Below the pieces are notes generated by a model. It worked only from the letters and a program-made list of their open reading frames with translations. It was not told the origin of the DNA and did not search any database. Below are positions 1 to 45,218 of a stretch of DNA of 45,218 nucleotides, one piece after another (the stretch's first letter is position 1; each line of letters starts with the position of its first letter). This DNA is from an uncultured Leifsonia sp. (GTDB taxonomy: Bacteria; Actinomycetota; Actinomycetes; Actinomycetales; Microbacteriaceae), in contig NZ_CAMFLC010000032.1 of the NCBI RefSeq assembly GCF_945957465.1, forward strand, positions 1 to 45,218, written 5' to 3'. Made by a program: the position numbers and the translations under genes.

Positions 1-55
1 TGCCATCCACAACCCCTCGAATCTCGGGGTGTTGCGATGATCACTGGAATCCGCC
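1..55. mobile_element. Right outer end of an IS30-family insertion (partial)
   Basis: Read on the minus strand, these bases align with the other end of the window (45169 onward) as imperfect terminal inverted repeats, about 21 of 27 positions, including the shared block CGCAACACC. The layout resembles the IS30 terminus (GATTCAA...GTCAACGCAACA, from memory). The element ends at base 55 and is followed by TTG (56-58), the same triplet that precedes the other end. IS30 elements make 2-3 bp duplications. The IS transposase itself is absent, as expected if an assembly broke inside a repeated IS. Confidence 0.7.
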
Positions 56-1084
56 TTGGCGTTGGAAGGGCCGGTCTCGTACCGGGATAAGCACGAACTT
101 GTCTTTCGCCGCCGCGCGGAACACCCCAACCAGACGTGGCAGTCAGATCACACCGAACTCGACATCCTCATCGTCGGCGCTGACGGAAAACCCGAACGGC
201 CGTGGTTGACGACCGTGATGGACGACTACTCCCGCGCGATCTGCGGATACATGGTCTTCACCGGTGCGCCCTCTGCCCTCAACACCGCTCTTGCCCTCCG
301 TCAGGCGATCTGGAGGAAGACAGATCCTGCCTGGGCAATGTGCGGCATCCCGGACATCCTTCACGTCGACCACGGCTCCGATTTCATCAGCCACCACCTT
401 GAGCGAACCGCTGTGGCACTCCACGTCAGGATTATCCACTCGACTGTCGGACGACCCCAGGGGCGGGGAAAGGTCGAGAGGTTCTTTCGTACCGTCAATA
501 CCGAACTCGTGGCCGCGCTCCCTGGCCACCTCGGACCCGACAGCCGGACACCCACACCGGTCCTCGACCTTGCAGGGCTCGATCGTGTTATCGGTGAATT
601 TGTCGGCACCTACAACGACAGAGTCCATAGCGAGTTGGGGGCCTCACCCCGAGACGCGTGGGTTGCAGACGGCTGGCTGCCGCGGATGCCCGACAGTCTT
701 CAAGAACTCGATGGGTTGCTCCTCACTGTTCCAAAGAACCGAGTCGTGCAACGCGACGGCATCCACTTCCAAGGACAGCGCTACCTCGCCCCAACCCTTG
801 CCCCATTCGTCGGACACACCATCACCATCCGATACGACCCCCGCGACATCTCCGAGATCCGCGTCTACGACCGGGACACCTTCATCTGCACCGCCATCGA
901 CGAAGCCCACCCCAACCTTCGCCTCAGCCTCCGCGACATCGAAACCGCCCGCCGCCTCCGCCGCAAGCAACTGCGTCGAGCCCTCAACGATCGCATCCCG
1001 ACCATTGCCACCCGCGAGGAAGCGCGCACCCCCGAACCAATCAAGCGGCGCCCCAAGCTGCGCACCTACGAAGAGGACGAATGA
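56..1084 (+). pseudogene. Tn552/TniA-type DDE transposase, C-terminal part, separated from its N-terminus by an IS30 insertion
   Basis: This part encodes an rve/DDE integrase core followed by a Mu-transposase-like C-terminal region. The catalytic acidic residues are visible: Asp in WQSDHT, Asp in VDHGSDF and Glu in GKVERFF. There is no true start; an in-frame stop (38-40) lies in the IS end just upstream. If the IS and one TTG are removed, the frame joins 44809-45168 directly to 59, giving VTL-ALEGPVSYRDK and a protein of about 461 residues, normal for the family. It overlaps the ATPase gene by 4 bp, as in other tniA-tniB pairs. The transposon should be immobile unless the gene is supplied in trans. 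Confidence 0.85.
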
Positions 1085-1896
1085 TGAACCAAACATTCAT
1101 CGTCACCAAGGAACACCGACGATTCACGGAGTTTGCGAACGCGGTCCGGAAAGAGAAGACCATTGGGATTTGCCACGGAGACGCCGGCGTCGGAAAGACC
1201 AATTCCGCCCGCCGCTACGCCAACTGGGATGACCTCGAGCCCTACATCACCCAGTGGGGGCCGAGAGGCGACCAGGATGCGAAGCATTACGCCCTCGCGA
1301 ACCGATCTCGGACCGTCTTCTACACGCCCGAAGTCCTCTGCCGGCCTAAAGATCTCATGCACGACATCGAGTTCTGGCAGATCAAAGTCGGCATCTGCGC
1401 CGACGAGCACCTCCGGTCTCTCGTGTACGACGGTGAAATAGTCAGACAGAAAGACCCGACCCGTCTAATTGAGCTTCTGATCGTCGATGAAGCCGAACGG
1501 CTCACCCCCACCGCGTTGGAATTGCTTCGCGATCGACACGACCGAACACAGCTGGCGATCATCCTCATCGGAATGCCCGGCATCGACGAACGATTCCGCC
1601 ACTACCCCCAGCTATACAGTCGCCTCGGGTTCTCACACCACTATCGCGCCCTCGGACGAGACGAGATCCTGTTCGTTCTCGACCGCCACTGGAGACGCCT
1701 CGGCAAAACACTCGACCCCGACGACTTCACCGACGCCCAAGCCATAGCCGCAATCGAACGAATCACCCGCGGCAACTTCCGGCTCCTCGAACGACTCTTT
1801 CCCCAAATCAGCCGCGTCCTGAAAATCAACCAACTCGACACCATCACCGACGACGTCATCGAAGCCGCCGCAAGCATCCTCGTCGTCGGCAACTAA
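1081..1896 (+). CDS. TniB-like AAA transposition ATPase
   Basis: A protein of 271 residues with Walker A GDAGVGKT near residue 36 and Walker B LLIVDEAE near residue 139, the architecture of the TniB/MuB/IstB helper ATPases that select target DNA for DDE transposases. Two adjacent ATG codons (1081, 1084) are possible starts; the first overlaps the transposase stop as ATGA, suggesting translational coupling. It is the last gene of the transposon, whose end follows 48 bp downstream. The gene looks intact even though its partner transposase is split. The family is clear; target-immunity behaviour is not predictable from sequence. Confidence 0.85.
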   Translation: MMNQTFIVTKEHRRFTEFANAVRKEKTIGICHGDAGVGKTNSARRYANWDDLEPYITQWGPRGDQDAKHYALANRSRTVFYTPEVLCRPKDLMHDIEFWQIKVGICADEHLRSLVYDGEIVRQKDPTRLIELLIVDEAERLTPTALELLRDRHDRTQLAIILIGMPGIDERFRHYPQLYSRLGFSHHYRALGRDEILFVLDRHWRRLGKTLDPDDFTDAQAIAAIERITRGNFRLLERLFPQISRVLKINQLDTITDDVIEAAASILVVGN

Positions 1897-1951
1897 CGAC
1901 ACGAAGCGATCGCCAAAGTCCGCCAATCAGCGATCAACTCCACAGTTTCGG
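1897..1951. mobile_element. Right end of the Tn552-type transposon with 7-bp target duplication GTTTCGG
   Basis: The transposon ends in CACA at 1941-1944. On the minus strand it begins TGTGGAGTTGATCGC and continues TGATTGGCG, resembling the left end at 41749 (TGTGTGAATCGC, then ATGGCG). Bases 1945-1951 are GTTTCGG, identical to the 7 bp directly before the left end (41742-41748). Tn552 relatives make 6-7 bp duplications (from memory). Because the left end is near the far side of the window, this match supports a circular molecule. Confidence 0.65.
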
Positions 1952-2411
1952 TGCGTCGAATCTCGGCGTGTCGGGCCTTGGCCGGCCCTTCCGGCGCATC
2001 GCACCGGAAACGATCGTTTTTGGTTCGACCAGATCGCCGCCCTTTGTGTTGCAGTTATGGTCCCGCCACCGTCCATATCACCGTGCTGGTCTTACGTGCA
2101 TCGTGGCAACAGCTCTCCCCTCGATCGGGATCGGAGGTGAAGTGTGCGCGATGAGGGACCGGCTTACGGGCGGCAAACCGGAGCGCGTAGGAGCTCGCGA
2201 GCTCTTCCTGGGTGCGATTCCTGGCGCCCGAATTGTAAGAAGGGCTTCCGGGGTATGCCGGGCGTCGACGACGATCTGCGGTGATCCGATCCCGCAATCG
2301 ACCACCCCACCATTCGGCGGCTGAGCGTGTCGCTCCCGGCCGCGCAGCAAACCCAGCTATCCATCGCGCGATCCTGGGTAGTGATGTCGCAGGAGCAGAG
2401 CCAGTTGGAGC
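1952..2411. other. Intergenic stretch without a recognisable gene
   Basis: About 460 bases between the transposon end and the terminator of the catabolic operon. Several short open frames exist on both strands, but none has a convincing ribosome site or a recognisable family. It is probably the old junction between plasmid backbone and catabolic island. Confidence 0.5.
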
Positions 2412-2445
2412 AGGGGTAGCCGAAACCCGAAATTCAGCTACCCCT
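2412..2445 (-). terminator. Stem-loop terminator of the catabolic operon
   Basis: A perfect 9-bp stem (AGGGGTAGC at 2412-2420 with GCTACCCCT at 2437-2445) lies just past the stop of the last gene of the minus-strand operon. No long T-run follows, which is common in high-GC actinobacteria. A second small GGGG/CCCC repeat sits between it and the gene. Confidence 0.6.
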
Positions 2446-2465
2446 GGCTATTAGAGGGGCACCCC

Positions 2466-3209
2466 TCATGACGCCCGCTCAGAACTCAGCTTCATCGGGG
2501 GATCGAGGCTTAGCCAGCTCCGCAGCTGGCAGCCAACCCAGATGGGGTTCTCGAGCGGTAGCAGGTGGCCTGACCCTTCGTCCACGCAGAGATCAGCGTG
2601 AGGTGGCAGTCCGGCGAGATTGGTGAGCGTCCTCGTCGATACCAACGGGTCATGGCGGCCGCCGAGAACGAGCACCGGCCCGTTGAACTGCTTCAACGCT
2701 GGCCGCTCGTCTTGTCGAGACTGCTGCACCGCGAGTTGCGCACGGAAATCCCCTAGACGGGTCTTAAGGGCCATCCGGCGTGCCACTTTTACGACGTCCG
2801 GCGACGCTCGGATCGGCTGCGGGAACACTGCGTCTAGGAACTGCGCCACTACGGCATCCGAACGTCCGTCTCGAGCCAACCCGTCCGAACGTGTCCACTC
2901 ACGGCGCTGCTCAGTGCGAGGAGGGAGCGGACTGGCACAGACAAGCACTAAACCCGCCACTCGGTCCGGGCTGAGGCGTGCCGCGGCCATCGCGATGACC
3001 CCTCCGAGCGAGTGGCCTACCAGGATGACCGGCCCAGGCGCATGCGCAAGGGCATCGGCCGCCGCCTGGGCCACCGAATTCGCTCGAATCGGGGCGACGG
3101 TCACGTCGAACCGGTCCGTAACCTGCGGGATGACCTCATCCCACAGCTCGTGCGTGCACTGCATTCCGGGAATGAAGATGAGTTGCGCGGGTCCGTTCAC
3201 ACCGGACAC
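2466..3209 (-). CDS. Alpha/beta hydrolase
   Basis: A protein of 247 residues with the alpha/beta-hydrolase fold signature: an oxyanion-hole region FIPGMQCTHELW near the N-terminus, nucleophile elbow GHSLGG, acid GGRHDPLV and catalytic His in GSGHLLPLE. All three triad residues are present, so it is probably active as an esterase, lactonase or C-C hydrolase; the substrate cannot be told from sequence. It is the last gene of the operon. The GTG start at 3209 lies 1 bp after the VOC stop; a second GTG at 3200 is possible. Its place beside an amine oxidase and a VOC protein suggests a late hydrolytic step on the product of those enzymes. Confidence 0.75.
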   Translation of the reverse strand: MSGVNGPAQLIFIPGMQCTHELWDEVIPQVTDRFDVTVAPIRANSVAQAAADALAHAPGPVILVGHSLGGVIAMAAARLSPDRVAGLVLVCASPLPPRTEQRREWTRSDGLARDGRSDAVVAQFLDAVFPQPIRASPDVVKVARRMALKTRLGDFRAQLAVQQSRQDERPALKQFNGPVLVLGGRHDPLVSTRTLTNLAGLPPHADLCVDEGSGHLLPLENPIWVGCQLRSWLSLDPPMKLSSERAS

Positions 3210-3210
3210 G

Positions 3211-3720
3211 TCAGAACAGTCGTTCGTCCGGCACGCCGGCGTCCGGTCCGAAAATCTCGATGGGCGTTCCCCACGGGTCGTAGCAGTAGGTGACCCACCA
3301 CAAGTGGACAGGCGTGCCGGGAGCGGATTGCAGCAGCGGCTCCGATGCGAATCGCACACCGCGGGCAGTGAGCACCTCGTAGACGGCACGCACATCGTGG
3401 AAGCCGAGCGAGAGGTGGTTCAGCCCCCCGTCTATGACACGTCGCGTGTCTAGTTGCCCCTGCGGGGTGTAGCAGGCCAGCTCGATGCGGCTCCCCCCGG
3501 GACAGGCGAGCTGCACGACATCGACCTCGGCCCCCGTCGTCGCGGTAAGCACATCGAGAAAATCGCCCCGGAACGTGCTGCGCCAGGCGAACTCGAGCCC
3601 GAGGATGTCACGATAGAACGCGAGTGCCTGATCCATGTCGGGCACTTCGACGCAGACGTGGAAGCCGCTTCCGCTGTCGCCGGTGCCGAGGTAGTGGCCG
3701 CGGTCAAGTCCTTGTGACAT
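3211..3720 (-). CDS. VOC-fold (glyoxalase/dioxygenase superfamily) protein
   Basis: 169 residues forming two beta-alpha-beta-beta-beta modules. It opens with FHVCVEVPDMDQALAFYRDI and has NHLSLGF in the middle and a DPWGTPIEIFGP end, typical of the vicinal-oxygen-chelate superfamily. The usual metal ligands are plausible: His in FHVCVEV, His in NHLSLGF and Glu in PIEIFG. Members include lyases, isomerases, epimerases and extradiol dioxygenases, so the reaction is undefined. The start has a good ribosome site (AAGGGAGA). It sits 1 bp from the stop of the amine oxidase gene and is certainly co-transcribed. A similar protein could also be a methylmalonyl-CoA-epimerase-like enzyme. Confidence 0.75.
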   Translation of the reverse strand: MSQGLDRGHYLGTGDSGSGFHVCVEVPDMDQALAFYRDILGLEFAWRSTFRGDFLDVLTATTGAEVDVVQLACPGGSRIELACYTPQGQLDTRRVIDGGLNHLSLGFHDVRAVYEVLTARGVRFASEPLLQSAPGTPVHLWWVTYCYDPWGTPIEIFGPDAGVPDERLF

Positions 3721-3721
3721 G

Positions 3722-5011
3722 TCATTCTCCCTTTCGGATGGTTGCGGCAGCAGCCGCGGCAACGGTGAGGCCTGTCTCGACGGCGCCGTCGATAAACGAC
3801 GGCCAGCCGTCGGCGAAGTCCGCGCCCGCGATGAACAGTCGGGCGGAAGGATTCCGCAGCCGCGCGGGCGTGATTCGAAGCTGTCCGGGGCGGCTCGATC
3901 CCCACGTGCCCCGTGCCCATGGGTCGGCGCACCAGTCGTGACTCCAGCATTCGAGCAGCTGTGCGTCCGGCAGCCAATGGCGGATCGCTTCCTGCACCTG
4001 CGCTGGGTCGTTCCCGTCCAGCCGGTTGGCGGCGGGACCGAACCCGATAACAATCGTCGAGTCCTCGAGATGGCGGTCGGTGCGCATCGCGTGCAGCGGG
4101 CGGGTGTCCTCGGCGCGCCAGAACGCATCCGGCAGCTGGCCGGCGATGCGAGCGTAGAGCTTCACGCCGCGCGAGGGCTGGCCGGTGCCAAGTTCCACGC
4201 GAACCCGCTCGTCGAGGTTGACCTGCAGGTCGATGAAAGGTAGGACGTTCCGTGGTACGGCGAGCACCACGGCTCGTGCCCTACGTACACCGTTTGCCGT
4301 CGTAACGACCAGCCCGTCGTCCGTTTCGGCGACTTTGGTCACCGCGCATCCGTAATCGATCAGCTCGCCTACGTCCCCGGCCAGCGCGTCGACGAGCGAG
4401 CTCGAACCATCGGCGAAAGTGAGGCGCCCGGATTGGCCCCACATCTGCCCGCCTGCCGCCGCATACCATCGCAGGACGTGCGCGGCGGATGTGTCTACGT
4501 TGGGTGCGAAGGAGGTTCCGGCGAGTACCGATGAGAGCATCGGTACCCACGCGTCCGGGCAGCCCACGGTCGCCAGGCGCTCGGCAACATTCTGCCGGTC
4601 GGAAGAGGAGATAGCCGCAGCGTCTATCGGGCCGAGCGGCCAGGGAACGCACGTCTCGACGTCGACGCAGAACTGATCGACGAGTTGACCGATCCGGCGG
4701 CCGAATTCGCTGGGATCGACCGACTTTTCCTTCCCGTTGAACATCCACCGGTGCTCGTTGACAGGCGCTGCTGGCTGTGTGGCAATTCCGTAGCGGGCGA
4801 TCTCTGCCCACAAGTGCGGGTGAAGCCACGAGAACCAATGGCCGCCGGCCTCCGCAGGTGCGCCGGCGAATTCGGTCGTCCAGCATCGGCCGCCGGGGCG
4901 CTCGCGGGCTTCCAGGGCACGGACAGCGAGGCCGGCCCTGGTGAGCTCGCGGGCGGCGACTAGTCCTGCCACCCCGGCGCCGACCACGATCACATCATCA
5001 ATCTCGCTCAT
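3722..5011 (-). CDS. FAD-dependent amine oxidase family flavoprotein
   Basis: 429 residues. The N-terminus holds the Rossmann FAD motif (VVGAGVAGLVAARELTRAG) followed by the GGRCW arginine motif of flavin monoamine oxidases. The C-terminus has the second FAD contact (LFIAGADFADGWPSFIDGA) and an aromatic region around WCADPWARGTW. No signal peptide is seen, so it is probably cytosolic. Family members oxidise amines, polyamines, 6-hydroxynicotine or L-amino acids to imines with H2O2 release. The ATG at 5011 has a GGGAGA ribosome site. It follows the solute-binding protein gene by 43 bp, suggesting that the imported compound carries an oxidisable C-N bond; that is inference. Confidence 0.82.
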   Translation of the reverse strand: MSEIDDVIVVGAGVAGLVAARELTRAGLAVRALEARERPGGRCWTTEFAGAPAEAGGHWFSWLHPHLWAEIARYGIATQPAAPVNEHRWMFNGKEKSVDPSEFGRRIGQLVDQFCVDVETCVPWPLGPIDAAAISSSDRQNVAERLATVGCPDAWVPMLSSVLAGTSFAPNVDTSAAHVLRWYAAAGGQMWGQSGRLTFADGSSSLVDALAGDVGELIDYGCAVTKVAETDDGLVVTTANGVRRARAVVLAVPRNVLPFIDLQVNLDERVRVELGTGQPSRGVKLYARIAGQLPDAFWRAEDTRPLHAMRTDRHLEDSTIVIGFGPAANRLDGNDPAQVQEAIRHWLPDAQLLECWSHDWCADPWARGTWGSSRPGQLRITPARLRNPSARLFIAGADFADGWPSFIDGAVETGLTVAAAAAATIRKGE

Positions 5012-5054
5012 GCTTCTCCCTGGCTCATAGGCGTCGGATTCATCGACCAGCGGA

Positions 5055-6080
5055 TCAGAAATGGAACTGATCGATGTTCTTGGCGTCGTAGACGAATGGC
5101 TTGCCGAGTACGACCACACCGTCCGCTCCCACGGTGTAGTGGCCGAGGCGGCCTGCGGTGAACGTCTCACCCTTCTTGCCCGTGATTTTCCCCTGCAGTT
5201 CCAGTGCGGCCGCGTAGTATGTGAGGTACCCGAGGTCCTTGAGGTTCCAGAGTGCAAAGTTCTTCGCGGTGCCGTCCTTGACGTACTTCCTCATCGAGTT
5301 AGGGGTGGCAAGGCCGGTCAGTTCGATTTTGCCCGCCTTACCGGTCTGCTCAAGCACCTGGGCCGCTGAGACGATCCCGACCGAGGTCGGGGCGACGATG
5401 CCTTTGAGATCGGGATAGGCCGACAGCAGGCCTTGCGTGGCTGTGGTGCTCGCCTGCGGGTCGTCGTTGCCGTATGCGATCTTTACGATGTCCAGACCGG
5501 CGTACTTCGACTCTGCGGCAATCGTCTTCTTCATCGCCGCGATCCATTCGTTTTGCACCGGCGATGTGCTGGTCGCCGAGAGGATGGCGATCTTGCCTGA
5601 GCAGCCCTCGACGTCTGTGCAGATCATCTCAGCCAGGGTCTGGCCTACGCCGGCGGGATCGGAATCGGCGACGAAGACGTCTCTGGCGTCGGATGCGGGC
5701 GGCGAGTCGAACCCGACCACCTTGGTACCCTGCTTCATCGCCGCTTTCAGGGCCGGAGCGACAGCGTTGGGGTCGTTAGCCGAGATGGCGATAGCGCCCA
5801 CCCGCTTCGAGCTGAGGGATTGGATATACGGGATCTGCGCCGGACCGGTGGCGTCAGAAGGCCCCACTTGCAGGAATTGGCCCCCTAGCTCCTTGGCCGC
5901 TTCCTGGCCACCGGTAGCGATGGTATCGAACACGGGGTTGTTGAGTTGCTTGGGGACGAAGGCGATGCTCAGACCCGCGCTATGAGGAGCGGATCCGCCG
6001 GCGCTGGGAGCGCCGCATCCGGTCAGTGCGACAGCGGCGGCCACCGTCAGCGCCGCGAGGGCGAGGTTACGAGATTTCAT
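5055..6080 (-). CDS. Sugar ABC transporter substrate-binding lipoprotein, RhaS/RbsB type
   Basis: 341 residues with a lipoprotein signal peptide (LTGCG lipobox, Cys about residue 22), so the mature protein is lipid-anchored outside the membrane. The body matches periplasmic-binding proteins of the ribose/rhamnose/AI-2 group: SIAFVPKQLNNPVFDTIATGG is the hallmark N-terminal strand and helix, with AISANDPNAVAPALK further on. It should capture a sugar-like ligand for the two permeases encoded upstream. Ligand identity is not predictable; the rest of the cluster does not fit a plain rhamnose pathway. It is the fourth gene of the operon. Confidence 0.9.
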   Translation of the reverse strand: MKSRNLALAALTVAAAVALTGCGAPSAGGSAPHSAGLSIAFVPKQLNNPVFDTIATGGQEAAKELGGQFLQVGPSDATGPAQIPYIQSLSSKRVGAIAISANDPNAVAPALKAAMKQGTKVVGFDSPPASDARDVFVADSDPAGVGQTLAEMICTDVEGCSGKIAILSATSTSPVQNEWIAAMKKTIAAESKYAGLDIVKIAYGNDDPQASTTATQGLLSAYPDLKGIVAPTSVGIVSAAQVLEQTGKAGKIELTGLATPNSMRKYVKDGTAKNFALWNLKDLGYLTYYAAALELQGKITGKKGETFTAGRLGHYTVGADGVVVLGKPFVYDAKNIDQFHF

Positions 6081-6095
6081 GAGTGTGCCTTTCGT

Positions 6096-7127
6096 TCAGG
6101 ATTCTTCTTGTGCGGTCGCGAGCATCTTCGCTCGCTGTCTCTGGTGCCGGTCACGCAGCAATCGCTGGCTATAAGGCGCAGCGACGGAGAGGATAAGGAG
6201 CAGCCCGATGAGCGTCGTCTGGACGTTTGGGTCGACGTTGGCGAGTGTCATCGCGTTGCGTAGGGTGGCGACGATCGCGGTGGCGAGGACGAGGCCGAGA
6301 ATGGTGCCTTCGCCTCCTGTGATAGCGATCCCTCCAAGGAGGACGATGGTGAGGATGTCGAGCACGAAGCCGCTGCCGTTATCGGCCCGGGCGCTGGACA
6401 GCCGGCCGGCTAGCATGACGCCGGCGAACGCGGAGACGCCGCCCGCGATGATGAAGAGCCAGATCTTGAGGCGTCCCACCCGCACGCCGGCAAGGCGTGC
6501 CGCTTCGGCGTTGCGGCCGACGAAGTAGACCCAGCGGCCGAAGCGTGTGAAGTGCAGTGCGAACGCCGCGATCAGCACGAGGGTTGCCAACGGGATGTAG
6601 GTCAACGGGATTGGTGTATCAGGGATGTATCCCTGGGTGAAGTCGATGAACGACGCGGGAAAGGAGCTGACTGCGACCGGCCCTAGGATCACGTAGGCAA
6701 GGCCGCCGTAGAGCGCATACGTCCCGAGTGTCACCACGAGACTCGGAAGCCCCAGTTTGATCACTACGAGGCCGTTGATCAAGCCGCCCAGGAGCCCGGT
6801 CGCCACGGCCCCGCCGATCGCGAGCAGGAGCGGCGCGCCGACGACGATCAGTGCGCCGAACACCGCGCCGCTTAAGGCCAACATGGGCCCCACGCTGATG
6901 TCGATTTCGCCCGCCATGACGATGAGGGCAAGCGGCACGGCAACCATGGCCGACTCCACCACGCCCGAGCTGAGATTGAAGATGTTCGTCGAGGTGAAGA
7001 AGTAAGGGCTGGTAGCGCCTGCGTAGCCGAGGACGAGCAGGAACAGCACGATCAGGTGCGTCTCGCGTCGTGCGAGGAGCTTCCTGATGCGCTGGCCACG
7101 GGAGCTCTTGTTGCGGTTGTACATCAT
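6096..7127 (-). CDS. Sugar ABC transporter permease, RbsC/RhaQ family
   Basis: 343 residues with about nine to ten hydrophobic segments after a basic N-terminus, typical of BPD_transp_2 permeases. Family motifs are visible: EIDISVGPMLALSGAVFGAL and GGIAITGGEGTILG. The start codon overlaps the stop of the preceding permease as ATGATG, indicating translational coupling. With its sister permease it should form a heterodimeric channel, as in rhamnose- and AI-2-type importers, which use two different permeases. Confidence 0.9.
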   Translation of the reverse strand: MMYNRNKSSRGQRIRKLLARRETHLIVLFLLVLGYAGATSPYFFTSTNIFNLSSGVVESAMVAVPLALIVMAGEIDISVGPMLALSGAVFGALIVVGAPLLLAIGGAVATGLLGGLINGLVVIKLGLPSLVVTLGTYALYGGLAYVILGPVAVSSFPASFIDFTQGYIPDTPIPLTYIPLATLVLIAAFALHFTRFGRWVYFVGRNAEAARLAGVRVGRLKIWLFIIAGGVSAFAGVMLAGRLSSARADNGSGFVLDILTIVLLGGIAITGGEGTILGLVLATAIVATLRNAMTLANVDPNVQTTLIGLLLILSVAAPYSQRLLRDRHQRQRAKMLATAQEES

Positions 7128-8137
7128 CGTCCGCTCGTGTTGAGAATGCGGGCAAGGGAGGCCTTGATCCTTGCGTCGGCGATGACCGCGACGAGGATGA
7201 CGAAGCCTTGGATGGCCTGAAGCCAGTTCTGGTCCAGATTGAGGACGGCCAACGCATTGTTGATCGTTCCGAGCAGCAGTGCGCCGAGCGCGGCGCCGAG
7301 AATTGTTCCGGACCCGCCAAAGATGTTCACCCCGCCGACCACCGCAGCAGCGACGATGCCGAGTTCGATCCCGCTGGCCGCGTTCGCATCGACCGTCGCG
7401 AACCGCGAGCCCCATAGCACTCCGCCGATGCCCGCGAGTAGACCAGCGATGACGTACACCCAGAAGAGGATGCGTTTGCGCGGGATGCCGACCTCGTCCG
7501 CCGTCGCGGGCCTGCTTCCGATCGCATAGACACGGCGGCCGGTGAGCGTGGTGCGGAGCACGATTGAGAGCACGGCGGCCACCACGGCCGCGTAGATCAG
7601 GAGGTAGGGTACCCCGAAGACGGAGCCCGCCGTAAGCTGCAGATAGGTCGTCGGGACGTCGCTTGCGCTGAGCTGACGGCCTTGGGCGATCAGAAAGGCC
7701 ACTCCGCGGAAGATCGCCAGAGTCCCGAGTGTGGCGACGATAGAGGGCACGCGCAGGTAGCTCACCAGCAGCCCGTTGAGTGCGCCTCCCACCGCCCCGC
7801 AGAGGATCGCGAGGATGATCGCGATCGGGATGGTGACTCCGTGCGCGAGTAGATCGGCGGCGACGAGTGCGCTGACGCCGACGATCGATCCCACGGACAG
7901 GTCGATGTTCCCTGTGATGATCACGAGCGTCTGGGCGCTCACCAGGATGACGGCGATGGAAACCGAGAGCAGGATCTGTGTGATGTTCTCGAATGAGAGA
8001 AAGCGCGGCTGGATGGCCGTGACAACGGCCACCAGCAACACGAGAGCGACGAGGATGCTCGACTCGCGCAGCGAGCTGACCACCCGAACTTTGCGCTCGA
8101 CGTTCGCTTTGCCGCGGTCGATGGCTGAGGTGCTCAT
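7124..8137 (-). CDS. Sugar ABC transporter permease, RbsC/RhaP family
   Basis: 337 residues and a multi-spanning membrane protein. Motifs NIDLSVGSIVGVSALVAADL and GGVNIFGGSGTILGAALG match the RbsC permease family and align with the sister permease. The ATG at 8137 overlaps the ATPase stop by 4 bp (ATGA), so ATPase and both permeases are a coupled translational unit. The N-terminal 25 residues are polar and probably cytoplasmic. Confidence 0.9.
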   Translation of the reverse strand: MSTSAIDRGKANVERKVRVVSSLRESSILVALVLLVAVVTAIQPRFLSFENITQILLSVSIAVILVSAQTLVIITGNIDLSVGSIVGVSALVAADLLAHGVTIPIAIILAILCGAVGGALNGLLVSYLRVPSIVATLGTLAIFRGVAFLIAQGRQLSASDVPTTYLQLTAGSVFGVPYLLIYAAVVAAVLSIVLRTTLTGRRVYAIGSRPATADEVGIPRKRILFWVYVIAGLLAGIGGVLWGSRFATVDANAASGIELGIVAAAVVGGVNIFGGSGTILGAALGALLLGTINNALAVLNLDQNWLQAIQGFVILVAVIADARIKASLARILNTSGR

Positions 8138-9675
8138 GCTGCGGCACCTTCGCCGAGGGCGAGCTGCATTATCTTTTCCTGATCGGCTTCGTCCTTTGCC
8201 AGCTCCCCGACCAGTCGACCCTCCCGCACCACCAGGATCCGGTCCGACAGACCGAGCAGTTCGGGCAGGTCGCTGGAGATGAGGAGTATTGCGACGCCAT
8301 TCTCGGCGAGAGTTGCGATGATGCGGTGGACCTCCGTCTTGGCTCCGATGTCGACGCCCTGCGTCGGTTCGTCGAGGATTAGCACTGATGGGTCTGTCGA
8401 GAGCCACCGTGAGATAACTACCTTCTGTTGGTTCCCGCCCGATAGCGTGCCGATGGGCGCAGCAGCTGAGGAGGTTCGGATGGCGAGCTCGTCGATGTAG
8501 CCGGCGACCATCTTCTCCTCAGCCCTGCGGTCGATCAGCAGCCCTCGGGATAGCGACTTCAGGCGCGGGAGCGACATGTTCTCCTGGACTGACAGCTCCA
8601 GTGCGACGCCGCTGCGGTGACGGTCCTCAGGTACGTATGCGAGTCCGGCCCGCACGGCGCCTGCCGGCGAGGTGATGCGCCTGGGGATGCCGTCGATCGA
8701 GATGCGGCCTGACGACGCGCGATCGGCACCGAAAACGGTGCGCGCTATCTCGGTGCGGCCCGCGCCGACGAGGCCGGCCATTCCGACGATCTCGCCGTGC
8801 CGGACCGTGAAGGTCACATCGCGGAACTCGCCGCGCCGGGTCAGTGCATCGACCTGCAACGCCACGGTTCCCGGAGTCGCCGTGCGCTCCGGGAAGAGCG
8901 TCGAGATGTCGCGGCCAACCATGTGCCGCACGCACTCGTCGCGGGTTACCTCGCTCAGCGGAGCCGTGATCACGTGGCGTCCGTCGCGAATGACGGTGAT
9001 TCGATCGCATACGGCGTAAACCTCGTCGAGCCGGTGGTTCACGAGCATGATGGCGACGCCCTCGTCACGCAGTGTGCGGATGATGCGGAAGAGCCGCTCG
9101 ACTTCGTGTATCGATAGGGCGGCGGTTGGCTCGTCGAGGATGAGAACCCGCGCCTCGACCGAGAGTGCTTTCGCGATCTCGATCAGCTGCTGATCGGCCA
9201 GTGACAAACCGTTCGCCGGTCGGGTCACGGTGATCTTGACTCCGAGGCGAGACAGTATGTCCTTAGCTCCTCGACGCATTGCGGCGCGGTCAAGTCGTCC
9301 TCGCGCCGTTCGCGGTGGGCGAGCCAGGTAGATGTTCTCCGCGACGCTGAGGTCGGGAAAGACATTGGGATGCTGGTGGATGACCGCAATGCCGCAGCTT
9401 TGCGCATCTAGTGGGTTCGAGAAGACGACGGGCGCACCGTCGATGACTACGGTCCCGGCATCGGGGCGGTGGACCCCGGCGAGCGTCTTGACGATCGTGC
9501 TCTTGCCGGCACCATTCTCGCCCACCAGAGCGAGCACCTCTCCCGCGCGGAGCAAGAGGTCCATGCCCTGCACAACCCAGGTGCCGCCATACTGCTTTCC
9601 CATCTTGTGCAGCCCAAGGACGGTGGGGTCGTCATATTTTCCTTGGTGCCGTTCACCCGCCATTGGGTCTGCCAT
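8134..9675 (-). CDS. Sugar ABC transporter ATP-binding protein, duplicated RbsA/MglA type
   Basis: 513 residues with two fused nucleotide-binding domains. The first has Walker A GENGAGKST, a degenerate signature LSLADQQ and Walker B VLILDEPTAAL. The second has the degenerate P-loop GLVGAGRTE, signature LSGGNQQ and VLILDEPTQGVD. This asymmetric pair is the standard form of simple-sugar importers. The ATG at 9675 is preferred because GAGGGA lies 4-5 nt upstream; an upstream in-frame ATG lacks such a site. It is the first gene of the seven-gene operon, about 50 nt from the predicted transcription start. Confidence 0.92.
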   Translation of the reverse strand: MADPMAGERHQGKYDDPTVLGLHKMGKQYGGTWVVQGMDLLLRAGEVLALVGENGAGKSTIVKTLAGVHRPDAGTVVIDGAPVVFSNPLDAQSCGIAVIHQHPNVFPDLSVAENIYLARPPRTARGRLDRAAMRRGAKDILSRLGVKITVTRPANGLSLADQQLIEIAKALSVEARVLILDEPTAALSIHEVERLFRIIRTLRDEGVAIMLVNHRLDEVYAVCDRITVIRDGRHVITAPLSEVTRDECVRHMVGRDISTLFPERTATPGTVALQVDALTRRGEFRDVTFTVRHGEIVGMAGLVGAGRTEIARTVFGADRASSGRISIDGIPRRITSPAGAVRAGLAYVPEDRHRSGVALELSVQENMSLPRLKSLSRGLLIDRRAEEKMVAGYIDELAIRTSSAAAPIGTLSGGNQQKVVISRWLSTDPSVLILDEPTQGVDIGAKTEVHRIIATLAENGVAILLISSDLPELLGLSDRILVVREGRLVGELAKDEADQEKIMQLALGEGAAA

Positions 9676-9730
9676 GATTCCCTCTTCGGAAGCTCGGGTC
9701 ACCGGAGTGTTCTTCCCGGTGTGTGGTTCG

Positions 9731-9764
9731 ACCATAGTGGCTAAAGGTCGACCGGTCAACCTTT
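9731..9764 (-). promoter_or_regulatory. Promoter and GntR-type operator of the transporter/oxidase operon
   Basis: On the minus strand TTGACC (9754-9759) and TATGGT (9731-9736) are separated by exactly 17 bp, a strong sigma-70-type promoter. A 22-bp near-perfect palindrome with core GGTCGACCGGTCAACC spans 9743-9764 and covers the -35 box, so a bound protein would repress. A matching palindrome lies at 11381. The GntR regulator encoded between them is the obvious ligand; the pairing is inferred. Confidence 0.72.
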
Positions 9765-9807
9765 CAAGTGAAACGAGCAGAAAATGGCGCACGCGTCGTG
9801 AAGATCG

Positions 9808-10533
9808 CTAGCGCGCGGCCCCGTCGAGGGTTTCGGTGAGGTGTGCGATGGCCTGTTCCATATGGACGAACATCGCGCGCGTTGCCGCCGCGGAATCACC
9901 GTCGCCGATCGCGTCGAAGATGGGTCGGTGCAACTCCAAGGACTCCGGCAAGGTCACACCGCTTGCAGTAACACGCTCTGTCCACGTGCGCAGCAGAGAG
10001 CGGATGCTCCCCAGCACGCCCGCGAGAACCTCATTGCCGCTTGCGTTCGCGATACCGAGGTGGAAGTCCGCGTCGGCGACGGCGTAACTGGCGTGGTCAT
10101 CAGCATTCGCTGCCCGTTCCATGCGCTCGAAGACGGCACTCAGCGCGAGCAGGTCGTCAGCGGAGCGGTGCTCAGCCGCGAGCCCAGCGAGGATGATCTC
10201 GAGATGCTGGCGTGCTTCGGTGAGCGAGCGTAGTGATCTGTCGGCCAGGAGCAGGCTCCACTCCACCACTTGCGGCAGTACGTCGGACGTCGTCGCGCTC
10301 AGGTAGGTGCCATCCCCTTGTCGTACGTCGACCAGGCCCAGCAGGGCGAGCGATTTGAGCATCTCACGGATCGTTGAGCGGCCGACCCCGAGGTCCTCGG
10401 CGAGCTGTCGCTCGCCGGGGAGTCTTTGCCCGGCGGTCAGCTGCCCGGCAATGAGATGGCTCAGCAACTGCCGCGCCATTTCTACGCTGGGCGCGGGTGT
10501 CCGACGGGTCGCTTCAATGTTCAGCGAGTTCAC
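9808..10533 (-). CDS. GntR-family regulator, FadR/FCD subfamily
   Basis: 241 residues. The N-terminal winged helix has the GntR signature (LPGERQLAEDLGVGRSTIRE, then LVDVRQGDGTYL). The C-terminal part is a helical FCD domain with Asp and His candidates for metal/ligand binding in ADADFHLGIANASGN and in LELHRPIFDA. FCD regulators usually bind a carboxylate and release DNA. The GTG at 10533 has GAGGG 5-6 nt upstream and is 19 bp after the aldolase stop, so the two form one transcript. Palindromes of identical design at 9743 and 11381 bracket the gene, making it the likely local repressor of all three transcription units. The inducer is unknown. Confidence 0.88.
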   Translation of the reverse strand: MNSLNIEATRRTPAPSVEMARQLLSHLIAGQLTAGQRLPGERQLAEDLGVGRSTIREMLKSLALLGLVDVRQGDGTYLSATTSDVLPQVVEWSLLLADRSLRSLTEARQHLEIILAGLAAEHRSADDLLALSAVFERMERAANADDHASYAVADADFHLGIANASGNEVLAGVLGSIRSLLRTWTERVTASGVTLPESLELHRPIFDAIGDGDSAAATRAMFVHMEQAIAHLTETLDGAAR

Positions 10534-10552
10534 TGCACCCTCTTTACTCGAT

Positions 10553-11338
10553 TCAATAGCCTGACGTCGGTGAGGTGGACTCGCGACCGCCGCGGATAGC
10601 GGCGATACGTCTGGATGCCTCATGCTTGAGCATCGAGATGTCGTTGCCAGGCGTCACCAGATCGCACCCGATTTCCACACAATCAGAGGCTTCCGCCCCA
10701 TCGACACAGAATACGCCGACGAATCGTCCGTGAACGTGGGCGCGCTCGACGATGTGGCACAGCGCGTCTCGCACCCTGCCTCGAATGCGTCCGCCCGGAG
10801 TCTCCCCCATGCTAAGGGCGAGGTCGTTGGGGCCGACGTACACGCCGTCGATGCCCTCGGTCGAGACGATCTCATCGAGATGCGCTAGGGACGCGGCCGA
10901 CTCGACCATCGCCCAGACCAGGATCTCGTCGCTCCTGGCAACGTAGTCCGAGCCACCATAAAGCAGGCCGCGCGAGGGCCCGAACGACCGCGATCCCCGC
11001 GGGGGGTAGCGACAGGCGGCGACCAGTGCCTCGGCATCCCGCGGGGTATCCACAGACGGGCAGATGATGCCGTAGGCTCCAGCATCGAGCAGCCAGCCGA
11101 TCTGACCGGCGTCGAGACTCGAGGGTCGCACCATCGGCATCGCGGGCCCGGCGGAAATGGCCTGAAGCAGGCCGACGACGGCCCCCCGTCCGAACATGCC
11201 GTGTTGAACATCCACCGTCACGCTGTCAAAACCCGCGTACGAGAGCGTTTCGGCGGCGTACGGGCCGGCGCTGGAGATCCAGGCATTCACGACAGGACGA
11301 CCTGCAGCCATGGTGGTTCGCACTGCATTGGCTCTCAC
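10553..11338 (-). CDS. HpcH/HpaI-family aldolase (class II, pyruvate-type)
   Basis: About 261 residues. Family markers are SVTVDVQHGMFG (substrate-base His), MVRPSSLDAGQIGWLLDAGAYGIICPSVDT and GIDGVYVGPNDLALSMG, as in 2-keto-3-deoxy-sugar-acid and 4-hydroxy-2-oxoheptanedioate aldolases. These enzymes cleave 4-hydroxy-2-oxo acids to pyruvate and an aldehyde with a divalent metal. Start choice: an ATG at 11344 lies only 1-2 nt after AAAGGAGG, whereas the GTG at 11338 has the ideal 7-nt spacing, so GTG is preferred. It leads a two-gene unit with the GntR regulator and is divergent from the sugar-acid kinase, suggesting shared substrate chemistry. Confidence 0.87.
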   Translation of the reverse strand: MRANAVRTTMAAGRPVVNAWISSAGPYAAETLSYAGFDSVTVDVQHGMFGRGAVVGLLQAISAGPAMPMVRPSSLDAGQIGWLLDAGAYGIICPSVDTPRDAEALVAACRYPPRGSRSFGPSRGLLYGGSDYVARSDEILVWAMVESAASLAHLDEIVSTEGIDGVYVGPNDLALSMGETPGGRIRGRVRDALCHIVERAHVHGRFVGVFCVDGAEASDCVEIGCDLVTPGNDISMLKHEASRRIAAIRGGRESTSPTSGY

Positions 11339-11367
11339 GCGCATTCCTCCTTTGATCCTTACGCGCT

Positions 11368-11400
11368 ACACTACGTGGGAATGGTCGACCGGTCTACCAT
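11368..11400 (-). promoter_or_regulatory. Divergent promoter region with GntR-type operator
   Basis: Bases 11381-11400 form a 20-bp palindrome around GGTCGACCGGTCTACC, broken at one position, the same one as in the copy at 9743. On the minus strand TAGACC (11391-11396) and TAGTGT (11368-11373) are 17 bp apart, giving the aldolase-gntR unit the same promoter/operator geometry as the transporter operon. The palindrome also ends 22 bp before the kinase start on the plus strand, so one site can control both directions. Confidence 0.68.
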
Positions 11401-11422
11401 TCTGAGTGGAGAGGGATAACCC

Positions 11423-12670
11423 GTGAAGACAGTCGTGCTCGATGACGATCCGACAGGCACCCAGTCGGCGACTGCCGCTAAAGTCCTCCTTCAGTACGAC
11501 TCGGAACGGATCGCCGCGGCTTTGACGGACGCTGAGAGCGTCTATTTGCAGACCAACTCGCGGGCTATCGACGAAGCCTCCGCGGTCGAGCTGATGAAGC
11601 GGATCAAGACAGAGGTGGCCGCCGCCGCAGGCCGCCTCGGGGTAGACGTCCAGGTCATCATGCGTGGGGACTCCACCCTCCGGGGTCACGTGTTCGCTGA
11701 AGCCGCGCAACTGCTCGAAGAGCAAGGAGTGATCCTTTTCGTGCCGGCGTTCCCGGAGGGCGGACGGATCACACGAGACGGGATCCATCTGCTGCGGATT
11801 GATGGTGCCGAGGTCCCCATGAGCGAGACGGAATACGCCCGCGACCCCGTGTTCCCCTTTCAAAACTCGCGTCTCATCGACTATGTCGCCGAGAAGTCTG
11901 GCCGTCCGGCCGTCAGTGTCCCCCTCGCCGACTTGCGTGTCCGCGGTCGGCTCGCAGCGAAACTGCAGAACGCCGAGCCGGGTTCCGTTGTCATCCCGGA
12001 CGCCGTCACCGACGACGATATCCGGCTGATTGCCGACGAAAGCAGGCTCGCCCGACAGCGCGGAGCATCCATCCTGGTGCGCAGCTCCGCGCCGTTGGCC
12101 GCCAACCTCGCCGGCGTGGCGAGCACGGGTCTGCTCACTGCGCCGCTATCGCCCAATGCCAGGTCGGTTCTCGTGGTTTGCGGCTCCCACACATCAGGTG
12201 CGACCCGACAGCTCGCCCGCATTCGCGCGCGTTCCGGCGCCCCTGTGGTCATTTCGACCGCAGCCGCGCTGGCCGACCCCGTCTCTGCGGGGTCGGAAGC
12301 CGCAATCGCACTGCAGGAACGCATGTCCCGTCAGTTCGTGACTGTGCTCGAGACCGAACGCGATCGTTCCGGCGATCACGGAACGCTCGACCATGGCGAG
12401 CGGGTCATGCAGGCGCTGACCACGGCAGTCTCCGCCGTGCGACCAGACCTCGACGTGGTCATTGCGAAGGGCGGCATCACGTCGGCAGAGGTCGCCCACG
12501 TCGGGCTCGGGGCAGACGAAGCAATCGTGCTGGGTCAAATCCTGCCGGGTGTCTCGGTGTGGCGACTGGTGGTGGACGAACGACCCCTTATCTATGTAGT
12601 CGTCCCCGGCAACGTCGGTGACAACGACACACTGCAGCATCTGCTCGACGCCGTCATCACGTCACTGTAG
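11423..12670 (+). CDS. Four-carbon acid sugar kinase family protein (formerly DUF1537)
   Basis: 415 residues. The N-terminal sugar-binding domain shows LDDDPTGTQSA, VYLQTNSRA and the RGDSTLRGH motif; the C-terminal nucleotide-binding domain shows VCGSHTSGATRQ, IAKGGITSAEVA and VVPGNVGDN. This is the kinase family that phosphorylates threonate, erythronate and related acids. It usually neighbours an aldolase or PdxA-like dehydrogenase; here the neighbour is an HpcH/HpaI aldolase, which is less usual. The GTG start follows GAGGG by about 8 nt. It is transcribed away from the aldolase from a shared operator. Confidence 0.9.
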   Translation: MKTVVLDDDPTGTQSATAAKVLLQYDSERIAAALTDAESVYLQTNSRAIDEASAVELMKRIKTEVAAAAGRLGVDVQVIMRGDSTLRGHVFAEAAQLLEEQGVILFVPAFPEGGRITRDGIHLLRIDGAEVPMSETEYARDPVFPFQNSRLIDYVAEKSGRPAVSVPLADLRVRGRLAAKLQNAEPGSVVIPDAVTDDDIRLIADESRLARQRGASILVRSSAPLAANLAGVASTGLLTAPLSPNARSVLVVCGSHTSGATRQLARIRARSGAPVVISTAAALADPVSAGSEAAIALQERMSRQFVTVLETERDRSGDHGTLDHGERVMQALTTAVSAVRPDLDVVIAKGGITSAEVAHVGLGADEAIVLGQILPGVSVWRLVVDERPLIYVVVPGNVGDNDTLQHLLDAVITSL

Positions 12671-12718
12671 ATGGTTGCTCCCGTGCAGGTGAAGCGAATC
12701 GCATCGCACGGGGCGTAG

Positions 12719-12795
12719 GGGAACTGTCTGAATAACGGTGTGTGGGGTCCGGCCTGATCCGAAAGGGGACGGCCATGACTGAAGCGACCGAATGT
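12719..12795 (+). mobile_element. Probable left-end remnant of an IS256-family element
   Basis: The run beginning GGGAACTGTCTGAATAACGG, then an AAAGGGGA ribosome site and an ATG at 12775 opening MTEATEC before a stop, looks like the terminus and first codons of an actinobacterial IS256 transposase. Everything after these codons is missing. Recognition is from memory of typical termini and is not certain. Confidence 0.4.
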
Positions 12796-12850
12796 TGAAC
12801 GACGTGATGATTGACCCTGTGACGGGAGTGAATCGGCCTGACTTTCGTTC

Positions 12851-12979
12851 CTATCGGGAGCCTTGTCTGGCAGGTGCCGGGTGGCTTGATTCTTGGTCAG
12901 CGTAGTACGTGGTTTCGACCTCGATCGGGGTGCGCATGTCGAGCTCGCCGTGGAGGCGGGAGTTGTTCCACCGCCAGTG
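12851..12979 (-). pseudogene. C-terminal remnant of an IS3-family transposase (rve domain)
   Basis: The minus strand encodes WRWNNSRLHGELDMRTPIEV followed by ETTYYADQ and, after 12 more codons, a stop. This is the conserved end of IS3-family OrfB integrases (W.N..R.H..L....P.E.E..Y). The catalytic region is gone; sequence upstream (12980-13024) is unrelated. Together with the IS256-like scar it marks a patch of nested insertions between the catabolic island and the partition genes. Confidence 0.7.
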
Positions 12980-13024
12980 TGGTGGTCATCGTGTGGTCCT
13001 TCCGGATCGATACTCGAGGACGGT

Positions 13025-13450
13025 CTACAGGTTGGCCGCAGCGGCCCCCTGGGGCAGCTCACGAGCTCCCACGGGCGGGAACGGCTGCCCTTTGTTGTAC
13101 TTGGTTTCCAGGCGCTCGACCTCGGCCATGACGGCCTTGTGGATGAACTGCGAGAGGTTGCGGCTGCCCTCGGTGGTCATCGTGTAGAGTATCGCGCCGC
13201 GCACGCGATCGGTGTCGGCGGGGTCTTGGTAGAACGACACCTTCGCGCGTGACTTCGGCTCGCGTGGCGCGGGCTTCCTCGCTGCACGCTCGGCCGCTTG
13301 GAGCTGGCGGGTCTGCTCTACCTGGTCGGCGTCCTCGTGCTGTTCCTGCGTCCACCCGGTTGCGTCGACGGCAGTCGGCTCGGCCGCGGGTGGCGGCGTG
13401 AGGGGGCTCGATCCGGCGAGGCTGGATTTGCGTGGTGCTGGTCGGTTCAT
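13025..13450 (-). CDS. ParB-like partition partner or small DNA-binding protein
   Basis: 141 residues. The N-terminal half is Pro/Ala-rich and probably disordered; residues 70-135 look folded (KVSFYQDPADTDRVRGAILY, SRNLSQFIHKAVMAEVERLE). The second half resembles the ribbon-helix-helix centromere-binding proteins that follow ParA on actinobacterial plasmids: one short strand followed by two helices. The start overlaps the ParA stop by 4 bp (ATGA), the classic parAB arrangement. The C-terminus runs into the IS-scar region but ends with its own stop after AAAANL, so truncation cannot be shown. No classical ParB HTH is present. Confidence 0.65.
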   Translation of the reverse strand: MNRPAPRKSSLAGSSPLTPPPAAEPTAVDATGWTQEQHEDADQVEQTRQLQAAERAARKPAPREPKSRAKVSFYQDPADTDRVRGAILYTMTTEGSRNLSQFIHKAVMAEVERLETKYNKGQPFPPVGARELPQGAAAANL

Positions 13451-14244
13451 GATGCGGCTCCTTCGATCGCAGTCAGGTGGTCGGCGTAGATGGCTCCGAG
13501 TTCTGTCGCTTCGGAGCCGCCCCACTCGTCGAGGCCGCGCGCGGCCTCGGCCGCGTCGGAGATGACGACGCGCTTGGGGACGACGGGTGAGAGCATCCGC
13601 AGCCCGCGGGCCGTGATGGCTTGTCCCAGCTCGTCCAGCCATGTGCGGCCGCTGACGGTCTTTTCCTCGTGCTTGTTGACGATGACGCCCGCGACGCTCA
13701 GTCCGGGGTTGTAGTAGGCCCTGACGTTCTCGATCGTTTCGAGGAGCTGGCCGAGCCCGTTGGCGCTGAACAGCTTGGATTCGGTGACGACCACGACGGC
13801 ATCGGCGGCCGTCAGGCCGTTGATGGTGAGCTGGTCGAGGCTGGGTGCGCAGTCGATCAGGATCAGGTCGTAGTCGTCGACGACGCTGGCCAGGGCCTCG
13901 CGCAGGCGGCCCTCTCGGCCGGCTCCGGCGATCACGAGTTCATCGCGCACGTAGCCGAGCGTGACGCCACTGGTGGGCACGACGTCGAGGCCGGGCCAGA
14001 CGCCGGGAACGATGACGTCGCGGATCGTCTCAGGCGCGCGCGAGCTGAGCGCGTCAGCAAGGCCGGCCTGGTCCTCCCCTACGTCCTCGGCCGCGGCGAT
14101 CGTCGTCAGGTTGCCTTGCGGGTCGTTGTCGACAGCGAGCACGCGCCGGCCTGCGCGCACCGCGGCGCGCGCCAGGTGAAACGTGGTCGTGGACTTGCCG
14201 ACGCCGCCCTTCTGGTTGCAGAGGGCGAAGATTCGAGCGGTCAC
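13447..14244 (-). CDS. parA: ParA-family plasmid partition ATPase
   Basis: 265 residues with the deviant Walker A KGGVGKSTTTFHLA near residue 10, Walker A' LAVDNDPQGN and Walker B YDLILIDCAPSLDQLTING. It has no N-terminal DNA-binding extension, so it is the short (type Ib-like) form. It moves plasmid copies along the nucleoid with the partner encoded just downstream. The GTG at 14244 is chosen because GGAGG lies 8 nt upstream. An AGTACT-centred palindrome (14266-14279) sits directly before the ribosome site, suggesting autoregulation or control with ssb and ardC. Confidence 0.93.
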   Translation of the reverse strand: MTARIFALCNQKGGVGKSTTTFHLARAAVRAGRRVLAVDNDPQGNLTTIAAAEDVGEDQAGLADALSSRAPETIRDVIVPGVWPGLDVVPTSGVTLGYVRDELVIAGAGREGRLREALASVVDDYDLILIDCAPSLDQLTINGLTAADAVVVVTESKLFSANGLGQLLETIENVRAYYNPGLSVAGVIVNKHEEKTVSGRTWLDELGQAITARGLRMLSPVVPKRVVISDAAEAARGLDEWGGSEATELGAIYADHLTAIEGAAS

Positions 14245-14265
14245 GTTGGTTACCTCCAAGGGGTC

Positions 14266-14279
14266 TAATAGTACTGTTA
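14266..14279. promoter_or_regulatory. AGTACT palindrome upstream of parA
   Basis: TAATAGTACTGTTA, 22 bp before the parA start. One of seven related sites between 14266 and 17442, each near the 5' side of a minus-strand gene. Probable shared operator. Confidence 0.6.
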
Positions 14280-14363
14280 CCGTCACGTCATGCGGCTGCG
14301 TTGTCTGCGCGTGGCGTGACAGGGCCGGGGAGCTGTCGGGCAGCTCCCCGGCCCTGCTTCGAA

Positions 14364-14750
14364 TCAGAACGGGGTGTCGTCGTTGGTGTCGGCGGCGGCC
14401 GTCGCGCGCTGGACAGTGACGCTCTGCCCGCGCAGGCTCACGCCGATTTCGTCGGCGCGGACCTCGTGCTGAAGCCGCGTTCCCTGCTCGCCTTTGTACT
14501 CGGTGATGCGGTAGCTGCCGGAGAAGGTCACGCGGATGTTCCCGCCTGCCTCGGCCGCGTCCACGAGGTTCTGCGCCTGGTTGCCGCTCACGGCGACGTC
14601 GTAGGCCGTGGCCGGACCGTCGCTGTAGGAGCCATCCGACTGACGGATGCGGTCGCTCACGATGACGCGGGCGTAGGTGTACGGGCCGTGCTCCCCCTCC
14701 CGGAGCGTGGGCGTCTCGGCCAGGTTTCCAGTGCGAGTGATGTAGCTCAT
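14364..14750 (-). CDS. ssb: Single-stranded DNA-binding protein
   Basis: 128 residues with an OB-fold that starts MSYITRTGNLAETPTLREGE and continues with the strand YARVIVSDR and YDVAVSGNQAQNLVDA. It ends in the acidic tip DDTPF, which recruits partner proteins in other SSBs. A good GGAGG lies 7 nt before the ATG. Plasmid SSBs commonly protect incoming single strands during conjugation. The AGTACT palindrome at 14780-14793 precedes it, as for ardC and parA. It is shorter than chromosomal SSBs, as usual for plasmid copies. Confidence 0.9.
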   Translation of the reverse strand: MSYITRTGNLAETPTLREGEHGPYTYARVIVSDRIRQSDGSYSDGPATAYDVAVSGNQAQNLVDAAEAGGNIRVTFSGSYRITEYKGEQGTRLQHEVRADEIGVSLRGQSVTVQRATAAADTNDDTPF

Positions 14751-14779
14751 TTCGATTCCTCCCAGAATGATGATGACTC

Positions 14780-14793
14780 TAACAGTACTGTTG
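14780..14793. promoter_or_regulatory. AGTACT palindrome upstream of ssb
   Basis: TAACAGTACTGTTG, about 30 bp before the ssb start. Its central AACAGTACTGTT is a perfect 12-bp palindrome. Confidence 0.6.
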
Positions 14794-14815
14794 GGGTTTA
14801 TAGAGTTGCAATGAC

Positions 14816-15052
14816 CTAGTAGCGCTCGACCTCCATCTCTCGCCCGTCCATCTGGGACGGGTACAGCACCCACTCGATGCCGCTGGCCGGGTTGGGGTTC
14901 TCGACGCGCACGCCGCGCACGGGCGAGCCCCATTCGATCGGCCCCAGCTCGTCGGTGACGCGCAGCGGCGTGCGGTAGACGCGGCCGCCGTGGCTGAGGA
15001 TGCGGTCCCCGATCCGCAGGTCTGCGAGTCGAGTGACGATGATCTTGGACAT
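14816..15052 (-). CDS. Small conserved-looking plasmid protein, unknown function
   Basis: 78 residues, mostly beta in character: SKIIVTRLADLRIGDRILSHG, then RVYRTPLRVTDE and VLYPSQMDGREMEVERY. The pattern suggests a small barrel of the kind seen in phage and plasmid accessory proteins; I cannot name a family. The ATG at 15052 has GGGAGA upstream. Two AGTACT palindromes (15080, 15178) lie 5' of it, so it appears to be part of the same regulon as ssb. Confidence 0.65.
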   Translation of the reverse strand: MSKIIVTRLADLRIGDRILSHGGRVYRTPLRVTDELGPIEWGSPVRGVRVENPNPASGIEWVLYPSQMDGREMEVERY

Positions 15053-15079
15053 GGCTTCTCCCATGGAGTGATCTAACGG

Positions 15080-15093
15080 TAATAGTACTGTTA
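15080..15093. promoter_or_regulatory. AGTACT palindrome upstream of the 78-residue protein gene
   Basis: TAATAGTACTGTTA, 27 bp before the start at 15052 and identical to the parA site. Confidence 0.6.
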
Positions 15094-15177
15094 GGGTCGT
15101 TAGGGCTGTTTTCGGTTCCTGCTGGTTTGTGCCGGTAGATGTCGACGGGCCACTTCGCGGCTCTCCGGCCACCTCTA

Positions 15178-15191
15178 ATAGTACTATTACC
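15178..15191. promoter_or_regulatory. Perfect AGTACT palindrome, TAATAGTACTATTA
   Basis: A perfect 14-bp palindrome about 125 bp before the start at 15052 and just after the stop of the gene at 15208. It may pair with the 15080 site as a tandem operator. Confidence 0.6.
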
Positions 15192-15207
15192 GGCGTTGGG
15201 GGTCAAG

Positions 15208-15489
15208 TCACTGGCAGCTGTCACACTGCAGGGCTTCCATCGGGTCGATGGGCACCACGTACTCGGCCGCAGGGGCGCGGCAGTGGGCATCGCCTTCGTC
15301 GTCGCCCGCGGCGTGCGCCTCGATCCACATGTCCGCGCTAGCTGGCTCTCCGATCGCTCGAAGCATCCCCGCTAGGGCCTCGACCTCGCCGCAGCTCAGG
15401 GTCGGTCCCAGGTCGCCTGCCATGTCTCCGGCGGAGAACACCGCCGCGAATCGGGTGACGTCGCTGGTGTTGGTAATGAGTGTGCTCAT
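15208..15489 (-). CDS. Small protein with CDSCQ C-terminal tail, unknown function
   Basis: 93 residues. The body is acidic and helical (CGEVEALAGMLRAIGEPASA, MWIEAHAAGDDEGDA). It ends in EYVVPIDPMEALQCDSCQ, the stop following directly after Gln. The same terminal pattern ends a 30-residue peptide at 39167-39259 (YVVPVDPMDEMGCDSCQ), although the bodies are unrelated. Such a shared end suggests a recognition tail or a metal-binding Cys pair; no known motif fits. The ATG at 15489 has GAGGGAGA upstream. The structured element at 15511-15710 begins 21 bp upstream, so its transcript or promoter region should include it. Confidence 0.75.
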   Translation of the reverse strand: MSTLITNTSDVTRFAAVFSAGDMAGDLGPTLSCGEVEALAGMLRAIGEPASADMWIEAHAAGDDEGDAHCRAPAAEYVVPIDPMEALQCDSCQ

Positions 15490-15510
15490 CGTTCTCTCCC
15501 TCTCCCTCAT

Positions 15511-15770
15511 GTTTTTTGCCGGGAAGGCACGTAGTGCCGTTCAGGGAAAGCGGTTGGAGTGCAACCCGCAGGGCGGCTGGGGAGAGAATTTCCGCGCGAA
15601 ATAAGGGAGCTTGCGACCGCGTGCGGAAAATCTCGGCGGAGCTGGCTCCCGGAGGGAGCTTGCGCGGAGGCCGCCGACCGCAGAATGCCGCAGGCTTCCC
15701 GGCAAAAGACAGGGGCCGAAGGCCGTACAGTCGGCCGGCTCCGTCCGGCCGTCCGTTGTCGGCGCCGGCT
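15511..15770. repeat. GNA-hairpin structured element A (paralogue of 17461-17720)
   Basis: A non-coding element with a 13-bp closing stem (TTTTGCCGGGAAG 15514-15526 with CTTCCCGGCAAAA 15695-15707). Inside are a second 10-bp stem (TTTCCGCGCG 15589-15598 with 15620-15629) and hairpins with GNA triloops: GGCAC-GTA-GTGCC, CCC-GCA-GGG, GCTCCC-GGA-GGGAGC and GCC-GCA-GGC; GGCC-GAA-GGCC follows. Larger GC hairpins continue to about 15770. The copy at 17461 keeps the folds with compensatory changes. GNA loops are on the plus strand, the template strand of the gene downstream. Confidence 0.75.
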
Positions 15771-15800
15771 CCGTCCGACGCCGACCGCTCTGGACGGGGT

Positions 15801-16010
15801 TCAGTCGAAGCCGGGACCGAAATTGTCGGTCCAGCATTGCGGGTGAATGCCGGTTCGGATCAGCTCGCGTTCCGCGGCCGGCCTCGTGGGGGCGGCGTCC
15901 TGGATCAACGCGCCCGCGCGCAGCGCGGCGGCCTCCGCGGCCGGGAGCTCGACAACGCTCGACCGGTGACAGAACATGCATGCGGGTGTGATGTGCGTCT
16001 CGGTGGTCAT
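15801..16010 (-). CDS. Small protein with a Cys-x-x-Cys knuckle, unknown function
   Basis: 69 residues. The N-terminus has ACMFCHRSSVVELP, a zinc-knuckle-like C-x-x-C, with another Cys in HPQCWTDNFGPGFD at the end; together these could hold one metal. The middle is Ala-rich helix. Actinobacterial phages and plasmids encode many such short zinc-ribbon proteins. The start follows GGAGGAC closely. A degenerate copy of the AGTACT palindrome (16019-16032) precedes it. Element A lies past its stop. No function can be assigned. Confidence 0.65.
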   Translation of the reverse strand: MTTETHITPACMFCHRSSVVELPAAEAAALRAGALIQDAAPTRPAAERELIRTGIHPQCWTDNFGPGFD

Positions 16011-16018
16011 GAGTCCTC

Positions 16019-16032
16019 CAATAGTGGTGTTG
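16019..16032. promoter_or_regulatory. Degenerate copy of the AGTACT operator
   Basis: CAATAGTGGTGTTG: same position relative to the gene and same outer bases, with the AGTACT core changed to AGTGGT. Perhaps a weak or decayed site. Confidence 0.4.
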
Positions 16033-16140
16033 GGGTTAGTCGGCGGCGAGGTCGTAGCCGCCGAGCGGAGAGCGGCCGGGGACGTGGCGGCGTCCGTGCC
16101 ACGCCTCGACGGCGGCGCTCTCGTTGTCGGTGATAACGTG

Positions 16141-16488
16141 CTAGGCGCAGCGCGGGCAGTTGGCCTGATATCGGCCGCCGCCGGGCAGTGGGGCGGCGGT
16201 GTGGTCGTGGTCGGCCTCACGGCACCAGGCGTCCGCGGTGAACATGTGCAGCTCGTGACCCTCGGTGACGGTGGGGCCGCCGCCGTAGTGGGCGGAGTGC
16301 CACATGTGGCTGCGGGGGATGCAGCCGAAGTGCCCGTGCTCGGCGCAATAGCGCTCGAACGCGGCGACCAGGGCGGCGGGTTCGTAGTAGTCCGCCGTGT
16401 AGTTGAGGGGTGCGCCATCCCAGGGGGTAGCCGCGACCGCCTCGCGCTCGAATTCGGCCAGGTCGAACAGGGTGGGCTCGTCGGTCAT
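16141..16488 (-). CDS. Cys/His-rich protein, possibly cut short by an in-frame TAG
   Basis: 115 residues, unknown family: MTDEPTLFDLAEFEREAVAA, a Cys/His-rich centre (RYCAEHGHFGC, SHMWHSAHYGGG) and an end at ANCPRCA. The frame continues past the TAG at 16141-16143 for about 34 more sense codons (HVITDNESAAVEAWHGRR through GGYDLAAD) to a TAA at 16036-16038. That extension looks coding in character, and CPRC.HVI...E.AAVEAWH would be a natural zinc-ribbon ending. Either the gene carries a recent nonsense change (CAG to TAG would do it) or the tail is a remnant. The start has GGAGG 8 nt upstream. Confidence 0.65.
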   Translation of the reverse strand: MTDEPTLFDLAEFEREAVAATPWDGAPLNYTADYYEPAALVAAFERYCAEHGHFGCIPRSHMWHSAHYGGGPTVTEGHELHMFTADAWCREADHDHTAAPLPGGGRYQANCPRCA

Positions 16489-16500
16489 TGCATTTACCTC

Positions 16501-16514
16501 CAACAGTACTATTA
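16501..16514. promoter_or_regulatory. AGTACT palindrome upstream of the Cys/His-rich gene
   Basis: CAACAGTACTATTA, 12 bp before the start at 16488 and abutting its ribosome site. Also directly after the ardC stop. Confidence 0.58.
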
Positions 16515-16517
16515 GGG

Positions 16518-17408
16518 TCAGACGGTGGCGGGCTCGGCCGCGGGCTCGGGCTCGGTGAGCGCGTCCGCGAGAGTGTGCGCGGCACGCAGCACGTTTGCCG
16601 CGGTGGCCTTGATGGTGTCGGCGTCGCAGTTGCTCCACCCGGCGACGTAGCCGACGCTGTAGGCGCTGGTGTCCAGTCCGAGAATGCCGGCGACGACGTA
16701 GGCGACACTCTCGGCTTCGGTTTCCTTCACGCCGCGGTGCTCGATGTACTCGGCCTGATCCTCCTCAGCGTGCAGGATCGCGTGCGCTGCCTCGTGCAGG
16801 GCCGTCTTGGCTGCCTGGGCGGGGGAGAGGTTCGCGTCGATGACGATGCGTCGGGCCTCGGGGTCGGTGTAGCCGTTGGCAGCTCCCGCGATGGGCTCGC
16901 GCTCGACGGTCCAGCCGGTGCCGGTGAGGTAGTCGGCGGTGGCCTCGAAGATGCCGCGGGCGTCGTCTCCGGTGAGCGGTCGCGCGATGTCGGCCGGGTC
17001 GCCAGCTTCCTCGTCGATGAGGTCGGTCTGTCCCATGTCGAACACGGCGACGGGGAAGAACCGCACGCGGCGCTGTTCTTCTTCCTCGCCGGTTCGCTCG
17101 TTCTCGACCGTCTCGCGAATCTCGCGGCCGCCAAAGATGCGGATACCGCGCTCGCCCTTGCGCACCTGGCGGTTGAGCTTCTGCCAGGTCCGGTATCCGG
17201 CGACGTGGGTCGCCTCGGGCCGCTGGGCGAAGATCAGCAGCAGGTTTCCCAGGCTGTAGCGGTGGAACGACTGGGCGAAGTTCAAGAACGCCGCCCATGC
17301 CTCGGACTCGCGCAGCGCCTCGACCTGTTCCGCGATCGTCGCTTGCAGCCCCTCGGCCTCGGCACGACGCTCCTCGGCGCTCCTGGTGCTGGTGATCTTA
17401 CGGGCCAT
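16518..17408 (-). CDS. ardC: ArdC-like antirestriction protein (ssDNA-binding domain plus zinc metallopeptidase domain)
   Basis: 296 residues. The N-terminal ArdC-type ssDNA-binding domain shows FHRYSLGNLLLIFAQRP, VAGYRTWQKLNRQVRKGE and RGIRIFGGR. The C-terminal half holds the HEAAH zinc motif (KTALHEAAHAILHAEE), with a possible third ligand in ETEAESVAYVV. ArdC proteins shield incoming DNA from host nucleases during conjugation. The start has GGAGG 8 nt upstream. Upstream lie an AGTACT palindrome (17429) and then structured element B. Position and content fit a leading-region gene expressed early after entry. Confidence 0.88.
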   Translation of the reverse strand: MARKITSTRSAEERRAEAEGLQATIAEQVEALRESEAWAAFLNFAQSFHRYSLGNLLLIFAQRPEATHVAGYRTWQKLNRQVRKGERGIRIFGGREIRETVENERTGEEEEQRRVRFFPVAVFDMGQTDLIDEEAGDPADIARPLTGDDARGIFEATADYLTGTGWTVEREPIAGAANGYTDPEARRIVIDANLSPAQAAKTALHEAAHAILHAEEDQAEYIEHRGVKETEAESVAYVVAGILGLDTSAYSVGYVAGWSNCDADTIKATAANVLRAAHTLADALTEPEPAAEPATV

Positions 17409-17428
17409 CTCGCTACCTCCGGTGACGG

Positions 17429-17442
17429 TATTAGTACTATTA
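17429..17442. promoter_or_regulatory. AGTACT palindrome upstream of ardC
   Basis: TATTAGTACTATTA, 21 bp before the ardC start, between it and structured element B. Confidence 0.6.
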
Positions 17443-17460
17443 GGGCCACTCAGACCCCCT

Positions 17461-17720
17461 CCACGTTTTCTTGCCGTGAAGGCACGTAGTGCCATTCAGG
17501 GCAGAGGAGGGAGTGCAACCCGGAGGGCGGTGGGGGAGAGAGTTTTCGGCCGATGTGAGGAGCGCAGCGACGCGGCCGAAAAGTCTCGGAGGAGCCGGCG
17601 GCGCAGCCGCTTGCGCGGACGACGAGGCCCGTAGAATGCCGCAGGCTTCACGGCGAGAAAACGAGCGCCGCAGGCGCGAGAGACAGCCGGCCGCGTGCGG
17701 CCGTCGTTCACGGCTCACAG
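17461..17720. repeat. GNA-hairpin structured element B (paralogue of 15511-15770)
   Basis: Same plan as element A: closing stem TTTTCTTGCCGTGAAG (17466-17481) with 17645-17660, and second stem TTTTCGGCCG (17543-17552) with CGGCCGAAAA (17573-17582). Its GNA hairpins are GGCAC-GTA-GTGCC, CCC-GGA-GGG, GCGGC-GCA-GCCGC, GCC-GCA-GGC and GCGCC-GCA-GGCGC. The block GGAGTGCAACCC (17510-17521) is identical in A, and in inverted orientation at 38981. No reading frame is conserved between A and B, so constraint on structure is the better explanation. Confidence 0.75.
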
Positions 17721-17765
17721 GGTCGCGGGGGCGCCGGCCCTCGTGTCGGCCGGCGGCCGACTCTC

Positions 17766-19748
17766 TCAGGCGATCCGCTCGGCTCCCAGCATCGTGTCGA
17801 CAGGATCGGGCTCGATCGATCGGCGGCCTTTGCTCGCCGTCGATGCCGTAGCCGCGCCGCTCAGCAATGCACGTGCCATCCGGAAGTCGGCTCGACCGTT
17901 AGCGTCCCGCGGGTGTGCGCCGTAGGCGTTCGTTCCCAAGTCGGGGAGGAGTGCGAGCTGGCCAGGTCCGGGTCGGCGGCTCGGGTGGGTGCGGCGTGGG
18001 GCACGCATCCACGTCTCCTCGGCCTGCCACCACGCCCACAGCTCGCGCTCGACCGCGTAGCGGGCTGCGCGCGCCTGCAGTCGGCCGTCGACGTCGAGCT
18101 GCACGGCGGCGGCTCGACGGTAATCCACCGATCGCCGTCGCCATCCGTGGCGGGTGAGGACGAGAACACCGGCACGGGTGAGCCGATCGAGGGCCGGCCG
18201 CACCTGGTCGACGGTGCATCCTGCGGAACGAGCGAGCGCGTGAGCGGCTTGAGGATCCGTTGTGGTGCGGGCGTACATGTTCCCCGCGTGGAAGCCGAGC
18301 CCCGGTCCCAGCGTGAAGAGGTCGTGGGCGGCGTCCCGGGTTCTCTGGGTCAGGGTAGCCAGGAGGGTGGATCGTTCTGCGGACCCTGCCCCTGCGGGGC
18401 GCGGGTCCGCTTGTGACCGGCTTGTAGATGCAGGGCTGGGGATAACCGATTGAGGGTCGATGGTCCAGTGCGCACCATGTGGGCCATCGGCAGCGCGGGC
18501 CTGGGTGATCCAACCGTCCGCGGCGAGCCGTAGGAGCGCCGTTCTGGCCGTCTCCCGGCCGATCCCGGCCAACAGGGCGAGGCGGCGGGTATCGGCCTCC
18601 AGAGACGCGCTGAGGGCTTTCAGGGCGAGCATGCACAGGACGTCGAGCACGCGGCGGTCGGTGGGGCCGCCACCGTGGGCCCACCGACCGCCGGCGACGT
18701 CGGCGTGGGCTTGCAGCTCGCGGACGTGCGCGGCGATCGCGTCGGCGCGAGCGTCGAAGGTGGGGTCATCTCCGACCTGGCGGTCTGTGGTGGCCACAAA
18801 GCGCACGGCTTTATCCCATTGGCGGCGGAGGACGTGTGCAGCTCCTCCGCGGCCGCGGGGGCGTCGGTGGAGGCGGTCGCGGTAGGTACGGACGTGCTCT
18901 AGTCCTGGTGCGTCGTCGACAAGTGCAGCGATGTCGGCGTGACGCCATCGGGCGGCCGCCGCGCCGACGAGGATGCGCCAGAGGACTGCGGAGGCGTCAC
19001 CGGAGGCGGCATCTTCGCGAAGTGCGGCCGCGCTGCCGGCTGTGAGCTCGCGGCGCGGGCCGGGCAGGTATAGCCGGCCGTGCTCGTCGACAGGGATCGG
19101 GCGCTTGGGGTCGATGCGTCCGGTCGGCTCGGCGTCGTCGACGAGCTTGGCCAGGGCCTCGACGAGGGCGCGCACCTGCGCGGCCGTGGTCGTGGGGGCG
19201 GTGAGCGTGTCCAGCTCGCCGCGCAGCACGGTCGAGCGGCCGCCGTCGCGGTGGGGCGCACCTGGTGGGCGCAGGCACCCGGTGTCCGGGTTGCTGAGCG
19301 GAGACGTGTCGAGCGTGGGGCACAGGTGCTGGGTGAGGCGCGCGAGGGTGGCGATGGTCTCGGCGTCGACGCTCTCAGAGAGAGCGGCCCAGACGTGACG
19401 GCCGTGTGAGGGGCCGGACTCGCAGAGGACGTGCTGAATGCCGGCGTCCGTGAGGAGGCCGGCGATCACGTCGGCGTCACGAGCTGCCGCGGCCGCGGCA
19501 CCGGGGGTCTTGGCATCGAGGTCGAAGCCGAGGAGGCGGAAGCGCCGATCGGCGCCGGCAAGGTACACCGCCCACGGGCGTGTGGGCTCGTCGCCGTTGA
19601 CCCGGCGGTTGCCGACGTAGCGGTTCACGACGTCGCCGTAGGCGTCGACGACAGCGACGCGCACGCGATCGCGAGGGCTGATGCGGGTGGTCAGCTCCCA
19701 TGCGTGGGCGGCGTCAGCGGACACGCTAGAGAGCGTGTAGCCGCGCAA
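17766..19748 (-). CDS. Plasmid replication protein with AEP-type primase domain
   Basis: About 660 residues. The N-terminal region looks like an archaeo-eukaryotic-type primase/polymerase: FDLDAK (metal acids, residues 75-80), SGPSHGRHVW (111-120) and LRPPGAPHRDGG near residue 160. The middle includes a winged-helix-like stretch (LALLAGIGRETARTALLRLAADGWI) and the end is basic. No helicase P-loop is seen. It is the only replication-type gene here, so it is the best candidate initiator/primase. The start is uncertain: a TTG at 19748 gives the longest form but has no good ribosome site; a GTG ten codons in is possible. A structured leader lies upstream. Confidence 0.68.
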   Translation of the reverse strand: MRGYTLSSVSADAAHAWELTTRISPRDRVRVAVVDAYGDVVNRYVGNRRVNGDEPTRPWAVYLAGADRRFRLLGFDLDAKTPGAAAAAARDADVIAGLLTDAGIQHVLCESGPSHGRHVWAALSESVDAETIATLARLTQHLCPTLDTSPLSNPDTGCLRPPGAPHRDGGRSTVLRGELDTLTAPTTTAAQVRALVEALAKLVDDAEPTGRIDPKRPIPVDEHGRLYLPGPRRELTAGSAAALREDAASGDASAVLWRILVGAAAARWRHADIAALVDDAPGLEHVRTYRDRLHRRPRGRGGAAHVLRRQWDKAVRFVATTDRQVGDDPTFDARADAIAAHVRELQAHADVAGGRWAHGGGPTDRRVLDVLCMLALKALSASLEADTRRLALLAGIGRETARTALLRLAADGWITQARAADGPHGAHWTIDPQSVIPSPASTSRSQADPRPAGAGSAERSTLLATLTQRTRDAAHDLFTLGPGLGFHAGNMYARTTTDPQAAHALARSAGCTVDQVRPALDRLTRAGVLVLTRHGWRRRSVDYRRAAAVQLDVDGRLQARAARYAVERELWAWWQAEETWMRAPRRTHPSRRPGPGQLALLPDLGTNAYGAHPRDANGRADFRMARALLSGAATASTASKGRRSIEPDPVDTMLGAERIA

Positions 19749-19775
19749 AACGTCGTGTTTTCCACTATCCGGGGC

Positions 19776-19940
19776 TATGATGGGGTCACCTTTCAGAATC
19801 AGAATCTGGATGGCACACCGAAGCCCCGGCTGGTAACCGGGATTTCGGTGAGATTAGCTCGAACCTCGGGGCCTGGCAGCTATGAGGGTTTGAGCTACGA
19901 AACTTGGAGGGGCCCGTCGCGGAAGCGGCGGGCTCCTTTC
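19776..19940 (+). ncRNA. Candidate structured RNA in the replication-gene leader
   Basis: The gap upstream of the primase gene folds into three consecutive helices: CACCGAA (19816-19822) with TTCGGTG (19844-19850); TAGCTCGAACC (from 19855) with GGTTTGAGCTA (to 19897); and a 9-bp GGAA-capped hairpin at 19912-19933 followed by CCTTTCGTTT, which looks like a plus-strand terminator. A TATGAT -10-like box lies at 19776-19781. A plus-strand transcript would be antisense to the replication mRNA leader, the usual place for copy-control RNAs. It could instead be a cis leader structure of the minus-strand mRNA. Confidence 0.5.
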
Positions 19941-19942
19941 GT

Positions 19943-20191
19943 TTAAGCGGCTGTCGTGGTGGCTACCTCCGTGCCGTCGAGTGTGGGCGGGAGCACGGGT
20001 AGTCCGCCGCGCTCTTTTTCGAGCGCCTGGGCCAGGTACTCCAGGTACAGAGACAGGGACAGATTGCCTGATGCGCGGGCTGCGTCGTTGAAGGCTTCGT
20101 AGGTGGACGGTGCGAGACGAACATCCGGGCGAACCGGCTTAACGCCGGCAGGAAGGCGATTCCGCTTGATGCCTGCATTGGTCCCTGACAT
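19943..20191 (-). CDS. Small ribbon-helix-helix-like DNA-binding protein
   Basis: 82 residues: a basic N-terminus (GIKRNRLPAGVKPVRPDVRL) followed by one strand and two helices (APSTYEAFNDAARASG, LSLSLYLEYLAQALEKERGG), the order of ribbon-helix-helix repressors, and a polar tail. It lies between the structured leader and the FHA gene. The start at 20191 has GGGG close upstream; an ATG three codons earlier is possible. A TTAAC/GTTAA palindrome 18 bp upstream is a likely self-operator. A role in copy control or transfer-gene repression is plausible but not shown. Confidence 0.6.
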   Translation of the reverse strand: MSGTNAGIKRNRLPAGVKPVRPDVRLAPSTYEAFNDAARASGNLSLSLYLEYLAQALEKERGGLPVLPPTLDGTEVATTTAA

Positions 20192-20208
20192 GCACCCCAT
20201 CCTGGCGA

Positions 20209-20224
20209 TTAACACCGGGGTTAA
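20209..20224. promoter_or_regulatory. TTAAC-N6-GTTAA inverted repeat
   Basis: TTAACACCGGGGTTAA upstream of the ribbon-helix-helix gene, at the position expected for autoregulation. Confidence 0.45.
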
Positions 20225-20250
20225 CGTCAACTCTGGGCGGCGTGTCGTCA

Positions 20251-21156
20251 TCAGCGTTCTACCGTCTCGATGGTGCATACGACGTCGCCCATGCGCAGGC
20301 TGGTGCCGGATTCGATCGTGTAGGGCACTCCGGGCTCGAACCGGCGGGGTGGGTCGGTCTGCGTCTCGATGCCGTTGCCGCTGTGGTAGTCGGTGACGAC
20401 GATGCGGCCCTCGTCGTCGACGTCGATGAGGGCGTGGGTGCGTGACAGCATGCGCTCGGGGCTCTCGACGGCGATCGGCTTGCGATCGCCCACGGCGGCG
20501 GGCTGGCGGCCGAGCACGACGCTCTCGCTGGTGTCCACCGACTCCTGGGTGGTGAAGCGCAGGCGCAGGCGCGGCCGAGTGATGGCCGGGGGAGTGGGCT
20601 TGGCCATGACCGTGTGGTCCAGCTCCTCGACGGGGACCACCAGCGCGCGCACGACGGGCAGCTCCTCGACGGTGGTCGCGGCGTCGGGTACGACGGCCTT
20701 GACGTCGATGGGGTCTGCTTCGACACGGTGGGGTTCCGGCGTCTTGCACTGGACGCACACGGGCTCGGTGACGGGTTGGAGCCGCCGGCAGATGCGGCAG
20801 CGTCCCTCGTGGACGGTGAGCCCGTCTGCCGGCGGGATCGTGCCAGCGGCATCGAGGAGCTGCACGGTGCCCCCGGGCCGAACCCCGCGCGTCCACGTCT
20901 GGCTGCTGTCCTTGACGGTGAGGCGCACCGGCCTGTGCAGGCGGATGGCGATCGCCACGCATCGGGCGATCATGCCGGTGCGTAGCTCCTCGACGCTGGC
21001 GGCCTCGCAGGGCCGCTCAGTGCCGTTGATCGTGATGCTGCCAATGTACGTCGGTGGAGCATCTGTGAGCTGGTCGCTGGGGCCGTGGATGCTGGCGACG
21101 ACTTTGGGCCAGTCCGCGACAGCTTCTGATGCGCGGAGGGCCTGTGTGGCGCTCAT
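20251..21156 (-). CDS. FHA-domain protein of the transfer cluster
   Basis: 301 residues. The C-terminal 100 residues form a forkhead-associated phosphothreonine-binding domain: VVLGRQPA, SRTHALIDVDDEGRIVVTDY and HSGNGI carry the conserved Gly-Arg, Ser-x-x-His and Asn positions. The centre has a Cys-rich knuckle (CRICRRLQ, CVQCKTPE) that could bind zinc. No membrane segment is seen. The start overlaps the upstream ATPase stop (ATGA). FHA proteins read Ser/Thr-kinase signals, so this links transfer functions to host phosphorylation. No kinase is encoded in the window. Confidence 0.8.
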   Translation of the reverse strand: MSATQALRASEAVADWPKVVASIHGPSDQLTDAPPTYIGSITINGTERPCEAASVEELRTGMIARCVAIAIRLHRPVRLTVKDSSQTWTRGVRPGGTVQLLDAAGTIPPADGLTVHEGRCRICRRLQPVTEPVCVQCKTPEPHRVEADPIDVKAVVPDAATTVEELPVVRALVVPVEELDHTVMAKPTPPAITRPRLRLRFTTQESVDTSESVVLGRQPAAVGDRKPIAVESPERMLSRTHALIDVDDEGRIVVTDYHSGNGIETQTDPPRRFEPGVPYTIESGTSLRMGDVVCTIETVER

Positions 21157-22481
21157 AGCCCGCGGGCGACGGCGGCCGCGGCGGCCAACCACGCCCGTTG
21201 CGTCGAGGGTCGCAGAGCGCCGTAGTGCAGCACGCCGTCGACCATTGCTTGGTCGAAGGGGATCGTGACGGCTTCGCGAGTGATGTCGCGGTAGCCGGCG
21301 GCGACGCGCTGCATGTCGGCCGCGGTGGCCTTGGGGTCGGCCTGCGTGACGACCACCACGGCGTTGTCGGCCAGCCGAGCGGATCGCTCGTCGCGATCGG
21401 CCAGCGCTTCCAGGAGAAGCGCGCCGGCCTCGGCGTGGTCGTCGCGGGTGGTGGTGGCCACCACGAGCTGGTCGGCGTGATCGATCATGCGCCGCCACAT
21501 CGGATCGGACTCGTCGTTGCCGGAGTCGATGAAGATCAGCCGGTAGTACTTGCTGGCGACGGCGTGGATGGCGTCGACGTCCTCGGGCTCGATGCGCTGC
21601 TCTTGGGCGAGCGCCATCGGCTTGGACCGGAGAACGTCGAAGCGGTCGCGGGTCTGGTGGTGCACGTAGTGGGCGAGGTCGGCGGACTGGGCGCTGGTGC
21701 TCAGGAGCCGATCGACCTGGGGCAACAACTCGAGCAACGTCGACTCGTGCGGCCCCTGCTCGGTCCGCCAGCCGAGCGTGCCGCGGGTCTGGTTGTTGTC
21801 CCAGGCGAGCACGCCCGCGCCTCCGTAGCGGGCGAACACGCCTGAGAGGAGGACCGTGCTGGGGGTCTTGCCAGCGCCGCCCTTGCCGTTGACGATCGCG
21901 ATCGTGCGCGGGCCGGGCCAGTGCTGGGAGACGGCGAGCACGTCGGCGCGCTCTGCGCGCTCCTCCTCGCTGGGGCTCATGCGGATGCCGGCGCGCGTTA
22001 CCAGGCCGCGCCACCCGGTGGTGGCCGGCTCCTCGATCTGTTCCCGAACCAGGAACGATTGGCGCATGGCTCGACGTGTCGGAAGGGCCGCAGCCGGCGC
22101 CGCGGCGGCAGCGGTGACCCATGAGCCGGGGCCGGCCACCGCTGCGTCGGGCTGGTCGGCCTCCGCCTGCTGGGTCACCGGTTCCGCGGCGGGCTCAGGG
22201 GCCTGCGGTCGTGCTTCGCGGCTGTCGTCCTCGGTCACGGTCTGGTCCGGGTGGATGATGAGCGGCCATTCCCCGGCGGGGTCGCGGGTGAGGACGTGGA
22301 GCGGCCGGCCGAGCTGTTCGGCGCGGGCCGCGACGATCGCGACGACCTGAGCGCGCGCCTCGTCGACGTCGCCTGCGGCAATCTCCGTGGCGGTGCCGCC
22401 GATGGATACCTGGGCGGTGCCGTCCTCGTTGAGGGTCGCGGTGGCGCGGGGCCAGGCGGCTGCTTCTGTTGTCGTGCTCAT
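21153..22481 (-). CDS. MinD/ParA-like ATPase of the transfer cluster
   Basis: About 442 residues. The C-terminal 270 residues are a MinD/ParA-type P-loop domain: IAIVNGKGGAGKTPSTVLLS is the deviant Walker A, VLAWDNNQTRG the A' motif and YRLIFIDSGNDESD the Walker B. The N-terminal 170 residues are variable and Ala/Pro-rich. Similar ATPases occur in actinobacterial conjugation and ESX loci, where they are thought to place the apparatus at the envelope. The ATG at 22481 follows GGAGAAA; an ATG at 22505 overlapping the peptidase stop is an alternative. It is translationally linked to the FHA gene. Confidence 0.8.
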   Translation of the reverse strand: MSTTTEAAAWPRATATLNEDGTAQVSIGGTATEIAAGDVDEARAQVVAIVAARAEQLGRPLHVLTRDPAGEWPLIIHPDQTVTEDDSREARPQAPEPAAEPVTQQAEADQPDAAVAGPGSWVTAAAAAPAAALPTRRAMRQSFLVREQIEEPATTGWRGLVTRAGIRMSPSEEERAERADVLAVSQHWPGPRTIAIVNGKGGAGKTPSTVLLSGVFARYGGAGVLAWDNNQTRGTLGWRTEQGPHESTLLELLPQVDRLLSTSAQSADLAHYVHHQTRDRFDVLRSKPMALAQEQRIEPEDVDAIHAVASKYYRLIFIDSGNDESDPMWRRMIDHADQLVVATTTRDDHAEAGALLLEALADRDERSARLADNAVVVVTQADPKATAADMQRVAAGYRDITREAVTIPFDQAMVDGVLHYGALRPSTQRAWLAAAAAVARGL

Positions 22482-22501
22482 GTGGGTGTTTCTCCTTCCG
22501 C

Positions 22502-23560
22502 TCATCCGCCGATGGTGATTCCCACGGTCTTCATGAAGGCCACGGGATCGGTGGGGGAGCCGTTGATCATCATTTGAAAGTGGAGGTGACAGCCGGTGGA
22601 GTCACCAGAGGAGCCGATACGGGCAATCTGCTGCCCTGCGGTGACCTTCTGGCCGTCCTGGACGAGGATGCCGGAGGCGTACATGTGCAGGTAGACCGTC
22701 TGCACGCCGCCGCCGTGGTCGATCACGATCGTGCCGTTCGAGCCGTAGCCAACGCCGAAGCCGCTGGCGATGACGGTGCCGGTCTGGGCGGCGTAGATGG
22801 GGGAGTCACAGCCACCGGCGATATCGACGCCGGCGTGGAGCTTGTACACGCCGCTGATCGGGTTCACGCGCATCCCGAAGGGATCGCTGATGGGGCCGGC
22901 GGCCGGAAGCGCCCAGCCCTGAGCGCTGACGGTACCGGTGCCTGTGCCGACCCCGGAGCAGACCTGGTTGCCGGTGCCGGTGCTCAGGCCGAGCTTGGCT
23001 CCGGTGAGCCCTTCGACGACGGCCACGGCGGCGTCCCAGTACTTGGCGTAGTAGTACGGGTCCGCGTTGACCTGGACCTTGTGCGCGGCGATCGTGGGCG
23101 CGAGGGAGTCGCGGTCGGTGATCGTGGCCAGCTTCTTAAAGAAGTTCGTTGCGCTGATGTAGGGGTCCATGCGGTCGCTGAGCGACCCCCATGCCCCGTT
23201 CGCGCGCTGCTGGAACAGGCCGCGGCTGTCCGGCCCTACAGCGTCGCCGTAGTTGAGCACGCGCAGACCGGATTCGCCCATCGCCGTCATGACGCCGATG
23301 GTCTGATCGCGGGAGCTGAGCTTGAGATCCTTTCCGGCCTGGATCACATACGCGGCGTTCACGAGCTGGTCGTGCCCGTATCCGCTGATCGTGGTGTCGG
23401 GCACGGTCTTGGGGTCGATGGTGACCCCGGCGGCGCTGCTGCCGGTGGGGTTGCAGCTCGCGGACGCCGACGACGTGAGTAGCAGCATCCCGAACACCGT
23501 GGCGAGGATCAGCACGGGCACGGTGATGATCGCTACGAGCCCCCCAGACTTGCGATCCAT
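22502..23560 (-). CDS. Cell-wall hydrolase with lytic-transglycosylase-like and M23 peptidase domains
   Basis: 352 residues. After a signal/anchor segment (residues 8-35, ending SASASC) comes a helical transglycosylase-like domain (TAMGESGLRVLNYGD, SRGLFQQRANGAWG). A full M23 endopeptidase domain follows, with zinc motifs KLHAGVDIAGG and GCHLHFQM. Such double enzymes open peptidoglycan for Gram-positive conjugation machines, the VirB1/TraG-like role. It lies in a minus-strand unit with a lipoprotein, the MinD-like ATPase and the FHA protein. Both active sites look intact. Confidence 0.87.
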   Translation of the reverse strand: MDRKSGGLVAIITVPVLILATVFGMLLLTSSASASCNPTGSSAAGVTIDPKTVPDTTISGYGHDQLVNAAYVIQAGKDLKLSSRDQTIGVMTAMGESGLRVLNYGDAVGPDSRGLFQQRANGAWGSLSDRMDPYISATNFFKKLATITDRDSLAPTIAAHKVQVNADPYYYAKYWDAAVAVVEGLTGAKLGLSTGTGNQVCSGVGTGTGTVSAQGWALPAAGPISDPFGMRVNPISGVYKLHAGVDIAGGCDSPIYAAQTGTVIASGFGVGYGSNGTIVIDHGGGVQTVYLHMYASGILVQDGQKVTAGQQIARIGSSGDSTGCHLHFQMMINGSPTDPVAFMKTVGITIGG

Positions 23561-23562
23561 CG

Positions 23563-24117
23563 TCAGTGTGTCCCCGCGGGAGGCGTGAATCGGCTGGCCA
23601 GCCAGGGCGACGCGCCGTCGCGTCGCGTGAGGATGATCGTGTAGGTGCCGGCGTCGGTGGGAACGTCCACCGACACGGCGTAGGTGCTGCTGTCGTCCAC
23701 GATGGCCCCGTTACCGGTGAGCTTGTGCGCCGGGATGTTGGCGGGGTCGACGGACTGATAGTCCTGCTGCGCCTGCGGCGTCAGGAGAGGCGACAGAGCC
23801 GCCCACCACTCGGTGGAGCTGAGGTCCGGGCGCGCGAACGCCGTGAGCGCCTTCTCGGACGCGGCAACGGCGTTGGCCCGCTGCGACGCATCCCAGGCGG
23901 GTGCGGGCTTCGGGTTGACCGTCCCGCCGCCGGACTCGTCGTCGAGTTCGGTACCGTTCGGGGCTGGGGTGAAGGTGTTCAGGTCCGGTATGGAGACACC
24001 GGAGGGCGCGGGGGAAGGGCTCTCGCTCGGCGGCTGTTCGCTGTTACCGGCGCATCCGGCCAGCGCAACCGTGACCAAGACGACGCCGGCTAGACCGAGC
24101 GTGCGCTTTCCCCCCAT
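23563..24117 (-). CDS. Lipoprotein of the transfer cluster
   Basis: 184 residues with a lipoprotein signal peptide (VALAGC, Cys about residue 22), a Ser/Pro-rich linker and a C-terminal domain that runs from AWDASQRANAVAASEKAL to LTRRDGASPWLASRF. The order and size match small accessory lipoproteins of actinobacterial transfer loci; the distal domain resembles the extracellular domain of the protein at 25479 in composition but not clearly in sequence. It follows the HTH gene with a 1-bp overlap and precedes the peptidase by 2 bp. Confidence 0.7.
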   Translation of the reverse strand: MGGKRTLGLAGVVLVTVALAGCAGNSEQPPSESPSPAPSGVSIPDLNTFTPAPNGTELDDESGGGTVNPKPAPAWDASQRANAVAASEKALTAFARPDLSSTEWWAALSPLLTPQAQQDYQSVDPANIPAHKLTGNGAIVDDSSTYAVSVDVPTDAGTYTIILTRRDGASPWLASRFTPPAGTH

Positions 24118-24392
24118 TACCCCTCCTCGTGCTCCTCACCCCGCGCTGACGGCTGTGTCCGCCGTGAGTTCGCCCCCTGCTCTAGAGCTTCTTTCAGTTC
24201 ATCCCGCAGGATGAACCATGTAGATCCGAGCTTGTAGCCGGGAATCACTCCGTCTTTGAGCCACTTGTAGACGCCAGGCTTCGTGAGGCCCAACATCTCT
24301 GCAACCTCTGGGACGGTCAGTGTCTCCTTGCGCCCGTTGAACAGCGCATCAAGCCCTGACGTCACGGGGAACACCGGAAGCCGCAAGCGCAT
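24117..24392 (-). CDS. Excisionase/MerR-like helix-turn-helix DNA-binding protein
   Basis: 91 residues. Residues 25-70 form an excisionase-type winged HTH: LTVPEVAEMLGLTKPGVYKW, then DGVIPGYKLGSTWFILRDEL. It opens the minus-strand half of the transfer cluster and is divergent from the plus-strand half, so it is well placed to control both. An exact inverted repeat, ATACG-TG-CGTAT (24435-24446), and GTCGC-gtta-GCGAC lie in the shared intergenic region. It might be a transfer-gene regulator rather than a true excisionase, since no integrase is nearby. Confidence 0.75.
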   Translation of the reverse strand: MRLRLPVFPVTSGLDALFNGRKETLTVPEVAEMLGLTKPGVYKWLKDGVIPGYKLGSTWFILRDELKEALEQGANSRRTQPSARGEEHEEG

Positions 24393-24530
24393 GCGGCTAG
24401 TGTAAACGAAAAGTGGCTCTGTTGAACGCTGTTTATACGTGCGTATCTCTGTAGCATGCTGTTGCTCCCAGTAGAACGATCGAGTATTCTTGTCGCGTTA
24501 GCGACGTCGAACACAATTATCGAGGGGGGA
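24393..24530. promoter_or_regulatory. Divergent control region between the two halves of the transfer cluster
   Basis: A 138-bp AT-richer gap. Plus-strand promoter candidate: TTGAAC (24422-24427) with TATCTC (24444-24449), 16 bp apart. The repeat ATACGTGCGTAT (24435-24446) lies over this -10 box, and GTCGCGTTAGCGAC lies further on. Both are plausible operators for the adjacent HTH protein. Confidence 0.5.
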
Positions 24531-24533
24531 ATG

Positions 24534-25166
24534 GTGAGCGACGGCATTAATCCATGGATATCCCGACCCACTGACCCTGAGCCGACATCTCCGACGACGA
24601 GCGCACCGTCTGTTGCGCCGCCCACAGGCCCGGTCGGGCCTCAGCGTGGGGTTCCGGCTCCGGATCGCGTCGACCAGCTGCCGACGTACGATCGCCCGCA
24701 GACAGCGCCCCTGTGGTGGCTCGGAGCTCACGGTGGTGCCGGTGAGTCGAGCCTGGCCGCGCTCGTGCCTGACTGGCTTGCTGCCGATCACGGTTGGCCG
24801 CTCCCCCCAGCGGGGATGCCGACGCGTGTCGTTCTCGTCGCCCGCTCCCACGCTCGTGGGCTGCGTGCCGCCCAGGCGGCCGCGACCCAATGGGCGGCCG
24901 GCCTCGTTCCGCACGTGGAACTGCTCGGGCTCGTTCTCGTCGCTGATGCCCCCGGCCGGCTGCCGCGCCCACTGCGCGACCTGGCCCAGGTGGTCGGCGG
25001 CGGTGTCCCGCGCACGTGGAACGTGCCGTGGATCGAATCGTGGCGTCTGGGGGAGCCGCCGGCTCTCACGGACGCTCCGCGGGAGGTTCATCGACTCGTC
25101 GATGAGCTGAGCGCGCTGGTCACACCCGGTGCAACGGGCACCACCTACCGAAAGGAACAGCGATGA
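24534..25166 (+). CDS. DUF6668-type transfer-cluster protein
   Basis: About 210 residues. A Pro/Thr-rich start is followed by PLWWLGAHGGAGESSLAALV, a P-loop-like GxxGxGES element, then RVVLVARSHARGLRAAQAAA, HVELLGLVLVADAPGRLPRP and WNVPWIESW. I associate this pattern with the DUF6668 family found beside actinobacterial conjugation genes. The Lys of a normal Walker A is missing (GES in place of GKS), so it may be a non-hydrolysing ATPase relative. The GTG at 24534 (or ATG 24531) follows GAGGGGGG. It is the first gene of the plus-strand transfer operon. Confidence 0.7.
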   Translation: MSDGINPWISRPTDPEPTSPTTSAPSVAPPTGPVGPQRGVPAPDRVDQLPTYDRPQTAPLWWLGAHGGAGESSLAALVPDWLAADHGWPLPPAGMPTRVVLVARSHARGLRAAQAAATQWAAGLVPHVELLGLVLVADAPGRLPRPLRDLAQVVGGGVPRTWNVPWIESWRLGEPPALTDAPREVHRLVDELSALVTPGATGTTYRKEQR

Positions 25167-25471
25167 GCACGCTGCACACCATCCTGACCGCGGCGAACGA
25201 CTTCCTGGCGCACGTCCCGGCGGTCGACATTCCGAACCCGAACCCCCAGCAGCCGCCCGGTACGGGCGGCATCACCACGATCATGGCGTGGTTGAAGTGG
25301 ATCGGGTACGCCGTGGTCGGCGGCTCGATCATCGTTGGCGGCATCCTGATCGCCGTCAGCTTCCGCCGCGGTGAGGGTCACGACGCCCTCCCGAAGATTC
25401 TCTGGCCGATGGCCGGCGCGATCGTGATCGGTGCGGGTGCCGCGTGGATCGGCACCATCGCAGGAGGGTGA
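25163..25471 (+). CDS. VirB2/TrbC-like small membrane protein (pilin-like)
   Basis: 102 residues with two hydrophobic segments (IGYAVVGGSIIVGGILIAVS and ILWPMAGAIVIGAGAAWIG) separated by a short basic loop, after a Pro/Asn-rich N-terminus. Size, topology and position directly before the other transfer genes match VirB2/TrbC-type subunits. No clear signal-peptide cleavage site is seen. The start overlaps the previous stop (ATGA). Confidence 0.68.
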   Translation: MSTLHTILTAANDFLAHVPAVDIPNPNPQQPPGTGGITTIMAWLKWIGYAVVGGSIIVGGILIAVSFRRGEGHDALPKILWPMAGAIVIGAGAAWIGTIAGG

Positions 25472-25478
25472 GGTAGTC

Positions 25479-26222
25479 GTGAGCGACGAGAACCAGAACG
25501 AGAGCCAGAGCCCGTTCACACGTCCGGGCTTCATCGCCGCCGCAATCGTCGTCGCACTGATCGTCGTGTGCGGGATCATCCTCGTGGCCGTCAACGTGGG
25601 CAAGGGGAGCCCTAACGCGGCTCCCACGTCCAGTACGAGCACGTCTCCCAGCGTCATCTCGTCGCCCGGCCCCGTGTCGGGCGACTCGAGCGTTTGCGGG
25701 CTCGGTGGAACGGAGCTGTCCGGCAGCGTCACGAGCGCACCCGCGGCCTCGTGGAAGTACGAAGGGACCACGGCCTATCCGACGTCCTCGACCTACGGGC
25801 CGGGCAAGACCGATCCCGCCGGGTTCCGTTACTGCTTCCAGCACTCTCCGACAGGCGCTCTCTTTGCCGCCGCAAACGCGCTGGCCGCTCCCAGCGACCC
25901 AGCCGCGTCGAAGGCATGGCAGAGCTACTTTGCAGCTCCTGGCCCGTACCGAGACAAACTCCTAGCGCAGGAGGCCAACGGGAACTCGCAGGCTGGCACA
26001 CGCCTCTCGATTGCCGGCTTCCGCCTGCTCTCATACGACGGCAAGACAGCTCAGGTGGACATCGGCGGGAACGGTTCGTCGAACGGGACAAACGTCACCT
26101 TCTCGGCGGTCTACAACCTTGTGTGGGCCGATGGCGACTGGAAGCTGAACACGGCCAATGACGCACCATTCGACTTCGCTGGCGTCCCGAACCTTGCCGG
26201 ATACACCGCCTGGGGGCAGTGA
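25479..26222 (+). CDS. Single-pass membrane protein with extracellular domain, T4SS component
   Basis: 247 residues: a short cytoplasmic tail, one membrane span (FIAAAIVVALIVVCGIILVA), a Ser/Thr-rich linker and an extracellular domain with two Cys (SSVCGLGG, FRYCFQHS) that could pair. The far end (FSAVYNLVWADGDWKLN) has the NTF2-like strand pattern of VirB8/TcpC proteins, which is where this gene sits in the operon. The GTG at 25479 is preceded by GAGGTAG. The VirB8-like assignment is inferred from fold pattern and position. Confidence 0.65.
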   Translation: MSDENQNESQSPFTRPGFIAAAIVVALIVVCGIILVAVNVGKGSPNAAPTSSTSTSPSVISSPGPVSGDSSVCGLGGTELSGSVTSAPAASWKYEGTTAYPTSSTYGPGKTDPAGFRYCFQHSPTGALFAAANALAAPSDPAASKAWQSYFAAPGPYRDKLLAQEANGNSQAGTRLSIAGFRLLSYDGKTAQVDIGGNGSSNGTNVTFSAVYNLVWADGDWKLNTANDAPFDFAGVPNLAGYTAWGQ

Positions 26223-27832
26223 TGGCTTGCTCACTTGGTGATCCGGCCGCCTGCGTCGGTGACCTCGCATCGAGTGCGATCGGTAACGCGATCGACAACA
26301 TGGCGAAGGCGGTCCAGGAGGCTTTCGGTAAGGCGGTGGCCTCGCTCGGAACGGTGTGGGTGAACATCGGCACCCCGAACCTGACCGGATCGGGTGGCAG
26401 CTCGTCGATCGCCGCGGGGTCGTCGGCTCCGAACTCGGAGGGCATCACGACGGTGCTCAGCTACGTCACGTGGGTGTCCTTGGCCATCTGTGGTATCGCC
26501 ATGATCATCCTCGGGATGATCGTGGCTTCTCGCTTGCGATCAGGCCAGGGCATTGCAGCGGTCGGCCGCGCCGGCATCATCTTGGGCGCGGTGGTCCTGA
26601 TCAGCGGGGCGAGTTCGCTCGTCTCGACGATCATCGCCTCGGGGCCGAGCGGCGCCGGAGGCGCGGTCGCGTTTCTGCAGGCGGGGCTCTGGTGGTACAT
26701 GGGCGCGCTGGCCGTGCTGTCGGTTATCATCGGCGGTGCCCGGATGGCGTGGGAACAGCGCGCCGAACCGGGACGGGAGACGCTGAAAAGCCTCGTGACG
26801 CTGACCATCGTCGCGGGTGCCGGCGTGACCGTCGTCGGCCTCCTCGTCGCGGCGTCCGACTCGTTCTCGGTCTGGATCATCAACAAGTCGCTGGACTGCG
26901 ATGTAGCCGCGGCCGGGTCCACGTGCTTCGGCACGAACGTGCTGAACCTGCTGGCGCTGACGACGAACCCGGCCGCGGGTGGCCTGGGCTCGCTGCTGAT
27001 CATCATCTTGGGGCTAATCGCGATCCTCGCGACGGCGTTTCAGATCGTGCTCATGGTCGCCCGCGGGGGCATACTCGTCATCCTGACGGGCATCCTGCCG
27101 CTGTCGGCGTCGTTCACGAATCTCGAAACCGGCAAGGCGTGGTTCCGCAAGAACGTCGGCTGGCTGCTGGCGTTCATCCTCTACAAGCCGGCGGCGGCAT
27201 TGGTGTACGCGGCCGCGTTCCAGCTCGTCGGCACGAACGTGTTCAAGGACGACGGCACGGGCCTGCTGGCCGTGCTCACGGGTCTCATGCTGATGGTGAT
27301 CGCGCTGTTCGCGATGCCAGCACTGATGAGGTTCGTCACGCCGCTCGTTGGCTCGATGGCTGGTGGCGCGGGTGGCGCTATAGGCGTGGCCGCTATGGCC
27401 GCGCTTCCAACCGGAGCTGCGGCGCTGGGACGTCTCGGCACGGGTAGCGGTAGCAGCGGCCCCGATGGGGGCACTGGGAGCACGGGTTCGACCGGCTCGA
27501 CCGGATCGCCCTCGGGCAGCCGCGGCGGCGGCGCGCCTGCGTCTCAGCCCGGCGGCGGTGGTGGTGCGTCCACGGGTGCAGCGAAGTCGACGGGTGCGGC
27601 CGCGGGCTCCGGTGGTGGAGCTGCGGTCGGTGGCGGAGCTGCGGCCGGTGGCGCGGCAGCCGGAGGCGGTGCTGCTGCGGGTGGTGCGGCCGCGGGTGCG
27701 GCTGCCGGGCCGATCGGAATGGGCGTGGGGGCAGCGGCCGGGGTGGTCGCTGACGGCGCGAAGAAGGCCGCACAGGCCGTTCAGAGCGTTGGCGAACAAT
27801 CTACGGAGGGAGGCCCCAGTGGTGGCCGTTGA
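26222..27832 (+). CDS. VirB6/TrbL-like polytopic membrane protein with Gly/Ala-rich tail
   Basis: 536 residues. Residues 80-390 hold about seven to eight hydrophobic segments and the family-typical GWLLAFILYKPAAALVYAAA. The last 130 residues are low-complexity Gly/Ser/Ala (GSTGSTGSTGS, AAAGGGAAAGGAAAG), probably flexible and cytoplasmic or surface-exposed. This organisation is common for the VirB6-like channel component of Gram-positive conjugation systems. The ATG overlaps the previous stop; the end overlaps the next start by 14 bp. Confidence 0.8.
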   Translation: MACSLGDPAACVGDLASSAIGNAIDNMAKAVQEAFGKAVASLGTVWVNIGTPNLTGSGGSSSIAAGSSAPNSEGITTVLSYVTWVSLAICGIAMIILGMIVASRLRSGQGIAAVGRAGIILGAVVLISGASSLVSTIIASGPSGAGGAVAFLQAGLWWYMGALAVLSVIIGGARMAWEQRAEPGRETLKSLVTLTIVAGAGVTVVGLLVAASDSFSVWIINKSLDCDVAAAGSTCFGTNVLNLLALTTNPAAGGLGSLLIIILGLIAILATAFQIVLMVARGGILVILTGILPLSASFTNLETGKAWFRKNVGWLLAFILYKPAAALVYAAAFQLVGTNVFKDDGTGLLAVLTGLMLMVIALFAMPALMRFVTPLVGSMAGGAGGAIGVAAMAALPTGAAALGRLGTGSGSSGPDGGTGSTGSTGSTGSPSGSRGGGAPASQPGGGGGASTGAAKSTGAAAGSGGGAAVGGGAAAGGAAAGGGAAAGGAAAGAAAGPIGMGVGAAAGVVADGAKKAAQAVQSVGEQSTEGGPSGGR

Positions 27833-29330
27833 TTCAACTCAGGAAGGCCCTCGGACCTACGGCAACTGGCGGCGTCCGACGTCGCCGGGCCTGCTTGGTC
27901 TGGGCACGGTGGGTACGGGGCTGCTGTTCGTGGCCCTGTTCGCGATCCTGATCGCGCTCATGTCCGCCGGCATCCTGGCAGCGCTGATCACCGCGGCGAT
28001 CGCGGGCGGTCTGCTGCTCCTCCTGGTGCTTAAGAACGCTGATGGGCGCAGTGTCCTCTCCCGCGCCTCGAACCGGATCGGATGGTTCTCTGCCCGTTCG
28101 CGCGGGACGCACCTGTACCGGTCCGGTCCTTTGGGCCGCACCGAGTGGGGCACCTACCAGCTTCCCGGCGTTGCGGCAGCGACGCGGCTTAGCGAGCACA
28201 CGGACTCCTACGGCCGTCCGTTCGCGCTCGTCTACACGCCCGTCAGCAAGACCTACGCCGTGGTGATCGGGACCGAGCCTGACGGCGCGTCGCTGGTCGA
28301 TCCGTTGCAGGTCGACACCTGGGTTGCCGACTGGGGTCACTGGCTGTCCCACCTGGCCGACGAGCCGGGTATCGAGGGCGCTTCGGTCGTAATCGAGACG
28401 GCCCCGGAGTCCGGCACCCGCCTGCGTCGTGAGGTCGAGCTGAATCTCGACCCGGACGCTCCCGAGTTCGCCCAGGCGATGCTGCGGGAAGTCATCGACA
28501 CTTACCCCGCGGGCTCGTCGACGGTGAAGGCGTTCGTGACGCTGACCTTTAACGCGATCCCGCGCAAGGGTGCACAGCCTCGCAAGCCGGACGAGATGGC
28601 GCGCGAGCTCGCTGCGCGCCTGCCCGGTCTGACCGGCAACTTGCAGGCCACCGGGGCGGGGGCTGCTCGCCCGCTCGCGGCGCAGGAGTTGTGCGAGACG
28701 ATCCGGATCGCCTACGACCCGGCGGCAGCACAGCTCATCGACGAAGCGCACGCCCAAGGTGAGACGCCCGAGCTGTCGTGGCCGGATGTCGGGCCGACCG
28801 CGCATCAGGCGTCGTGGGCGGACTACCGCCACGATTCTGCGACGTCGGTCACCTGGGCGATGACGCAGGCTCCGCGGGGAACGGTGCAGTCGGGTGTTCT
28901 CGCCCGGCTGCTGGCCCCGCATCGGGATATCGCTCGCAAGCGGGTGACGATCCTCTACAAGCCGATCGATCCGGCCCGTGCGGCCGGACTCGTGGAGTCG
29001 GACCTGACGGCCGCGCAGTTCCGTGCCAGCGCGACGCGGAAGCCGCAGGCGCGTGACACCCTCGCGGTGCGCGCCGCGGCCGCGACCGCGCAGGAGGAGG
29101 CATCCGGCGCCGGGCTGGTGAACTTCGCAATCTTGGTCACCGCGACGGTGCTCGACCCGGCCAGGGAGCCGGAGGCGGCCGCCGCGATCGACAACCTGTC
29201 GGCCGGTGCGCGCCTGCGCGTGCGCCGGGTGTACGGGTCGCAGGACTCGGCTTTCGCGATGGCGCTGCCGTTGGGGCTGATCCCGACCAAGCACGTTCAG
29301 GTTCCCTCCACGCTCCGGGAGCGGGTGTGA
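27819..29330 (+). CDS. SCO6880-family conjugation protein
   Basis: 503 residues. Two membrane spans near residues 25-75 (a PrgI-like anchor) are followed by a large soluble part with GRTEWGTYQLPGVAAATRLS, YTPVSKTYAVVIGTEPDG and YRHDSATSVTWAMTQAPRG. I recognise this as the SCO6880 family, which always precedes the VirB4-like ATPase in actinobacterial integrative and plasmid transfer loci. It has no P-loop. The GTG (27819 or 27822) follows GGAGGGAGG. It probably couples the ATPase to the membrane channel; that role is inferred from synteny. Confidence 0.8.
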   Translation: MVAVDSTQEGPRTYGNWRRPTSPGLLGLGTVGTGLLFVALFAILIALMSAGILAALITAAIAGGLLLLLVLKNADGRSVLSRASNRIGWFSARSRGTHLYRSGPLGRTEWGTYQLPGVAAATRLSEHTDSYGRPFALVYTPVSKTYAVVIGTEPDGASLVDPLQVDTWVADWGHWLSHLADEPGIEGASVVIETAPESGTRLRREVELNLDPDAPEFAQAMLREVIDTYPAGSSTVKAFVTLTFNAIPRKGAQPRKPDEMARELAARLPGLTGNLQATGAGAARPLAAQELCETIRIAYDPAAAQLIDEAHAQGETPELSWPDVGPTAHQASWADYRHDSATSVTWAMTQAPRGTVQSGVLARLLAPHRDIARKRVTILYKPIDPARAAGLVESDLTAAQFRASATRKPQARDTLAVRAAAATAQEEASGAGLVNFAILVTATVLDPAREPEAAAAIDNLSAGARLRVRRVYGSQDSAFAMALPLGLIPTKHVQVPSTLRERV

Positions 29331-30904
29331 TGACGATGGCGACGAACAAGAAGCGCAAGAGCACCAAGAGCCCCACTCAGAAGGCGCAGACGACGACCGA
29401 GCCGCGCCCGCTGCGCCCCAGTGGGCGCGGCTGGATCGGTCGCGGCCGCGGTACTGCCGGATACGTGCAGGCACCCGTCGAGTACCGCGGCACCACTGTT
29501 CAGGTGTGCGGGCTGTGGCCGTTCTCGGTGGGTACGGGCGCACCGCTCGTGGGCGTGCCGCTGGGGCGGCACCTCTACACGGGTGCGACGGTGTGCGCGG
29601 ACCCGATTTCGTGGTTCCAGCGCGCGAAGCTGATCAGCAACCCGAGCGTGTTCGTGCTCGGGTTGCCGGGCCTGGGGAAGTCGACGACGGTTCGACGGAT
29701 GGCCGCCGGCTTGGCCGGCTTCGGCTCCATCCCGTTCATCCTCGGAGACTTGAAGCCGGACTATGTTGACCTGATCGAGGCGCTCGGCGGACAGGTGATC
29801 CGTCTGGGCCGCGGCCGCGGGCACCTGAACGTTCTAGACCCGGGCGAGTCGACCGAAGCCGCGCTGCGGCTGCGTGAGGCCGGGTATGAGAAGGAGGCGG
29901 AGGAGGTTGAGGCGGATGCCCACGGCCGACGCCTCACGATCGTCTCTGCCCTGCTGACGATCCTGCGCAAGCAGCCGCCGTCCGACGTCGAGGAGTCGAT
30001 CGTCGATCAGGCGCTCCGCATCCTGGATCGGCGGTTCGTCGACCAGGTGCCGGTGCTCGCGGACCTGCTTGCGATCGTCCAGGAAGGCCCGGCCGAGCTG
30101 CGCGAGGTCGCCGTCGACCGTGGCGACTTTGCCGAGTACCAGCGCACGACCCGCGGGCTGGAAGCATCGCTGATCAGCCTCGCCCGCGGCGGCCGCCTCG
30201 GGGAGACGTTCTCTCGGCCGACCACGAATCCGATGCGGCGTGACCGTCCGGTGGTCTACGACATTTCCGGGCTGAAAGAGACCGACGTTGACCTGCGCGC
30301 CGCGACCCTGCTTGCCTGCTGGTCGAACGGGTTCGCCACGGTGAACGTGGCGAACGCTCTAGCTGAGGCGGGCCTAGAGCCGCAGCGGCACTACTTCGTG
30401 ATCATGGACGAGCTGTGGCAGGCGCTCCGCTCCGGTAGCGGCATGGTGGATCGGGTCGACTCGCTCACCCGTCTGAACCGCCAGTTCGGTGTCGGGCAGG
30501 CGATGATCACCCACACGATGCGCGACCTCGACGCTCTCCCCACGGAGGAGGACCGGATGAAGGCGCGCGGGTTCGTCGAGCGTGCCGGCATGGTCGTGGT
30601 AGGCGGCCTTCCGCACTCGGAGATGCCGCTGCTGACCACGGCCGTGCCGTTCTCGCTGGCGGAGCAGAGTCTCCTCACCGGCTGGTCTGCGCCGCCGTCG
30701 TGGGACGCCACGACCGGGAAGGAGACGGAGCCTCCCGGCCGCGGCAAGTTCCTGATCAAGGTGGGTGGCCGCCCCGGCATCCCGATCACGGTCAAGCTGA
30801 CCGAGACGGAGCGCTCGACCAACGACACGAACAAGCGGTGGCACGCGCAATCCCGTGTCGGCCGGCGCCTGCACGCCGTCGAGCCGGAGGAGGCGGTGTC
30901 GTGA
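29330..30904 (+). CDS. VirB4/TraC-like conjugation ATPase
   Basis: 524 residues. A basic tail is followed by a P-loop domain: FVLGLPGLGKSTTVRRMAAG is the Walker A, HYFVIMDELWQAL the Walker B, and GVGQAMITHTMRDLDAL an arginine-finger-like region. It lacks the long N-terminal domain of proteobacterial VirB4, whose role may be filled by the SCO6880-type protein just upstream. It should power the type IV secretion channel at the cytoplasmic membrane. The start overlaps the preceding stop by 1 bp. Confidence 0.87.
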   Translation: MTMATNKKRKSTKSPTQKAQTTTEPRPLRPSGRGWIGRGRGTAGYVQAPVEYRGTTVQVCGLWPFSVGTGAPLVGVPLGRHLYTGATVCADPISWFQRAKLISNPSVFVLGLPGLGKSTTVRRMAAGLAGFGSIPFILGDLKPDYVDLIEALGGQVIRLGRGRGHLNVLDPGESTEAALRLREAGYEKEAEEVEADAHGRRLTIVSALLTILRKQPPSDVEESIVDQALRILDRRFVDQVPVLADLLAIVQEGPAELREVAVDRGDFAEYQRTTRGLEASLISLARGGRLGETFSRPTTNPMRRDRPVVYDISGLKETDVDLRAATLLACWSNGFATVNVANALAEAGLEPQRHYFVIMDELWQALRSGSGMVDRVDSLTRLNRQFGVGQAMITHTMRDLDALPTEEDRMKARGFVERAGMVVVGGLPHSEMPLLTTAVPFSLAEQSLLTGWSAPPSWDATTGKETEPPGRGKFLIKVGGRPGIPITVKLTETERSTNDTNKRWHAQSRVGRRLHAVEPEEAVS

Positions 30905-32697
30905 GCACGCCGAACAACCGCCGCCGCGACCCGGGCGGCCTGTCGGCGGAGTCCATTCTGCTCGCCGCCGGCATCGTGATCGTCATCGTCGGTGTGGTCG
31001 GGGTGAACCTCGCGGTTCGGCTCGGCCACCAGCTCGACCACACGGGGGTCACTCTCAGCAGTGATCCCTTCACGCTGACGTTCCAGGTCCTCATGGGCAA
31101 GGTGCCGTGGCCGGCGTCGGGCACGTGGATTATCGCCGTGGTCGCGGCGATCGTGCTCGCCCTCGCCGTCCTGATCGTCGTGGCGATCGCCCGCTACCGG
31201 AAGGGGCGGACCCGCGTCGACCGATCGGCCGCGTACATGGGCCGCGGCCGCGACGTCGCGGACCTCAGCCGCAAGAGCGCTCTGGAGAAGGCTCAGCGCC
31301 TCGGCGTGCCCGACGCGCCCGGTGTTCCCATCGGGCGCACTGTCGCGTCAGGGCAGCCGCTCTACGGCTCCTGGGAGGACATGCATATTGACATCTGGGG
31401 GCCGCGCACCGGTAAGACGACCAGCCGCGCCGTACCGGCCATTCTCGCCGCTCCCGGCGGGGTGCTCGTCACCTCGAACAAGCGCGACGTCGTAGACGCC
31501 ACCCGTGACGTGCGGGAGAAGGCCGGCCCGGTGTGGGTGTTCGACCCGCAGGGCATCGCTTTGGAGGAGCCCACCTGGTGGTGGAACCCGCTGAGCTACG
31601 TCACCGACGAGGTACGCGCCGCCAAGATGGCTCAGCACTTCGCCTCCGGCTCCCGCGACGCGGACGCCAAGACCGAAGCGTTCTTCGACTCGTCCGGCAA
31701 GGACTTGCTTGCCGGCCTCCTGCTTGCCGCGGCGCTGGACGGCCGCCCGATCACGGACGTGTACACGTGGCTGACCCGGCCCGCCGATGACACGGCGGTG
31801 GAGATCCTTCGACAGCACGGCTTCCCGCTGACCGCCGACCAGGTGGCCGGCGTCATTGACGCGCCGGAGAAGCAGCGCGGCGGCGTCTATGGCACCGCCC
31901 AGCAGATGGCGTCCTGCCTGACGAACCGTCAGGTCGCCCGCTGGGTGACCCCGTTGGGCGGGAACGCGAGCGATCGGCGGCCTCAGTTCAGCCCGGAGGC
32001 GTTCGTGCGCGAGGGCGGCACGCTCTACAGCCTCTCCAAGGAGGGCCAGGGAACTGCCGGCCCGCTGGTGACCGCGCTCACGGTCGCCGTGGTGGAAGCG
32101 GCGGAGGAGCTGGCCGCTCGGTCGGCCGGCGGCCGCCTCAGCACGCCGCTTCTGGGCGTCCTGGACGAGGCGGCGAACGTCTGCCGCTGGCGCGACCTGC
32201 CGAACCTCTATTCGCACTACGGTTCGCGCGGCATCGTCCTGATGACGATCTTGCAGAGCTGGTCGCAGGGCGTGGAAGTGTGGGGCGAGTCCGGGATGCG
32301 CAAGCTGTGGTCGGCCTCCAACGTGAAGGTCTACGGCGGCGGCGTCTCGGAGGCCGGCTTCCTCGAAGACCTCTCGCGGGTGATCGGTGACTACGACCGG
32401 CTCTCCTCGTCGACGTCGAGCGGGCGCGGGCAGCGCACGGTGTCGCAGCAGCTCCACCGTGAGCGCATCCTGGACGTCGCGGACCTGGCCGCGATGCCCA
32501 AGGGGCGCGCCGTGGTGCTTTCCTCCGGCTCTCGGCCGACGCTGATCCGCACTCAGCCGTGGATGACCGGCCCGCACGCGGCCGATGTGCGGGCGTCGAT
32601 TGCCGCGCACGACCCGCAGGCCCAGCACACGATCAGCGAGGCGCAGCACGACGTCGCCGCCGTTGAGGCGACCATCGGGAGCGAGGCGCGATCGTGA
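30901..32697 (+). CDS. VirD4/TraG-type coupling protein
   Basis: 598 residues with two N-terminal membrane spans (near residues 18-40 and 75-97), then a TraG/VirD4 ATPase: Walker A WGPRTGKTTSRAVP, Walker B LLGVLDEAANVCRW, and YSHYGSRGIVLMTILQSW downstream. It should dock the relaxase-DNA complex onto the channel. The GTG start overlaps the VirB4 stop (GTGA), so the two ATPases are translated as a unit. Length and motif order are normal for the family. Confidence 0.9.
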   Translation: MSTPNNRRRDPGGLSAESILLAAGIVIVIVGVVGVNLAVRLGHQLDHTGVTLSSDPFTLTFQVLMGKVPWPASGTWIIAVVAAIVLALAVLIVVAIARYRKGRTRVDRSAAYMGRGRDVADLSRKSALEKAQRLGVPDAPGVPIGRTVASGQPLYGSWEDMHIDIWGPRTGKTTSRAVPAILAAPGGVLVTSNKRDVVDATRDVREKAGPVWVFDPQGIALEEPTWWWNPLSYVTDEVRAAKMAQHFASGSRDADAKTEAFFDSSGKDLLAGLLLAAALDGRPITDVYTWLTRPADDTAVEILRQHGFPLTADQVAGVIDAPEKQRGGVYGTAQQMASCLTNRQVARWVTPLGGNASDRRPQFSPEAFVREGGTLYSLSKEGQGTAGPLVTALTVAVVEAAEELAARSAGGRLSTPLLGVLDEAANVCRWRDLPNLYSHYGSRGIVLMTILQSWSQGVEVWGESGMRKLWSASNVKVYGGGVSEAGFLEDLSRVIGDYDRLSSSTSSGRGQRTVSQQLHRERILDVADLAAMPKGRAVVLSSGSRPTLIRTQPWMTGPHAADVRASIAAHDPQAQHTISEAQHDVAAVEATIGSEARS

Positions 32698-33389
32698 GCG
32701 ACTGGGGCGAGGACGACTACGAGCCGCAGGACGCCGGCAGCTCGTCGACCACTGCAGCAGCTCCGGCCGGTGGCCGGGCATTCGGCATCGACGTCGGCGG
32801 CCTGGCCGACGAGCTGGTGGATGCCGCGGTCAAGTCGCTGGTGCGCAAGGAAGTGTCGGCCGTCGCCGCCGATGCCGTCAAGGACGCCCTGACCGACGAT
32901 GTGCTGGACGCGCTCCGCGCTCGGGCTGAGACGGCGGCCGCCGCGGCGATCGCCGCGCAGCTCGAAGATTCCGGGCTCGACGATGACGCCGCGGCCGATG
33001 TGCCGGACGCGGCAGAATCCGTCCTGACCTACGGCAGCGTCGACGAGTTCCTGCGCGAGTATCTGCGCAACGTGTACCGGCGCAAGATCGACGGCAAGAA
33101 CCGCGTGTGGGCGGCCGAATGGTGGAAGTACGACGAGGCGGTGATCCGTCTCGAAGCGCTCTGGCGCTCCTGGGAGTTCCTGCGCCGCGATCCCTCGACC
33201 GGGATGAGTGTGTGGTGGCGTGACCACGCCGACACGCACTTGGCCGTGCTGATGGACCCCCAAGGCCCGTTCGCGCCGGCCGACGCGATGGCCGTGGAGA
33301 ACCAATGCAGCAAGGGCGATCCGCTGCCCTACAAGCGACCTCCGGAAGGGCTGTTCCCCGACGTGCGGGAGCCGAACGGCGACCAGTAG
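32694..33389 (+). CDS. DUF4913-family protein
   Basis: 231 residues. An acidic, Ala-rich helical N-terminal half is followed by the DUF4913 module: VDEFLREYLRNVYRRKIDGK, WAAEWWKYDEAVIRLEALWR and VWWRDHADTHLAVLMDPQGP. This family is regularly found after the coupling protein in actinobacterial transfer operons; its function is unknown. The start overlaps the coupling-protein stop by 4 bp. It closes the plus-strand transfer operon. Confidence 0.82.
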   Translation: MSDWGEDDYEPQDAGSSSTTAAAPAGGRAFGIDVGGLADELVDAAVKSLVRKEVSAVAADAVKDALTDDVLDALRARAETAAAAAIAAQLEDSGLDDDAAADVPDAAESVLTYGSVDEFLREYLRNVYRRKIDGKNRVWAAEWWKYDEAVIRLEALWRSWEFLRRDPSTGMSVWWRDHADTHLAVLMDPQGPFAPADAMAVENQCSKGDPLPYKRPPEGLFPDVREPNGDQ

Positions 33390-33486
33390 GTCGCGATCCA
33401 TCCCATGCCCCCAGTGCTGGGGTTATGCGAGCCGGCCTGGGCTCGTCGGCCGCTCTGGACGCTCCTGCCGGCCATAGGCTCTGAAG

Positions 33487-34260
33487 GTGGACCTCACCAG
33501 CTCGTACGAACGATTCGTCCCCGAAGCGGTTCGCGCTCGCTACACCTTTACCGAGACACGCAACGCCGCTGCGGTCCTCTGGGCGACGAACACCGACCTA
33601 TTCGACGAGGTTGTTGCGTCGCTCGATGAGTTTCAGTTGAAGGCGGACGACCTGGTGAATCCTGGTGGCCAAGAGTCACAGCTGGCCAAGCGCTTCAACA
33701 CGGCGCTGCGTTCGCGCGGGTGGCGCGAGGCGCGCGTAGACACGGAGATTGAGCTCAAGCTGCGCATCATGCCTTACCGCCCGGATGGAGAGCGGGAGGC
33801 AACTGTCACCAGCTCGACCGTCTCGAACCGCGGCTACAAGGTGGACAACTTCAAGGGCCGGGTCGCTCTCGACTTGGAGTGGAACGCGAAAGACGGCAAC
33901 CTCGACCGAGATCTCGGCGCGTACCGGGCACTGTTCGATGCGGGCCTCATCGACGCAGCGGTGCTCGTCACTCGGACACAGGATGATCTACGCGCATTCG
34001 GCTACCAGCTTCGCATTGGTGTCGGAATACCGGAGGCTGAGGCTCGCAAGGTACTGGGCACGACCACGACTACTAACCTCGACAAGCTGCTGCCACGCTT
34101 GACGCGCGGGGACGCTGGCGGTTGTCCGGTGTTGGCCGTGGCCATCAACTCGACCACGTGGGATGGTGAGCCAGCCACGCCCCCTTCCTCGCTCGCGGAC
34201 ATTCACGACGAGCCGGAAGAGGACAACGCGATCGACGACACGGACACGTTGGACGAATAG
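33487..34260 (+). CDS. BglII/BstYI-family type II restriction endonuclease
   Basis: 257 residues. The centre carries YKVDNFKGRVALDLEWNAKD and then DRDLGAYRALFDAGLIDAAV, matching the BglII/BstYI pattern: an acidic residue, a V-A-L-D-L-E strand, WN-x-KD, then D-R-D-L. BglII cuts AGATCT and BstYI RGATCY, so a GATC-containing target is likely. The last 50 residues are acidic and loose. It has a GTG start and is followed 43 bp later by a methyltransferase gene on the same strand, completing a restriction-modification pair. Such systems stabilise plasmids by killing cells that lose them. Confidence 0.82.
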   Translation: MDLTSSYERFVPEAVRARYTFTETRNAAAVLWATNTDLFDEVVASLDEFQLKADDLVNPGGQESQLAKRFNTALRSRGWREARVDTEIELKLRIMPYRPDGEREATVTSSTVSNRGYKVDNFKGRVALDLEWNAKDGNLDRDLGAYRALFDAGLIDAAVLVTRTQDDLRAFGYQLRIGVGIPEAEARKVLGTTTTTNLDKLLPRLTRGDAGGCPVLAVAINSTTWDGEPATPPSSLADIHDEPEEDNAIDDTDTLDE

Positions 34261-34277
34261 ATCCAATACGGGTAACT

Positions 34278-34297
34278 AGATCTTTGTTTGCTAGGGT
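34278..34297 (+). promoter_or_regulatory. Candidate methyltransferase promoter containing AGATCT
   Basis: AGATCT (34278-34283), the BglII-type target, sits just upstream of TAGGGT (34292-34297), a plausible actinobacterial -10 box. Seven bases later is the GTG at 34304, so the mRNA could be leaderless. Methylation of this site could feed back on the promoter. Confidence 0.4.
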
Positions 34298-34303
34298 GTG
34301 CTT

Positions 34304-35164
34304 GTGACGAGCGCCGCCCTGAGTATCGATCAGACCCCAGACATCGCCCCCCTGCCGACGGTCGAGGGAGGCTTCCAGACGGTTCTGGCCGACCCGCCGT
34401 GGCGCTTCACGAATCGAACGGGCAAGGTCGCGCCGGAGCATCGGCGGCTGGATCGCTACAGCACGATGGATCTTGACCAGATCAAGGCGCTTCCGGTTGG
34501 TGACGTCACAGCCAAGAACGCCCACCTTTACCTCTGGGTGCCCAATGCCCTCTTGCTTGAAGGAATCGAGGTGCTACAAGCGTGGGGGTTCCGCTACGTC
34601 TCCAACATCATTTGGGCGAAGCGCCGCAAGGACGGTGGGCCGGACGGTCGCGGCGTTGGTTTCTACTTTCGCAACGTCACCGAGCCGATCCTCTTCGGTG
34701 TCAAGGGTTCCATGCGCACCCTGGCACCGGCTCGCTCGACCGTCAACATGATCGAGACTCGTAAGCGCGAGCATTCCCGGAAGCCCGATGAACAGTACGA
34801 CCTCATCGAGTCGTGCTCACCCGGCCCCTACCTGGAGATGTTCGCCCGCTACGCGCGGGAAGGTTGGAGTGCATGGGGCAACGAGGCGGACGCCGAGGTT
34901 GTCCCGAAGGGGCAGAGTTACCGCGGCTATGCCGGTGGCGAGCTTGAACGGGTCCCGATGTTGGAGCCCCACGAGCGCACTAGCGAGTGGCTGTCCAATC
35001 GCATCGCCGGCATCTTGGCCGACGAGTATGAGCGTGGCACGAGCATCCACACGCTTGCTCAGGACACTGGGTACAGCATTCAAAGGGTGCGCACCCTTCT
35101 CGACCGCGCCGGAGTCAAAAAACGGAACCGCGGCCGGCCCGCGAAAACAGCCGTCGCTTCCTGA
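34304..35164 (+). CDS. MT-A70-family adenine-N6 DNA methyltransferase
   Basis: 286 residues. The catalytic DPPW motif is in VLADPPWRFTN; further MT-A70 landmarks are LYLWVPNALLLEGIEVLQAW, IIWAKRRKDGG and the SAM-site strand near EMFARYAREGWSAWGNE. A C-terminal helix-turn-helix (IHTLAQDTGYSIQRVRTLLD) ending in basic KKRNRGRPAK resembles an AT-hook-like DNA contact. It should protect the target of the BglII-like enzyme upstream. The GTG at 34304 is preferred over GTG 34298 because AGGG lies 7 nt upstream; a leaderless mRNA is also possible. Confidence 0.85.
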   Translation: MTSAALSIDQTPDIAPLPTVEGGFQTVLADPPWRFTNRTGKVAPEHRRLDRYSTMDLDQIKALPVGDVTAKNAHLYLWVPNALLLEGIEVLQAWGFRYVSNIIWAKRRKDGGPDGRGVGFYFRNVTEPILFGVKGSMRTLAPARSTVNMIETRKREHSRKPDEQYDLIESCSPGPYLEMFARYAREGWSAWGNEADAEVVPKGQSYRGYAGGELERVPMLEPHERTSEWLSNRIAGILADEYERGTSIHTLAQDTGYSIQRVRTLLDRAGVKKRNRGRPAKTAVAS

Positions 35165-35255
35165 CGGCCGACGCTATGAACCAGGGGGTGTTGTCGCTTC
35201 GGTCGGTCGCCCAATAATTGACCCACCGTCGATCCCCCCAGCGACGGGGCACGAA

Positions 35256-35286
35256 GAAGGGCCGCGCTCCCCCAGCGCGGCCCTTC
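35256..35286. terminator. Bidirectional terminator between convergent genes
   Basis: A perfect 13-bp GC-rich stem (GAAGGGCCGCGCT with AGCGCGGCCCTTC) and a 5-base C loop, lying between the methyltransferase stop (35164) and the stop of the opposing gene (35306). Confidence 0.85.
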
Positions 35287-35305
35287 TCCCTGTCTGGTGT
35301 CCGGT

Positions 35306-36154
35306 TCAGCGGCTCTGTTCGCTGCGCTGCACCTGAACCCCGCGGCTGCGCGCCTTCCGCGCCTTCGGTGCCTTGGTCGGACCGCCGGCAGCCACCGCGG
35401 CGGTGGCCGGCTTCGCCTGGCTGACGTCCGCGCGCATCCGGGTCGCGATGACCTCCTGATCGATGCCCTTGCTCTCCAACTCCGCCGCGGTGGACGCGCG
35501 CCGTTCGGAGCTGTCGTAGGTGGCCGCGCTGTCCTCTCGGGCAGCGTCGGCGGTCACGGTGCGCTCGTCTGCCTCGGCTTGAGCTCGAGTACGCTCCTCC
35601 GGGTCGGGCTCGTACTCGGCCGCGGCGCGCTCCTGCTCCGCCAGGCGGTCTTGCTGGTCCGCCTGGGTGAGAAGCTGCTGTGCCTCGACGCTCTCGACCG
35701 TTGAGCGGTGCCGTTCGACGTCGGCCTGCGCACGCTCCTGTTCGGCGCGCTCGACGGCGGCGCGGACCGCGGCCGCGTCGGCGCCCGTATCGGCCGCGTC
35801 GACGCCGTAGCGGGTGCGCAGCTCCTCGCGCATCCTCTCCTCGGCGCGGGCGGCCTCGGGGTCGTCCTGCGCCCATGCGCGGGTGGTCTGGTACGTGCGG
35901 CCGATCTGCTCGGGCGTCGATCGCTCCCACCAGTCCGACCGGTAGACGTCTGCGTACTCGGTGCGTGCCGTGCGCTGCTCGGCGTCGAACCGTGTCCGCA
36001 GCTCGCGCGCCTCGCGCTCGCTCGCGGCCTGTGCTCGGCGCAGCGCGTCCTCCCGTGCGCGGGCGATGCGCTCGCCTACCTGTCCCGCAGCCGTCACCAG
36101 CACGCGGAGCTGCCCCTCGAACGCCTCTGCGATCCCGTCGCTCTCCTCGGCCAT
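35306..36154 (-). CDS. Coiled-coil mobilisation accessory protein, unknown family
   Basis: 282 residues, almost wholly charged helix: heptad-like Ala/Glu/Arg runs (ARAREDALRRAQAASEREAR, RAAVERAEQERAQADVERHR) predict a long coiled coil. The C-terminus is basic (TKAPKARKARSRGVQVQRSE), suitable for DNA binding. It follows the relaxase gene by 15 bp and is probably co-transcribed with it and MobC. A relaxosome or structural role is likely by position; no enzyme motif is present. Confidence 0.68.
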   Translation of the reverse strand: MAEESDGIAEAFEGQLRVLVTAAGQVGERIARAREDALRRAQAASEREARELRTRFDAEQRTARTEYADVYRSDWWERSTPEQIGRTYQTTRAWAQDDPEAARAEERMREELRTRYGVDAADTGADAAAVRAAVERAEQERAQADVERHRSTVESVEAQQLLTQADQQDRLAEQERAAAEYEPDPEERTRAQAEADERTVTADAAREDSAATYDSSERRASTAAELESKGIDQEVIATRMRADVSQAKPATAAVAAGGPTKAPKARKARSRGVQVQRSEQSR

Positions 36155-36169
36155 GTTCGGCCCCCTCTC

Positions 36170-37867
36170 CTATCGTTCCGGGCCGCGCTCTGCGCCCGGC
36201 CCCGTCCTCTGTCGTGGCTTCGTCGGTTCGATGTTGTTCGGGACCGGCGACGGCGCCGCGGTGGCCGGCTGGCCCTGCCCGGCGCGGAGCCGATCGAGCA
36301 TCGCCTGTGTCTCCGGGTCGAGCGTCGCGGCCGGCGCGGCCGTCGTCGACGACGCCTCGGTGCTGACCGCCGGTAGGGCGTCGCGTACGCGCGTGAGACG
36401 CGCCCGCACGTCCTCGGCCAGGAGTCGCGCCTGCCGGGCCTGCTCGGCGGCCTGTGCGGCCTCGTACACCGCCTGGGTGAGGCGGAGGAGCTGCCGAATC
36501 ATGGCAGCCTGCGCCACCGTGCCCTGACCGCCGCGCGCGGCGCTGGCAAGCAGCATCGCCGCCCCGGAGATGGCGGTCGTTCCGGCACGGTGCGGCCGCA
36601 CGGTGCGCGTGTAGGTCTGCGCCGATCGGGACAGTGCCTCCGACGCCGCGGCGAGGTCGCCGGGCGTCTCCTCGGTCGCGTTGGACCAGGCCGCGAATGC
36701 GCCGGCCGTCTGTCGCGCGACCGTGGCCCACGTGTCTCGGTCGTCGACGGGCACCGACCGCAGCCGGTCGGCGAGCTGCCGCAGCTCGTCGTTGCGCCGG
36801 CCCCACAGCTCGGGGTCCGGCTCCTGCGTCTCGGCTCCCGGTGCGACCACGCGGCGGCCGCGCTTGGCGGCGTTCCACTCCGCGGCCGCGTCGCTCGCCC
36901 CGGTCGGTGTGTCCGGCCATCCGTCGCGCAGCCGGGGCAGCGTCAGGTCGCGGCCAAGGTGGCCGCCGCCGTACCAGATCGGCCGCTCCCCGGCCGCGGG
37001 TCGTTCGGCCACCGAGTAGCCGGTGATGACGTCGGTTCGCCCGTCCGCGTAGCGAGGACGAACCAGCAAGCCGGTGCGACGCATGCGCCGCACGAACTCG
37101 GCTTCGTCGCCGGCCGCGCTCGCGCATCCTCGCACCTTCAACGCCAGCAGGTAGCGGGGCTGATCGGTGCGCAGCTCGGCGCTGATCCGAGCCTGCCGGT
37201 CCGGGCCGGTCAGGTGCTCCCAGCGTGGGGCGTTATCGCCGAACTGCGGGCGGGTGCGTTCGTACTTCGCGCGTGCTCGCGACCGTGCCTGAGCCTCCCG
37301 CCCGGCCGGGTCGTACCCGCGTGTGGAGCGCTCGGCGCGCACCGATTCCAGCTGCTCCAATCCGTACTTCACTTCAAGCGCTCGGGCCGCGACCTGGGCG
37401 CGGTGGAAGTCGTTGTGGATCGATGCCTTGGTGCCGTCCTCGCGAACCAGGTTCACGGCGATGTGGATGTGGTCGTTGCCGTTCGAGGACACACCATGAC
37501 GGACGGCAACCCACCGACACGGGGCCTTTGTGCCCTCGTTGCTGTCGAACTCCATCGCCGTGATGAAGTCGTTAGCGATCTTCCCCCAGTCCTCATCCGT
37601 GAGCATCCCCTCGTCGGCGCGCAGCGACAGCGAGCAGTGCCACACGTGACCGCCCGGAACCTCGACGCCGAACGCGGCCCGCGGCTTGTCCAAGTGACGC
37701 GCGATCGACAGCGCCGCGTCGCGTCCGAGCTCCGCGTCATCGTGCCACGCCATCAGCGCCGGATCGCCCGCGACCAGGTGCGGTTCGGTGTGCTCGTTCG
37801 ACCGGCCTGGGCCGGTGAGATACGTCATCAGTCCCGACATGCGATCGCCGCGGACGACATTCGGCAT
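36170..37867 (-). CDS. MobA-type conjugative relaxase
   Basis: 565 residues. The N-terminal relaxase domain (residues 1-150) has motif I around VRGDRMSGLMTYLTGPGRSN, with a Tyr as candidate nucleophile, and motif III HIHIAVNLVREDG supplying the metal-binding His pair. The rest is helical and Ala/Arg-rich, with a final Pro-rich tail. It should nick oriT and be carried with the transferred strand. The ATG overlaps the MobC stop by 1 bp. Motif pattern and MobC partner place it in the MOBP-like group found in actinobacteria; the subgroup is not certain. Confidence 0.87.
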   Translation of the reverse strand: MPNVVRGDRMSGLMTYLTGPGRSNEHTEPHLVAGDPALMAWHDDAELGRDAALSIARHLDKPRAAFGVEVPGGHVWHCSLSLRADEGMLTDEDWGKIANDFITAMEFDSNEGTKAPCRWVAVRHGVSSNGNDHIHIAVNLVREDGTKASIHNDFHRAQVAARALEVKYGLEQLESVRAERSTRGYDPAGREAQARSRARAKYERTRPQFGDNAPRWEHLTGPDRQARISAELRTDQPRYLLALKVRGCASAAGDEAEFVRRMRRTGLLVRPRYADGRTDVITGYSVAERPAAGERPIWYGGGHLGRDLTLPRLRDGWPDTPTGASDAAAEWNAAKRGRRVVAPGAETQEPDPELWGRRNDELRQLADRLRSVPVDDRDTWATVARQTAGAFAAWSNATEETPGDLAAASEALSRSAQTYTRTVRPHRAGTTAISGAAMLLASAARGGQGTVAQAAMIRQLLRLTQAVYEAAQAAEQARQARLLAEDVRARLTRVRDALPAVSTEASSTTAAPAATLDPETQAMLDRLRAGQGQPATAAPSPVPNNIEPTKPRQRTGPGAERGPER

Positions 37868-38286
37868 CACGACGCTGCACCGCTCAGCTCGTCGACGAAT
37901 GCGTCGATCCGATCGGCAACCTCGCGGACCTTCCGCAGCGTCACCACCATCTCAGCCTGCACGTCGCCGGTCGCGTTCGTCGCCTTCGCCATCTGGTTCA
38001 CGTTGTTCGCGATCGTGGCCAGGAGCCGGTGCGTGGAGAACATCTGAGCGATGACCTCGTGCCGCACCGACGCATTCGACGCGGCGGCCGCAGCTCCTCC
38101 GGCGAGAGCGGAGTCCACAAGCAGCTTGGGCACGCTCACCTTGTACTGCAAGGCGAGCGCGAGAAGCTGCCCCTCCTCCTCCGGAGTGACGCGGACGACA
38201 TGACGGTGCCGGCGGCCGCCCTCGACGCGACGGCGGCGTGCCTGGCGGCGGGGCTCCTGCTCCCCCGCGCTGTCAGAAACGGCCAT
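37867..38286 (-). CDS. mobC: MobC-like relaxosome protein
   Basis: 139 residues: a basic N-terminus (RRQARRRRVEGGRRHRH), a strand HVVRVTPEEEGQLLALAL of ribbon-helix-helix type, and the MobC signature helix LLATIANNVNQMAKATN. MobC proteins melt DNA at oriT and help the relaxase. It is the first gene of the mobilisation operon and reads away from the candidate oriT, the standard arrangement. Confidence 0.85.
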   Translation of the reverse strand: MAVSDSAGEQEPRRQARRRRVEGGRRHRHVVRVTPEEEGQLLALALQYKVSVPKLLVDSALAGGAAAAASNASVRHEVIAQMFSTHRLLATIANNVNQMAKATNATGDVQAEMVVTLRKVREVADRIDAFVDELSGAAS

Positions 38287-38539
38287 GCCGTCACCTCCTC
38301 TCGGCCCAGCGCAGCGACCCCGCCAAACGCGGGGACCACACGTCCAGTGTGCCGCATCCTCGACCCGGTGTCGAGGATCAAGCCCGATCCGGTCACCGGA
38401 TCATATAGCTTGCTCCGTCCGGGACTCCGATTGCTGTTGCTCACGTCGTCAGACGGGAGTGGCCGCGGCTTCGCCGCGCGTGCTTGTGAATGTGTCGATG
38501 GGCGTCGACGAGAAGCGCTCAGCTCCGTACCATGAGTGC
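38287..38539. other. Candidate origin of transfer (oriT)
   Basis: A 253-bp gap upstream of MobC. It contains two strong inverted repeats: ATCCTCGAC-N5-GTCGAGGAT (38356-38378) and GATCCGGT-C-ACCGGATC (38386-38402). Ten bases after the second is CTTG/CTCC (38409-38416), resembling the position and TTG/C junction of nic sites in RP4/R64-type origins, where the inverted repeat lies 5' of nic on the cleaved strand. If right, the plus strand is transferred and the region above 38413 enters first. Confidence 0.5.
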
Positions 38540-38911
38540 ATGGCTACGCAACTGACACCAGAGGAAGCAATCGAGCGTGCGCGGCGTCTACAGGACGACC
38601 GGCTGAATGCCGTTCGTGGCGTCGCGGAGGCGCGCCAGGCGCTCGTCGACGTGCGCGAGCAGACCGACCGAGAGCTGACCGAGTTGCAAGCGAGGATCGC
38701 GGAGCGGATCGCCAACGCGGAGCGCGATGACGTGCGCGCGTACTCCGCCGCGGTGAGCGCCGGATGGACCGCGGAGGAGCTTCGCAAGATCGGGTTCTCC
38801 GAGCCCGACAAGAAGGCTCGCGCCCGGCGACGCGCAACGCGCAAGCCAGCGAACCGACCTGTCTCCGATACGGCTACCGAACCAGCGCAGGAGACGTCCT
38901 CGGAGGGTTGA
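38540..38911 (+). CDS. Small coiled-coil protein next to oriT, unknown function
   Basis: 123 residues: an almost continuous charged helix (EEAIERARRLQDDRLNAVRG, EQTDRELTELQARIAERIAN), then WTAEELRKIGFSEPDKKARA, a helix-turn-like element, and a basic tail ARRRATRKPANR. It could be a DNA-binding accessory protein of the transfer origin. The ATG at 38540 has only a weak ribosome site; in-frame upstream codons are possible starts. It is divergent from the mobilisation operon and ends at a strong terminator. Confidence 0.6.
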   Translation: MATQLTPEEAIERARRLQDDRLNAVRGVAEARQALVDVREQTDRELTELQARIAERIANAERDDVRAYSAAVSAGWTAEELRKIGFSEPDKKARARRRATRKPANRPVSDTATEPAQETSSEG

Positions 38912-38922
38912 CCACGCACTCA

Positions 38923-38963
38923 CGAAAGGCCCCGCGTTCCGCTCTGCGGCGTGGGGCCTTTCG
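38923..38963. terminator. Strong hairpin terminator
   Basis: CGAAAGGCCCC and GGGGCCTTTCG form an 11-bp outer stem around a further GC hairpin, 12 bp past the stop at 38911. It works as drawn in either direction (AAAG on one side, CTTT on the other). Confidence 0.85.
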
Positions 38964-38980
38964 CATGTCCCCGCGGTGCG

Positions 38981-39054
38981 GGGTTGCACTCCGCTACGAG
39001 GCCGTCAAGGGCGCTACGCGTCCCTTCGGGAGAGCCCTGCGGGCTCCCCTTGAC
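38981..39054. repeat. GNA-hairpin element C (partial, inverted relative of elements A and B)
   Basis: Contains the inverse of the shared block GGAGTGCAACCC (38981-38992) and an 8-bp stem (GTCAAGGG 39004-39011 with CCCTTGAC 39047-39054) enclosing three hairpins. Read on the minus strand these have GNA loops: GAGCCC-GCA-GGGCTC, CCC-GAA-GGG and CGC-GTA-GCG. As with A, the gene behind it encodes a CDSCQ-tailed product. Here too the GNA strand is the template strand of that gene. Confidence 0.55.
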
Positions 39055-39166
39055 CGCCTCTCCACTGCGTGCAAGTCGGCCAGTGTTCCGTTGAAAGCAG
39101 CCAGCTCGTCGCAAGCGCCGAACTGCCAACTTTCAATCGGACACACAACAACCGGAAGGCCGAACG

Positions 39167-39259
39167 ATGGACAGGGAAACCGAGCAGATCGAGAACGTCG
39201 GAGGGTACGTCGTACCCGTCGACCCGATGGACGAGATGGGATGCGACTCGTGCCAGTGA
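39167..39259 (+). CDS. 30-residue peptide with CDSCQ tail
   Basis: Too short for routine calling, but it has a GGAAGG ribosome site 7-8 nt before the ATG and ends YVVPVDPMDEMGCDSCQ, nearly the same tail as the 93-residue protein at 15208-15489. Identity lies in YVVP, DPM and CDSCQ at the exact C-terminus. The N-terminal half (DRETEQIENVGG) is acidic and unrelated. Its stop overlaps a GTG of the next frame (39256), hinting at coupling to the HTH gene. A peptide this small with a conserved end suggests a tag, ligand or precursor; function unknown. Confidence 0.65.
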   Translation: MDRETEQIENVGGYVVPVDPMDEMGCDSCQ

Positions 39260-39282
39260 ACGACGACCAGAAGAGGCCCACG

Positions 39283-39468
39283 ATGCTCACACCCAAGGCC
39301 CTCGCCGCGCAGCTCGGCGTCGACGTCGAGCACCTGCGCCGGCTACGTGACCAGGGCATCGGGCCGGCCTACATCCGCATCACTCCCCGCACCGTCCGAT
39401 ACCTCAGCTCGGAGGTCGCAGAGTGGTTAGACGGTGGCAGTCCTGAGCCGAGCGGGGACCGACGCTAG
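39283..39468 (+). CDS. Small excisionase-like helix-turn-helix protein
   Basis: 61 residues: MLTPKALAAQLGVDVEHLRR forms a helix-turn-helix, with GPAYIRITPRTVRYLSSEVA as the wing, the usual layout of short excisionase/MerR-like DNA-binding proteins. The ATG has AGAGG 8 nt upstream; a GTG at 39256 overlapping the peptide stop would add nine residues. The end overlaps the convergent gene by 4 bp. It may regulate the adjacent recombinase region. Confidence 0.72.
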   Translation: MLTPKALAAQLGVDVEHLRRLRDQGIGPAYIRITPRTVRYLSSEVAEWLDGGSPEPSGDRR

Positions 39469-40031
39469 TCGGTTAGTGCTCGAAGGTTCTCTAGGCCGGC
39501 AACGTACCGGGGCGATCGGTCACGTACCGATTGAGCGAGCTGGGACAAGCCTTCGTTGGCTTCCTCCCGATACGCCTCGATGTACTCGTGGCGGCGTGCC
39601 GGTGGGACGTACACAGGGTCATCGACCAGTGCTGCATCGGCTAGAAGTCGCGAGCGAAGCGGCAGGATTAGATCGGGATCGGCGCCCCAGGCGCCCCACG
39701 TCCGGTGCCGTCCATCGCTGAGGCCGTCGTCCCACGGGTCGACGTCGATCGGATCGTGAAAGAACATGACAAACGTCCATTGCTCCTCGACCGTGAGCTG
39801 GCCAAGGTCGACGGGCGGCAGGAACGTTGTTCCGTCCTCCGCGGTGATCCATGCGCCGGCTCTGAGGGCGTCGGTGGTTGTTCTCAGCAGCGGCAGGATC
39901 AGCGGCCACCGCAGCGGCCTGGCGTGCTCATACCGGCCGTCTCCGGGGTCCGCCAACCAGGGCGCGTCCTCGCGGGCGGCGAACCAGAACAGTTCCGGCC
40001 GAAGCACTTCCAGCTCGGTCCGGGCGCTCAC
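39465..40031 (-). CDS. Hypothetical acidic protein
   Basis: 188 residues rich in Trp, Asp and Pro: ELFWFAAREDAPWLADPGDG, WPLILPLLRTTTDALRAGAW, FHDPIDVDPWDDGLSDG and HEYIEAYREEANEGLSQLAQ. No family recognised and no membrane span. The GTG at 40031 overlaps the stop of the serine recombinase gene (GTGTGA), so it is translated with it. The pairing with a resolvase may be incidental. Confidence 0.65.
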   Translation of the reverse strand: MSARTELEVLRPELFWFAAREDAPWLADPGDGRYEHARPLRWPLILPLLRTTTDALRAGAWITAEDGTTFLPPVDLGQLTVEEQWTFVMFFHDPIDVDPWDDGLSDGRHRTWGAWGADPDLILPLRSRLLADAALVDDPVYVPPARRHEYIEAYREEANEGLSQLAQSVRDRSPRYVAGLENLRALTD

Positions 40032-40621
40032 ACGGACGCCTTGTGCGTACCTGTCTCGTCGTACCTGGCCAGAGCGCGGGACACGCTGGACGCGCCCACA
40101 CCGAAGGTGCGGGCGATCTTCGCGATGCTCACGCCGGCCTGACGCATCCGCGCTGCTTCCTCGACCCGCTCCGGGGTCATCACCGAGGGTCGGCCGCCGA
40201 CGCGGCCCTGAGCGCGAGCGTGAGCAAGACCCCGCATCGTGTTGTCCCGGATCGTGGCGACGCGGAGCTGAGCGAGCACGGCCATGATCCCGACGATGGC
40301 CTCCCCCATCGGCGTCGACGTGTCCACGTCGAGAAACGGCTCGGTCAGGCTCCGTAGCCGGATGCCGCGCCGGCCAAGATCACGGATCAGCTCAATGGCC
40401 ATCAACTCCGATCCGGCGATGCGATCCAGCGCCCGGATCACCAACGTGTCTCCCTCCCGGAGGAAGTCCAGACACGCCACCCACTGCGGCCGATCAGCGA
40501 CCCTGCTCGACTCCCCTCGGTCGACGAACACGCGGCCCGCGCCAGCCGCCCGCAGCTCCGCCTCCTGCGCATCCGGGTTCTGCTCGCGCGTACTCACTCG
40601 CGCGTAGCCAACGACGTTCAT
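40028..40621 (-). CDS. Serine recombinase (resolvase/invertase family)
   Basis: 197 residues. The catalytic serine is in GYARVSTREQNPDAQEAEL, with active-site arginines in VIRALDRIAGSELMAIELIR and a typical VLAQLRVATIRDNTMRGLAH helix. A C-terminal HTH (AARMRQAGVSIAKIARTFGV) matches small resolvases. It differs clearly from the transposon resolvase at 44205. A multimer-resolution role for the plasmid is likely. The ATG is at the very end of the Fic gene (adjacent stop), so the two are co-transcribed. The candidate recombination site was not identified. Confidence 0.88.
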   Translation of the reverse strand: MNVVGYARVSTREQNPDAQEAELRAAGAGRVFVDRGESSRVADRPQWVACLDFLREGDTLVIRALDRIAGSELMAIELIRDLGRRGIRLRSLTEPFLDVDTSTPMGEAIVGIMAVLAQLRVATIRDNTMRGLAHARAQGRVGGRPSVMTPERVEEAARMRQAGVSIAKIARTFGVGASSVSRALARYDETGTHKASV

Positions 40622-41451
40622 TAGCGCCCCTCCGGCTCTGCTCGATACCCCCGGCCTGCTTGCCGCAACATCCCGCGACGCGGATCCGCTGACGGCGCTG
40701 TAGACGCGCGGCCGGCGGCGTTCGCGGACTGTGGAAAGCTCGCCTGCCAGAGCGGGCTCCTCGACTCAGCCCCGTGGTGTGACTCGCCGGGGCCGGCGTC
40801 AAAAGGGGCAATCGCCTGCCCGAGTACCGCGGCCAACCGGTCGTTGCGGCCGGTGTCCTGACTATGGAATCGGGCTTCCACGAACGCATCGCGCAGCGGC
40901 GCTCCGGAAGCGAACTGCGTGGCGTCGATCCGATAGCCGGCCTGTTCTGCAAGCTGCGAGAAGAACACGAATTGGCTGCGGGTGTTTCCCTCGCGGAAGC
41001 TGTGGATCACGTTGACCTCGCCCCAGCTCTCCGCGAGCTGATCGACGAACTCCGCCGGCTCCAAGCCGCGCAGGTAGTTCTTGCTCGCCAGCTTCGCGTA
41101 CTCGGCTTCGGCGGCCGCGGTCAGGTGCGGGCCGGCGCCGTAGTAGGCGTGCCCGTCCTTGGTCATGAACTGCCCGACCGGCGCGACGCGCTCCTGCCCG
41201 GCCCAGTCGTACACGTCCTGGAAGATCGCGCCGTGGATCGCCTTCATATGGTCGTAGTCGAACCGGCCCGCGATCGGTGTCTCCGCCAGCTCTTGGATGC
41301 GCGAGTGGGCGAATGCCTCCTCCAACGTGCGCAGCTTGTCGGGGTCAGTCTCGCCGTAGGGCTTGCCCGGTGCGGTGAACTTGTTCCGCAACACAGACGT
41401 ACCTGGGATGAAGTAGTCATCCCAGGTACGGAAGATGTGCCCGCGGGCCAT
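40621..41451 (-). CDS. Fic-family AMP-transferase toxin
   Basis: 276 residues. The Fic core has FDYDHMKAIHGAIFQDVYDW and the active site HSFREGNTRSQFVFFSQLAE, a form of H-x-F-x-(D/E)-G-N-x-R with the catalytic His. The flap region VGQFMTKDGHAYYGAGPHL is present. The last 55 residues are Ser/Ala/Arg-rich and probably disordered. Such enzymes AMPylate targets such as DNA gyrase when free of their antitoxin. The start codon overlaps the antitoxin stop. It should act as a plasmid stabilisation module. Confidence 0.85.
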   Translation of the reverse strand: MARGHIFRTWDDYFIPGTSVLRNKFTAPGKPYGETDPDKLRTLEEAFAHSRIQELAETPIAGRFDYDHMKAIHGAIFQDVYDWAGQERVAPVGQFMTKDGHAYYGAGPHLTAAAEAEYAKLASKNYLRGLEPAEFVDQLAESWGEVNVIHSFREGNTRSQFVFFSQLAEQAGYRIDATQFASGAPLRDAFVEARFHSQDTGRNDRLAAVLGQAIAPFDAGPGESHHGAESRSPLWQASFPQSANAAGRASTAPSADPRRGMLRQAGRGYRAEPEGR

Positions 41452-41648
41452 CAGCCCTGAACGTGTCGGCGGATCGCTTCGCGCGCCTCGTCCCCCGTCA
41501 GCTCGTGCCGTGCCTGACGCTCGAGAATGGCCCGCAACTCCGGGTCGGTGACCTCGTGGCCGGCCAGGGCAAGGGCGGCGTCCGCGAACGCCAGACGCTC
41601 ATCGACGTCGGCCTGAGTCGGCCGAGCGGTTGCGATTGCGTGTGCCAT
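41451..41648 (-). CDS. VbhA-like antitoxin of Fic
   Basis: 65 residues: helix DVDERLAFADAALALAGHEV, then DPELRAILERQARHELTGDE, the two-part layout of VbhA antitoxins, ending in AIRRHVQG. VbhA blocks Fic with a glutamate in the motif (S/T)xxxE(G/N) at the end of the first helix. Here that segment reads ALALAG, so the glutamate and the Ser/Thr appear to be replaced by Ala. Either inhibition works differently or the pairing is loose. The ATG has GGAAGGGG upstream. Overlap with the toxin gene supports the pairing. Confidence 0.75.
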   Translation of the reverse strand: MAHAIATARPTQADVDERLAFADAALALAGHEVTDPELRAILERQARHELTGDEAREAIRRHVQG

Positions 41649-41712
41649 AGTGCGCCCCTTCCGTGAGCTGCTTCCATTCTACTACAACTCACCCGAAAAC
41701 GGCAGTAACCGG

Positions 41713-41749
41713 GTTTCGGTTGGTTTGGGTTTCGGTGGAGAGTTTCGGT
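41713..41749 (+). repeat. Three direct copies of GTTTCGGT
   Basis: GTTTCGGT at 41713-41720, 41729-41736 and 41742-41749 (16 and 13 bp apart). The third supplies the transposon target duplication, and its original continuation is at 1945. The function is unknown; iteron-like or operator use is possible but unsupported. Confidence 0.4.
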
Positions 41750-41798
41750 GTGTGAATCGCAGCGCTAAATGGCGTGGTTTTCGCAGCGCTATATGGCG
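41749..41798. mobile_element. Left end of the Tn552-type transposon with two 19-bp repeats
   Basis: Begins TGTGTGAATCGC next to the 7-bp duplication. Two 19-bp direct repeats, ATCGCAGCGCTAAATGGCG (41756-41774) and TTCGCAGCGCTATATGGCG (41780-41798), differ at two positions and probably bind the transposase, as the repeated sites of Tn5053/Tn552-type ends do. Confidence 0.65.
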
Positions 41799-41817
41799 CG
41801 CAGCTAGTGCGGATCTT

Positions 41818-43170
41818 CTACAGCATGTATCCAAGGTCGGAGCCGATGGATGGGTAGGTCGCGGTCATGGACTTCAGCTGCCGGGTGGTCAGCCCGAGCT
41901 TGATGGCAAGACCGAAAATGTTTATCAGTTCGGCGTAGCCAGGTCCGAGTAGGTGGGCCCCGAGAATCTTGTCAGTGGTCTTATCGAGGATGACTTTCGT
42001 GGTCGCGGTTGTTTCTCCGACACGGTAGTTGGAGTACCAACCGCTGGTGTCGTTGTACCGCACCTTGATGTTGAGGCCGCTGTCTCGGGCTTCGTGTTCG
42101 AGGAGGCCGACCCGGTTGAGTTCCGGGACCGTGAAGACGGTGGTGGGAACGCCCGTATAGTCGGGGACGATGGTGGTGCCTTTGAGCATGTTAGATGCTG
42201 CGACCCTCCCCTCGAACGATGCAACGGGCGTCAATCGTTTGCCGGAAGTGTCGGCGGCGTCGCCCGCAGCGTACACGGCCGGATTCGTGCTGCTTTGCAG
42301 GTGACCCGCCACGATGACTCCTTGGTTCCCGGATGCGATGTTGGCGGCATCGAGATCCAGACCGTCAAGGTTGGGTACGCGGCCGGCGCCGTGGACTACG
42401 AGGTCGGCGCCGAACGTGAGGGTCCTATCGTCCTTTTTCACTGTGACGTCTAGTCCAGCTGTGGTGCGCGTCACTCGGGTAATTGTGGCGGCGCGTTGTA
42501 TCCGGATTCCAGTCTGCTCGCTCCTAGTGATGAGAAGTTCTACGAGATCCGGGTCGAATTCTTTAAGGAGATGGTCACCGTGGTCGATGATTAGGCACTC
42601 CGCTCCGGCACGCGCGGCGATGTGCGCGAACTCGAAGGAGATGAACCCGCCCCCGATGAACACGATTCGCTGCGGCAATACGTCGAGTTCCAAGAAGTCC
42701 GTGCTGTCGACCAAGTTCTCGTGGCCGGGGAACGTCAATGGGCGGGGGCGGGCCCCAGAGGCGATTAGGAACCGCTTCGCACGGTGACCTGTGCCGTCGA
42801 TGTCGATCTCGTGGGGTCCGGTGAATTGAGCGGTGCCATGGAAGGTCCTCACCCCGTTGCGGGTGAGTTCGTCCTCCATCCGCTGCGGCACACGATCGGT
42901 GAACCCTCGTTTGTGGCGCATCAGCGCGGACCAGTCGATCGCGACGCCGTTCCCGGTGATGCCTTTGTCTCGCATCCGGTGTGCAGCGTCGATCACTTCT
43001 GCACCTCGGCGGAGAATCTTCTTCGGATCACAGCCACGGAGCGCACAGGTGCCTCCGTAAGGCAAAGCGTCCACAATGCCCACCTGCCACCCCTGGGCGG
43101 CGCACTTGTTCGCAGCAGCCATACCGGCCGTCCCCGCGCCGATCACGAACAGGTCGTATTCCTCGCTCAT
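41818..43170 (-). CDS. Pyridine-nucleotide disulfide oxidoreductase (MerA/glutathione-reductase superfamily), substrate unknown
   Basis: 450 residues. FAD motif VIGAGTAGMAAANKCAAQGW, redox pair GGTCALRGCDPKK (C-x4-C), NAD(P)H motif IVFIGGGFISFEFAHIAARA, second FAD contact VYAAGDAAD and a full dimerisation domain. Two things differ from MerA or glutathione reductase: the pair is CALRGC rather than C(V/L)NVGC, and the C-terminal HPT..E base is missing (TYPSIGSDLGYML). There is also no MerA-type C-terminal Cys pair. ATG 43170 has AGGAAGGA upstream; an ATG eight codons earlier lacks one. With a thioredoxin-fold protein and a MerR sensor it fits metal or thiol stress defence. Confidence 0.8.
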   Translation of the reverse strand: MSEEYDLFVIGAGTAGMAAANKCAAQGWQVGIVDALPYGGTCALRGCDPKKILRRGAEVIDAAHRMRDKGITGNGVAIDWSALMRHKRGFTDRVPQRMEDELTRNGVRTFHGTAQFTGPHEIDIDGTGHRAKRFLIASGARPRPLTFPGHENLVDSTDFLELDVLPQRIVFIGGGFISFEFAHIAARAGAECLIIDHGDHLLKEFDPDLVELLITRSEQTGIRIQRAATITRVTRTTAGLDVTVKKDDRTLTFGADLVVHGAGRVPNLDGLDLDAANIASGNQGVIVAGHLQSSTNPAVYAAGDAADTSGKRLTPVASFEGRVAASNMLKGTTIVPDYTGVPTTVFTVPELNRVGLLEHEARDSGLNIKVRYNDTSGWYSNYRVGETTATTKVILDKTTDKILGAHLLGPGYAELINIFGLAIKLGLTTRQLKSMTATYPSIGSDLGYML

Positions 43171-43236
43171 GGATGATTTCCTTCCTGCCGGCACCCTGGC
43201 CGCATCAAATCGTGCAGTTGTTCGGAGTCGTTCTAC

Positions 43237-43536
43237 TCATCTAGCGGGGATCGCTACCCGCAGTTGTTCGAGCGTCGGCGCGCCAGCGAAGCCGTCGGGC
43301 GTGACGTAGATACGGCAGGAGAGCCCAACGGAAGCCGGCGCGTCGGGGAACAGATCTGTGCCGTTGACCAGAATGCTCGGGGACCCGTGAAACCCTGTCG
43401 CTTCCGCTTCCTCTGGCGTTTCCACCAGGCGGCGGGTCACGGTGATGTCGGGGCGGTCCTTGGCGATGACGGCCAGCCGTTCCTCAACGATCTTCCAGTT
43501 CGGGCATCCATCGAAGTATTGCAAGGTGATCTCCAC
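43237..43536 (-). CDS. Thioredoxin-fold protein with lone Cys (CPNW), metal/thiol cassette
   Basis: 99 residues: EITLQYFDGCPNWKIVEERL opens a thioredoxin-like fold with a C-x-x-W site in place of C-x-x-C. It continues with the cis-Pro strand GFHGSPSILVNGTDLFPD and a further Cys in SVGLSCRIYVTPDG. Proteins of this kind travel with mercury and other metal genes. The GTG at 43536 is only 8 nt from the predicted -10 box, so the mRNA is probably leaderless. It is the first gene of the cassette under the MerR-type operator, 66 bp before the reductase. Confidence 0.77.
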   Translation of the reverse strand: MEITLQYFDGCPNWKIVEERLAVIAKDRPDITVTRRLVETPEEAEATGFHGSPSILVNGTDLFPDAPASVGLSCRIYVTPDGFAGAPTLEQLRVAIPAR

Positions 43537-43544
43537 TGGACCGA

Positions 43545-43575
43545 CAATAAACCTTGCACTGTGGTGCAAGGTCAA
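43545..43575 (-). promoter_or_regulatory. MerR-type promoter/operator with 19-bp spacer
   Basis: A perfect dyad ACCTTGCAC-TGTG-GTGCAAGGT (43551-43572) lies between TTGACC (-35, 43570-43575 on the minus strand) and TTATTG (-10, 43545-43550), exactly 19 bp apart. The over-long spacer is the hallmark of promoters that MerR proteins untwist on metal binding. It drives the thioredoxin-fold and reductase genes, divergent from the regulator. Confidence 0.85.
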
Positions 43576-43591
43576 GTGGTGAAATAGGGAC

Positions 43592-43996
43592 ATGCGAATT
43601 GGAGATTTGGCCCTCGTAGCCGGCGTGAAAGCGCAAACCATCAGATTCTACGAACGTCGGGGGCTTTTACCCTCCGCAGCGCGTGAAGCGAACGGGTACC
43701 GCCAGTACGATGAGGCGACTGCCGCGCGGTTACGGTTCATCCGAGCGTCACAGGCCGCCGGGCTGACGCTGACTGATATTGACAGCATCCTCGCCCTCCG
43801 CCAGGCCGGCGAGGTGCCGTGCGAACATGTCACTACCCTTCTCGTCGGGAAACTCGAAGAGGTGCGCGCTCGGCGACGAGAACTCGCACTCCTCGAGGCA
43901 GAACTACAGCACCTCATCGAGGCGAGCCGGGACCTCGATCAAGCTGAGTGCACGGCGGGCGTCGTGTGCCAGATCATCCCACACCCTCAGCCATAG
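43592..43996 (+). CDS. MerR-family metal- or thiol-responsive regulator
   Basis: 134 residues: N-terminal HTH MRIGDLALVAGVKAQTIRFY, ERRGLLPS and NGYRQYDEATAARLRFI, a dimerisation helix, and cysteines at 77 (VPCEH), 120 and 126 (ECTAGVVC). One Cys before the long helix and a C-x5-C pair after it is the ligand arrangement of metal sensors such as ZntR/MerR-type proteins; His79 may also take part. The metal cannot be named with confidence. The gene is divergent from the reductase cassette, with the operator between them. Confidence 0.88.
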   Translation: MRIGDLALVAGVKAQTIRFYERRGLLPSAAREANGYRQYDEATAARLRFIRASQAAGLTLTDIDSILALRQAGEVPCEHVTTLLVGKLEEVRARRRELALLEAELQHLIEASRDLDQAECTAGVVCQIIPHPQP

Positions 43997-44046
43997 GCGG
44001 GGCGTGAGTCGCGGCCATCGATGGCATCCTCGTTGTTAGAGGCAGC

Positions 44047-44074
44047 GTCTCGAAAATGTAAAGCTTTCCGAGAC
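44047..44074. other. Candidate res site of the transposon
   Basis: GTCTCG (44047-44052) and CGAGAC (44069-44074) form a 28-bp spaced dyad about 130 bp before the resolvase start, the size and position expected of res subsite I. Further subsites were not resolved by eye. Confidence 0.45.
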
Positions 44075-44204
44075 ACGCGAAATGGCTTCCGAGCGGCGAG
44101 AGGAAATGAAGGAGTTCTGGGACGCGATTTGTCTTGGAAACTTGTCTTGCCGCGAGGTGTCTCTTCTCTGCCACTGCTAGCAGTTGTTGAGGCAGAATGG
44201 CCCG

Positions 44205-44801
44205 GTGAGACATCTCGGGTACACACGGGTCAGCACCAGAAGCCAAGACGCGAAGCTGCAGGTCGACGCGCTAGTCAAGTCCGGCGTCCAAGAGCGGGAT
44301 ATTTTCGCTGATGTGACCTCGGGCAGCCGGACCGCCATCTCCCGCCCGGGGATGAAGAAGCTCCTCGAGTATGCCCAGCCTGGCGACACCGTCGTCGTCT
44401 GGCGCGTCGACCGCCTCGGGCGATCACTCATCGATGTGCTCAACACGGTGAAGCTGCTCCGGGAACGCGACGTGCAGGTGAAGAGCATCTCGGATGGGAT
44501 CGACCCGTCGACGACGTCGGGGCGGCTGATGCTGAACATGCTCGCCACCCTGGCTGAGTACGAACGCGAGCTTATTACGGAACGCGTCAACGCCGGAATC
44601 ACGGCCGCCCGGAAAGGCGGCACCAAGTTCGGTCGACCCCTGGCTGATCCGGTTGTCGTCGCCGACAAGCTCAAACTCGTCGCCGAGGCGAGAGCAAAGG
44701 GCCGGACCGCTAAGGATGCGGCGAAACTCGTAGGGTGGAGCCGGGCAACCTTGTACCGGCACCAGCAGGCCCTCGCTGCTCGCGAGAGCGGCGCCGTGTA
44801 G
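44205..44801 (+). CDS. Transposon resolvase (serine recombinase)
   Basis: 198 residues. GYTRVSTRSQDAKLQVDALV carries the catalytic Ser, VVWRVDRLGRSLIDVLNTVK the active-site arginines, and TLAEYERELITERVNAGITA the E-helix region. The C-terminal HTH AAKLVGWSRATLYRHQQAL is typical of TnpR/BinR proteins. The GTG at 44205 gives the family-typical N-terminus; TTG codons at 44181/44184 are alternatives. It resolves cointegrates made by the transposase encoded immediately downstream (7-bp gap). Confidence 0.9.
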   Translation: MRHLGYTRVSTRSQDAKLQVDALVKSGVQERDIFADVTSGSRTAISRPGMKKLLEYAQPGDTVVVWRVDRLGRSLIDVLNTVKLLRERDVQVKSISDGIDPSTTSGRLMLNMLATLAEYERELITERVNAGITAARKGGTKFGRPLADPVVVADKLKLVAEARAKGRTAKDAAKLVGWSRATLYRHQQALAARESGAV

Positions 44802-44808
44802 GTGACAC

Positions 44809-45168
44809 GTGGACGCAGCCGAGCGGTGGCATGTTCTTCGACTACATGTTGAGGACCAGATCCCACTCGCAGTCCTCGCCCGAGAGACCGGGATTTCCGC
44901 CCGGACCCTGCAACGCTGGCACCAGCTCTACCGAGTAGGCGGCCTCACCGCCCTGGACCCTCATGCCCGCACCGACAGGGGCATCCGCAGGACCTCGGCC
45001 GAGACAGTCACCTTCATCGAAAAGTTGGCGCTGACCCGGCCCCGGCCAAGTATCGCCACGCTGCACCGTCTCGCCGTCACCGATGCGACGGCCCGTAAGG
45101 TGCCGGCGCCGAGCTATGCGACGGTGCGGCAGATCGTCCAGGCACTGGATCCGGCCCTTGTCACCTTG
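44809..45168 (+). pseudogene. Tn552/TniA-type transposase, N-terminal part (120 codons) interrupted by IS30
   Basis: The GTG at 44809 opens DAAERWHVLRLHVEDQIPLA, then VLARETGISARTLQRWHQLY, a helix-turn-helix of the transposase DNA-binding domain, and a second helical module ending PSYATVRQIVQALDPALVTL. At codon 120 the reading frame enters an IS30 end. The next residues expected for the family (ALEGPVSYRDK) are encoded at 59 onward at the other side of the window. DDE residues are all in that second part. Confidence 0.82.
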
Positions 45169-45218
45169 CGCAGGTTCAAGGGGTCACCGCAACACCTGAA
45201 GCGTCTCGCTCTTTGGCA
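45169..45218. mobile_element. Left outer end of an IS30-family insertion (partial)
   Basis: Begins CGCAGGTTCAAGGGGTCACC then GCAACACC, aligning base for base in style with the IS30 terminus and with the inverted sequence of 1-55. It is preceded by TTG (45166-45168), the duplicated target. The internal part of the IS lies outside the window. Confidence 0.7.

What the first reader, a model, noticed from the sequence alone, without database searches (positions are those of the whole stretch)
15511..17720. Two paralogous GNA-triloop hairpin elements upstream of leading-region genes, candidate ssDNA promoters or structured RNAs
Seen: elements A (15511-15710) and B (17461-17660) share order and spacing of parts. 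Closing stems covary (GCCGGGAAG/CTTCCCGGC in A, GCCGTGAAG/CTTCACGGC in B), as do second stems (TTTCCGCGCG vs TTTTCGGCCG, each with a matching partner) and one inner hairpin (GCTCCC-GGA-GGGAGC vs GCGGC-GCA-GCCGC). Nearly every loop is GNA. No reading frame is conserved. Known: GNA triloops make very stable DNA mini-hairpins; F-like plasmids use folded ssDNA (Frpo) as promoters for leading-region genes. Inference: A and B lie 5' of minus-strand genes (B before ardC) and carry GNA loops on the plus strand, the template strand and the predicted transferred strand, so they may start early transcription in the recipient.
Basis: partly seen in the sequence, partly recalled or inferred. Interest (0 to 1): 0.86.

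Follow-up and report, generated by a model that had tools for sequence, protein, structure and literature searches.

The report
Folded single-strand DNA elements preceding plasmid genes
Two look-alike stretches on an actinobacterial plasmid belong to a family that appears to fold up in the single DNA strand passed between cells, just ahead of the first genes the newcomer needs, and may switch those genes on before the second strand is made.

Summary
Elements A (15505-15715) and B (17460-17665) are two copies of a ~210-nt non-coding family of actinobacterial conjugative plasmids. Neither matches Rfam at gathering cut-off. BLAST finds A in 84 and B in 71 plasmid records. In 79 distinct copies, 86% of cells in 66 pairs are Watson-Crick, against 26-35% slid. 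In 33 aligned copies, 43 of 70 pairs change on both sides, against 17-23 slid. GNA loops: 251 of 395 hairpin positions.

The start codon of the leftward gene lies a median 29.5 nt from the closing stem (76 of 79 copies); its commonest Pfam match is ArdC (21 of 76). The GNA strand is opposite to the relaxase gene on 16 of 16 informative contigs, hence the inferred transferred and template strand. No -10-like TANNNT lies at the stem foot (0 of 79; 6.7 in shuffles).

Best reading: a single-strand DNA promoter, Frpo-like in role, without detectable Frpo homology or boxes. Promoter activity and nick strand are untested. EGeRS1 of pLS20 is the nearest published layout; there the transferred strand is reported as non-template.

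The parts
15505..15715 (+). Element A (folding strand = +)
   Evidence: BLAST, profile and covariance matches; covariation
17460..17665 (+). Element B (folding strand = +)
15510..15526 (+). A closing stem P1, left arm, AT-rich base next to the ribosome-binding site of the leftward gene; pairs with 15695-15711
15695..15711 (+). A closing stem P1, right arm
15526..15538 (+). A hairpin H1, loop GTA
   Evidence: sequence
15565..15573 (+). A hairpin H2, CCC-GCA-GGG
15584..15634 (+). A long arm; its tip carries the family signature AAATAAGGGAGC..GCGACCGCG
15645..15659 (+). A hairpin H4, GCTCCC-GGA-GGGAGC
15687..15695 (+). A hairpin H5, GCC-GCA-GGC, abutting P1
15714..15724 (+). A right-flank mini-hairpin GGCC-GAA-GGCC
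   Evidence: sequence; flank statistics
17464..17481 (+). B closing stem P1, left arm; pairs with 17646-17663
17646..17663 (+). B closing stem P1, right arm
17481..17493 (+). B hairpin H1, loop GTA
   Evidence: sequence
17519..17527 (+). B hairpin H2, CCC-GGA-GGG
17538..17587 (+). B long arm (17538-17552/17573-17587), tip GC-GCA-GC
17598..17610 (+). B hairpin H4, GCGGC-GCA-GCCGC
17638..17646 (+). B hairpin H5, GCC-GCA-GGC, abutting P1
17665..17677 (+). B right-flank mini-hairpin GCGCC-GCA-GGCGC
   Evidence: sequence; flank statistics
15208..15489 (-). Gene directly downstream of A, no Pfam match, probably heads the ssb operon
14382..14744 (-). SSB-like domain (approximate; 33.2 bits, below the curated cut-off of 194)
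   Evidence: NF005851 E=5.6e-8 on residues 183-303 of the frame 14364-15290; an SSB is annotated at the matching place of the Leifsonia plasmid
16518..17408 (-). ardC (ArdC N domain + M78 peptidase), downstream of B
36170..37870 (-). Relaxase (PF03432), same strand as the leading genes, opposite to the folding strand
37867..38286 (-). MobC; oriT expected just beyond 38286 (inferred, not mapped)
27852..29279 (+). SCO6880-family T4SS ATPase

Best explanation
A and B are single-strand DNA elements. In the donor's double-stranded plasmid they are silent (inferred). During conjugation the transferred strand (the + strand here, inferred) enters 5' end first from oriT, and each element folds into a closing stem holding a branched rod of GNA-capped mini-hairpins, with further mini-hairpins on its 3' side (fold prediction and covariation shown; formation in the cell inferred). 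GNA hairpins are unusually heat- and nuclease-stable in DNA, so the fold should survive coating by SSB (inferred). The fold recruits RNA polymerase without a canonical -10/-35, and RNA starts at the AT-rich foot of the closing stem, using the already single-stranded + strand as template. That gives a 5' leader of some 20 nt with the ribosome-binding site, and early synthesis of ArdC, SSB, ParB-like, glutaredoxin and other establishment proteins (inferred). Second-strand synthesis destroys the fold and shuts expression off (inferred from Frpo). In function this is an Frpo-like single-strand promoter; in sequence and build it looks like a separate family.
For: Covariation: 43 of 70 pairs with two-sided changes, against 21 in shuffles and 17-23 slid, 33 copies; Watson-Crick fraction 0.86 against 0.26-0.35 slid, 79 copies. 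Strand: over 66 pairs predicted from either strand, G.T 195 against A.C 57; cluster-weighted 2.6, bootstrap 1.9-3.9 at 90% identity. Loops: GNA 251, GNYA 9, GNRA 5 of 395 hairpin positions; GNA and GNNA are the loops of the extraordinarily stable DNA mini-hairpins (PMC4686876, passages), whereas RNA favours GNRA (recalled). The 75-nt right flank carries 87 GNA and 4 TNC of 152 triloop hairpins in 78 copies; the coding left flank 7 and 10 of 135 in 79. Geometry: start codon 18-39 nt from the stem in 58 of the 76 copies with an ORF (79 examined); of 39 copies with a rightward ORF, 3 have it within 60 nt. Gene content: ArdcN 21, glutaredoxin 9, DUF3846 8, ParB_N 7, DUF3560 2 of 76. Orientation: folding strand opposite to the relaxase gene on 16 of 16 contigs with both (8 with PF03432, 8 with TrwC) and for 22 of 23 copies on 11 annotated plasmids with a relaxase or MobC gene, window included (the window and the Mycetocola plasmid, whose element is also in G149, overlap the contig set). 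SCO6880 T4SS gene over cut-off in 20 of 25 element-bearing against 2 of 20 element-free genomes (the 20 were the listed non-matching genomes, not a matched sample). No TANNNT in the stem foot (0 of 79; shuffle mean 6.7) nor in the spacer to the start (0 of 78).
Against: No transcription data. No -35/-10 was found, so how polymerase would bind is unknown. The transferred strand is inferred from relaxase position; no nick site was mapped. 5 of 25 element-bearing genomes have no SCO6880 match, and 11 of 25 (G035, G090, G126, G132, G147, G150, G173, G185, G203, G222, G248) have no PF03432 or TrwC relaxase near an element on the same contig, so orientation is untested there. One weak copy (L167:5093-5150, E=1.5e-5) has the opposite orientation. 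In the window itself and in G217:C3 the elements lie on the leading side of the relaxase only if the contig is closed to a circle, which was not shown for the window (no terminal overlap). The wobble excess loses significance when clustered at 75% identity (0.84-3.82, 6 clusters), and unpaired columns alone would predict about 1.5:1 (my arithmetic). Helices 2 and 3 are weakly supported (51.5% and 63.2% paired). The EGeRS1 elements of pLS20, very similar in placement, were judged not to be ssDNA promoters (PMC8708921, section 4.1).
Confidence: 0.55

Rival explanations
1. A structured mRNA leader: the genes are transcribed from further right and the minus-strand RNA folds just before the ribosome-binding site, controlling translation or termination. 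It may also block read-through, as EGeRS1-B does.
For: The closing stem ends shortly before the ribosome-binding site; the minus strand also folds better than shuffles; EGeRS1-B in native orientation stops transcripts from an upstream promoter (PMC8708921, passages).
Against: G.T exceeds A.C on the + strand, the wrong way round for a minus-strand RNA. Loops on the minus strand would be TNC. No promoter to the right was found: 71 of 78 right flanks of 150 nt have no TA...T at all (70% of shuffles) and 0 of 78 have one with at most 4 mismatches (2.4% of shuffles, so this second figure alone says little). A promoter further away is not excluded.
Confidence: 0.15
2. A single-strand initiation site: the folded transferred strand is where a primer is laid (by RNA polymerase or by the plasmid's own primase-like protein) to make the second strand.
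For: Frpo does both jobs (title of Masai and Arai 1997, seen only in reference lists). A primase-polymerase-like gene lies beside B (17766-19748; AEP-TOTE at E<=0.05 in 8 of 8 aligned members).
Against: Several copies per plasmid, most fitted to a start codon, are not needed for priming; a primer needs no ribosome-binding site.
Confidence: 0.13
3. A non-coding RNA transcribed from the + strand.
For: Wobbles and conserved unpaired purines would fit RNA of that strand as well as DNA.
Against: Its promoter would have to lie inside the 5' end of ardC or another gene (not searched for); loops are GNA, or GNYA more often than GNRA; no Rfam match at gathering cut-off; the placement relative to the opposite-strand start codon would be unexplained.
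Confidence: 0.07
4. A double-stranded operator or cruciform bound by a plasmid protein.
For: Palindromic sites (TAATAGTACTATTA) do sit in the same region.
Against: Compensatory changes keep pairing while the stem sequence changes; in several distant copies the closing stem has another sequence, and the two strands differ in loop and wobble type.
Confidence: 0.05

Closest known systems
Frpo / ssi single-strand promoters of F and ColIb-P9
   Same: Upstream of ssb and anti-restriction leading genes; folds in the transferred strand, which is the template (PMC9849209 and PMC11541004, passages); F has the same gene order relative to oriT. The F Frpo1 and Frpo2 regions each hold one 7-bp GAA hairpin on the transferred strand, at the end far from the gene.
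   Different: No detectable similarity to the F leading region (best profile E=1.1). Frpo restores canonical -35/-10 boxes, here not found. Apart from that one GAA hairpin, the F regions show no GNA triloop of stem 4 or more; here GNA hairpins make up the element.
EGeRS1 of Bacillus plasmid pLS20
   Same: Repeated structured element ending at the ribosome-binding site of ardC and other establishment operons, without a sigma-A promoter (PMC8708921, section 4.1, figure legends and passages).
   Different: 400-600 bp; no GNA hairpin among the 9 with stem >=5 in the stretches taken; no profile match; its transferred strand is reported as non-template, the reverse of what is inferred here.
Phage N4 virion RNA polymerase hairpin promoters
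   Same: Promoter is a hairpin in the template strand with a three-base loop holding a sheared G:A pair; SSB favours it (PMC4496689, passages).
   Different: One short hairpin read by a phage polymerase; here ~210 nt with many hairpins, and no phage-type polymerase was seen among the window proteins scanned.

Membership tests
Frpo/ssi single-strand promoters | Lies in the leading region upstream of leading genes | tested here: met
   ArdC, SSB operon, ParB-N downstream (annotations 12-19, 47-54); at least one element on the upstream side of the relaxase gene on 14 of 16 contigs; the window and G217:C3 need circular closure
Frpo/ssi single-strand promoters | Transferred strand is the template strand | tested here: inconclusive
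   Inferred from relaxase orientation, 16 of 16 contigs; nick site not mapped
Frpo/ssi single-strand promoters | Stable fold of the transferred strand | tested here: met
   (prediction and covariation)
Frpo/ssi single-strand promoters | Fold restores -35 and -10 boxes | tested here: not met
   0 of 79 copies with TANNNT in the stem foot (shuffle mean 6.7); 0 of 79 with <=3 mismatches to TTGACA/TATAAT in the foot region or the whole element, though the whole-element mean (5.95) is slightly better than shuffles (6.50)
Frpo/ssi single-strand promoters | Sequence homology to known Frpo | tested here: not met
   Profile against the F leading region only, best E=1.1
Frpo/ssi single-strand promoters | RNA made from single-stranded template by host RNA polymerase | not testable with these tools
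   needs in vitro transcription
EGeRS1 | Sequence family of 400-600 bp in Bacillus plasmids | tested here: not met
   no profile match in the pLS20 stretch; about 210 nt here
EGeRS1 | Directly upstream of ribosome-binding sites of establishment operons, no housekeeping promoter found | tested here: met
Known structured RNA family (Rfam) | Match to a covariance model | tested here: not met
   0 at gathering cut-off in the window; at E<=5 in 15400-17900 two sub-threshold matches: 17664-17704 (-), which overlaps the last two bases of B and its right flank (18.7 of 37 bits), and 16992-17072

The most novel reading that the evidence does not exclude
A single-strand DNA promoter class of Gram-positive conjugative plasmids that works without -35/-10 boxes: the polymerase is placed by a three-dimensional DNA fold of GNA mini-hairpins and purine internal loops, so that early genes are expressed only while the plasmid is single-stranded.
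Probability: 0.42. Interest if true: 0.92.

Novelty: new variant of a known kind. Interest (0 to 1): 0.8.

Why it matters
Single-strand promoters are known from enterobacterial plasmids. In two papers whose passages I saw they are found by similarity to a handful of Frpo sequences or by -35/-10 boxes in intergenic regions (PMC11541004, PMC12826799), a search that would miss this family. If it works as proposed, it explains how actinobacterial plasmids make ArdC and SSB on arrival, gives a sequence-and-structure marker for leading regions in plasmids that are poorly typed (45 of 84 and 39 of 71 host records are called non-mobilizable), and would be a large natural DNA structure kept by selection for its fold in single-stranded DNA.

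Tried and rejected
Rfam at gathering cut-off and at E<=5: nothing useful. Scan of viral contigs with the signature pattern: 0. DNA-parameter RNAalifold kept only the closing stem, so RNA-parameter consensus structures of both strands were used for pair counts, and the 66 pairs they share for the strand test. The covariance model R1 (core only, 17 pairs) found 6 of 394 genomes of the class with strict filters; it is a weak structural test and was used only for locating copies. F Frpo and pLS20 EGeRS1 as possible homologues: no match. The EGeRS1 stretches were placed from gene ends, one (D) is cut short, and they aligned poorly, so their wobble count (49 pairs) is not used. Defence families downstream: one PADLOC match in 76 proteins. 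Solved structures for the primase-like protein: 0 matches. Rows dropped before counts: 43 of 143 profile matches were partial and left out of the 79-copy set, and 100 full-length matches collapsed to 79 distinct sequences from 63 loci; 3 of 79 copies had no acceptable ORF; the orientation count uses only contigs holding both features. G217:C3 is counted although element and relaxase are more than 60 kb apart on the linear contig; the pair on G126:C1 is about 850 kb apart and was left out (it too is opposite). G000:C17 rests on DNA matches, not on R1.
Full report
What is there. The window is one contig (G000:C32) carrying a SCO6880-type T4SS gene, a TraG/TraD-like coupling protein, a MobA/VirD2-like relaxase and MobC, an SSB-like domain, ParA, a ParB-like protein and ArdC. 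The best plasmid hit for both elements is a 52.7-kb plasmid of Leifsonia shinshuensis (97.7% and 95.5% identity over A and B). Elements A and B are non-coding and sit between genes on the minus strand.

Family. BLAST with A finds 84 plasmid records and with B 71, most often Clavibacter, Curtobacterium and Microbacterium. In 249 Microbacteriaceae genomes 36 have a match at E<=0.001, of which 25 are below 1e-10. Titles were shown for 80 of them; they name actinobacterial genera (Clavibacter, Cryobacterium, Microbacterium, Arthrobacter, Nesterenkonia, Dietzia, Gordonia, Brachybacterium, Intrasporangium, Paraoerskovia and others; higher taxonomy recalled) except one MAG labelled Deinococci. In the class as a whole the family looks sparse: 6 of 394 genomes, the window's own included, with a covariance search under strict filters. 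The loci held gave 143 profile matches, 100 full-length, 79 distinct.

Fold. The consensus is a 17-bp closing stem with an AT-rich foot. A hairpin abuts it on each side, inside, and it encloses a rod whose internal loops are purine-rich; the rod carries a long arm ending in the signature (CGCGAAATAAGGGAGC..GCGACCGCG) and two more hairpins. On 33 aligned copies 87.9% of cells pair and 43 of 70 pairs have changes on both sides, against 79.0% and 21 in shuffles and 38-44% and 17-23 when slid. On 79 copies 39 of 66 shared pairs show two or more Watson-Crick types, against 10-18 slid. In several distant relatives (among them Dietzia, Kocuria, Paraoerskovia, Gordonia) the closing stem has another sequence but single-sequence folds show a similar layout (inspected by eye, not scored). 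Two helices are weak (51.5% and 63.2% paired).

Which strand. On the 66 pairs predicted from either strand, G.T mispairs number 195 and A.C 57; by pair, G.T leads at 34, A.C at 18, 14 tie. This favours the + strand as the one that folds. After clustering, the ratio is 2.58 (1.86-3.90) at 90% identity, 2.05 (1.34-3.83) at 80%, and 1.37 (0.84-3.82) at 75% with six clusters. Unpaired columns suggest a background of about 1.5, my arithmetic on the counts, so this is support rather than proof. Loops give a second sign: of 395 hairpin positions 251 are GNA, 9 GNYA, 5 GNRA, 67 two-base, 29 other triloops, 27 other, 7 none. GNA and GNNA loops make extraordinarily stable DNA mini-hairpins (PMC4686876, passages), whereas RNA prefers GNRA (recalled). 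The 75 nt to the right of the element also carry GNA hairpins, 87 against 4 TNC and 61 other over 78 copies (55 of 78 copies have one), while the coding left flank has 7 against 10 and 118 other over 79.

Place. The start codon of the leftward gene is 18-39 nt from the stem in 58 of 76 copies with an ORF, median 29.5 (79 examined); of 39 copies with a rightward ORF, 3 have it within 60 nt. Pfam matches for the 76 downstream proteins are ArdcN 21, glutaredoxin 9, DUF3846 8, ParB_N 7, DUF3560 2 and two single ones besides the M78/DUF6782 peptidase and Glrx-like models; the other proteins have no match. In most of the annotated stretches an SSB gene lies in the same region. No TANNNT occurs in the stem foot (0 of 79; shuffles 6.7) or in the spacer (0 of 78); 71 of 78 right flanks have no TA...T in 150 nt, against 70% of shuffles.

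Transferred strand. Relaxase genes typically lie in the lagging part that enters last (PMC11541004, passages), and leading genes of F use the transferred strand as template (PMC9849209, passages). On 16 of 16 contigs holding both an element and a PF03432 or TrwC relaxase the folding strand is opposite to the relaxase gene (G000:C32, G000:C17, G007, G024, G026 two contigs, G115, G121, G145, G149, G171, G214, G217, G232, G238, G246). The same holds for 22 of 23 copies on 11 annotated plasmids with relaxase or MobC, the window included (with annotations); the exception is a weak match, L167:5093-5150, which itself precedes a minus-strand glutaredoxin gene. Eleven of the 25 element genomes are uninformative. 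SCO6880 is over cut-off in 20 of 25 element genomes and 2 of 20 without. So the + strand here is most likely the transferred strand and the template of ardC and the ssb operon. The nick was not mapped, and the window contig was not shown to be circular.

How it most likely works. Shown: family, predicted fold with covariation, strand preference, position, missing boxes, link to conjugation genes. Inferred: the fold forms on the entering strand, resists SSB, brings in RNA polymerase, and transcription starts at the AT-rich foot next to the ribosome-binding site, ending once the second strand is made. The layout fits a promoter better than a priming site, because most copies are fitted to a start codon; priming may still be a second job, and a primase-like gene adjoins B.

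Compared with what is known. Frpo is the functional model, but Frpo restores -35/-10 boxes, which were tested and not met here, and no sequence relation to the F leading region was found; so this is not filed as Frpo. One parallel: the F Frpo1 and Frpo2 regions each hold a 7-bp GAA hairpin on the transferred strand at the end far from the gene, like the right-flank mini-hairpins here. The closest in layout is EGeRS1 of pLS20: repeated, structured, ending at the ribosome-binding site of ardC and others, without promoter. Its authors argued against a single-strand promoter because the pLS20 transferred strand is the non-template strand (PMC8708921, section 4.1). Here the inferred strand is the template, the size is about 210 rather than 400-600, and the EGeRS1 stretches show no GNA hairpin among 9 with stem >=5. 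I found no paper on this family in ten searches, two of them with the term Clavibacter and one with Actinobacteria (listings seen, six papers opened in part); the library lacks most subscription journals and bioRxiv.

Noticed in passing
window 14266-14279, 15080-15093, 15176-15189, 16501-16514, 17429-17442: Five copies of a palindrome TAATAGTACTATTA (0-2 mismatches, 0 expected by shuffles), all inside the leading region near gene starts, one between B and ardC; exact copies in 12 of 181 fetched loci, three of which are the window itself. Looks like operators of a plasmid repressor, a second layer of control.
   Followed up: partly
window 17766-19748 (-): 660-aa protein beside B with weak archaeo-eukaryotic primase match (8 of 8 aligned members match AEP-TOTE at E<=0.05) and winged-helix matches; relatives are near the element in other plasmids; possibly a replication primase.
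   Followed up: partly
L003:1115-1296, L004, L042, L044, L045, L085, L089, L106, L115, L122: Ten of the 79 copies are a shorter subtype (172-184 nt) that keeps closing stem, first and last hairpin but, in those viewed, has another inner domain (GTGGAATACCGGA...). Two lie on contig C17 of the same genome, one of them about 3 kb from a TrwC relaxase.
   Followed up: no
L122 (MAG labelled Deinococci): Carries a core-only match and a short-subtype copy; perhaps a misbinned actinobacterial contig.
   Followed up: no
window 33487-35164: BglII-like restriction endonuclease with an MT-A70 methyltransferase between the coupling-protein genes and the relaxase.
   Followed up: no
G147:C42, G173:C1, G222:C2, G232:C6: Here the SCO6880-like gene is distant (E 1e-10 to 1e-16) and runs opposite to the element, whereas on 13 contigs with a close SCO6880 gene (E<1e-60) it runs with it; a second T4SS type may use the same elements. 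G238 and G246 (distant, same direction) and G126:C1 (E=1e-56, opposite, 62 kb away) do not fit this split.
   Followed up: no
L170 (F plasmid), Frpo1 and Frpo2 regions: Each has one 7-bp hairpin with a GAA triloop on the transferred strand at the end far from the gene, a possible common device of single-strand promoters.
   Followed up: no
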